This document shows, one piece after another, positions 1 through 36,860 of a DNA stretch of 36,860 bases (position 1 is its first letter; the number at the start of each line of letters is the position of its first letter). The DNA comes from Campylobacterota bacterium. GTDB taxonomy: Bacteria; Campylobacterota; Campylobacteria; Campylobacterales; Nitratiruptoraceae. Under the pieces are notes generated by a model. That model was given only the letters and a program-made list of their open reading frames with translations, was not told the DNA's origin and ran no database searches. The stretch lies in the NCBI GenBank assembly GCA_015494715.1, contig WGAT01000069.1, forward strand, positions 1 through 36,860, given 5' to 3'. Made by a program: the position numbers and the translations under genes.

Positions 1-297
1 AAGTTTGTGGAGTTTCTTGAATACAAATGCAAGTGGTATGGAGCAAAACTCATCAAGATAGACAAATTCTATCCAAGCTCTAAAACTTGCAATGTGTGCG
101 GATACAAACTTGATAGTTTGCCACTATCTAAAAGAGAGTGGATATGTCCATCTTGTAACGCAAGACACGATAGAGATATAAACGCAAGCAAAAATATTCT
201 CAACATTGCCTTATCAGGGCAGGGACTGCCCGTAGAGCCTGTGGAGGTGCGCCACGAGGTGACCGTTGAAGCAGGAAGCTCCCGCTATAATCTTTGA
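1..297 (+). CDS. tnpB: RNA-guided endonuclease TnpB, C-terminal part
   Basis: The reading frame is open from base 1, so the start lies upstream and only about 98 residues are seen. They contain the C-terminal zinc ribbon (CNVCG, then CPSC about 20 residues later) followed by RHDRDINASKNI, the last RuvC motif, in which the Asp of RDINAS is a catalytic metal ligand. This C4 ribbon plus D-x-N-A-x-x-N signature is diagnostic of IS605 OrfB/TnpB proteins. The family cuts DNA guided by an RNA made from the element's right end and helps the element persist at its site. The tail after the RuvC motif is encoded by structured DNA that probably doubles as the guide-RNA scaffold. Activity cannot be judged because the first RuvC motifs are not in the window. 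Confidence 0.9.
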   Translation, partial: KFVEFLEYKCKWYGAKLIKIDKFYPSSKTCNVCGYKLDSLPLSKREWICPSCNARHDRDINASKNILNIALSGQGLPVEPVEVRHEVTVEAGSSRYNL

Positions 298-316
298 TTT
301 AGCGGGAGCGGTTCAC
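180..316 (+). ncRNA. Candidate omega RNA (TnpB guide scaffold)
   Basis: The 3' end of tnpB and the element end are rich in short hairpins: GGGCAG (217-222) pairs perfectly with CTGCCC (226-231) around GGA, GTGG (241-244) pairs with CCAC (252-255), and the 9-bp end hairpin spans 278-309. In IS605 TnpB systems the guide-RNA scaffold overlaps the tnpB 3' end and the right end, and the guide is the flanking DNA just past the element. Here the guide would begin near 317 and read into the exosortase-associated gene. The 5' limit given is only approximate, and the call rests on position plus hairpins rather than a covariance match. Confidence 0.4.
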
Positions 317-895
317 TGTGATCCAGGCATAGAAAGCTATCAAAAAAGGCTCGAATCTGGCTGCGTAGTTGATCAGAAAATCTTTGATGGCGCAGAGCAG
401 CTCGCCGGCTACGAAGTGCTGATAGATGTAGTAGTGTATATAGGGATTGACGGTGGTGATCGCTTTGATGGTGCATAGAGCAAAGAGGAGCATTGACGCC
501 ATGTGGAGCAAGAAAAGCAGAGCGATGCCGGTGAGGAAAACCTCCCATTTTCTTTGTCGGGGGACTTTGGCTATGAGGATGATGGCAAGGAGGATAGAGA
601 GGGTGAGGGGGACATTGAAAGTGACCGCCTCCATATCGATAGAGATATCGAACTCAAAATCGTGGCTTTTACCGTTGATATCTCGCAGTGGGATCTCGTT
701 TTTGATAGTGAAGACCACCTCCTTGCCATGGACACTGCTTTTGATGGGTATGAGCTTATAGTAGGAGGCTGCGAGATGAAAAGTGGAGGAGGTGATGAAA
801 TAATTGTAGTATTCTTTGAGATAGATCCAGCCCACCAGTACGGGGCCAAAGAGGAGTAAAAAGGCGAGAGTGAGCTTGAGGATGCTACTTCGCAC
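299..895 (-). CDS. Exosortase-associated membrane protein, C-terminus rewritten by an IS
   Basis: This 198-residue membrane protein has hydrophobic segments near residues 5-25, 95-112 and 118-142, and probably 168-192. Between the first two is a polar, presumably extracytoplasmic stretch (about 30-92). I link it to the small membrane proteins encoded beside XrtH-type exosortases because of its size, its topology and its 11-bp overlap with the exosortase gene. That is family knowledge and inference, not a motif match. It starts at GTG with AAGGG upstream. The native frame runs to about Thr193. The last four or five residues (VNRSR) and the TAA stop come from the hairpin end of the IS605-type element, so the original C-terminus is lost, though probably by only a few residues. 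Function after the insertion is plausible but unproven. Confidence 0.7.
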   Translation of the reverse strand: MRSSILKLTLAFLLLFGPVLVGWIYLKEYYNYFITSSTFHLAASYYKLIPIKSSVHGKEVVFTIKNEIPLRDINGKSHDFEFDISIDMEAVTFNVPLTLSILLAIILIAKVPRQRKWEVFLTGIALLFLLHMASMLLFALCTIKAITTVNPYIHYYIYQHFVAGELLCAIKDFLINYAARFEPFLIAFYAWITVNRSR

Positions 896-1367
896 CGCTC
901 ACCCTTTGGAGATAGAGCAAAAAGACCAAAAAAGCCAGCACGATCATGATGCTTTGGGTGATGTAGTTGTGCATCAGATCGAACTGCTTGGGATAGTGCT
1001 CGATCACCCAGGCTAGCAGTGCGATGCGCAGGATATTGATGATTTCCAGTACAATCGTGCCCAAAAGACCGTAAAGGAGCTTTTGGCGCCAGGTAGCTGG
1101 ATAGGCCAGGACGCCCGCTAGATAGATGAGCACCGCCTCTAGGCCATTGCAGCCAAACTTGATGATCATATTGGCATGCGGAAGCTGGAGAGTGTCGCGA
1201 TGGGCAGTGACCGGGATATGCAAAAGGGAGATGAACCAAGCCGAGATGGAGGCTATCAGGTCGTTGTAGAAGCTCTCGATGTGCAAAAGCTTCCTCATCG
1301 GCTCGTAATCGATGAGAAAAAAGGCGATGGCGAGATAAAAGGTATAAAGAAAAACGAACTTTTTCAC
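885..1367 (-). CDS. Exosortase/archaeosortase family protein (XrtH-like)
   Basis: A 160-residue, almost entirely membrane-embedded protein carrying the three exosortase catalytic signatures in order: Cys73 in FGCNGLEA, Arg114 in NILRI and His133 in MHNYI. Exosortases are transpeptidase-like membrane proteases that remove C-terminal sorting tails (PEP-CTERM, IPTL-CTERM and related) from exported proteins. The short length and an adjacent accessory membrane gene fit the XrtH-type compact forms, but the subtype is uncertain. The start is GTG with GGAG five bases upstream, and it forms a GTGA overlap with the aroE stop, so it is translated from the SPOR-trpE-aroE operon. No protein with a sorting tail is encoded in the window, so the substrates must lie elsewhere. 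Confidence 0.85.
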   Translation of the reverse strand: MKKFVFLYTFYLAIAFFLIDYEPMRKLLHIESFYNDLIASISAWFISLLHIPVTAHRDTLQLPHANMIIKFGCNGLEAVLIYLAGVLAYPATWRQKLLYGLLGTIVLEIINILRIALLAWVIEHYPKQFDLMHNYITQSIMIVLAFLVFLLYLQRVSGAK

Positions 1368-2152
1368 ACTAGCTCCAATGCCTTTCGCATATAGCTAGAG
1401 ATTTCCTCTTTTTCATATCGAAAATCGGTGAAAATCTCAAAAGCCAGCACTCCTTGATAGAGGAGCATTTCGGTGCCATCTTTGGTGACTAGGTCGTAGG
1501 ATTTGGCCAAAGCCAAAAATGGCGTGAGCTTGTTGTAGATCACATCCACGGCATATTTGGCCTGGGGGAGGATGGTATCCAGCAGCTCCTTGGGAGCTGG
1601 AAAGCTGTTATCTTTGAGGCCTGCGGAGGTGGTGTTGATCACCAGATCGAAGGCTCTTGGCTCGAACTCATCCCATGTATAGGCTTTGAAACCCTTTTCC
1701 CAAAAGTAGGTGAGGCGTTTGCCGCTGCGGTTGAGGATCACGGGATCATAGCCTTTATGACGCAGATACAGAGCGATCGCCTTGGCCGTGCCGCCGGCTC
1801 CCAGGATCAAGACACTCTTGAAATCGAACCCTTTGATACTCTGGTAAAATCCGGGCGCATCGGTGTTGTAGGCGTAGATCTTGCCATCTTTATGGTACCA
1901 TGTGTTGACGGCTCCGATCTCTTTGGCGATACCCAGCACCTCGTCGGCCTGCTTAAAAGCCTCTTCTTTGTAAGGGACGGTGATATTGACACCCGTGAGT
2001 CCCAGCTCCAAAAATTTATCTCTCAGCAAAGGCTCTTGGAGCAAAATTTTGGTGTAGCATCCATTAAATCCCAATTTTTCAAAAGTGTAGTTGTGGAGTA
2101 TTGGAGAGATGGAGTGGGCCACGGGGTTTCCAAAAATAGAGTAGAGTTTCAT
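1364..2152 (-). CDS. aroE: Shikimate dehydrogenase AroE
   Basis: AroE reduces 3-dehydroshikimate to shikimate with NADPH in the cytoplasmic chorismate pathway. The 262-residue length is typical. The N-terminus has the substrate-binding SISPILHN motif (about residues 14-21), then VNITVPYKE with the catalytic Lys (about 62), GAVNT (about 81-85) and NTDAPG (about 95-100). The nucleotide-binding loop LGAGGTAKA is near 116-124, followed by NRS and NTTSAG. The C-terminal MLLYQG motif is present. Start ATG and the trpE stop share ATGA, and its own stop overlaps the GTG of the exosortase gene, so translation is likely coupled. In Campylobacter aroE also follows a SPOR-domain gene, so the position is conserved while trpE is an extra gene here. 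Confidence 0.96.
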   Translation of the reverse strand: MKLYSIFGNPVAHSISPILHNYTFEKLGFNGCYTKILLQEPLLRDKFLELGLTGVNITVPYKEEAFKQADEVLGIAKEIGAVNTWYHKDGKIYAYNTDAPGFYQSIKGFDFKSVLILGAGGTAKAIALYLRHKGYDPVILNRSGKRLTYFWEKGFKAYTWDEFEPRAFDLVINTTSAGLKDNSFPAPKELLDTILPQAKYAVDVIYNKLTPFLALAKSYDLVTKDGTEMLLYQGVLAFEIFTDFRYEKEEISSYMRKALELV

Positions 2153-3561
2153 TTAGCAAGCTCCTCCAGAGCCTTTTTCAAGGCTCCTAATTTGTTGTTG
2201 ACTTCTAAGTACTCAAGCTCTGGTTTGCTATCGGCCACGATACCGGCTCCTGCTTGAAATACCACTCTATCTGACAAAATCATAGCAGTGCGGATGGCGA
2301 TAGCGCTGTCCATATTGCCATCAAAGCCAAAATATCCCACGCTTCCGCTATAAAATCCACGCTTGAGCCCTTCAAACTGGGCAATGAGCTCCATCGCTCT
2401 GATCTTTGGGGCTCCCGTCATGGTACCGGCGGTGAATGTGGCCATAAAGAGATCAAACATATCGTACTCTTTATCTAAAATACCCACAACATCGCTGACC
2501 ATATGCATTACATGGCTGTAGCGCTCCACCCGCATGATCTCAGGGACTTTGACGCTGCCGGGCTTGGCCACCCTGCCTACGTCGTTGCGTCCAAGATCGA
2601 TGAGCATCACATGTTCGGCTACTTCTTTGGGGTCGCTGAGCATCTCGAGCTCCAGCTCCTTGTCCCTCGCTGGTGTGCCTCCTCGCTTTCTAGTGCCGGC
2701 AATGGGACGCAAAAGGATCTCTCCATCGGTGAGGCGCACCATCACCTCCGGACTACTGCCGGCTATGGCGAAGTTTTCGTGTTCGAGTAAAAAGAGATAG
2801 GGCGAGGGATTGAGCGTACGAAGTTTTCGATAGAAACTAAATCTATCGACAATCGCTTGCTGAGTGAGGCGGTTGGAGATGACTATTTGAAATACGTCGC
2901 CGCTTCGTATCATACGCTTCGATTTGGCTACCATCTCAAAAAACTGCTCTTTGGAGTGGGCGAATTTGGACTCGCCTAGGATTTTGGCTTTTTTGAGCGG
3001 GGTGTAGCGATAGGTGCCTTTGATGGATCTTTCCATCTCTTCAAAGCGATCGGCTACCTTTGGATCGGGAGTAAGCAGGGTCAAAGTGGCATTTTTATGA
3101 GAGTAGGCAAGAGTAAGTTTGGGACGCAGCATGTAAAAGTCTGGCGTATGGAGCTCGTCTTTGAGATTTTGCATAAAAGGCTGGAGTACGGGCTCAAACT
3201 CTTTGACCATATCGTAGCCGATATAACCAATAAAGCCATCCACAAAGTCAACCCCCAATTTTTTGGAGAGCTCTTTGTAGTACTCAAAATCCACCTCTTT
3301 GTAGTATCGTTTCATAAAAAGCAAAGGATTAGACTCTATTTGGTGCACTTTACCTTGGGTATCTTTATACAAACTTTTGCCATCTATACTCCAGACGGCC
3401 TCATGCTCCCCACAGACGATGAAACTAAAATTCCCCTCGCTCGTATTGACTACGCTCTCAAACAGATAGGATTTTTGTGTAGGGAAAAATTCCTTTGCTT
3501 TTTCGTACAAAGCGATGGGCGTAAATTCATCCAGAGCAAACTTTTTATAATACAGCATCAT
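2149..3561 (-). CDS. trpE: Anthranilate synthase component I TrpE
   Basis: TrpE converts chorismate to anthranilate using ammonia supplied by TrpG. The 470 residues show the chorismate-binding block: PIAGTRKRGG, DLGRNDVGRVA, FTAGTMTGAPKIRAM, GSVGYFG, DSAIAIRT and a closing GAGIVADS. The N-terminal SYLFES resembles the LLES element that binds tryptophan for feedback inhibition, which favours TrpE over the related PabB. The gene is separated from any trpG or trpD and sits between the SPOR gene and aroE with 4-bp overlaps on both sides, so it belongs to a mixed aromatic/envelope operon. Two adjacent ATGs are possible starts (3561 or 3558). AAGGTGG is better spaced for the second, a difference of one residue. 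Confidence 0.94.
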   Translation of the reverse strand: MMLYYKKFALDEFTPIALYEKAKEFFPTQKSYLFESVVNTSEGNFSFIVCGEHEAVWSIDGKSLYKDTQGKVHQIESNPLLFMKRYYKEVDFEYYKELSKKLGVDFVDGFIGYIGYDMVKEFEPVLQPFMQNLKDELHTPDFYMLRPKLTLAYSHKNATLTLLTPDPKVADRFEEMERSIKGTYRYTPLKKAKILGESKFAHSKEQFFEMVAKSKRMIRSGDVFQIVISNRLTQQAIVDRFSFYRKLRTLNPSPYLFLLEHENFAIAGSSPEVMVRLTDGEILLRPIAGTRKRGGTPARDKELELEMLSDPKEVAEHVMLIDLGRNDVGRVAKPGSVKVPEIMRVERYSHVMHMVSDVVGILDKEYDMFDLFMATFTAGTMTGAPKIRAMELIAQFEGLKRGFYSGSVGYFGFDGNMDSAIAIRTAMILSDRVVFQAGAGIVADSKPELEYLEVNNKLGALKKALEELAK

Positions 3562-4325
3562 TCCACCTTGGTGATAAAAGCGTTTTTGCTAATTGTTTTT
3601 CTAATTTTAGGCAGATATTTTGTTGCCTCTTGTCTAGAAGCAAATGGGCCGATATAGACCCGTTTGATCCTTTTTCCGTTGATAACAAACTCTTTGATCT
3701 TATACTCAAATCCACTCTTTTTGATCTTTTGTAAAAAGGCGCTGTTAGGATCGTAATGTAAAAAGGCGCCCACTTGTATGTAGATATTGCCGCTATGATG
3801 GATTGTAGGGGCGGGCTTAGGTTTGGGTTTGGGTTTAGGTTTATGGACGGGTTGGGGAGGGGGTGTGTGGGTGGGGGCTTTTTTGGTTGTTGATTTAGGC
3901 TTTGGTCTTTGTGTTGTGGGCGTTGCATGGGAAGCGGCGAGGTGTCGTGCGGGTACGGCGGCGTTTGGAGCGGCGGCCCCTTGGCGCATCACGTCATCTA
4001 TTACTTTTTTAAACTCCTCGTCGCTTTGTTTCTCCTCTTCTTTGGAGACGATGGGCACCTCTTCAAAATTATCCTCACTCGATACCTCGCTCATAGAGGA
4101 GCTCTCCATTTCTACAAGGGCCTCTTGAGGAGTGGAGGAGGAGTCCGTGACGATTTTGACGATACTAATGACGATGATAAAAATCAAAAAGATAGAACCA
4201 CCAATCAAAAGGTATCGTTTGATCTTATTCTTCTTTTCGTACTTTTCCAAAACGATATCGTTTAGCTCATCGTCGTGCAACTCCTCCAGATCCTCTAAAG
4301 TTTCATTGAAGTGCTCTTTTTTCAT
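3558..4325 (-). CDS. SPOR-domain inner-membrane protein
   Basis: A 255-residue bitopic protein. It has an acidic cytoplasmic N-terminus, one membrane segment at about residues 39-62, an acidic Ser/Glu-rich stretch, a Pro/Lys linker with a (Lys-Pro) run, and a C-terminal SPOR domain from about residue 180 (YIQVGAF, then RVYIGPFASRQEA). SPOR domains bind glycan strands lacking stem peptides at division sites, so this is likely a periplasm-facing division or cell-wall protein. Start ATG has AAGGA upstream. It is the first gene after the glyA terminator-like hairpin and has its own TATAAT-type -10. It overlaps trpE by 4 bp. Campylobacter carries a SPOR gene in the same place between glyA and aroE. 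Confidence 0.85.
   Translation of the reverse strand: MKKEHFNETLEDLEELHDDELNDIVLEKYEKKNKIKRYLLIGGSIFLIFIIVISIVKIVTDSSSTPQEALVEMESSSMSEVSSEDNFEEVPIVSKEEEKQSDEEFKKVIDDVMRQGAAAPNAAVPARHLAASHATPTTQRPKPKSTTKKAPTHTPPPQPVHKPKPKPKPKPAPTIHHSGNIYIQVGAFLHYDPNSAFLQKIKKSGFEYKIKEFVINGKRIKRVYIGPFASRQEATKYLPKIRKTISKNAFITKVE
3814..3843. repeat. Five tandem hexamers in the SPOR gene linker
   Basis: Five consecutive 6-bp units, one GGCTTA followed by two GGTTTG and two GGTTTA on the plus strand, encode alternating Lys-Pro on the minus strand. Because each unit is two codons, slippage would lengthen or shorten the linker without a frameshift. This is a low-complexity rigid spacer typical of SPOR and TonB-like envelope proteins. 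Confidence 0.8.
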
Positions 4326-4352
4326 AGTAGGTCCTTGTTACGAGGTAGCATA

Positions 4353-4358
4353 ATTATA
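4353..4358 (-). promoter_or_regulatory. -10 element for the SPOR-trpE-aroE-exosortase operon
   Basis: On the minus strand TATAAT lies about 28 bases before the SPOR start in an AT-rich stretch. I see no good -35 at 16-18 bp, which is common for sigma-70 promoters of Campylobacterota. With the hairpin at the end of glyA it suggests an independent transcription start here. Confidence 0.5.
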
Positions 4359-4384
4359 GTTAAAAATAATTGAAAAGGAGCTTC

Positions 4385-4412
4385 AAAATTTCCCCTGAGA
4401 GGGGGAGAAATT
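4385..4412 (-). terminator. Terminator-like hairpin after glyA
   Basis: Read on the minus strand, AATTT-CT-CCCC pairs with GGGG-AAATT around a short loop, with the CT as a bulge, and a short T run follows. It begins in the glyA stop codon. It is imperfect and the T-tract is weak, so termination may be partial. Confidence 0.4.
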
Positions 4413-5658
4413 AGTAGGTAGGCTGGGTATAAAGGACAAAGTTGCGGGCAAGTTGTACCATCTCTTCTTTAATCTTTTGGTGCAGATTGATATCCTTGAT
4501 GTTATCCAACACATCGGCGATGCGAGTGGCGATGAGTTCGAACTCTTTTTCTTTCATGCCTCTAGCCGTCAATGCGGGGCTTCCTATACGGATACCGCTG
4601 GTGACAAAGGGGCTTCTGGTTTCTCCCGGGACCGTGTTTTTGTTGACGGTGATGCCGGCACGCCCGAGCGCCTCATCCGCATCTTTGCCGCTAAAATCTT
4701 TGTCCAAAAAGCTCACGAGTACCAAATGGTTGTCCGTTCCGCCGCTAACGACATTGTAGCCTCTATTCATCAGCACGGTGGCCAAAGTCTCGGCATTTTT
4801 TCGTACCTGTTTGGCGTACTCTTTCCATTCGGGCTTTAAGTTTTCTCCAAATCCTACCGCCTTGGCGGCGATAACATGGACAAGAGGCCCTCCTTGGATA
4901 CCGGGGAAGATGGCGCTGTTGATCTTTTTGGCCAAATCTTGGTCGTTGGTCATGATCATACCTCCTCTTGGCCCTCGAAGAGTCTTATGGGTAGTAGTGG
5001 TGACAACATCGCAGTATGGAAATGGGCTAGGATGTTCGCCGGCGGCTACGAGTCCTGCGATATGGGCGATATCCGCCATCAAAAAAGCTCCGACTTCGTC
5101 GGCGATCTCTCGAAACTTTTTGAAATCGATCACTCGTGGATATGCGCTGGCTCCACATATGATCAGCTTGGGTTTTACGATCTTGGCGATATCGAGGACT
5201 CTGTCATAGTCGATCCATCCCTCTTCATTGACGCCATAAAAAAAACTTTGGTAGATCTTGCCGCTGGCATTGACCTTGGCTCCATGGGTGAGGTGGCCTC
5301 CGTGGCTCAGATCCATCCCCAAAATTTTATCGTAGGGTTTAAGCAAAGCCAGATAGACCCCTTGATTGGCCTGGCTGCCCGAGTGGGGCTGGACATTGAC
5401 ATACGCACAGCCAAAGAGCTTCTTGGCTCGCTCGATGGCCAGCTCCTCGATGGCATCGGCATATTCACATCCACCATAGTATCGTTTGCCAGGATATCCC
5501 TCAGCGTATTTGTTGGTGAAAATGCTTCCCATCGCTTCGATGACGGCTGGGGAGGTGAAGTTTTCACTGGCGATCATCTCTAAATGGTCGGTCTGGCGCC
5601 GTAGCTCCTTTTCCAAAATATCATACACCGCCGGGTCTTGATTTCTCAAAAAGTCCAT
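4411..5658 (-). CDS. glyA: Serine hydroxymethyltransferase GlyA
   Basis: GlyA is a PLP enzyme that interconverts serine and glycine and loads one-carbon units onto tetrahydrofolate. The protein has the usual length of about 415 residues. It contains the [15 protein letters not shown] substrate/PLP region, QPHSGSQAN, the [10 protein letters not shown] aspartate motif, and [16 protein letters not shown], whose Lys forms the PLP Schiff base. The frame could begin one codon earlier at a GTG, but the ATG at 5658 is better placed, with GGAG seven bases upstream and overlapping the lysS stop as TGATG. It is the last gene of a gatC-pilT-cvpA-lysS-glyA run. lysS-glyA is a conserved Campylobacterota pair. 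Confidence 0.97.
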
Positions 5659-7169
5659 CACTCTTCTCCTTTTTCTTCTTTTGTTTGTGGTCGCATGGCC
5701 GGAAACAAGATCACATCGCGGATGGAGTGCTGGTTGGTCAGTAGCATCACGAGTCTGTCTATCCCGATACCTTCACCAGCTGTTGGAGGCATCCCGTATC
5801 CTAGTGCCCGCACGAAATCCTCGTCCATATGCATCGCTTCGTCATCCACTTCTTTGGCAGCTACCTGGGCTTTGAAGCGCTCGTATTGATCCAGTGGGTC
5901 ATTGAGCTCATTAAAGCCGTTGGCGATCTCTTTGCCGGCGATGAAGAGCTCGAATCGCTCGGCTATCTCGGGATTTTCGTCGCTTCTGCGTGCTAGCGGA
6001 CTGATCTCGATAGGAAAGTGGGTGATAAATGTCGGGTTGATCAGTTTTTCTTCTACGAAGTTGTCGAAGAGCTCCGCTTGGAGTGCTCCTAGCGTCATCT
6101 TGTCCGCATCTTTTGGCTCCAGGCCATGCTCTTTGAGATAGGCTATGATCTTGGGCTTATCTTCGATCACCTCACTTGGCACGCCTCCGATCTCCTCGAT
6201 GGCGTCTTTGTACTTGATTTTGCTAAAAGGTGTGGAAAAATCGATAACCTCCTCTGCGTAGGGGAGCTCTTTTGGGAAGCCCAGCTTTTCAAAAAGATAC
6301 TCAAAAAGCTCTTCGGTGAGCCGCATCAAATCCTCATAAGTGTGGTAGGCCCAGTAAAATTCGATCATCGTAAACTCGGGATTGTGGGTGGCGTCCATCC
6401 CCTCGTTTCTAAAATTTCTGTTGATCTCAAAGACCGCCTCGAAGCCTCCTACGATGAGACGCTTGAGATAGAGCTCGGGAGCGATGCGCAGATACCTATC
6501 CACGCCCAAAGCGTTGTGGTGGGTGATAAAAGGTCTGGCGTTGGCGCCTCCGGGGATTGGATGCATCATCGGAGTCTCCACCTCCAAAAAGCCGTGGCTT
6601 TCAAAGAATTCTCGAATGAGGCTAATGATGCGGCTGCGGAGAATAAAGACCTTTTTGACTTCTGGATTCATAATAAGATCGAGATATCGCTGGCGGTAAC
6701 GCAACTCTTTGTCTTGGAGGCCGTGGTATTTCTCAGGTAGCGGGACGATCGCTTTGGTGATGAGACGAAGCTCGTTGGCGTGCAAGGTCAGCTCTCCGGT
6801 ACGGGTGACGAAAGGGTAGCCTACGGCTTCTATGATATCGCCCACTTCTATGAGCTTTTTGACCTTTTTGAACCACTCTTCTCCTAGAGAGTCTTTATTA
6901 AAATAGATCTGGACTACGCCGCTTTCATCTTCAATCTTAGCAAACGCCGCCTTGCCCATAAGGCGTAAAAATTTGATGCGTCCGTTGAGTTTGACGCATG
7001 CTTTCTCATCCTTTTTGGTTTCAAGCTCTTTGACATAGGCGTATTTTTTTAGAAATTCGTTGTTTTTTATCTCTTTGCAAAAGCCGTGGCCATACGGGTT
7101 GACACCCATCTCTTTGAGCTCTTTGGCCTTTTGGATGCGTTGTTGTTCATATTGGTTATCAAATATCAA
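5658..7169 (-). CDS. lysS: Lysyl-tRNA synthetase, class II
   Basis: LysS charges tRNA-Lys. The 503-residue protein has an N-terminal OB-fold anticodon domain (about residues 50-150), the motif-2 region [20 protein letters not shown], and the C-terminal motif-3 [12 protein letters not shown] with IRDVILFP just after it, all hallmarks of class II LysRS. The start is TTG with AAAGGAG eight bases upstream and it forms a TTGA overlap with cvpA. No better ATG exists before the conserved N-terminus. In Campylobacter jejuni, fur lies directly upstream of lysS. Here fur is absent and cvpA abuts lysS. Confidence 0.97.
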
Positions 7170-7798
7170 TTTTGTTTCTCCTTTGTTATTTGTTTAACGA
7201 GATTTTCTTGAGCGCTTTGGATGACGCTTTGCTCCACCTCTTTAGACACCTTTTGACCGGCTTTGGCGCCTTGCTGCGTTACCTTGGGCGCAACGAGGTC
7301 TTCGGGTTTGAGTTTGATAATATAAGCGCCCGTTTTGAGCAAAAGGGGGTAAAGAATAGAGTCTTTTGTATATTTTTGCAGTACACGCTTGGTAAGTTCC
7401 ATACTCGAAAGAGCGTAAATGATGACAGAAAAGATCAAAAAGATTTTTGCCCATCCAAAGAGTGCTCCAAGGAGCTTGTTGAAAAATCCCATACCGCTGG
7501 CGTGAACGAGTCTGGTGATGAGTTTGCCCAAATAGACCATTACAAACCAGATGCCAAAAAGTCCGGCCAAAAAACCGATAAAGACCATAGCCGCTTCATT
7601 GTGTATGGGATAGATGGTTTGGCTAATCCACTGGCCTATGGTCTGGGCGTACCGAGAGCCGTAGTAGATACCTCCGATAATGCCGGCTAATCCAAAAAAC
7701 TCCTTGATAAACCCATCAAGCAAACCTTTCAAACCCAAAAAGAAGATAACCAGCGCTATAACAAGGTCAAAAGTGGTTATATGATCGATATGTCCCAT
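7166..7798 (-). CDS. cvpA: CvpA family membrane protein
   Basis: A protein of about 210 residues with four hydrophobic segments (roughly 11-30, 35-55, 65-95 and 108-128) and the CvpA-type start [21 protein letters not shown], then a charged C-terminal tail of about 80 residues. CvpA proteins are inner-membrane proteins linked to colicin V export and envelope stress tolerance; the molecular role is not settled. ATG at 7798 is chosen over the GTG one codon upstream because AGGA is six bases before it. It lies between pilT and lysS; in Campylobacter it lies between gatC and fur. Confidence 0.85.
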
Positions 7799-7806
7799 CA
7801 CTTATC

Positions 7807-8871
7807 CTATAAGTGTCTAATAAAAGTCATCAGCTCATCGGGTTTATTGGAGTACTTCAGAGCCGTGGATTTGTCTATGATACGGCTAAGCAGCAGTTTT
7901 TGGAGAACTTTGGTCTGGGTCTGCATTCCGGTTTGTTGCTGATTGAGCTGCATTTGGGAGTAGAGTTGGTGGATCTTGTTCTCTCTGATGAGGTTGGCTA
8001 CTGCCGGATTGTTGATGAGGATCTCGTGTACCGCAATCCGCCCCCCGCCGATTTTTGGTAAGAGAGCTTGGGATATGACGGCTACGAGACTAGTGGAGAG
8101 TTGGGCGCGTATTTGAGGTTGGGAGTCGCCGGGAAATACGTCGATGATACGGTTGATGGTACCCGGGGCCGAGTTGGTGTGCAAGGTGCCAAAGACCAGA
8201 TGGCCCGTCTCGGCGGCGGTGAGAGCGGCTTGTATGGTCTCTTGATCTCGCATCTCCCCAATGAGTATCACATCCGGGTCTTCGCGTAAAGCATATTTCA
8301 AAGCGTTGGCGTAGCTTTTGGTATCTAGGCCTAGTTCTCTATGGGAAAAGAGGGATTTTTTGTTTTGATGGATAAATTCTACGGGGTCTTCGATGGTGAT
8401 AATATGTTTATGCTCTTTTTCGTTAATCTCGTTGAGCATAGCGGCCAGAGTGGTCGATTTTCCGCTTCCGGTGGGCCCTGTGACGAGAATGAGCCCTTTT
8501 TCTCTTTGGATTATGGTTTTAAATATTTCAGGTAATCCCAAATCGTCGATGGAAGGGATTTGACCGGGGATAATCCGAAAAGCGGCGGCTACATTATCGA
8601 GCGTGCGGTAATAGTTGGCTCGAAAGCGTCCTATATTTGGAACGTTAAAGGCAAAGTCGAGCTCAAGATTTTCTTCAAACTCTTTTTTTTGCTTTTCGGT
8701 GAGTAAGGAGTAGCAGATCTCTTGGACCTCTTGACCTGTGAGTTTTGGTAGGTTTAAAGGTACGAGCCGTCCGTCGATGCGTACTTGCGGCTCGCTATTC
8801 ATCACCAAGTGCAAGTCTGAGGCGTTGTGGGCTACGACGGTCTTGAAAAGGGAGGTCATATCTAGTTGCAT
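7807..8871 (-). CDS. pilT: PilT-type twitching/retraction ATPase
   Basis: A 354-residue hexameric secretion/retraction ATPase. Walker A is GPTGSGKS (132-139), the Asp box covers about 160-167 (TIEDPVEF), Walker B is DPDVILIGEMRD (198-209) and the His box is GHLVFGTLHTNS (223-234). AVANLIREN near 290-298 matches the PilT-specific AIRNLIRE retraction motif and favours PilT over PilB or PilU. PilT depolymerises type IV pili from the cytoplasmic face and supports twitching and DNA uptake. No pilin or other pilus gene is in the window, though dprA, whose product handles imported DNA, is. It lies 21 bp after gatC and 8 bp before cvpA, so it is probably co-transcribed with translation genes. Confidence 0.9.
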   Translation of the reverse strand: MQLDMTSLFKTVVAHNASDLHLVMNSEPQVRIDGRLVPLNLPKLTGQEVQEICYSLLTEKQKKEFEENLELDFAFNVPNIGRFRANYYRTLDNVAAAFRIIPGQIPSIDDLGLPEIFKTIIQREKGLILVTGPTGSGKSTTLAAMLNEINEKEHKHIITIEDPVEFIHQNKKSLFSHRELGLDTKSYANALKYALREDPDVILIGEMRDQETIQAALTAAETGHLVFGTLHTNSAPGTINRIIDVFPGDSQPQIRAQLSTSLVAVISQALLPKIGGGRIAVHEILINNPAVANLIRENKIHQLYSQMQLNQQQTGMQTQTKVLQKLLLSRIIDKSTALKYSNKPDELMTFIRHL

Positions 8872-8892
8872 CTTTAGCCTTGTCGCTCGATA

Positions 8893-9186
8893 TTACTCGA
8901 TGATCTTTGGTACGATAAAAAAGTTGTCCATAGCTTTAGGGGCGTGTCGCAAAACTTTTTGCGCAATGGTTGGATCAAGATGTGGCTCGTCTTTTCGTAA
9001 AGGAGCGCTTATGTCGATGGGACTAAAAGTGGCTTCTAAGGAGCTCAGGTCAAGTTCATCAAGAATATCCACAAATTCCAAAAATTTATTGAGCTCTTGC
9101 AAGGTATGCTCTTTTTCTTCTTGGGATATGCTAAGCATACTGAGATTTTGCAGGCGTTCGAGCAGGGTCGAATCGATCTTTTGCAT
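8893..9186 (-). CDS. gatC: Asp/Glu-tRNA amidotransferase subunit GatC
   Basis: This 97-residue protein is the usual size of GatC, the small subunit that stabilises GatAB while it converts Glu-tRNA-Gln or Asp-tRNA-Asn to the amide form. It begins with a helical region containing LSMLSISQEEKEHTLQELN, typical of the family, and ends with LRKDEP followed by APKAMDNFFIVPKIIE, the characteristic GatC tail. It heads the minus-strand gatC-pilT-cvpA-lysS-glyA series and has an extended -10 element upstream. gatA and gatB are not in the window; gatC apart from gatAB is normal in Campylobacterota. Confidence 0.92.
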   Translation of the reverse strand: MQKIDSTLLERLQNLSMLSISQEEKEHTLQELNKFLEFVDILDELDLSSLEATFSPIDISAPLRKDEPHLDPTIAQKVLRHAPKAMDNFFIVPKIIE

Positions 9187-9211
9187 CGTGGTGCCTTTTT
9201 GTTTTTTCGCT

Positions 9212-9220
9212 ATTTTACCA
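9212..9220 (-). promoter_or_regulatory. Extended -10 promoter for gatC operon
   Basis: On the minus strand TGGTAAAAT gives an extended -10 (TGnTAAAAT) about 26 bases before the gatC ATG. No clear -35 is present, as expected for an extended -10 promoter. Confidence 0.5.
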
Positions 9221-9237
9221 TAAAATAAAGTTTTGTT

Positions 9238-9260
9238 TGATAAGATTAGTGCACTATAAT
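9238..9260 (+). promoter_or_regulatory. Promoter region of the yfgM-like/bamB/coaX/hisG operon
   Basis: Two -10-like elements occur: TGATAAGAT (9238-9246, extended -10) and a consensus TATAAT (9255-9260). The first leaves a leader that keeps the AAGGAG ribosome site intact. The second would start transcription at or inside that site. They diverge from the gatC promoter within the same short gap. Confidence 0.45.
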
Positions 9261-9275
9261 GATGAAGGAGAGGGT

Positions 9276-9881
9276 TTGGGTACCAAAGAGAATATCGAGT
9301 ATATCAAACAAGAGCTCAGCAACGAAGAGAAGTTTCTCGAATCGGTTATAAAACTCGAAAAATTTTATAAAAAGTATAAAAAGGCTCTTTTGAGCGCTTT
9401 GGTCGCTTTTGTGCTTTTCGTAGTTGGCTATATGGGATATGCGTGGAAAAAGGATCGGGATGTAAGAGTTTCCAACCAACTTTTTCAAAAACTTTTGGCC
9501 AATCCTAAGGACAAGGAGGCTTTAGAGCGTTTGCGCTCGCTTAATCCAAGACTATATGATCTTTATCTCTACCAAAGGGCGATGCGTACCAAAGACGCAA
9601 GGCTGTTTGAAAAACTTGCCTCCGCCCAAGATCCGATACTCTCAGACCTCGCCAAATACCATTTAGCGGTTTTACAACAGGACAAAAAGGCTTTAGAGCG
9701 TTATGGGATGCAAGAGGGAGCTTTGTTACGGGAGATGGCTTTGTTGGACGAGGGCTATCTTTTGATGAAAGACAAAAAAATCGCCCGGGCCAAAGAGGAG
9801 CTCTCTAGCGTACCAAAAGAGTCGCCGGCCTATCCGTATAGTTTGTTGCTAAAACATTTTGGTACAAAGGTGAGCAAATGA
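9276..9881 (+). CDS. YfgM-like membrane-anchored protein with TPR-like periplasmic domain
   Basis: The product has a short charged cytoplasmic N-terminus, one membrane segment (about residues 35-55 from this start) and a helical extracytoplasmic domain of about 130 residues. This is the layout of YfgM-type ancillary subunits of SecYEG/periplasmic chaperone networks. The next gene is a BamB-like lipoprotein, and in E. coli yfgM also precedes bamB, which supports the assignment. TTG at 9276 is preferred because AAGGAG lies five bases upstream. A longer frame from TTG at 9237 has no ribosome site. The stop overlaps the next ATG by 4 bp. The sequence itself is weakly conserved, so the name is an inference. 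Confidence 0.6.
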   Translation: MGTKENIEYIKQELSNEEKFLESVIKLEKFYKKYKKALLSALVAFVLFVVGYMGYAWKKDRDVRVSNQLFQKLLANPKDKEALERLRSLNPRLYDLYLYQRAMRTKDARLFEKLASAQDPILSDLAKYHLAVLQQDKKALERYGMQEGALLREMALLDEGYLLMKDKKIARAKEELSSVPKESPAYPYSLLLKHFGTKVSK

Positions 9882-10885
9882 GAAGAGCAGCGCTTGGAAT
9901 AGTTTTTTTGGTATTGTTTTTTAGCGGCTGCAGTACCAAAAAGTACTTTATGCCTCAAGAAGTGGCCGGGGCTGTGGATTTTGACGGCAAACTGCCCGCT
10001 CCTATTATAGATGTGCTGCGCGAAGGGGCTACATTGCAAAATGGCCAATTCATAAGCGAGCAAGGTTTGGAGCCTTATAGATTGCCCAAGGGATATCTTT
10101 TTATCAAGCGGGCGGGGAAGTATTATCTCGCAGCCGATAGATGTCATAGGGTAGAGGTCATCGACGCTACGACGAAAAAAAAGATATTTCAAAAAGATTT
10201 CAAGATGAAAGCCCCCGTAGCGGCTAATTTCAAAGATGGTATACTGGCTTTGGTATTTGATAACAACTCGTTGCTGCTGTTAAATACCGCTACGGGAGAA
10301 AAGATTTACTCTTCGAATCAAACGCCAGATATCGCCGTGGATACGAAGATAGCAAATCCTTACTTTTTGGGCAAATTGGTACTATTTCCCACTTTAGATG
10401 GCAAAATCATCGTCGTAGACAGCCGGAGCGGGAGAGAGCTTCGCACTCTTATTGTAGGAACGCACAGATATTTTAACAATGTGATCTTTTTGGATGTGAT
10501 CGACGAGAAACTTATCGCCGCTACCCCTAACAAGATCATCTCCGTTACTCCCCAGTTTACCAATTCGCTGGATGTGGAGCTTAGCGATGTACTCTATGTC
10601 AAAAATAGGGTCTATTTGCTTACCAAGGATGGACGCATTATTTTAACCGATCCCGAGCTTAATCCCTTAAAGGAGCGAAAGTTCAATTTCGCCCACTTTA
10701 CAGGAGCGATCTATGGAGAGTTTATCTATATCATCGAAAAAAGCGGCTATATCATCGCCGTAGACAAGGACTTGCGCGTAGCCAATGTCTTTGAGCTCCC
10801 TGAAGAGATTGATAACTATATTTTTACGGCTCACGATACGCTCTATTATGACGATAAATATTTTAAACTTAATAAAGTTCGATGA
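9878..10885 (+). CDS. BamB-like beta-propeller outer-membrane lipoprotein
   Basis: A 335-residue exported protein with a type II signal peptide: a hydrophobic core, then FFSGCSTKK, with lipidation expected on the Cys at about residue 18. The mature part is a series of blade-like beta repeats (VEVIDATTKKKIFQKDF, LLLLNTATGEKIYSSNQ, IIVVDSRSGREL, GYIIAVDKDL) with the PQQ/WD-like V-D-x-x-x-G pattern. This fits BamB, the propeller that helps the Bam complex insert outer-membrane proteins. The pairing with a YfgM-like gene upstream agrees. Overlap with both neighbours is 4 bp. Other propeller lipoproteins are possible, so BamB is likely but not certain. Confidence 0.7.
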   Translation: MRRAALGIVFLVLFFSGCSTKKYFMPQEVAGAVDFDGKLPAPIIDVLREGATLQNGQFISEQGLEPYRLPKGYLFIKRAGKYYLAADRCHRVEVIDATTKKKIFQKDFKMKAPVAANFKDGILALVFDNNSLLLLNTATGEKIYSSNQTPDIAVDTKIANPYFLGKLVLFPTLDGKIIVVDSRSGRELRTLIVGTHRYFNNVIFLDVIDEKLIAATPNKIISVTPQFTNSLDVELSDVLYVKNRVYLLTKDGRIILTDPELNPLKERKFNFAHFTGAIYGEFIYIIEKSGYIIAVDKDLRVANVFELPEEIDNYIFTAHDTLYYDDKYFKLNKVR

Positions 10886-11211
10886 AAGAGCTGGTGGAAT
10901 TTTTCAAACAAAGTGGTCTGCTGTTTCGCTCTTTGGAGTCTCTTGAGCCAAAAGCTTTCGGGATCAAAAAGCGTGTAGAGCTTTTTAGGGGGTTAGATAC
11001 CCAAAACTTTTTTATCTTAGTGGTACGCGTAGCCAAAAAGAGCCGAATTTTGCAAAAAGAGGTGCAAGAGCTAGAAAAAATGGCCAAAAAGATCGAAGCA
11101 AAACTTGGCCACGGTTTTAAGCGGCGCTTTTTGTTGATCCAAGGGCCTATTTGTTCCAAAGCGAAAAAAGAGTTAGAAGAGATTGGCTGGAGCGTTCATG
11201 CTTTTGTGTGA
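10882..11211 (+). CDS. Conserved small cytoplasmic protein of unknown function
   Basis: I do not recognise this 109-residue protein. It is basic, has no signal or membrane segment, and alternates predicted helices (KELVEFFKQSGLLF, LQKEVQELEKMAKKIEAKLG) with strands (FFILVVRVAKK, RRFLLIQGPI). ATG overlaps the upstream stop as ATGA, and its 3' end overlaps the coaX start by 14 bp in another frame, so it is translationally embedded between bamB-like and coaX. A single CSKAK cysteine is present. The tight packing indicates a real expressed gene; no function is proposed. Confidence 0.75.
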   Translation: MKELVEFFKQSGLLFRSLESLEPKAFGIKKRVELFRGLDTQNFFILVVRVAKKSRILQKEVQELEKMAKKIEAKLGHGFKRRFLLIQGPICSKAKKELEEIGWSVHAFV

Positions 11212-11812
11212 TATTGGTAATAGCTGCGCCAAGCTTTTTGATGGCCACACTCTTTATCGACTCTCCTTGGCAGAGCTTGTGGCTTGGAAAGAAAAGCGGG
11301 TCTACTATCTCAATGTGAATAAAAAAGCTGTAAAAATGTTCCAAGATTTTGATGGTTGGGTGGATTTGGAGCCCTTTATCGAGTTAGATAGCGATTATGA
11401 GGGATTGGGAGCGGATAGAAAAGCCTTGTGTAGCTTTGTTGAAGATGGGGTGATAGTAGATGCGGGAAGTGCGGTAACGGTCGATGTGATGGAGCAAAAA
11501 AAGCATAAAGGCGGTTTTATCTATCCCGGACTCAAAGCGCTCAAAAAGGCTTACGCATCCATCTCGCCGGCTCTTCATAAAGAGCCCGTTTGGCCAAAAG
11601 AGTCGCTTCCACTCTCTACCAAAGAGGCTATTGGGTATGGTATGCTTTCTCCCTTGGTTTGTGCCATTGAGAAGTTGAGTGCAAAAAAGGGGCTCTTTTT
11701 AACCGGTGGGGACGCTCAAGTGCTCACTTCTTATATCCCCCAAGCGTTGTACAAACCTCTGTTGATCTTTGAAGCGATGGAGAAAATCATACGAAGGAAA
11801 AGTTTATGTTGA
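11198..11812 (+). CDS. coaX: Type III pantothenate kinase CoaX
   Basis: CoaX phosphorylates pantothenate in the first step of coenzyme A synthesis. The N-terminal MLLCDIGNS is the phosphate-1 motif of the ASKHA fold. GLGADRKAL carries the conserved Gly-x-Asp-Arg of the type III family, followed by VIVDAGSAVTVDV (catalytic Asp and phosphate-2 region), GGFIYPGLK and LTGGDAQVL. At 204 residues it is shorter than most (about 240-260), as is usual in Campylobacterota. ATG at 11198 is chosen because the DIGN motif must lie at the extreme N-terminus; the longer frame from TTG 11183 adds only five residues. It overlaps hisG by 7 bp. Confidence 0.9.
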   Translation: MLLCDIGNSCAKLFDGHTLYRLSLAELVAWKEKRVYYLNVNKKAVKMFQDFDGWVDLEPFIELDSDYEGLGADRKALCSFVEDGVIVDAGSAVTVDVMEQKKHKGGFIYPGLKALKKAYASISPALHKEPVWPKESLPLSTKEAIGYGMLSPLVCAIEKLSAKKGLFLTGGDAQVLTSYIPQALYKPLLIFEAMEKIIRRKSLC

Positions 11813-12423
11813 CGATTGCGCTGCCCAAAGGGCGTATAGGAGAAGACTCTTTAAAAATCTTTGAACAAATTTTTAATAAGGCGTTTCGTTTTGAGGAGCG
11901 TAAACTCATTTTAGAGGTGGATGCGTTTCGTTTTTTACAAGTACGCAACCAAGATGTTCCCACTTATGTCTACCATCAAGCAGCCGATATGGGTGTGGTA
12001 GGATTGGATGTGCTAGAAGAGAAAGGGCTCGATTTGGTGCGGCTGCTTGATCTTGGATTTGGGCGTTGTGACGTGAGTATCGGTATCCCGGCGGATGAGG
12101 AGTTAGATTTTACCAAGCCAAGTTATAAGGTGGCTACGAAGATGGAGAATATTACCAGAGATTTTTTTAGCAAAAAGGCGATTCCAGTAGAAATCATCAA
12201 ACTCTATGGCTCCATAGAGCTGGCTCCTTTGGTCGGACTTGCCGATATGATCGTCGATATCGTCGAAACGGGAGAGACTATGCGCCAAAATGGCTTAAAG
12301 CCCGCACTTTCGATTATGCAAAGCAGTGCCTTTTTAATCGCCAATAAAAATAGCTTTTACGATAAGAAAGAGCCGATTTTAGATCTCAGGGAAAAAATTA
12401 AAGAGGCGTTGTATGGGGCTTGA
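11806..12423 (+). CDS. hisG: ATP phosphoribosyltransferase HisG, short form
   Basis: HisG condenses ATP with PRPP, the first and feedback-controlled step of histidine synthesis. The 205-residue length and absence of the C-terminal ACT-like domain mark the short form, which needs the regulatory subunit HisZ. Seen are LPKGRIGEDS at the N-terminus, ADMGVVGLDVLEE (about residues 60-72), LLDLGFGRCDVSIG, and the PRPP loop ADMIVDIVETGETMRQNGL (about 142-160). It overlaps coaX and the methyltransferase gene and so is part of one transcript. hisZ is not in the window. Confidence 0.95.
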   Translation: MLTIALPKGRIGEDSLKIFEQIFNKAFRFEERKLILEVDAFRFLQVRNQDVPTYVYHQAADMGVVGLDVLEEKGLDLVRLLDLGFGRCDVSIGIPADEELDFTKPSYKVATKMENITRDFFSKKAIPVEIIKLYGSIELAPLVGLADMIVDIVETGETMRQNGLKPALSIMQSSAFLIANKNSFYDKKEPILDLREKIKEALYGA

Positions 12424-13090
12424 GCTCTATGGGCAGATCGAGCCGCTTTTGGGTTTTGAGGAGCAAAAAGAGCGGTTATATGATATTTTTTTGGAAAAAT
12501 TGCGTCTTTTGGGTGTGCGAAGCTTTTTGGATGTTGGGTGTGGAAGCGGTGCTTTTATGCAAAAAGCAAAAAAGCTTGGTTTGGAGTGCGAGGGGATAGA
12601 TTTGAGCCGACAGATGGTGGAGCGGGCACAAAGCAAAGGGCTTCAAGCAGGCTATCAAGACATTTGTGCGGTGCGAAAAAAGTATGAGGCGATTACCGCC
12701 GTTTTTGACGTGATTAATTACATGGATCAAGAAAGGCTCAAAAGATTTTTTGGATGCGTCAAAAAGGCTTTACGAAATGGTGGCTATTTTTTGTGTGACA
12801 TCAATACGCTGTATGGTTTTGAGGAGATAGCACCCGGAGCGATGATTGTAGATAAGGATAATCTTTTTGTCGCCATAGAGGCGGAGTATGATAAGGGAAA
12901 ATTAGTAACGCAGATTATTGCTTTTTTTAGACAAAACAGCTGTTTTGTCAAAAAAAAGGATACAATTATCCAGTACTATCACAAGATAGAGTTTTTAAAA
13001 ACTTTAGGGCTCAATCTTGTGGATATCGACTTTGTATCGCTGTATGGCGATGAGGTCGACAAAGCGTTATTGACATTTCAAAAGGAGTAA
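12413..13090 (+). CDS. Class I SAM-dependent methyltransferase
   Basis: A 225-residue Rossmann-fold methyltransferase. Motif I is FLDVGCGSGAF (about residues 38-48), the acidic residue that holds the ribose is in CEGIDLS (about 58-64), and a later AVFDVINYM plus GGYFLCDINT correspond to motifs IV-V. This matches the broad Methyltransf_25/11 group. The substrate cannot be told from sequence. The ATG overlaps the hisG stop by 11 bp, and one base separates its stop from the next ATG, so it is in the coaX-hisG operon without implying a histidine role. Confidence 0.85.
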   Translation: MGLELYGQIEPLLGFEEQKERLYDIFLEKLRLLGVRSFLDVGCGSGAFMQKAKKLGLECEGIDLSRQMVERAQSKGLQAGYQDICAVRKKYEAITAVFDVINYMDQERLKRFFGCVKKALRNGGYFLCDINTLYGFEEIAPGAMIVDKDNLFVAIEAEYDKGKLVTQIIAFFRQNSCFVKKKDTIIQYYHKIEFLKTLGLNLVDIDFVSLYGDEVDKALLTFQKE

Positions 13091-13091
13091 G

Positions 13092-14930
13092 ATGGGACTA
13101 TTTGGATTTGGAAAGAAAAAGCAAACTCCAAACTCTTCGCAATCCCACGAAGAGGTCGTACGCCTCAATAGGAGAGTCGTCGATCGGTATTGGATCGAAA
13201 ATCTTCCCACCTCATTGGGAGAGGGGGTTGATGGCGCAAAAAATTCTATGGCAATAGGTGTAAAGTCTGGTAATTTGCATGTGGGTGATTTTATCGATTT
13301 GCAGATACTGCAAAATAATTACGAGGCTGAAGTGGAACGGGTCGCTACCACAAAAGTGGCTTTTAGACTCTCTCCAGAGCTTCAGCAAGAGATTTTGCGC
13401 CCCTATCTTAAAAAGATTATCGAAGAAGAGCCGCAAATATCTTCTTGTTTGAATTTAGAAAATATCGTACACGATCAGGAGATAGAGACCAACAAGGCTT
13501 TAGTCCATTTGATGCTAGAGTTGGATGATCCCAATACCAATATCGAAAAGTTCAAAGCTTATATCGAGGCGCTTCCGGTTTTAAAAGAGAAGCTGCTCAA
13601 AAAGGCAAACTCCATCGAAAAGACAAGAGCCTCGACAAAAGTGGAAGATGTGGGTAGTGCGATTACGCGTTTGGGATTTTCGGAGGTAAAGCAAGAAGTA
13701 TACGATTTTATCAATCACGAGGTTACTCTTTCAAACAACTCTTTACCCCAGTTTCAAGATTTTGAGGCCTACCATATATTTTTGACGGGATTTTTCAAAA
13801 AGATAGCTCCTCTGTTTGGATTCAAAGACATTAAAAACGAGGGTCAGTCATTACTGAATATGCTCATGATTCCCGCGGCGATCATCACCAAAGAGGCACC
13901 AGAAGTAGGCAAATGGTACCGCTCCCCTAAAGAGCTTTTTGGATTGGAGATGCGTTTTTTAGAGCGTTTGAGGCTAGGATGTGACTTTATTGATATTACT
14001 CAAGAGTATTTTGTAAAGACTCTAGGCGTATTTACCTATCTTTTTGATGGATTTATTTTAGGCTATCAAATGCTCTATCCTCAATATTCCCCATCTATAA
14101 ACATTGAACTTTCGGAGCGTAAACTCAAATTTGGTTATCTTTGCTATTTGAGTATGTTGGCCCTGCGCTTCGTATTTACCAATGATACCTATAGCGGATA
14201 TCTGCTTTTTGGACGATTGCAGCGCTTAGGAATGAGTATGGGCCAAAGCAAAGCCTTTATGGATACACTTATCCAAGGAACCAACGAGCAACTCTTTAAA
14301 ATCGGCGTCTCAAGTACGCTCCGGCCAAAAGAGATACCCTCCTCGCAATATACCCTCTCTTCGATCTTAGGTACGGGAATGTATGTGGAGTACCTTTCTA
14401 AATCCTTTGAGATTTTTGATAAGAAAGGTACGAGGCTGGCTTTGCGTTATGAGGATGAGTTTTTTGCCCACGATATTTTGGAAAAGATCATAAATTTGAG
14501 CGATTTTGAGTTTCGTAAAGCCCCTTTTTGTGTAGTTTCGTGTGATAAATTAAAGGACGAAGATCTTTATTTGGATCAATTCAAGGCTTTTGATCTTGTC
14601 ATCTTTAAAAATGTGGATAAATTGCCCAAAAAACTCTTTAAAGACTTTAGCAAGATATGGAAAGATTTTGAGGGGAAATGCATAGCTACCTACAGCAGCT
14701 ACTCTATGATCGATTTTGAAAATGGCAATCTGTACGAGTTACTCAACCCTTTTGTAGTCGATTTTCCAAGTTATTATCAATCGACCACTCTTTATGTGAA
14801 AATGCTCAGCTATACCAAACAAAAGATCGATCGCTTTTTTGAAGATTTTGTATGTGATTTGGCCCAATTTAAAGGGGATAAAATCTTATCGCAAAAAAGC
14901 GTCTACTGGAGATGTATACAAGAGGTGTAA
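13092..14930 (+). CDS. HDOD-like protein with a degenerate AAA-like C-terminus
   Basis: This 612-residue cytoplasmic protein starts at ATG with AAAGGAG. Residues about 20-110 are an unassigned N-terminal region. Residues about 132-205 resemble an HDOD output domain: a helix ending in LDDPNTNIEKF, then LPVLKEKLLKKANS, and VGSAITRLGFSEVKQEV, the usual order around L-x-x-x-A-N-S and I-x-x-L-G. Residues 455-575 look like the second half of a sigma-54-activator AAA domain: FDLVIFKNVDKLPKKLF at a Walker-B position, KCIATYSSYS at a sensor-I position and NLYELLNPFVVDFPSY where activators have LYYRLN and LPPL. No Walker A or GAFTGA is present, so ATPase activity is unlikely. The role is unknown; a regulatory scaffold is one possibility. 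It closes the operon. Confidence 0.65.
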   Translation: MGLFGFGKKKQTPNSSQSHEEVVRLNRRVVDRYWIENLPTSLGEGVDGAKNSMAIGVKSGNLHVGDFIDLQILQNNYEAEVERVATTKVAFRLSPELQQEILRPYLKKIIEEEPQISSCLNLENIVHDQEIETNKALVHLMLELDDPNTNIEKFKAYIEALPVLKEKLLKKANSIEKTRASTKVEDVGSAITRLGFSEVKQEVYDFINHEVTLSNNSLPQFQDFEAYHIFLTGFFKKIAPLFGFKDIKNEGQSLLNMLMIPAAIITKEAPEVGKWYRSPKELFGLEMRFLERLRLGCDFIDITQEYFVKTLGVFTYLFDGFILGYQMLYPQYSPSINIELSERKLKFGYLCYLSMLALRFVFTNDTYSGYLLFGRLQRLGMSMGQSKAFMDTLIQGTNEQLFKIGVSSTLRPKEIPSSQYTLSSILGTGMYVEYLSKSFEIFDKKGTRLALRYEDEFFAHDILEKIINLSDFEFRKAPFCVVSCDKLKDEDLYLDQFKAFDLVIFKNVDKLPKKLFKDFSKIWKDFEGKCIATYSSYSMIDFENGNLYELLNPFVVDFPSYYQSTTLYVKMLSYTKQKIDRFFEDFVCDLAQFKGDKILSQKSVYWRCIQEV

Positions 14931-14948
14931 AAGGGCTTTTGCCCTTTT
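14929..14948. terminator. Bidirectional Rho-independent terminator
   Basis: AAAAGGGC, loop TTTT, GCCCTTTT form a perfect 8-bp stem whose A and T flanks give a U-tract on either strand. It lies between the convergent HDOD-like gene and rpsR and can serve both. Confidence 0.9.
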
Positions 14949-14955
14949 AGCGCCT

Positions 14956-15231
14956 TTATTTATAAAGAGGTTTGAGTTCTTCAAAAGGGTTGGGGACTAC
15001 CCGTTTTCTATCTACGATGTATGGTACTAATGCAGCGTGTCTAGCTCGTTTGATTGCCTCTTCTACCATCTCTTGATGTTTTTTGCAATTGCCCGTAAGT
15101 CGTCTAGGCATAATTTTATACCGCTCGCTGAGGCTGTGTTTGATCAGCTCGATATCTTTATAGTCGATAAAAGTGATTTTCTTCTCGCAGTATCTGCATG
15201 TTCTTTTTTTAAATCTTCTTCTTTCAGCCAT
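14956..15231 (-). CDS. rpsR: 30S ribosomal protein bS18
   Basis: bS18 binds 16S rRNA as a heterodimer with bS6 in the platform of the small subunit. The 91 residues include the conserved core [47 protein letters not shown] in short overlapping motifs. The N-terminal CRYCEKK, with GNCKKH later, is the zinc-ribbon-like cysteine set of C+ S18 forms. It is the last gene of rpsF-ssb-rpsR, 12 bp after ssb, and ends at the shared terminator. Confidence 0.97.
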
Positions 15232-15243
15232 GCTTAGTCCTTT

Positions 15244-15708
15244 CTAAAATGGAATTTCATCGTCATCTATATCTATTTCTGGAATGTCTGGTTTGCCGCT
15301 AGGGGCGCTTTGGGGGGCTTGTTGGCCAGAGGGCTGCGGGGTGGGTTGAGGAGTTGGTCTAGAGTAACCGCTTGGTGCATCCTCACGACCACCTAACATC
15401 TGCATAGTATCTACGGCGACGGAGTGTTTGGAGCGTCTGTTGCCGTTTTGGTCCGTCCACTGCTCGTAAACGAGCCTACCGTCGATGAGGACTTTGCTGC
15501 CCTTTTTGAGATACTGGTTGGCCACTTCGGCCGCCCGTCCAAAAAGGGTAATGTCGATAAAGCAGACCTCCTCTTTTTGCTCGCCGCTTTGGGTTTTAAA
15601 GCGCCTGTTGGTGGCTATGGCCGTTTTACCTATGGCCATCCCGGAGCTTGTGTATTTGAGCTCGATATCTCTGGTGAGATTACCCACCATGATTATTTTG
15701 TTGTACAT
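15244..15708 (-). CDS. ssb: Single-stranded DNA-binding protein SSB
   Basis: SSB coats single-stranded DNA in replication, repair and recombination. The N-terminal OB fold begins NKIIMVGNLTRDIELKYT, continues through CFIDITLFGRAAEVANQYLKKGSKVLIDGRL and ends near residue 110. A Pro/Gln/Ser-rich disordered linker follows (about 112-140), then the acidic tip DDDEIPF that recruits partner proteins. Length (154) is usual. It lies two bases after rpsF and 12 before rpsR, the classical rpsF-ssb-rpsR order. Confidence 0.97.
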   Translation of the reverse strand: MYNKIIMVGNLTRDIELKYTSSGMAIGKTAIATNRRFKTQSGEQKEEVCFIDITLFGRAAEVANQYLKKGSKVLIDGRLVYEQWTDQNGNRRSKHSVAVDTMQMLGGREDAPSGYSRPTPQPTPQPSGQQAPQSAPSGKPDIPEIDIDDDEIPF

Positions 15709-15710
15709 AA

Positions 15711-16097
15711 TTAGGCTTGGGACTCTTGGGCTTTAGTTTGCGAGGCCTCTGATTGGCCGCTCAGTTTCTTAGCTCTTTCTACCATTTTTTCCCAAGCTTG
15801 GATATCTTTTTTGGTTTCGTATTTGATAGTAAGGAATCGGATGACATCTTCGGTAATGCGATAGATCCGCTCTAGTTCCCGTACGGCTTGGGCGGGTGCT
15901 TTGAAGTAGATGATATAGTAGTGCCCACGCTCGAATTTATCGATAGGGTAGGCTAGTTTTCTTACGCCGATATCTTCAGTGGCTACGATCTCGCCGCCGT
16001 TGTTTTGGATTACATCCTTGATAAACTCAAACTTCGCCTTGCTCTCCTCTTCGGTGAGCGTTGGTTTGAGCACGAAAAGTGTCTCGTAGTGTCGCAT
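15711..16097 (-). CDS. rpsF: 30S ribosomal protein bS6
   Basis: bS6 pairs with bS18 on the 30S platform. The N-terminal [17 protein letters not shown], the middle [24 protein letters not shown] and the helix [23 protein letters not shown] are the standard bS6 features over about 100 residues. A charged 25-residue tail ([18 protein letters not shown]) is not conserved. AGGAG precedes the ATG. The promoter lies in the 3' end of holA, and the leader holds a CCGG hairpin discussed separately. Confidence 0.97.
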
Positions 16098-16115
16098 TTT
16101 CTCTCCTTATGGCTA

Positions 16116-16129
16116 TATATCCGGATTTT
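16116..16129 (-). promoter_or_regulatory. Hairpin in the rpsF leader, possible S6:S18 control element
   Basis: On the minus strand CCGGA-AAAA-TCCGG forms a 5-bp stem with an A tetraloop about 20-30 bases before the rpsF ATG, upstream of the ribosome site. S6:S18 complexes are known to bind a CCG-containing structure in their own leader in many bacteria. Sequence content and position suggest a small version of that, but the match to the known motif is not established. Confidence 0.35.
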
Positions 16130-16149
16130 TCCGGCAAGGCTTTTTACCG

Positions 16150-16177
16150 ATTATAAAAAGCAGCCCAATTTTATCAA
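16150..16177 (-). promoter_or_regulatory. Sigma-70 promoter for rpsF-ssb-rpsR
   Basis: On the minus strand TTGATA (16177-16172) and TATAAT (16155-16150) are separated by 16 bp. Transcription would start about 45 bases before rpsF. The -35 lies in the last codons of holA. Confidence 0.7.
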
Positions 16178-17139
16178 AAATATCCTTGGACTTTCATTAA
16201 GCAAGAAAAAAGTAGCGCCTCCTTGTCTATTGATTGGGCGGTTTTGAGATGGTATTCACACTCTTGCAGTTCCAAAAAAATTTGCGGATAGGCTTTGATC
16301 TTGATGGCCGCTCTTGTACGCTCCGCTTCTATTTGTGGGGGGAGCTTATAGCCCAAAATCTCTTTGGAGTCTACTTGGCCGTGCAGTCGGATATAAGAGG
16401 AGAATAAAAAGAGCTGACGCAAAAAGTTTTGAAATCCTAGCAGTATTTTCATCTCATTTTGTTCCTCTTCCAAAATCTTTTGAAAAAGTTGGCTCAACGG
16501 CTCTTTTTTGATAATGGCCATATAAAGACGCTCCAGATTTAAAGGGGCAAGGGGATAGACGAGCCTGTCGATCTCTTTGGTAGTGATAGGCTGTTGGAGA
16601 ATGGTAAGCTTTTCTAGCTCCTTTTTGGCTAGGAGCATATCTCCTTCCAATAAAGCTAGTAGATGCTCAATGGCAAAGGGGTCAATTGAGAGTTTTAACT
16701 CTTTGGCATACGCCATAAGCTCGACTTTGGCTTCTGATAAGGTGGCTTTAAAAAAGCGCACCTCTACAGCCTCTTTTTTTGAGTTGAAAAGCGGAGCGAT
16801 TTTTTTGGCCTGATTGTTTGGAAGCAGATAGATAAAGTAGCTGTTGGGATTTTTTTGGCAAAGCTCTAAAAGAGTGGCGAGTTCCGTTTTGGGTAGAGCT
16901 TTTTCATGGCGTAAAAGCAGCAAATTGGTATCGCCAAACAAAGAGGATTGGCCAAGATACTCTTTGGCTAGACCAAAATCATACTCTTCATAATAGAGTG
17001 TGAGCCGCTGCTCTTTGGGACAGAGGCGATTGGCGATAGTGGCGGCATACTTTTCTATAAAATAGGGCTCTTCGCCCCAAAAAAGGTAGGATTTAAAATC
17101 CTTTTGCTTTTGGAGGCGGTCAAACTGCCGCTTATACAT
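16174..17139 (-). CDS. holA: DNA polymerase III subunit delta HolA
   Basis: HolA opens the sliding clamp within the clamp loader. The 321-residue protein has the delta layout. It starts with YLFWGEEPYFIEKYAATI (the family's L-x-G-E-E/D opening), followed by SSLFGDTNLLLLRHE. The central helical domain carries LLALLEGDMLLAKKELEKL, matching the conserved D-x-x-x-x-x-x-E-x-x-K-L segment of delta, and a C-terminal helical collar follows. Sequence conservation is low, as is normal for HolA. The ATG lies inside the rnr stop region, an 8-bp overlap. The rnr-holA pair is conserved in Campylobacter, which adds support. Confidence 0.85.
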   Translation of the reverse strand: MYKRQFDRLQKQKDFKSYLFWGEEPYFIEKYAATIANRLCPKEQRLTLYYEEYDFGLAKEYLGQSSLFGDTNLLLLRHEKALPKTELATLLELCQKNPNSYFIYLLPNNQAKKIAPLFNSKKEAVEVRFFKATLSEAKVELMAYAKELKLSIDPFAIEHLLALLEGDMLLAKKELEKLTILQQPITTKEIDRLVYPLAPLNLERLYMAIIKKEPLSQLFQKILEEEQNEMKILLGFQNFLRQLFLFSSYIRLHGQVDSKEILGYKLPPQIEAERTRAAIKIKAYPQIFLELQECEYHLKTAQSIDKEALLFSCLMKVQGYF

Positions 17140-19069
17140 TGAGCTTTTCTACTACTTTAGCATAAATTTTTGTAGTAGCGAGATTTGCGTCGCTAATTTC
17201 TACCACTACTCTGTCAAAAAGCTCTACCTCCGCTTGGGGCAAGAAAATACGAGCCCCTTTGATTGTATCGTCTAATTGGGCGATAGGGGTGGACTCTGGA
17301 TCGGTTACCACTGCTTCGAAACGCTTACCGATGTTTTTCTTAGCCCATCTGGCAAACTTTCTATCCATGAAATCCCACTCCACTTTAGCCGCCTCTCGCT
17401 CAAGCTCGCTGATACGCACGGTTAAGGGCTCGATATTTTTGAGGATGTAGTCGAGCTGCTTTTTATCTTCTCGCTGGATCGCTTTGAGCAGGCGGTGCAG
17501 CGTCAGATCCGAGTAGCGTCTGATTGGAGAGGTGAAGTGGGTATATTTTTCAAAGCCCAGTCCGAAGTGGCCGATATTTTCGGCTGTATAGCCCGCTTGC
17601 TTTTGGGTTCGGATAAGCAGTCTGTCCACATGCTCTTTGATACCCAGCCTATCTGCCTCTTTTTGGATATACAAGAAAAGCTCGTGGATCGTATTGAACT
17701 CTTTGGTAAAAATTCCCACATTGGCCAACTCATCCAGCAGCTCTTCGATCTTCTCCATAGCCGGCTCTTCGTGCGTGCGAAAAATTCCAAAATCAAACAT
17801 CTTGGCCGTAGCCTTGTTGGCTAAGAGCATACAATCTTCAATGAGTCCGTGGCTAGGGGTTTCGGTCTCTATCACCGTCTCTACGAGCTCTTGATTTTCA
17901 TCCAGCACCATCCTAATCTCTGGATTGGTAAATTCAAATCCTTTTTGGAGTCGTTTTTGGCGAAGCTTTGTCGTCACATCATAGAGTGGCATCAGATACT
18001 TCAAAATCTCTTTGTCCGTTTCATCGATATTTTCCATCTTGCCGGCCAAAAATTCATCCACTCGATCGTAGCTATATTTTCTGCGGCTTTTGATGATTGC
18101 TTCTATGAGTTCCTCTTTTTTGGGCTCGAGATTTTCATCCAGCTCGATTTTGGCCACATAGGCCAGCCGCTCCACCCCCTCTTTGAGCGAGCAAATCCCC
18201 TCGCTGAGTTTTCTTGGTAACATAGGAATGGATTTATGGGGCAAATAGATGCTAAATCCCCGCTCCTTTGCCTCTTTGTCTATTGGCCCCATTGGAGGGA
18301 CATACTCGCTCACGTCCGCAATCGCCACGTAGAGGGTACGACTCTCCACGTCATAGTAGATCGCATCGTCGTGATCCTTGGCCGTGATGGGGTCTATGGT
18401 ACAAAAGGGTAGATGGGTCAGATCCACCCGATTTGGATAGAGCTCTGGTACGATCTCATCTGGATAGGCGCTGGCTTCCAGTTCCGCTTCGGGAGGAAAC
18501 TCCTCTTTTTTATTATACAGAGCCAACGAAATCTTTTCATCCACTTTGGGATCTTCCAAGACTCCTAGCACCTCTACGATGATGCCGGCTTCGTTGTCCA
18601 CTTTGACTACCGTGTGGTCTGGCAGCTCTTTGAGAGATTTTTTGCTCGCTTTGACGACTATGGGGACTTCGTTCTTGACATTGAAAAAAAGCCCGTTTTG
18701 TTTGTCGAAGTAGGCCACGCTGAAGCGAAAGGCTTTTTCCAGGATATAGACCACCTTGGCTTTTGGGCGACCTTGACCACCAAAGATACGCTTGGCGATG
18801 ACCAGATCTCCTCTGCCCGCCCCGTTGAGATGTTCTGGCTCAATGAGCAAGTCTTTGCTTTTTTGGCCGATCACTTCTAAAAAGCCGGTCCCGTTTCTAG
18901 CGATATCTACTTTGCCCACTCTATATTTGGAGCTGATTTTTAATATTTTGCCGTCTACTTTGATGATTTTATGACGGATAAGATCATCTACCAAAGGCAG
19001 ATACTCCCTTGGCACATCTTTTTGTTCGATGCCTCGTAAAAGGCGTAAAATAAACTCTTTCATACTCAT
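17132..19069 (-). CDS. rnr: Ribonuclease R family 3'-5' exoribonuclease
   Basis: RNase R/VacB degrades structured RNA processively. N-terminal cold-shock/OB segments (about 50-170) lead to the RNB catalytic domain. This opens with FCTIDPITAKDHDDAIYYD, whose Asp cluster binds the metals, continues with DVSEYVPPMGPIDKEAKERGFSIYLP and LPRKLSEGICSLKEGVERLA, and ends with GHFGLGFEKYTHFTSPIRRYSDLTLHR. The C-terminal S1 part is short and divergent, and the total of 645 residues is below E. coli RNase R (about 800) but normal for this phylum. AAGGA precedes the ATG. Confidence 0.95.
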   Translation of the reverse strand: MSMKEFILRLLRGIEQKDVPREYLPLVDDLIRHKIIKVDGKILKISSKYRVGKVDIARNGTGFLEVIGQKSKDLLIEPEHLNGAGRGDLVIAKRIFGGQGRPKAKVVYILEKAFRFSVAYFDKQNGLFFNVKNEVPIVVKASKKSLKELPDHTVVKVDNEAGIIVEVLGVLEDPKVDEKISLALYNKKEEFPPEAELEASAYPDEIVPELYPNRVDLTHLPFCTIDPITAKDHDDAIYYDVESRTLYVAIADVSEYVPPMGPIDKEAKERGFSIYLPHKSIPMLPRKLSEGICSLKEGVERLAYVAKIELDENLEPKKEELIEAIIKSRRKYSYDRVDEFLAGKMENIDETDKEILKYLMPLYDVTTKLRQKRLQKGFEFTNPEIRMVLDENQELVETVIETETPSHGLIEDCMLLANKATAKMFDFGIFRTHEEPAMEKIEELLDELANVGIFTKEFNTIHELFLYIQKEADRLGIKEHVDRLLIRTQKQAGYTAENIGHFGLGFEKYTHFTSPIRRYSDLTLHRLLKAIQREDKKQLDYILKNIEPLTVRISELEREAAKVEWDFMDRKFARWAKKNIGKRFEAVVTDPESTPIAQLDDTIKGARIFLPQAEVELFDRVVVEISDANLATTKIYAKVVEKLNV

Positions 19070-19108
19070 ATATTTTCCTTAAAAAATTGTTTTGCAAATC
19101 CTAAGAAT

Positions 19109-19117
19109 ATTATATCA
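19109..19117 (-). promoter_or_regulatory. Extended -10 promoter for rnr-holA
   Basis: On the minus strand TGATATAAT is a consensus extended -10 (TGnTATAAT) 40 bases before the rnr ATG. No -35 is evident. The divergent ilvC promoter must lie to its right, where only weak -10-like sequences (TATAAA at 19137, TAAAAT at 19204) are visible. Confidence 0.65.
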
Positions 19118-19212
19118 TAAAACTTTAGTCATTTTGTATAAAGTGTAAACTCTTGTATCTCACAATAGCAAACTCGTTTATGTAAAACTAAAGGTATTTT
19201 AAGTAAAATTAG

Positions 19213-20259
<1,047 letters not shown>

Positions 20260-20261
20260 GG

Positions 20262-20276
20262 GGGGAGATTCTCCCC
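20262..20276. promoter_or_regulatory. GC-rich hairpin between ilvC and the deacetylase gene
   Basis: GGGGAG-ATT-CTCCCC is a perfect 6-bp stem just after the ilvC stop. The following bases (GGGTTTCTTC) are a poor U-tract, so it may be an attenuating or RNA-stabilising hairpin rather than a full terminator. It also contains the only purine-rich stretch before the downstream ATG. Confidence 0.45.
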
Positions 20277-20286
20277 GGGTTTCTTC

Positions 20287-21345
20287 ATGCGCAGACGAAA
20301 AAAGCCTATCGTCATCAAACATAAAAGTGTCCTTTCTAAATCAAGCAAGAAATATATCTATCTTTTTATACTTATCCTTATACTAAGCTTTATCATCGTC
20401 GGTCTGAGTATCTATTTATATCAACTTGGATACAACAAAGGAAAAGAGGCGGCGCAATGTAGTGCGCGAAGTTTTTACAAACGCTCTTTGGAGCAGATCA
20501 AACTCCAAGAGCGAGAAGCTTTGAAAAAGATTCTCCAGCCCTCCACCCTCTCCGAAATAGAAGATTACAATCAAAATCTATCAAGCTCCCAAAGTTCTCA
20601 TAGTTCCTCTGCACAAAGTTCCATTGCATCCAGTCGTAGCCTCTCTTCCTCCCAATCTTCTCGCTCTTTAGCAAAAGAGCCAGATACAAGCGGGTTGCCA
20701 AAGCCAAGGCTGGCCATTATTATAGACGATGTGGGCTATGCTTCACAGGTACGGGCCATCAAGGCTTTGGGACTGCCCATTAATGTCTCTTTTTTTCCGC
20801 CCACGCCGACCCATCCCAATACGCCCAGATACGCTAAAGGTTTGAGGCACTATATGATCCATTTGCCTATGGAGGCAATGCACTACTCACATGAGGAGCG
20901 CTATACTTTTCGTCCTACCACTTCCACTTTGGCGATGGATCGCTATGTCGCCGCACTGCGTAAGGAGTTTCCTAGGGCCCGTTGTATCAACAACCATACC
21001 GGCAGCCGATTTACGGCCGATTACAAGGCTATGAAGCGGTTGATTAGCGTGCTGGATCGTTACCATTTTTGCTTTATAGACAGCAGGACGACGCCAAGGA
21101 CCCAAGTCCCTCGTTTGATGCGAAATTTTCATAGACGCTATTTAGCCAGAAATGTCTTTTTGGATAATGATATCAATGTGGCAAAAATCAAAGCGCAACT
21201 CAAAAAAGCGATCCACTTAGCCAAGCGTAGAGGGCTTGCCATCGCCATTGGCCATCCGCACGCCAAGACGCTCGAAGCGATCAGGGAGTCTAAAGGGATT
21301 TTAAAAGAAGTTCGACTAATATATGTAGATGAGCTTCTTCATTAA
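20287..21345 (+). CDS. Divergent polysaccharide deacetylase family protein
   Basis: A 352-residue bitopic protein with a very basic N-terminus, a membrane segment at about residues 24-46, a coiled region, a Ser/Gln-rich linker (about 98-128) and a C-terminal NodB-like fold. Seen are LAIIIDDVGY (the metal-site Asp pair), NVSFFPPTP, YMIHLPMEA, NNHTGSRFT, FIDSRTT and IAIGHPHAKTLEAI, the signature series of the YibQ/DUF610 divergent deacetylases. Substrate and activity of this family are not established; an envelope role is likely. No Shine-Dalgarno sequence is evident before ATG 20287, which is only 27 bases after ilvC. Campylobacter has a homologue at the same place, between ilvC and dprA. Confidence 0.88.
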   Translation: MRRRKKPIVIKHKSVLSKSSKKYIYLFILILILSFIIVGLSIYLYQLGYNKGKEAAQCSARSFYKRSLEQIKLQEREALKKILQPSTLSEIEDYNQNLSSSQSSHSSSAQSSIASSRSLSSSQSSRSLAKEPDTSGLPKPRLAIIIDDVGYASQVRAIKALGLPINVSFFPPTPTHPNTPRYAKGLRHYMIHLPMEAMHYSHEERYTFRPTTSTLAMDRYVAALRKEFPRARCINNHTGSRFTADYKAMKRLISVLDRYHFCFIDSRTTPRTQVPRLMRNFHRRYLARNVFLDNDINVAKIKAQLKKAIHLAKRRGLAIAIGHPHAKTLEAIRESKGILKEVRLIYVDELLH

Positions 21346-21354
21346 GGATCACCC

Positions 21355-22689
21355 ATGCGCAAACTCTCCATAGCGATTGGCTTAGGGCTTTTGAGTTTCG
21401 CCTTTGCCAGTTATGTATTTGAACCCGTACAGGCAAGACTGCTTGGCAGCGTAGTTTTTTTGGTCTATTTGTGGAGCAGCGAAGCACTGCCCTTGGGGGT
21501 GGTCTCTTTGCTTCCTTTGTTGCTTTTTCCCCTCCTTGGTATTTTAGACCTGAAAACTACGGCACCCAACTATTCCAAACCTATTATCTTTTTATTTATC
21601 GGTGGTTTTTTGCTAGCCCTTGGTATGCAAAAGACCAAACTCCACGAGATAGTAGCAGCGAAGCTTTTGGGACTCTTTCCAAAGAGCGCTACGGGAGTGC
21701 TCTACGCTCTTGCCATCACTACGGCGGCTTTGAGCGCCTTTTTGTCCAATACCACCGTAACGATTATGATGATGCCTATCGCTCTATTCCTTAGTGACAA
21801 TCCAAAGCTTAAAGTCCGCTATCTTTTGGCTACGGCCTATGGAGCCAGTATCGGGGGGATTTTTACGCCTATCGGTACGCCGCCAAACATTATTTTGCTT
21901 GGATTTTTGGAGGAGTGGCATCTTAAAGCCCCCACATTTTTAGAGTGGATGGTTTTAACGGCTCCGGTAGTGGGCGTTATGATCTTGTTTGTTCCATGGC
22001 TGCTCGCACGAGGGGTTAAGGACGAGGTGGTGGAGTGTAGCGTTGCAGAGATTACTTGTATGAGCACGCAGCAGCGGCGGCTTGCATGGCTTTTAGGTAT
22101 TTTAGTAGTTTTATTGCTGCTCAATGCGATTATTCGTCCCCTTTTGGGTTGGACTTTGGACGAGAAGCTGCTGCTTTTGGGCTTTGGACTGGCGCTTTTT
22201 TTGCCAAATGTACAGATTTTGGAGTGGGAAGATACGCGCCAGATGCCCTATGAGGTGGTTTTTTTGTTCGGGGCCGGTTTTGCCATAGCCTCAGCTTTTA
22301 TCAAAAGCGATCTAGCCTCTGCGCTGGCTAGCTATTTTGGGGCTTTTGCCGGATTGCCATTGTTTGCTTTGCTCTTTTTGGTGGCTCTGTTTGTCTCTTT
22401 TGCTACGGAAATTACCAGTAACACCGCTTTAACATCCATCGTGCTGCCCATATTTTACGAGTTTGCCAAGAGTCACCATCTGCCCGAGCAGATTATTCTC
22501 TTTACCGCCACGATCGCGGCGAGCTACGCCTTTATGCTCCCCATCGCCACGCCGCCAAACGCTATTATTATGTCTAGTCGTTTGATTAAAATCAAAGAGA
22601 TGGCAAAGATCGGCTTTATAGTAGATCTTGTGGGGGTGGCAGTCGTTTCGCTGGTAGCCATCGTGTTTTGGAGCCGTTTTTTTGGATAA
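21355..22689 (+). CDS. SLC13/DASS family anion transporter
   Basis: A 444-residue inner-membrane carrier with about 11-12 hydrophobic segments. Both DASS signature repeats are present: SNTTVTIMMMPIA with IGTPPNIILLG in the first half, and SNTALTSIVLPI with IATPPNAIIMSS in the second. These SNT and TPPN loops form the sodium and substrate sites of the divalent anion:Na+ symporters (di- and tricarboxylates, sulfate or phosphate). The substrate cannot be read from sequence. AAGGA precedes the ATG, which is 9 bp after the deacetylase gene, and its end overlaps dprA by 8 bp. It is an insertion relative to the Campylobacter order, where dprA follows the deacetylase directly. Confidence 0.92.
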   Translation: MRKLSIAIGLGLLSFAFASYVFEPVQARLLGSVVFLVYLWSSEALPLGVVSLLPLLLFPLLGILDLKTTAPNYSKPIIFLFIGGFLLALGMQKTKLHEIVAAKLLGLFPKSATGVLYALAITTAALSAFLSNTTVTIMMMPIALFLSDNPKLKVRYLLATAYGASIGGIFTPIGTPPNIILLGFLEEWHLKAPTFLEWMVLTAPVVGVMILFVPWLLARGVKDEVVECSVAEITCMSTQQRRLAWLLGILVVLLLLNAIIRPLLGWTLDEKLLLLGFGLALFLPNVQILEWEDTRQMPYEVVFLFGAGFAIASAFIKSDLASALASYFGAFAGLPLFALLFLVALFVSFATEITSNTALTSIVLPIFYEFAKSHHLPEQIILFTATIAASYAFMLPIATPPNAIIMSSRLIKIKEMAKIGFIVDLVGVAVVSLVAIVFWSRFFG

Positions 22690-23431
22690 GCTACAAGAGT
22701 TGATTGCCCAAATAGGGACGAAAATCTATTATAAAGGCGATCTTTCTCTTTTGCAAAGGCCAAAGATATCCATAGTCGGGGCTAGGAGAGCGAGCGATTA
22801 CGCCAAGCGTACTACCTATCAGCTAGCCTCCGCTTTGGCTAGAAGAGGGTGTGTGGTGGTCAGCGGTGGGGCTATGGGAATCGATGCGATGGCACACCGA
22901 GGAGCGGGAGCGGCCAACACCATCGCCGTGGTGGCCAGCGGGATCGATATTCGCTATCCGGCTATCAACAAAGAGCTCATTGCTTCCATCGAGCAAAGAG
23001 GTTTAGTGCTTAGCCGTTTTGAGGAGGGTTTTAGGCCTACAAAGTGGAGTTTTGTGGTGCGTAATGAAATGGTCGTGGCTTTGGGTGCGGTGTTGGTAGT
23101 CTCTGAAGCGGATATAAAGAGCGGCTCGATGCGAAGCGTGGAGTATGCTCTGGATATGGGCAAGCCGATCTTCGTACTGCCCCACCGGCTGGGAGAGAGC
23201 GAGGGGACCCAAAAGCTGCTTCAAGAGGGTAAAGCCCAGCCTATTTGGGATATTGAAGCCTTTGCGGATCGTTTTGGCCAGAGTGAGCCACTAGATGAGT
23301 TTGAGGTCTACCTGCGCTCCAATCCGGGCTATGAGGAAGCGCTCCAAAGATTTGGCCAAAAAATTTTGGAACTTGAGCTTATGGGTACAATCATTATCAA
23401 AGGGGGCAAAATCTACTATCAAGGAGAGTGA
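22682..23431 (+). CDS. dprA: DNA-processing protein DprA
   Basis: DprA protects incoming single-stranded DNA and loads RecA during natural transformation. The protein (249 residues) has the Rossmann-like core: ISIVGARRASDYA, VVSGGAMGIDAMAHRGA, IAVVASGIDIRYP, FVVRNEMVVALGAVLVVSEA and SGSMRSVEYALDMGKPIFVLP. A C-terminal winged-helix segment (about 212-249) ends in GTIIIKGGKIYY. The N-terminal SAM-like domain of longer homologues is missing, as in other Campylobacterota. The start is TTG inside the SLC13 stop region with GGAG eight bases upstream; no ATG fits. PilT elsewhere in the window could serve the same uptake process. Confidence 0.93.
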   Translation: MDKLQELIAQIGTKIYYKGDLSLLQRPKISIVGARRASDYAKRTTYQLASALARRGCVVVSGGAMGIDAMAHRGAGAANTIAVVASGIDIRYPAINKELIASIEQRGLVLSRFEEGFRPTKWSFVVRNEMVVALGAVLVVSEADIKSGSMRSVEYALDMGKPIFVLPHRLGESEGTQKLLQEGKAQPIWDIEAFADRFGQSEPLDEFEVYLRSNPGYEEALQRFGQKILELELMGTIIIKGGKIYYQGE

Positions 23432-23757
23432 TGCAAAGGATACCGCTAGGGCAATACGCCAAAAAGATGCGAATGAGTCGGGCACAGGTAATCAAAAAGA
23501 TCCTTGTGGGAGAACTTCAGGCCGAAGAGGTGATGGAAAATGGTAAGAAAGTGCGTTATATCTTGATTGAATCTGAAAAACTGCCGCAAATACAAAATCA
23601 ATGTGAAGAGATGTTGGCCAAAATGGGAATAGTGGCCGATCTGATTTTTCAAGAGGATGGGGAATGCTTCGCTCTTGTGGATGATCGGCTGCTTCGGGTT
23701 AAGGATAAGAAAGCAAAATGGCTAAAACCTCTCCAAAGGAGAGTAAATGAACGTTAA
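23431..23757 (+). CDS. Small protein with excisionase/MerR-like HTH
   Basis: A 108-residue protein I cannot name. Its first 45 residues (IPLGQYAKKMRMSRAQVIKKILVGELQAEEV, then KKVRYILIE) look like a winged helix-turn-helix of the excisionase/MerR type: a recognition helix after MSRAQV, then GEL and a wing strand. The rest is an alternating helix/strand region ending in very basic KDKKAKWLKPLQRR. ATG at 23431 is preferred to the GTG one codon earlier because AAGGAG is then properly spaced. It overlaps the dprA stop by one base and the next gene by 11 bp, so it is co-translated with them. Confidence 0.65.
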   Translation: MQRIPLGQYAKKMRMSRAQVIKKILVGELQAEEVMENGKKVRYILIESEKLPQIQNQCEEMLAKMGIVADLIFQEDGECFALVDDRLLRVKDKKAKWLKPLQRRVNER

Positions 23758-24841
23758 AAAAATTTTCATTTTTTTTATTACTTTGGTACTGCTCTTTTTT
23801 GCGTGGCGGCTTTTCCCTTTTTTGGAGCTGGGTAGCGTTTCAAAGCCAAAGCCTATTACCCCCCGTGGGGCTTTGATGGATATTGAGCGTACCAATATCG
23901 AGATTTTTGAACACTCAAAAGACAGCGTAGTCTATATCTCCACTTTGCAACGCGTAGTTGATTATTGGAGTATGAGTATCACCGATATTCCAAAAGGGAC
24001 GGGTAGCGGCTTTGTATGGGATAAGTTTGGCCATATCGTTACCAACTACCATGTAATCCGAGGAGCTAGCGAAGCGGTGGTGACGCTGAGCAACGGCGTA
24101 GGGTATAAGGCGACTTTGGTGGGTACGGATCCAAGTCACGATTTGGCCGTACTCAAAATCACTTCCGTACCCGGAGTGATGAAGCCGGTGATCATCGGGG
24201 ATAGCTCCAAGCTAAAAGTCGGCCAGATAGTGTATGCCATCGGTAATCCTTTTGGGCTGGACTGGACGATGACGATGGGTATCATCTCAGCGCTGGATCG
24301 GGTGATCGATGAACGAGGCGGTGCGAAAATCCATCACGCCATACAAACGGATGCCGCAATCAATCCGGGCAACTCCGGAGGCCCTCTTATTGATAGTGCG
24401 GGACGGGTGATCGGAGTCAATACGGCAATTTATAGCCCAAGCGGTGCGAGTGCGGGTATAGGGTTTGCCATCCCTATCGATTTAGTCAATAAGGTGGTAA
24501 GCTCTATCATCGCTTATGGTCGTTACGTTCCTCCCTCTCTTGGGATTGAGAGCGATGACCGGATCAATAAGCTTTTGGCCCGACGCTTTGGTGTTGCGGG
24601 AGTGGCCGTACTTAAAGTTTTGCCAAATTCTCCCGCAGCGGCGGCAGGTCTGCGCCCTACGCGAATCTATCCCGATGGTTCTATAGAATTTGGTGATATA
24701 ATAGTAGCGGTGGACGGCAAAAGAGTGCACACTTTGTACGAGCTCCAAGAGTTTATACGGCATCACAAGCATGGCGATAAAGTGGATTTGACTCTTTTGC
24801 GTGGAGGAAAAAAGCGCCATATCGTGCTACATTTGCGATAA
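23747..24841 (+). CDS. HtrA/Deg-type serine protease with one PDZ domain
   Basis: A 364-residue periplasmic protease anchored by an N-terminal hydrophobic segment (about 5-25). The trypsin-like domain has the full triad: His102 (TNYHVIRGA), Asp132 (SHDLAVLKI) and Ser210 (INPGNSGGPL). GTGSGFVW precedes the His and GIGFAIPID follows the Ser, both typical of the family. One PDZ domain (about 262-364) includes VLPNSPAAAAGL and GDIIVAVDGKRV. A single PDZ and a membrane anchor resemble DegS more than DegP, but the regulatory partners (RseA/sigma-E) are not known in Campylobacterota, so I give no symbol. It overlaps the upstream HTH gene by 11 bp. Confidence 0.93.
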   Translation: MNVKKIFIFFITLVLLFFAWRLFPFLELGSVSKPKPITPRGALMDIERTNIEIFEHSKDSVVYISTLQRVVDYWSMSITDIPKGTGSGFVWDKFGHIVTNYHVIRGASEAVVTLSNGVGYKATLVGTDPSHDLAVLKITSVPGVMKPVIIGDSSKLKVGQIVYAIGNPFGLDWTMTMGIISALDRVIDERGGAKIHHAIQTDAAINPGNSGGPLIDSAGRVIGVNTAIYSPSGASAGIGFAIPIDLVNKVVSSIIAYGRYVPPSLGIESDDRINKLLARRFGVAGVAVLKVLPNSPAAAAGLRPTRIYPDGSIEFGDIIVAVDGKRVHTLYELQEFIRHHKHGDKVDLTLLRGGKKRHIVLHLR

Positions 24842-24851
24842 GGAGGTATAT

Positions 24852-25118
24852 ATGCTCAAAGATCTGATCTATTTTGGCGTAGGGAGTGCCCTCTTGGTCA
24901 AAGAGAAAGTGGAAGAGGAGCTCCAAAAGCTCGTGGAAAAAGGGAAGCTGAGTAAAGAGGATGTGAAAAAGATCGTCGAAGAGGCGAAGAAAAAGGGGGA
25001 AGAGGAGGAGAAAAAGGCCAAAGCTGAGCTCAAGAAGCTCCTCAAAGAGGTGATCCAAGAGGCTGGATGCGCCACCAAAAAAGATATCCAAGAGCTCAAA
25101 AAACTCCTTGAAAAGTAG
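24852..25118 (+). CDS. Phasin-like coiled-coil protein
   Basis: An 88-residue protein of almost pure helix: a short hydrophobic start (LKDLIYFGVGSALLVKEKVEEEL) and then a Lys/Glu-rich heptad run (about 30-70) ending in CATKKDIQELKKLLEK. The first part matches the opening of small phasin/PhaF-like proteins, which coat polyhydroxyalkanoate granules, though many such proteins have no link to granules. No PHA gene is in view. A consensus AGGAGG six bases before the ATG predicts strong translation. Its end overlaps the possible start of the UbiB-family gene, so the two are probably coupled. Confidence 0.75.
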   Translation: MLKDLIYFGVGSALLVKEKVEEELQKLVEKGKLSKEDVKKIVEEAKKKGEEEEKKAKAELKKLLKEVIQEAGCATKKDIQELKKLLEK

Positions 25119-26640
25119 CTATTCGCCAAGGAGGATCGCCAAGATCTTCTTGCTGCTGCTCTCGCTCTATCTCCTCATCAAAAAAAAAGACTCCTTTTTG
25201 GGCTACCGCCCGATGGGGCCGCAGAAGCTGCGAGCCACGATCGTGGAGCTGGGGCCCAGCTTCATCAAACTAGCCCAAGTCTTAGCCACCAGAGCCGACT
25301 TTTTTGATGAAGAGTATTTAGAGCAGTTGAAAACCCTCCATGACGAGCTACCGCCCATGAGCCAGGAGGAGTTTGAGCGAGTCTTTGCAAAGGCATTCCC
25401 TCACAATCCCTTTGAACGCTTTGATCCCGATCCCATTGCCAGTGCTTCCATTGGCCAAGTCCATGTGGCCTACCTGGATGGTCAGAAGGTAGCGGTGAAG
25501 CTGAGAAGAGCGGGGATCGAGAAGAGGGTGCGAAGCGATATCAAGATCTTACGAGCCTATAATGCTTTGTTTCGTCCCCTTTTTAGCGAATATACCAAAA
25601 ACTCCATCGAAGCGGTGATCAACGAGTTTGCCGATATGATCGTGCAAGAGGTGGATCTGACAAAAGAGCTCAATAATCTTTTGAAATTCTCCCGTACTTA
25701 CGCCCACTGCCAAGTCCGCTTCCCCAAGCCATATCCAAAGCTTTGCAGTCATGACGCTTTGGTGATGAGCTTTATGGAGGGGCTTCGCTTTGACGACAAG
25801 GAAGCTTTAGAGGAGCTTGGGATCGATTTTCATCCAGTCCTTGAGCGACTTATCGACTTTTATGCCGAGCAGATGCTGGTAGTGGGCTTTTTCCACGCCG
25901 ATCCGCATCCGGGTAATCTACTGGTGGACAAAGAGGGTGATCTCATCTTGCTCGATTATGGTATGGTCAAGCGAATAGATGCCGATACTAGGCGATCGAT
26001 CATCTTGATGATCAAAGCGGCGTATGAAAAGGATTACGATCTGTATATCACCAGTGCCAAGCACTTAGGCGTCATCGCCTACGAAGCGCCAAAAAGCGCG
26101 ATGGCGGAGCTGGTGGAGGATATGTTTGAGATCTTTAGCGATGAGAGTCTGAGCGCTTTGAATATGCAGCGCTTGGCTTTCGAACTGCTCGAATCGATGC
26201 GGGAGCTGCCTTTCAAACTACCCCAAGAGGCGATCTATATCTTAAGAGTGAGCGCCATTATCGAAGGGCTTGGCACCACCTATATCGAGAATTTCAACGG
26301 CGTCAAGGATATCTTGCCGGTCTTGCAAAAAAATATCCCAAGAGCACTAGGCTATAAGTCTACGATCTTCGAGATGGTGCTAGATGAGATCAAAGAGAGC
26401 CCCTATGTGGCCAGAGATTTCAAAACCACGATCAAAAAGGCCAGCAGCGGCGACCTGGAGGTGCAGATGTCGCTGCTGCAGCTCGAGTGGCTCAAAAAAG
26501 AGGCCAAAGAGTATCTGCGTCCTTTGGTTCTGAGCTTTTCGCTGATGCTTTTTGCTCTTTTGCTAGGTATTTTTGGCTATAAGGAGCTGGCGATCGTGCT
26601 GTTTGGAGCTGCGTTTGCGAGGATTCTTTTTTTGTTGTGA
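25108..26640 (+). CDS. UbiB/ABC1 family atypical kinase
   Basis: A 510-residue ABC1/ADCK/UbiB protein. It has PIASASIGQVHVAYLDG (the Ala-rich nucleotide loop), VAVKLRR with the conserved Lys, EVDLTKELNN, FFHADPHPGNLLV (catalytic loop) and LLDYGMVKR (metal loop), then two C-terminal membrane segments (about 470-508). The signature KxGQ motif reads KLAQ here (FIKLAQVLATR). The family supports ubiquinone or other lipid metabolism as ATPase-like kinases. Campylobacterota use menaquinones, so the target is unclear. The start is uncertain: TTG 25108 gives full length but a weak ribosome site, while AAGGAGG at 25128-25134 has no standard start at proper spacing. Confidence 0.9.
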   Translation: MKSSYSPRRIAKIFLLLLSLYLLIKKKDSFLGYRPMGPQKLRATIVELGPSFIKLAQVLATRADFFDEEYLEQLKTLHDELPPMSQEEFERVFAKAFPHNPFERFDPDPIASASIGQVHVAYLDGQKVAVKLRRAGIEKRVRSDIKILRAYNALFRPLFSEYTKNSIEAVINEFADMIVQEVDLTKELNNLLKFSRTYAHCQVRFPKPYPKLCSHDALVMSFMEGLRFDDKEALEELGIDFHPVLERLIDFYAEQMLVVGFFHADPHPGNLLVDKEGDLILLDYGMVKRIDADTRRSIILMIKAAYEKDYDLYITSAKHLGVIAYEAPKSAMAELVEDMFEIFSDESLSALNMQRLAFELLESMRELPFKLPQEAIYILRVSAIIEGLGTTYIENFNGVKDILPVLQKNIPRALGYKSTIFEMVLDEIKESPYVARDFKTTIKKASSGDLEVQMSLLQLEWLKKEAKEYLRPLVLSFSLMLFALLLGIFGYKELAIVLFGAAFARILFLL

Positions 26641-26644
26641 TATG

Positions 26645-26693
26645 TTGAAAATATATTCAAAAGTCGCTAAAATGTTTGTCAAGTGTCTGACAA
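26645..26693 (+). promoter_or_regulatory. Promoter and operator of the toxin-antitoxin pair
   Basis: TTGAAA (26645-26650) and TAAAAT (26668-26673) are 17 bp apart, a good sigma-70 promoter. Two inverted repeats overlap it: TTGAA-n6-TTCAA over the -35 (26645-26660), and TTGTCA-n6-TGACAA (26676-26681 with 26688-26693) across the expected start point. Operators at these places are what autoregulated antitoxins use. Confidence 0.65.
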
Positions 26694-26706
26694 CAAAGGA
26701 GCAGCT

Positions 26707-26958
26707 ATGGAAAAGGTGTATGGCACAAGAGAGATTGTCCGTAATCCTTCACTTTTGCGAATCGAACCTACAGAGAGTATTGTAATTGAAGATAAAAAGT
26801 CACACAAAAGGCTTGGTGTCTATTTGGGAGTGGAGTTGGCCGAGGAGTTTTTTGCTTACAAAGAGAAACAAAAACTTTTGGAAGCTGCCAAAAAGATCAA
26901 GCAAAGTGCTAAAGAAGAGAGCGAAGCTTTAGAAGCGAGTCTGGACGATGAGTTATAA
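26707..26958 (+). CDS. Antitoxin of a PemK/MazF-type pair
   Basis: An 83-residue acidic protein directly before a PemK/MazF-type toxin, with 11 bp of overlap. ATG at 26707 is chosen for AAGGAG seven bases upstream. The N-terminal part (about 1-45) is presumably the DNA-binding and dimerising region, but I do not recognise its family. The C-terminal part (AYKEKQKLLEAAKKIKQSAKEESEALEASLDDEL in short pieces) is a charged helix with an acidic end, as expected for a toxin-wrapping tail. Identification is by position, size and charge. Confidence 0.75.
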   Translation: MEKVYGTREIVRNPSLLRIEPTESIVIEDKKSHKRLGVYLGVELAEEFFAYKEKQKLLEAAKKIKQSAKEESEALEASLDDEL

Positions 26959-27292
26959 AAGAGGTGATATAGTCCTTGTAAACTTCAATCCTCAAAAAAG
27001 GGCGCAAGAAGTGGCAAAAATCCGCCCCGCGATTATCATCTCGGATAGCGAACTCAATGAAATCTTGGATCTTGTGACAGTAGTAGCAATGACAACCAAT
27101 CTCATCGACGATGCAGAGCCCTTGCGTATTCGAATTACAAAGCGTGAAAAACTTCAAGAAGATAGCGATGCAATGATCGAGCAGCTAAGAAGCGTGGCAA
27201 AAAGTCGTATTGGTGAGAGATTGGGAAAGGTAAGTCAAGAAGAGATGGAAAAGATTGAAGAGGGTATAAGAAAAATGCTAAATCTTGGATAA
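26948..27292 (+). CDS. PemK/MazF family mRNA interferase toxin
   Basis: The 114-residue toxin begins KRGDIVLVNFNPQ and continues IRPAIIISDSE, the two opening strands of the PemK/MazF fold. VVAMTTN is the conserved central strand with its Thr, and DSDAMIEQLRSVAKSRIGERLGKVS is the family's C-terminal helix. These toxins cut mRNA at short single-stranded sequences, pausing growth when the antitoxin is degraded. The usual GSE loop before the Arg-Pro reads RAQEVAK, a permitted variation. The stop codon lies in the stem of the following terminator. Confidence 0.9.
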   Translation: MSYKRGDIVLVNFNPQKRAQEVAKIRPAIIISDSELNEILDLVTVVAMTTNLIDDAEPLRIRITKREKLQEDSDAMIEQLRSVAKSRIGERLGKVSQEEMEKIEEGIRKMLNLG

Positions 27293-27313
27293 AGCCGCCT
27301 TTGGGCGGCTTTT
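27291..27313. terminator. Bidirectional terminator after the toxin gene
   Basis: AAAGCCGCC, loop TTTG, GGCGGCTTT form a perfect 9-bp stem with A/T flanks. It ends the toxin-antitoxin transcript and, on the other strand, the convergent YceI-like gene. Confidence 0.9.
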
Positions 27314-27869
27314 ACATCATAGATTTGAAGCTATCGATCGCTTCTTTGGCCTTGTCCACTGTAGTTTTGGCATCGATAGTGAAGCGTAGCTCCACATCGT
27401 TCCATGTCTTGCCCTGGTGTTTGTCGAAGCAGGCTTTGGCGATGCTGGAGAGGGCTTTGGATGCGCCAAAGTCGAAGAGGTCGATCACGCCTTTGGCAGT
27501 GAGGGTGGAGCCCTTCTTTTCATAGAAAAAGGGCACATCTTTCGTCACGCCGTTGAGAGTGATGGCCACATCGAGGATCTTTTCATGGACTTTGAGGATC
27601 CTGGCCTCGATAGGCCCTTTGAGCCGATCGAAAAAGAAGAGGCGCAATGTCTTGTCTCGCCCTGAATTTTTGGTATCGACGCTCGATTTGTCGATATGCA
27701 CTTTGGCACCTTCTAGACACTCATCTCCTTTGGTAAAATCGATCTTGTCGAAGGTTCCTTTGACACCGAGTTTTAGCGGTGTCTTGAAGGCTGTCCATTG
27801 CAGGCTCTGCAGCTGGCACTCGGCCAGTGTGAAGATAGCCGCTGCGGCAAGAAGTATCAACTTTTTCAT
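27312..27869 (-). CDS. Exported YceI-like protein
   Basis: A 185-residue protein with an N-terminal signal peptide (KKLILLAAAAIFTLAEC, cleavage near 17-20). The mature part has beta-strand alternation like YceI lipocalin-type barrels: LQWTAFKTPLKLGVKGTFDKIDF, then VHIDKSSVDTKN, and late LRFTIDAKTTV. YceI proteins bind isoprenoid-like lipids in the periplasm and are often stress-induced. Here the signature is partial, so the call is moderate. ATG at 27869 is used because GGGAG lies five bases upstream. The alternative ATG four codons earlier has no ribosome site. It follows the rhodanese gene by two bases. Confidence 0.7.
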   Translation of the reverse strand: MKKLILLAAAAIFTLAECQLQSLQWTAFKTPLKLGVKGTFDKIDFTKGDECLEGAKVHIDKSSVDTKNSGRDKTLRLFFFDRLKGPIEARILKVHEKILDVAITLNGVTKDVPFFYEKKGSTLTAKGVIDLFDFGASKALSSIAKACFDKHQGKTWNDVELRFTIDAKTTVDKAKEAIDSFKSMM

Positions 27870-27871
27870 AG

Positions 27872-28741
27872 CTACTCCCATCTATATTTGGTAAGAGGCA
27901 TCTTGAGGTCGTTGGCCCACTCTTTTAGGCTAGCGTCGTAAAGTCTGGCTTTTTCAAAACCCAAAATCCGGTGTGTTACGAACCAATTCATACTGGTTTC
28001 CAGCCCACCGGTACAATATGTTACGAGAGTTTTTCTTGGATCCAGCCCAAGTCCGCCAACTAATATTCCTAGTAAGGTCTCTTTTGGTTTGAAAGTGCCG
28101 TCATCTTTGAAGCTATATTTCCAAAAGTAGCTTGTGGCGTGAGGGATGTGACCGGTTCGAGGAAGGACTTTTTGTTTTTTTGCTCCAAAATAGTAAACAG
28201 CCGGTCTGGCATCTATCATGCGCACTTTGCCGATATTTTCATAGACCCCTTTTTTATCGATCACAAGCGTTGGATCGAGGTGAACCGTATAGTGGCTCGG
28301 TGTGACGGCTGGGTGCTTGGTAGAGAGGGGAAGCCCCGCTTTTTTCCACTTCCTTAGACCCCCATCCAGCAGTGCACTCTTTTTTAGTCCATGTAGCTCC
28401 AGTGCCCAGGCTATGTAGCTGGTCTTGAGGATATCTTTGCCGCTATGGTGGGCGTAGATGAGCACCTCTTTTTTCTCGTCGATCCCGAGATTTCTCAGAA
28501 GCTCTTGGATCTTTTGGGGTGATTTAATCAAGAGGTAGTTGCCGTGGTGTTCTCGCCACTGGCCGATAGGAGCGTTGATGGCTCCTGGGATATGGCCTTT
28601 GGCATAGGCTTTTGGCTGGGAGACGTCGAGGATCACGAGATCCTTGTCCTGCAGATGTTTGGCCAGCCACTGAGTGGAGACCACCGGCTCTATGGCGAAG
28701 CTAAGGGCGGCGGTAAGTGCGATCAATGCGAATTTTCTCAT
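27872..28741 (-). CDS. Exported two-domain rhodanese (thiosulfate sulfurtransferase type)
   Basis: A 289-residue protein with a signal peptide (KFALIALTAALSFA) followed by two rhodanese domains. The N-terminal domain (about 20-140) has LVILDVSQPKAYAKGHIPGAIN but YAHHSGKD where the active Cys should be, so it is inactive. The C-terminal domain (about 150-289) has the active loop TYCTGGLETS with its Cys, plus RMIDARP and TGHIPHA. Such tandem rhodaneses move sulfane sulfur, for example from thiosulfate to cyanide or a thiol. Periplasmic location suits a sulfur-oxidising or sulfur-respiring lifestyle. It overlaps the Dps-like gene by 4 bp. Confidence 0.92.
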   Translation of the reverse strand: MRKFALIALTAALSFAIEPVVSTQWLAKHLQDKDLVILDVSQPKAYAKGHIPGAINAPIGQWREHHGNYLLIKSPQKIQELLRNLGIDEKKEVLIYAHHSGKDILKTSYIAWALELHGLKKSALLDGGLRKWKKAGLPLSTKHPAVTPSHYTVHLDPTLVIDKKGVYENIGKVRMIDARPAVYYFGAKKQKVLPRTGHIPHATSYFWKYSFKDDGTFKPKETLLGILVGGLGLDPRKTLVTYCTGGLETSMNWFVTHRILGFEKARLYDASLKEWANDLKMPLTKYRWE

Positions 28742-29256
28742 TTTGGCTCCTTGAGTTTGAACTGATTGACGAACTCTTCGATATCTTCGTAGAGGGCTTG
28801 CAGATCCTCCTCATGCTCCACTTCGTCGGCTAGGATTTGGCTGACGATATCGTAGGTGACGATATCCTTGCCCTGCGTCATCTGGGCGATGCGGCTATAG
28901 ACGTCGATGGCACACTGCTCGCCCTTGATGGCCTGCTCCAAGACCGCCAGGACATCGGGATTGGTGGGTGCTTCGTAGGCGCAGTTGGCCAGATCGAACC
29001 ACTCTTTGGGGTGCAAAATCGGTATGCCGCCCAGCTGCAAGATGCGATCGGCTACCATATTGGCGTGGCGCAGCTCGTCTTGGGCATGCTGGTTGAGCTC
29101 TGCCACTACGCCATCTTTCATGATGCCCTTGACCACTTTGGCTTCGATGAAGTACTGATAGTAGGCCAGCCACTCGTCCGCGTAGGCTTTGTTGAGGAGT
29201 TTGATCACCTCCTCCACTTCTATGCCGTGGATGATGCTTATACCTTTTTTGGCCAT
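28738..29256 (-). CDS. Dps-like ferritin superfamily protein (DPSL/thioferritin type)
   Basis: A 172-residue four-helix di-iron protein. Ligands of the ferritin pattern are Glu28 (ADEWLAYYQY), Glu62 and His65 (DELRHA), Glu113 (KGEQC), and a late DEVEHEED around residues 144-151. Two cysteines, Cys92 (NCAYEAP) and Cys115 (GEQCAID), stand near the metal centre as in the Dps-like thioferritins of archaea and some anaerobes, which use peroxide to oxidise iron. This placement right after katG fits. ATG at 29256 has AAAGGAG upstream; an upstream in-frame extension of 11 residues lacks a ribosome site. Confidence 0.85.
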   Translation of the reverse strand: MAKKGISIIHGIEVEEVIKLLNKAYADEWLAYYQYFIEAKVVKGIMKDGVVAELNQHAQDELRHANMVADRILQLGGIPILHPKEWFDLANCAYEAPTNPDVLAVLEQAIKGEQCAIDVYSRIAQMTQGKDIVTYDIVSQILADEVEHEEDLQALYEDIEEFVNQFKLKEPK

Positions 29257-29292
29257 TGATTGCTCCTTTGGAAAATTTTTTTCTTTCAAAAA

Positions 29293-29304
29293 CTATTATA
29301 ATAG
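29293..29304. promoter_or_regulatory. Palindrome over the -10 of the Dps-like gene
   Basis: CTATTATAATAG is a perfect 12-bp palindrome whose minus-strand TATAAT (29300-29295) is a plausible -10, about 40 bases before the Dps-like ATG. An AT-rich palindrome here is a candidate Fur/PerR-type operator, but it could simply reflect AT richness. Confidence 0.4.
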
Positions 29305-29326
29305 AATAATATTAAGCTTGTATTAA

Positions 29327-31510
29327 TTATCTTCGCAAATCGAACCGATCCAATTCCATCACCTTTGTCCAGGCTTTGACGAAATCACGGATGAATTTCT
29401 CTTTGTTGTCGTCTTGGGCGTAAAATTCCGCTTGCGCGCGTAGCTCAGAGTGTGCGCCAAAGATGAGGTCGGCTCTGGTAGCTCTCCAGCGAAGTTCGCC
29501 GCTACTTCGGTCGTAGCCAAAAAAGAGGTTGTCATCCTCTTCGCTTCTTTCCCAGTGTACGCTCATATCAAGAAGATGTACGAAAAAGTCGTTGCTAAGC
29601 ACCCCTAGCTGCTCGGTAAAAAGGCCAAGATCGCTCTTTTTGTAATTCGCACCGAGCACGCGCAGGCCTCCTATGAGCACCGTCATCTCGGGAGCGCTGA
29701 GGTTTAGTAGCTGCGCGCGGTCGATGAGCATTAGCTCCGCCGGTATTTTGCACTCGAGCGCTTTGTAGTTGCGAAAGCCGTCGGCTATGGGGCGCAAAAA
29801 CTCGAAGCTGCGCACGTCCATTTGTTCCTGTGTCGTATCCACGCGTCCAGGATGAAAAGGCACTTCATAATCGAAGCCGGCAGCCCTGATCGCCTCTTCG
29901 ATGGCCGCGTTGCCGCCAAGCACTATGAGATCGGCGATGCTGGCGTGCCTGGAGGAATCGGCGTTGAACTCTTTTTGGATAGCTTCTATCGCTTCGAGTA
30001 CTTTTGCCAGGCGCTCCGGCTCGTTGACTTCCCAGTTTCTTTGGGGCTCGAGACGGATGCGAGCACCGTTGACGCCGCCGCGATAGTCAGAGCCGCGAAA
30101 CGTTGCCGCCGCGCTCCATGCGGTATAGATGAGATCCTCTTTGGCGATACGCTCGAGCAGCGCTTGTTTGAGCTTTTTGGCATCCTCTTTATTGATAGGT
30201 TCGAAGTCTCGCTGTGGCAACGGGTCTTGCCAGATGAAATCTTCATCAGTGTAGTCGCTGCCAAGGTAGCGGCTTTTAGGTCCTAAGTCTCTGTGGATCA
30301 GTTTGAACCACGCTTTGGCGAAGGCCTTTTGAAACTCGTCGGGATTTTTCAAGAACCTGAGCGCTATTGCTTTATATTTGGGATCGAAGCGCAGTGCCAG
30401 GTCGGTGGTGAGCATGATGGGTTTGTTCTTTTTGCCCGGGATATGGGCATCCTCTACCAGATCTTGCTCCTCCACGTTCGCCGGTGTCCACTGCCAGGTG
30501 CCTGCCGGGGATTTTTCCAGATTCCAGTCATATTTGAAGAGAAGTTCTAAAAAGCTGGTATCCCATTTGGTGGGAGTGGGAGTCCAGGCTCCCTCGATGC
30601 CGCTGGTGATGGTATCGCCTCCCTTGCCGCTGCCGTAGCTGTTCTTCCAGCCAAGTCCCTGCTGATCGATGGGAGCGGCTTCTGGCTCTGGCCCCAGGTA
30701 TTTGCCAGGATCTGCAGCGCCGTGGCTCTTGCCAAATGTATGGCCGCCTGCTATGAGTGCCACGGTCTCCTCGTCGTTCATCCCCATGCGCCTGAAGCTC
30801 ATACGGATATCTCGAGCCGCCGCCAGTGCATCTGGCACGCCGTCTGGGCCTTCGGGGTTGACGTAGATGAGACCCATCTGCACGGCGGCCAGGGGATTTT
30901 GGAGCTGCATATCCTCGCGTCTGCGCTCATCCGCCAGCCACTCTTGCTCCGGTCCCCAGTAGACATCCTCTTCGCTCTCCCAGATATCCTCTCTGCCACC
31001 CGCAAATCCAAGGGTCTTAAATCCCATGGATTCGAGTGCTACGTTGCCGGCTAGGATCATCAGATCCGCCCAGGAGATTTTGTTGCCGTACTTTTTCTTG
31101 ATAGGCCAGAGCAGTCGCCTGGCTTTATCGAGATTGGCGTTGTCTGGCCAGCTGTTGAGTGCTGCGAAGCGCTGTGCTCCCGTCACGCCGCCACCGCGCC
31201 CATCCATCACGCGATATGTCCCGGCACTGTGCCACGCCATACGGATAAAGAAAGGGCCGTAGTGTCCCCAGTCTGCCGGCCACCACTCCTGGGAGGTAGT
31301 CATCACTTCGATGAGGTCTTTTTTGAGCTCATCCATATCGAGGCTTTCGAAGGCCTCTTTGTAGCTAAAATCCTCATCCTGCGGGACGATGGGTCCTTTG
31401 TTTTGATGGAGGATTTTGAGATTGAGGCGTTCTGGCCACCACTTGGCCGTGATTTGGCCCCCTTGGGTGAATTGTTCGAACATCTCTTTGGTAAATGGGC
31501 ATTGGGTCAT
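29327..31510 (-). CDS. katG: Catalase-peroxidase KatG
   Basis: KatG is a haem enzyme that removes hydrogen peroxide. The 727-residue length is normal for the fused two-domain form. The distal site [11 protein letters not shown] gives Arg90, Trp93 and His94. The covalent adduct partners Tyr216 ([11 protein letters not shown]) and Met242 ([10 protein letters not shown]) are both present, so catalase activity is expected. The proximal His257 is in [14 protein letters not shown]. The C-terminal half is the degenerate duplicate. There is no signal peptide. AAAGGA precedes the ATG. It diverges from perR, whose product usually represses katG, and is followed on the same strand by the Dps-like, rhodanese and YceI-like genes. 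Confidence 0.97.
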
Positions 31511-31531
31511 AGCATATCCTTTATAAAACTA

Positions 31532-31557
31532 ATTAAAGGAAAATTTTTTTCCTTAAT
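31532..31557. promoter_or_regulatory. Inverted repeat in the katG leader
   Basis: ATTAAAGGAAAA and TTTTCCTTAAT form a near-perfect inverted repeat (one extra A on the left) around three T residues, about 22 bases before the katG ATG. It could be an operator or an mRNA hairpin near the ribosome site. Confidence 0.35.
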
Positions 31558-31621
31558 GATATTGTGGCATCATTTTTCTTATAGAAAAATAAAATCAATA
31601 GAAAATTTTTATCAAATATGA

Positions 31622-31654
31622 TATGTTATCAACATAAATAATTCTTTAAATTAT
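31622..31654. promoter_or_regulatory. Twin palindromes between katG and perR, candidate PerR operators
   Basis: Two perfect inverted repeats lie almost end to end: TATGTT-ATC-AACATA (31622-31636) and ATAATT-CTTTA-AATTAT (31638-31654). They are AT-rich, 15-17 bp long, and sit just upstream of the perR -35, between the divergent genes. Size, composition and position suit Fur/PerR-family boxes, though neither matches the Bacillus PerR box exactly. Confidence 0.5.
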
Positions 31655-31673
31655 GGATTATCTTTATTATTAT

Positions 31674-31702
31674 TTGACATTATTTTCCGATTGAAGTATA
31701 AA
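31674..31702 (+). promoter_or_regulatory. Sigma-70 promoter of perR
   Basis: TTGACA (31674-31679) and TATAAA (31697-31702) are 17 bp apart, a near-consensus promoter. The expected start is about 15 bases before the ATG, which is preceded by AAAGGGGAAG. Confidence 0.8.
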
Positions 31703-31724
31703 TAAGCTAAAGAAAGGGGAAGTT

Positions 31725-32129
31725 ATGCGACAAAAGAGTGCGCATTATGCCGATTTGTTAAAGCAAAAGGGGCTTAAGTCCACTCCTCAACGGATGGCGA
31801 TGCTACGCATTATGGAAGCCAAAGGTCATGCTGACATCGATGAGATTTATCAAGAGATCAAAAAGGATTTTGTATCCATATCGCTAGCCACCGTCTATAA
31901 AAATATCAATACATTGCTCAATGATGGGATTATCCAAGAGATCAAGGTCCCGCACAAAAAGAGTAAATTTGAGATCGCCAAGCATAAACATAGCCATTTT
32001 GTGTGTGAGAGGTGTGGTGAAGTATATGATGTACAAAAACCAAAAAAGCTCGATATCGAACTGCCCGAGGGCTTCGAGCCACGGGAGGCTTCGGTACTGA
32101 TCGTGGGACTTTGCAAAAAGTGCCATTAG
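31725..32129 (+). CDS. perR: Fur-family peroxide regulator PerR
   Basis: A 134-residue Fur-family metalloregulator. The winged helix is at the N-terminus (STPQRMAMLRIMEAKGHADIDEIYQEI, then VSISLATVYKNINTLLNDGII with the recognition helix). The metal-binding HKHSHFVCERCGEVYD follows, then a second Cys pair LCKKCH at the end, which makes the structural zinc site. The very short tail and the place divergent from katG favour PerR over Fur; in Campylobacter PerR represses katA and ahpC. The iron/manganese-dependent peroxide sensing is family knowledge. No fur gene is in the window. Confidence 0.88.
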   Translation: MRQKSAHYADLLKQKGLKSTPQRMAMLRIMEAKGHADIDEIYQEIKKDFVSISLATVYKNINTLLNDGIIQEIKVPHKKSKFEIAKHKHSHFVCERCGEVYDVQKPKKLDIELPEGFEPREASVLIVGLCKKCH

Positions 32130-32220
32130 TCCAGATGGCGATCGAAAGTCCCGGATGAAAAGGAAAAGTTTTGATCGGAGACGAGATGAGAGATAATAGA
32201 AATGATCGCCGTAAAATGGG

Positions 32221-33030
32221 TCACTTCGATTTGAGGATATCTTGGGAGGTTTTATTCTCAAATTCTCCTATCACAGGAGCATGATCGCTAGGAGTCGGGG
32301 AGCGGCGGCGTCTGGGCCACATATCCACATAAACCTCTTTGCACGCTTTTCTTAGCGGTTCGCTAACTAAAATATAGTCGATACGCATCCCCTCATCGCG
32401 CCATACGGCGGCGTTTTTGTAATCCCACCAGGTAAATTGGCGAGTATCGGGATGGCACTGGCGAAAAAGATCGATAAGTCCTATGGAGAGCAGCTCTTCA
32501 AAAGCCTCTCTCTCATCATCCATGAAGCCAATGCTTCCGCTTAAAAGTTCTGGTTCCCATACATCGATCTCTTCTCTTGCGATATTAAGATCGCCCACTA
32601 CCGCTACCTTGTCGCTTGCAAGATCGAAGCGCTCTTTGAGCCACTCCTTGAGCTTTTTGAAAAACTGGAGTTTGTAGATATGCTTTTCACCATTCAAATC
32701 CCCGTGGGGAGCGTAGACGTTGCAGATATCGATCCCTTTGATTCGAGCGTATAAAAAGCGTTTTTGTTCATCCCAAAAAGAATCGCCAAAGCCCTTTTGT
32801 ATCTTTTCAAAGCCTAGTTTTGAGCAGATCGCCACGCCGTTGTAGGCTTTTTGACCGAAGACGGCGCACTCGTAGCCTAATGCTTGGAAATCTTGAAAAG
32901 GAAATCGCTCCTCTTCACATTTAATCTCTTGCATACAAAGCACATCGATGGGATTTTTTTCTATGAGCCAACGTTTAAGAAGCGAAAGTCTGGCATTGAC
33001 GGAATTGACGTTAAAGGTGGCGATTTTCAT
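32221..33030 (-). CDS. xth: Exodeoxyribonuclease III (AP endonuclease)
   Basis: Xth repairs abasic sites and 3'-blocked ends. The 269 residues have the full endonuclease/exonuclease/phosphatase fold signature: MKIATFNVNSVNARL, CMQEIKCEE (metal Glu), NVYAPHGD, VVGDLNIAREEID (Asp and Asn), TWWDY and the closing SDHAPVIGEF with its catalytic Asp-His. It starts inside the small membrane gene upstream (20 bp overlap). It converges with perR, and repair of oxidative lesions fits that neighbourhood, although it is transcribed with sixA rather than with the katG group. Confidence 0.95.
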   Translation of the reverse strand: MKIATFNVNSVNARLSLLKRWLIEKNPIDVLCMQEIKCEEERFPFQDFQALGYECAVFGQKAYNGVAICSKLGFEKIQKGFGDSFWDEQKRFLYARIKGIDICNVYAPHGDLNGEKHIYKLQFFKKLKEWLKERFDLASDKVAVVGDLNIAREEIDVWEPELLSGSIGFMDDEREAFEELLSIGLIDLFRQCHPDTRQFTWWDYKNAAVWRDEGMRIDYILVSEPLRKACKEVYVDMWPRRRRSPTPSDHAPVIGEFENKTSQDILKSK

Positions 33031-33202
33031 CTTTTTTGATCTCTTCTAGTATCTCTTTGTTGAGTTTTTTTTGATCCAGTCTAAACTCCTCCTCTTTCTC
33101 TTTTGGCTTGCGAAATTCCAAGTAGGTGCCTACGAGTCCTACTAAAAGAATAAAGATAAATATCAAAATCTTGCTCAAATCCCCGGCTTTAAGTTCCATC
33201 AT
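33011..33202 (-). CDS. Small single-pass membrane protein, unknown function
   Basis: A 63-residue protein with one membrane segment (ILIFIFILLVGLVGTYL, about 12-28) and a strongly charged helical tail (RKPKEKEEEFRLDQKKLNKEILEEIKKDENRHL in pieces). I do not recognise it. It starts at one of two adjacent ATGs overlapping the sixA stop, with GGAG close upstream, and ends 20 bp inside xth. The double overlap with conserved genes is the main evidence that it is real. Confidence 0.65.
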   Translation of the reverse strand: MMELKAGDLSKILIFIFILLVGLVGTYLEFRKPKEKEEEFRLDQKKLNKEILEEIKKDENRHL

Positions 33203-33672
33203 CCCACTCCTTTGAGTAGTTTTGGATAGATCAAAGAGTGCAGCTCAAAAGTCTCTTCGCCGTTTAGGTGCGTTACGGAGGCTTTACGAATCTTTATGGG
33301 AAGATCCTCACATCCTAGTAAGTTGGCTACGGCATAGGAGATATCAGGTTCGTGTCCTATCAAAGCGATATGGCCGTAACCACGAAATTTTTCGATAAGC
33401 TGTTCATACGCTAAAGGTGTCGCTCCGGGGTTGATGCTAGAAGTCTCAAAATATTTGACATTCGGATAGACCTCTTTGAGTAGTTCGGCTGTTTGGATGG
33501 CTCGACTGGCCTTTGAGGAGATAATGACCTCGATTTGATAGATTTTAGGCAGTTTTGCGAAAAACTCCCTCGCTTTTTTGATCCCCTCTTCGCTCAAGGG
33601 TCGTAAGAGATCTGGCCCTATCCACTCCTCGCGCTCTATCGCTTTGGCGTGTCTGATGAACAAGATTTCCAT
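33199..33672 (-). CDS. sixA: SixA-type phosphohistidine phosphatase
   Basis: A 157-residue histidine phosphatase. The N-terminal LFIRHAKA is the RHG-type catalytic motif (Arg and nucleophilic His), followed by RPLSEEGIKKA, ISSKASRAIQTAELL (second Arg) and the late LIGHEPDIS with the acid-site His. The small size and RHA-K form fit SixA, which dephosphorylates phosphohistidine on proteins such as HPr-like or ArcB-type partners. No partner is visible here. AAGGAAG precedes the ATG. Confidence 0.88.
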   Translation of the reverse strand: MEILFIRHAKAIEREEWIGPDLLRPLSEEGIKKAREFFAKLPKIYQIEVIISSKASRAIQTAELLKEVYPNVKYFETSSINPGATPLAYEQLIEKFRGYGHIALIGHEPDISYAVANLLGCEDLPIKIRKASVTHLNGEETFELHSLIYPKLLKGVG

Positions 33673-33700
33673 CGCACTTCCTTTTTAGATAGTATCGGCA

Positions 33701-34720
33701 TCATAAGATAAACATTGCGTCGCCGTAGCTATAGAAGCGATATTTTTTTTGGATTGCCTCTTGGTAGATGCGGTGCGTTTGTCGCAAACCAACAAAAGAG
33801 GCGACCAGCATCAAAAGAGTGGATCGCGGCAGATGGAAGTTGGTGATGAGGTGATCGATGCGTTTGGGAGGATTGTGGGGATGTAAGAAAAGATCGCACT
33901 CCCCTCTTGCTTTGTGCGTGCGTACGAAATATTCGATCGTACGGGTAACGGTGGTACCTACGGCTACAAGAGGCACATTGTTTTGGATCGCTTGAATGGT
34001 GGAGAGAGGGATGTCGTAGTATTCGGTATGCATAGGGTGCTCGGTGATGCGCTCGTGCTCCACTGGTTTGAAAGTACCCGCTCCCACATGCAAAGTGATG
34101 GTATGGGTTTGGTGGGTGGCTTTGATCTTGGCAAGAAGTTTGGGAGTAAAGTGCAGTGAGGCGGTAGGAGCGGCTACGGCGCCAGGTTTTTGGGCAAATA
34201 TTGGCTGATAGTGACGCTCATCCTCTTTGGTGTCTGGTCGATTGATATAAGGCGGTAGTGGAATGTGACCAATTTGATCCAAGATGGGCAGCAATCGGGA
34301 AAAGTCTAAAGGTTCGCCTCGTATAAAAAACTCTACCTCCCTCGAGCCATCCGTATGAAGCTGGACTACCTTAGCCTCCAATCCTTCATCAAAAAGCAGT
34401 GTAGTCCCCGGTCGTACTTTGCCTTTGATAAAGACATGGAAGCGGTGGTTGGGCAAAGGGCGGTTGAGCAAGAGCTCTATTTTGCCGCCGCTTGCTTTTT
34501 TGCCAAAGAGCCTGGCTTTGATCACTTTTGTGTCGTTGAAGACAAGATGGGAGTCTTTGGGTAAAAAACTGGGTAGTTCGTCAAAGCTCGTATGGATAAT
34601 TTTTTGCGTTTTTCGCTCATAGACCAAGAGTCTGGAGTGTTGAGCCGGACTCTTGGCTATGAGTTGGCTAGGCAGATGGTAGTCGTAACTGCTCGTAGCG
34701 AGGGGATCAAGCCCTTGCAT
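33701..34720 (-). CDS. queA: tRNA preQ1(34) S-adenosylmethionine ribosyltransferase QueA
   Basis: QueA transfers and isomerises the ribose of SAM onto preQ1 at tRNA position 34 to give epoxyqueuosine. The 339-residue form from ATG 34720 begins DPLATSSYDYHLPSQLIAKSPA, the conserved opening (YDYxLPxxLIAxxP). HLVFNDTKVIKARL, GAVAAPTASLHFT, HVGAGTFKPV and FHLPRSTLLMLVASFVG are further family motifs. AGGAGG is just upstream of 34720; a 19-residue upstream extension of the frame lies within tatC and is not used. tatB-tatC-queA is a conserved Campylobacter order. Confidence 0.95.
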   Translation of the reverse strand: MQGLDPLATSSYDYHLPSQLIAKSPAQHSRLLVYERKTQKIIHTSFDELPSFLPKDSHLVFNDTKVIKARLFGKKASGGKIELLLNRPLPNHRFHVFIKGKVRPGTTLLFDEGLEAKVVQLHTDGSREVEFFIRGEPLDFSRLLPILDQIGHIPLPPYINRPDTKEDERHYQPIFAQKPGAVAAPTASLHFTPKLLAKIKATHQTHTITLHVGAGTFKPVEHERITEHPMHTEYYDIPLSTIQAIQNNVPLVAVGTTVTRTIEYFVRTHKARGECDLFLHPHNPPKRIDHLITNFHLPRSTLLMLVASFVGLRQTHRIYQEAIQKKYRFYSYGDAMFIL

Positions 34721-35441
34721 CTTCCTCCTCTTTTGTGGCGGGATTGACCATACGGGCGATGAGGATAGAGACGCCATAGAGGATCACCAAAGGTCCGGCC
34801 ATCAGCAGCTGACTGAGTACGTCTGGAGGCGTCAGGAGGGCGGCTACGGCGAAAATAATGATAATGGCGTACTTAAAGAAGTTTTTCAGGCTCTCATCGG
34901 TTACAAGCCCAAGTTTGGCCAAGAAAAAAGTGATCACTGGCAGCTCAAAAGCAATCCCAAAGCCGATCATCAGCTTGGTAAAAAATCCCACATACTCCCC
35001 AATACTTGGTAGAGCCGTAAAGAGCTGGGAGCCAAAATTGATAAGATAGCTAAATCCAAAAGGAAAGACCACGTAATAAGCAAACAAAGCACCGAGCACA
35101 AACATCCCCGTGGCCGCTATGACAAAGGGGAGTACCAGCTTCTTTTCATGCTCATACAGCCCCGGAGCCACAAAAAGCCACAGCTGCCAAAAGATAATCG
35201 GTAGACTAAAGATAAGTGCGGCAAAAAAAGAGACTTTAAGGGCCGTAAAAAACGCCTCGCCCACTTTTGTGAAAATGACGTTGCTTCCAGGGGGGAGGCT
35301 GGCTTTAAGAGGAGCGATCATCCAAGCTAGGATATGTTCCCAAAATCCAAAGGAGAGCAAAAACATAATAAAAATTGTGGCGATGATGATCAGCAGCCGT
35401 TTGCGAAGTTCGGCTAGGTGGGGTTTGAGTTCTTCAAACAT
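34707..35441 (-). CDS. tatC: Sec-independent translocase subunit TatC
   Basis: TatC is the membrane receptor for twin-arginine signal peptides. The 244-residue protein begins PHLAELRKRLL, the invariant cytoplasmic motif, and has six membrane segments. The periplasmic first loop and FVAPGLYEHEKK (with the conserved Glu) are present, as is GIAFELPVITFFLAKLGLV. Start ATG has AAGGA eight bases upstream and overlaps tatB by 8 bp; its end overlaps queA by 14 bp. Confidence 0.96.
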   Translation of the reverse strand: MFEELKPHLAELRKRLLIIIATIFIMFLLSFGFWEHILAWMIAPLKASLPPGSNVIFTKVGEAFFTALKVSFFAALIFSLPIIFWQLWLFVAPGLYEHEKKLVLPFVIAATGMFVLGALFAYYVVFPFGFSYLINFGSQLFTALPSIGEYVGFFTKLMIGFGIAFELPVITFFLAKLGLVTDESLKNFFKYAIIIIFAVAALLTPPDVLSQLLMAGPLVILYGVSILIARMVNPATKEEEDARA

Positions 35442-35796
35442 TTACTTTATCCTTATCCTCAAGACTCTTTTTTTTAAATTTCACCACCTCCCGTTTGGGC
35501 TCGGTGGCCTTTTTGATCTCTTCCACCTCGGCTAAAGGGTCGTCTAGTTGGGCTGTGACGCTGCTCATCTCTTCGGTGATGGAGCGAAATTGTTTTTTGT
35601 ACTCCTCGGCTTCGTCTTTGAGCTCCGTGATCTGTACTTCGCGCTCTAGTTGTGTTTTGGCGTCGTTGACGGCCCGTTTGAGGCTTTTAAAAAATTTGGC
35701 GATATCGACAAGAAACTGGGGGAGCTTCTCAGGCCCCAAAAAGATAATGGCGATCACGGCGATCATTAGTATTTCGGTAAATCCCATTCCAAACAT
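35434..35796 (-). CDS. tatB: Sec-independent translocase subunit TatB
   Basis: A 120-residue protein with one N-terminal membrane helix (FTEILMIAVIAIIFLGPEKLP), the Gly-Pro hinge, then an amphipathic helix (QFLVDIAKFFKSLKRAVNDA) and a long charged tail. The acidic residue near the N-terminus and the GPEKLP hinge mark TatB rather than TatA. ATG at 35796 is chosen because AAGGG lies six bases upstream and the family starts a few residues before the helix; a 45-residue upstream extension of the frame has no support. Confidence 0.9.
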   Translation of the reverse strand: MFGMGFTEILMIAVIAIIFLGPEKLPQFLVDIAKFFKSLKRAVNDAKTQLEREVQITELKDEAEEYKKQFRSITEEMSSVTAQLDDPLAEVEEIKKATEPKREVVKFKKKSLEDKDKVNV

Positions 35797-35856
35797 AATC
35801 GACCCTTTGACAAATTTGGCACATTTTACATCAAAAGAGATTACAGTTTGATAAAG

Positions 35857-35862
35857 TATAAT
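35857..35862 (+). promoter_or_regulatory. -10 element for the Lcl-domain gene
   Basis: TATAAT lies 25 bases before the ATG at 35888, in the gap between divergent tatB and the Lcl-type gene. No convincing -35 is seen. Confidence 0.45.
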
Positions 35863-35887
35863 AATGGCAAAAAGTTTAAGGATACAG

Positions 35888-36860
35888 ATGAGACTCTTTT
35901 TTTTGTTGATACCGATTTTTTTGTTGGCCAAGGTTGTGGAGATCCCGGGAGTCTATGACTATTTCGAGGCACAAAAGGCATGTAAGCGATTGGGTCAAGA
36001 TTTTCGCATCTTAGAAATTTGGGAGCTTTTTGGGTTTCGGGGGGATAAACGATTTGGCAAAGATAAGCTCTACTGGAGCGGCAACACCTTGGGAGAGGCG
36101 AGGATCGAGAAGAATATCCGCCACGAGAGCGAGATCTTCGTACTTGATAAGGATATCCCAGCCTACGCCTTTTATCTACAAGATGGCGATATCACCCCCA
36201 CGCCAAAAAGTACCAAAGCCCACGTGCTGTGTACGGACGCTCCAAAGCACCATCAACTGGATAAAGAGTTCGAGCGGCTGTCAAGTGGGGCTGTATCGGA
36301 TAGGAAAAGCCAGATCCTATGGGAGCCCTACGATCCCAAAAGAGACCGCATCAAAAAGAGTTTGGAGGAAGCCAGAGAGTATTGTGAAAATCTGAAGCTC
36401 TTTGGACTCGAGTGGCGACTGCCGGATGTAGACGAGCTTTTTGGTATCGTCAATTACAACTACACCAAACCCTCACTCAACAAAAAGATCTTTGGCCATA
36501 TGCACCACAAATACTACCTCAGTGACGACGAGTTTGGAGAGGATGAGGTCTATGTGGTAGGATTTGCCGTGGGGAGTGTGGCGACCGCCCCAAAAAACGA
36601 GCGCTACTACTTTCGATGCGTAGCCGATCTGGACAAGGAGACGGCCGCAAAACTTGGTATCTTTGATCCAGCCAGCGAGATCGATGAGCTGTTACGCTCT
36701 AAAAAAAGCCAAAAAGAAAAGCTCGAAGAGCTGTTGCAAATCCTGGAGCGCTACGAGATAGACCAAGCCACCGCCGCAAAAGTGCTCCATTTTTTGGATC
36801 AGGTCAAAGACCCAAAACTGCAAAAGCTTGAAAGTAAGGTCAAAAAGAGCATTCGGCTCG
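35888..36860 (+). CDS. Exported protein with two tandem Lcl-type domains (partial 3')
   Basis: The frame is open to the window end, giving 324 residues so far. ATG has AAGGA five bases upstream, then a signal peptide (RLFFLLIPIFLLAKV). Two repeats follow. Repeat 1 (about 25-115) has EAQKACKRLGQDFRILEIWELFG, then YWSGNT and HVLCTD. Repeat 2 (about 155-250) has EAREYCENLKLFGLEWRLPDVDELFG, then YYLSDD and YYFRCVAD. Each has a Cys pair and the W/F-R-L/I-P-x-x-x-E-L core of the Lcl C-terminal (DUF1566) fold, a surface or adhesion-type domain. A charged coiled-coil region follows (about 262-324). The function is unknown. It diverges from tatB. Confidence 0.75.
   Translation, partial: MRLFFLLIPIFLLAKVVEIPGVYDYFEAQKACKRLGQDFRILEIWELFGFRGDKRFGKDKLYWSGNTLGEARIEKNIRHESEIFVLDKDIPAYAFYLQDGDITPTPKSTKAHVLCTDAPKHHQLDKEFERLSSGAVSDRKSQILWEPYDPKRDRIKKSLEEAREYCENLKLFGLEWRLPDVDELFGIVNYNYTKPSLNKKIFGHMHHKYYLSDDEFGEDEVYVVGFAVGSVATAPKNERYYFRCVADLDKETAAKLGIFDPASEIDELLRSKKSQKEKLEELLQILERYEIDQATAAKVLHFLDQVKDPKLQKLESKVKKSIRL

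Follow-up and report, generated by a model that had tools for sequence, protein, structure and literature searches.

The gene at positions 13092-14930 (+) of the window, by which we mean the whole 36,860-nucleotide stretch analysed, encodes a composite protein in which a PilZ domain, an HDOD domain and a conserved C-terminal domain follow one another. On balance we favour the reading that it is a non-enzymatic adaptor responsive to c-di-GMP. Its PilZ and HDOD homology, its conservation across the family, the missing catalytic motifs and the gene order are observed; ligand binding, conformational coupling, the partner and the process controlled are inferred. Known signalling parts are here combined in a new way, together with one conserved domain that has no family match. 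The initial annotation, made from the sequence of the window, had already placed the gene at exactly these positions, where the reading frame of 612 residues is intact, and had described a composite protein, which holds. The regulatory, non-enzymatic role that it proposed is likely. It had also recognised the HDOD domain, but it overlooked the PilZ domain at residues ~27-93, and with this domain in place the most likely role shifts to c-di-GMP signalling. The gene and its parts are as follows.

13092-14930, forward strand: PilZ-HDOD-C-terminal domain protein, 612 amino acids, uninterrupted reading frame
13092-13124, forward strand: leader MGLFGFGKKKQ, 85% mean column conservation
13170-13370, forward strand: PilZ domain, residues ~27-93 (hhalign, Pfam in some orthologues, single-sequence HMM)
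13173-13187, forward strand: RxxxR motif of the PilZ domain (R28, R32), invariant in 17 of 17 orthologues
13230-13247, forward strand: (D/N)xSxxG position of the PilZ domain, DGAKNS here and thus degraded
13497-14012, forward strand: HDOD domain, residues ~136-307 (Pfam, profile-profile), no conserved His
14013-14363, forward strand: conserved segment, residues 308-424, no family match, helical in a low-confidence model only
14364-14927, forward strand: C-terminal domain, residues 425-612, conserved core 446-575, with the motifs RxAxRYED, LVIFKNIDKLP, KIWKDFEGKIIVTYS and IVDFPS

The gene is known so far only from one family of deep-sea-vent Campylobacter relatives. A protein search of 41 genomes recovered end-to-end orthologues in 21 of the 22 genomes sampled from its own family, but none in the 19 that represent other families of the order. 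Among named contigs, the nearest is one from a Nitratiruptor metagenome-assembled genome (95% identity). A profile of 17 orthologues, which are 36-95% identical to the window protein at most positions compared, was searched against 298 genomes from the phylum and detected no full-length relatives outside the family; there, the HDOD part alone matched. The viral contigs searched contained no relative of the protein.

The evidence for the PilZ domain comes from several comparisons. When the orthologue profile was aligned by hhalign with 25 PilZ sequences, residues ~27-93 matched with an E value of 5.9e-8 and a score of 44, while the maximum score among 30 column-shuffled controls was 14. Single-sequence HMM scores for PilZ likewise exceed those of shuffles. 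Pfam by itself makes no PilZ call in the window protein; it does so in 3 of the 17 orthologues, with a best value of 0.003, and a genome search placed PilZ inside the orthologue of genome G019 at E 2.7e-4. All six orthologues from the genera g2 and g3 retain an intact second PilZ motif, in the forms DISKNG, DVSKNG, DISKKG and DISKAG. The final glycine is replaced by S or T in most members of the window's own genus, g1, and because the motif is degraded there, direct binding of c-di-GMP may have been lost in that genus. The leader that precedes the domain is better conserved than any other part of the protein and is possibly an amphipathic peptide for membrane targeting or interaction.

The same genome encodes 13 GGDEF domains and has two further PilZ matches elsewhere, so that c-di-GMP signalling is likely to be present. 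One of its PilZ proteins, of 351 amino acids (L129 366-1421 +), has a hydrophobic N-terminal stretch, and many genomes in the family contain PilZ frames of comparable length (about 350-380 amino acids).

Pfam HDOD (PF08668) matches residues 136-239 with an E value of 3e-7 and 30.4 bits, above the curated cut-off of 22.9, and it matches all 17 orthologues. In a profile-profile comparison against 21 HDOD proteins from related genomes, the similarity reaches residue ~306 (E 1.7e-8). In the orthologue alignment no histidine column is conserved within residues 128-330, and the HDOD part is therefore not expected to be a phosphohydrolase. HDOD domains have been reported to be catalytically inactive, and one HDOD protein, SadB, binds c-di-GMP as measured by SPR; the mechanistic role of these domains has been described as not established (PMC6543031).

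The C-terminal domain is conserved to a similar degree. The mean column conservation of residues 446-575 is 0.62, against values of 0.66 and 0.59, which is on a par with the HDOD part. The domain probably has an alpha/beta fold; helix and strand alternate in its low-confidence secondary structure. No credible Pfam family or PDB sequence match was found for it, and in a phylum-wide search with the C-terminal profile alone the real relatives came from the same family only. Weak matches to proteins of 456 residues, which read as HldE-like and LeuA-like, and one to a protein of 404 residues, which reads as a histidine kinase, were dismissed as chance. AlphaFold gave no usable model of the full protein from three near-identical sequences (pLDDT 34), and its model of the C-terminal domain from two sequences was likewise unusable (pLDDT 39); a Foldseek search with the latter returned noise only, with nothing at E <= 0.001. 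Single-sequence HMM scores favour no candidate fold for this domain.

The initial annotation had read residues 455-575 as the catalytically dead half of an NtrC-type sigma-54 activator fused to HDOD. The likeness is a visual one between short strand motifs: PF.vv.C...L, LVIFKN.D.LP and TYS recall PFIALN, LFLDEI and SATN of the activators. It found no support in comparisons with true sigma-54 activators, first 5 and then 18 of them, for which hhalign gave probabilities of 0.2-0.3% and scores within the column-shuffle range. True activators have the PF..LN strand ~47 residues ahead of Walker B and sensor 1 ~41 residues behind it, whereas the corresponding candidates in the window protein lie at ~25 and ~27 residues; by this spacing two large deletions, of ~22 and ~14 residues, would be needed. 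The Walker A motif GxxxxGK(S/T) and the GAFTGA loop are absent from 17 of 17 orthologues, as had been noted for the window protein, which thus differs from NtrC-type activators in both motifs as well as in profile. Among 61 genomes sampled from the class, true activators (PF00158, E <= 1e-40) occur in 0 of 7 genomes of the window's family but in 49 of 54 other members. We consider a sigma-54 origin very improbable. The seven family genomes that have no PF00158 activator are G000, G001, G003, G005, G011, G016 and G017.

A degenerate P-loop or AAA+ module, not specifically of the sigma-54 type, would also provide a surface for oligomerisation or docking. According to this explanation Walker A has been lost, Walker B has eroded to FKNID and the sensor-1 threonine has been kept. 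To the eye, the succession of LVIFKNIDKLP and KIIVTYS is reminiscent of the stretch from Walker B to sensor 1 in AAA+ proteins, including clamp-loader delta subunits, and the alternation of helix and strand in the low-confidence secondary structure agrees with such a module. BcsE offers a precedent, as a c-di-GMP sensor with a RecA-like module that lacks Walker A (PMC7439463). Against it, the P-loop motif is missing from every orthologue, neither Pfam nor the PDB gave a sequence match, and the profiles of sigma-54 activators, DnaA and HolA give no support. The HolA family was accordingly set aside as the origin of the domain, as was DnaA, which single-sequence HMM scores do not support either. 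The profile-profile method also fails to link HolA to DnaA, both of them AAA+ proteins, so that negative profile results weigh little for remote folds. We regard this origin as unlikely.

The candidate that is weakly favoured for the C-terminal fold is an aspartate-less receiver, which would make the protein a PilZ-HDOD-pseudo-receiver with a docking surface independent of phosphorylation; we hold this to be a real possibility, somewhat short of an even chance. D455 would occupy the acid-pair position, K506 would replace the phosphorylated aspartate, and T533 and P559 would be kept. If this register is right, the phospho-acceptor is absent throughout, with Lys or Arg at 506 in all orthologues. 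The spacing of D, K, T and P fits receivers if one insertion of ~7 residues is allowed, and HDOD is listed among the domains highly associated with Asp-less receivers (PMC4395418). A global hhalign comparison with 20 receivers scored 14.0, higher than all 300 column shuffles (mean 3.5, maximum 13.4) and all 35 reversed rotations. The hhalign probability is nonetheless only 1.9%, and 8 of 31 circular rotations score equally high, so that the alignment leaves domain order untested. In addition, DnaA, which is not a receiver, reaches z 2.8 against receivers; single-sequence HMM scores fall inside the shuffle range; the lysine before P559 is lost; and P559 itself is left unpaired in the hhalign alignment.

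The adaptor might work as follows. The PilZ domain would read c-di-GMP, directly or through a partner where the second motif has decayed; the HDOD domain, which has lost the histidines that serve as metal ligands in the HD fold, would relay the change as a protein-interaction module; and the conserved C-terminal domain, probably alpha/beta, would bind a putative partner as the output to some cellular process. The leader MGLFGFGKKK may tether the adaptor to the membrane. More tentatively, the protein could be a c-di-GMP hub specific to this family of Nitratiruptor relatives, with PilZ as input, an inactive HDOD domain as relay and a C-terminal fold that is either devoid of catalytic residues (an Asp-less receiver or a P-loop-less NTPase) or new.

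Parts of this arrangement have counterparts in known systems. PilZ homology, the invariant RxxxR and an attached second module are shared with c-di-GMP receptors of the YcgR/FlgZ type, but the partner here is HDOD with a further domain, and in the genus of the window protein the second motif for binding has degraded. SadB also has an HDOD domain by sequence, is non-catalytic and is linked to c-di-GMP; it joins HDOD to a YbaK-like domain, whereas HDOD here has PilZ on its N-terminal side and a different domain on its C-terminal side. The cellulose secretion regulator BcsE is a c-di-GMP-sensing scaffold made of degenerate modules (PMC7439463). By analogy only, it resembles the window protein as a c-di-GMP-linked scaffold whose modules lack catalytic motifs; its domains are different, homology is not demonstrated, and no cellulose operon was recognised nearby. 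A limited literature search found no described PilZ-HDOD fusion and no counterpart of the whole architecture, and one may exist elsewhere. If the window protein binds c-di-GMP, it would be an HDOD protein with a recognisable built-in sensor for a second messenger, in which signal relay by HDOD becomes testable. For the Campylobacterota of deep-sea vents it would also be a candidate effector of c-di-GMP.

The gene lies behind two others in tight head-to-tail order and faces genes on the opposite strand.

11806-12423, forward strand: hisG (TIGR00070, E 1e-55), overlapping the next gene
12413-13090, forward strand: class I SAM methyltransferase gene, directly upstream, with 1 base between its stop and the PilZ-HDOD ATG
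14956-15231, reverse strand: 91-residue reading frame, convergent, probably rpsR (S18) from reading the sequence
16174-17139, reverse strand: HolA, DNA polymerase III delta subunit (NF006302, E 2.8e-108)

The packing agrees with the co-transcription that the initial annotation had proposed, but a scan for promoters and terminators yielded no excess over shuffles, so that packing and conserved order are all that speak for co-transcription. Neither hisG nor the methyltransferase gene hints at the function of the PilZ-HDOD protein. Farther upstream, between a BamB-like gene and coaX, a 109-residue reading frame (10882-11211, +) has no Pfam or NCBIfam match, and the HolA of the window has no Pfam match at E 0.01. 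Four other genomes, which represent three genera, preserve the order hisG-methyltransferase-PilZ/HDOD and have rpsR-, ssb- and rpsF-like genes convergent to it, and in the genomes compared holA lies ~1.2 kb past the end of the PilZ-HDOD gene.
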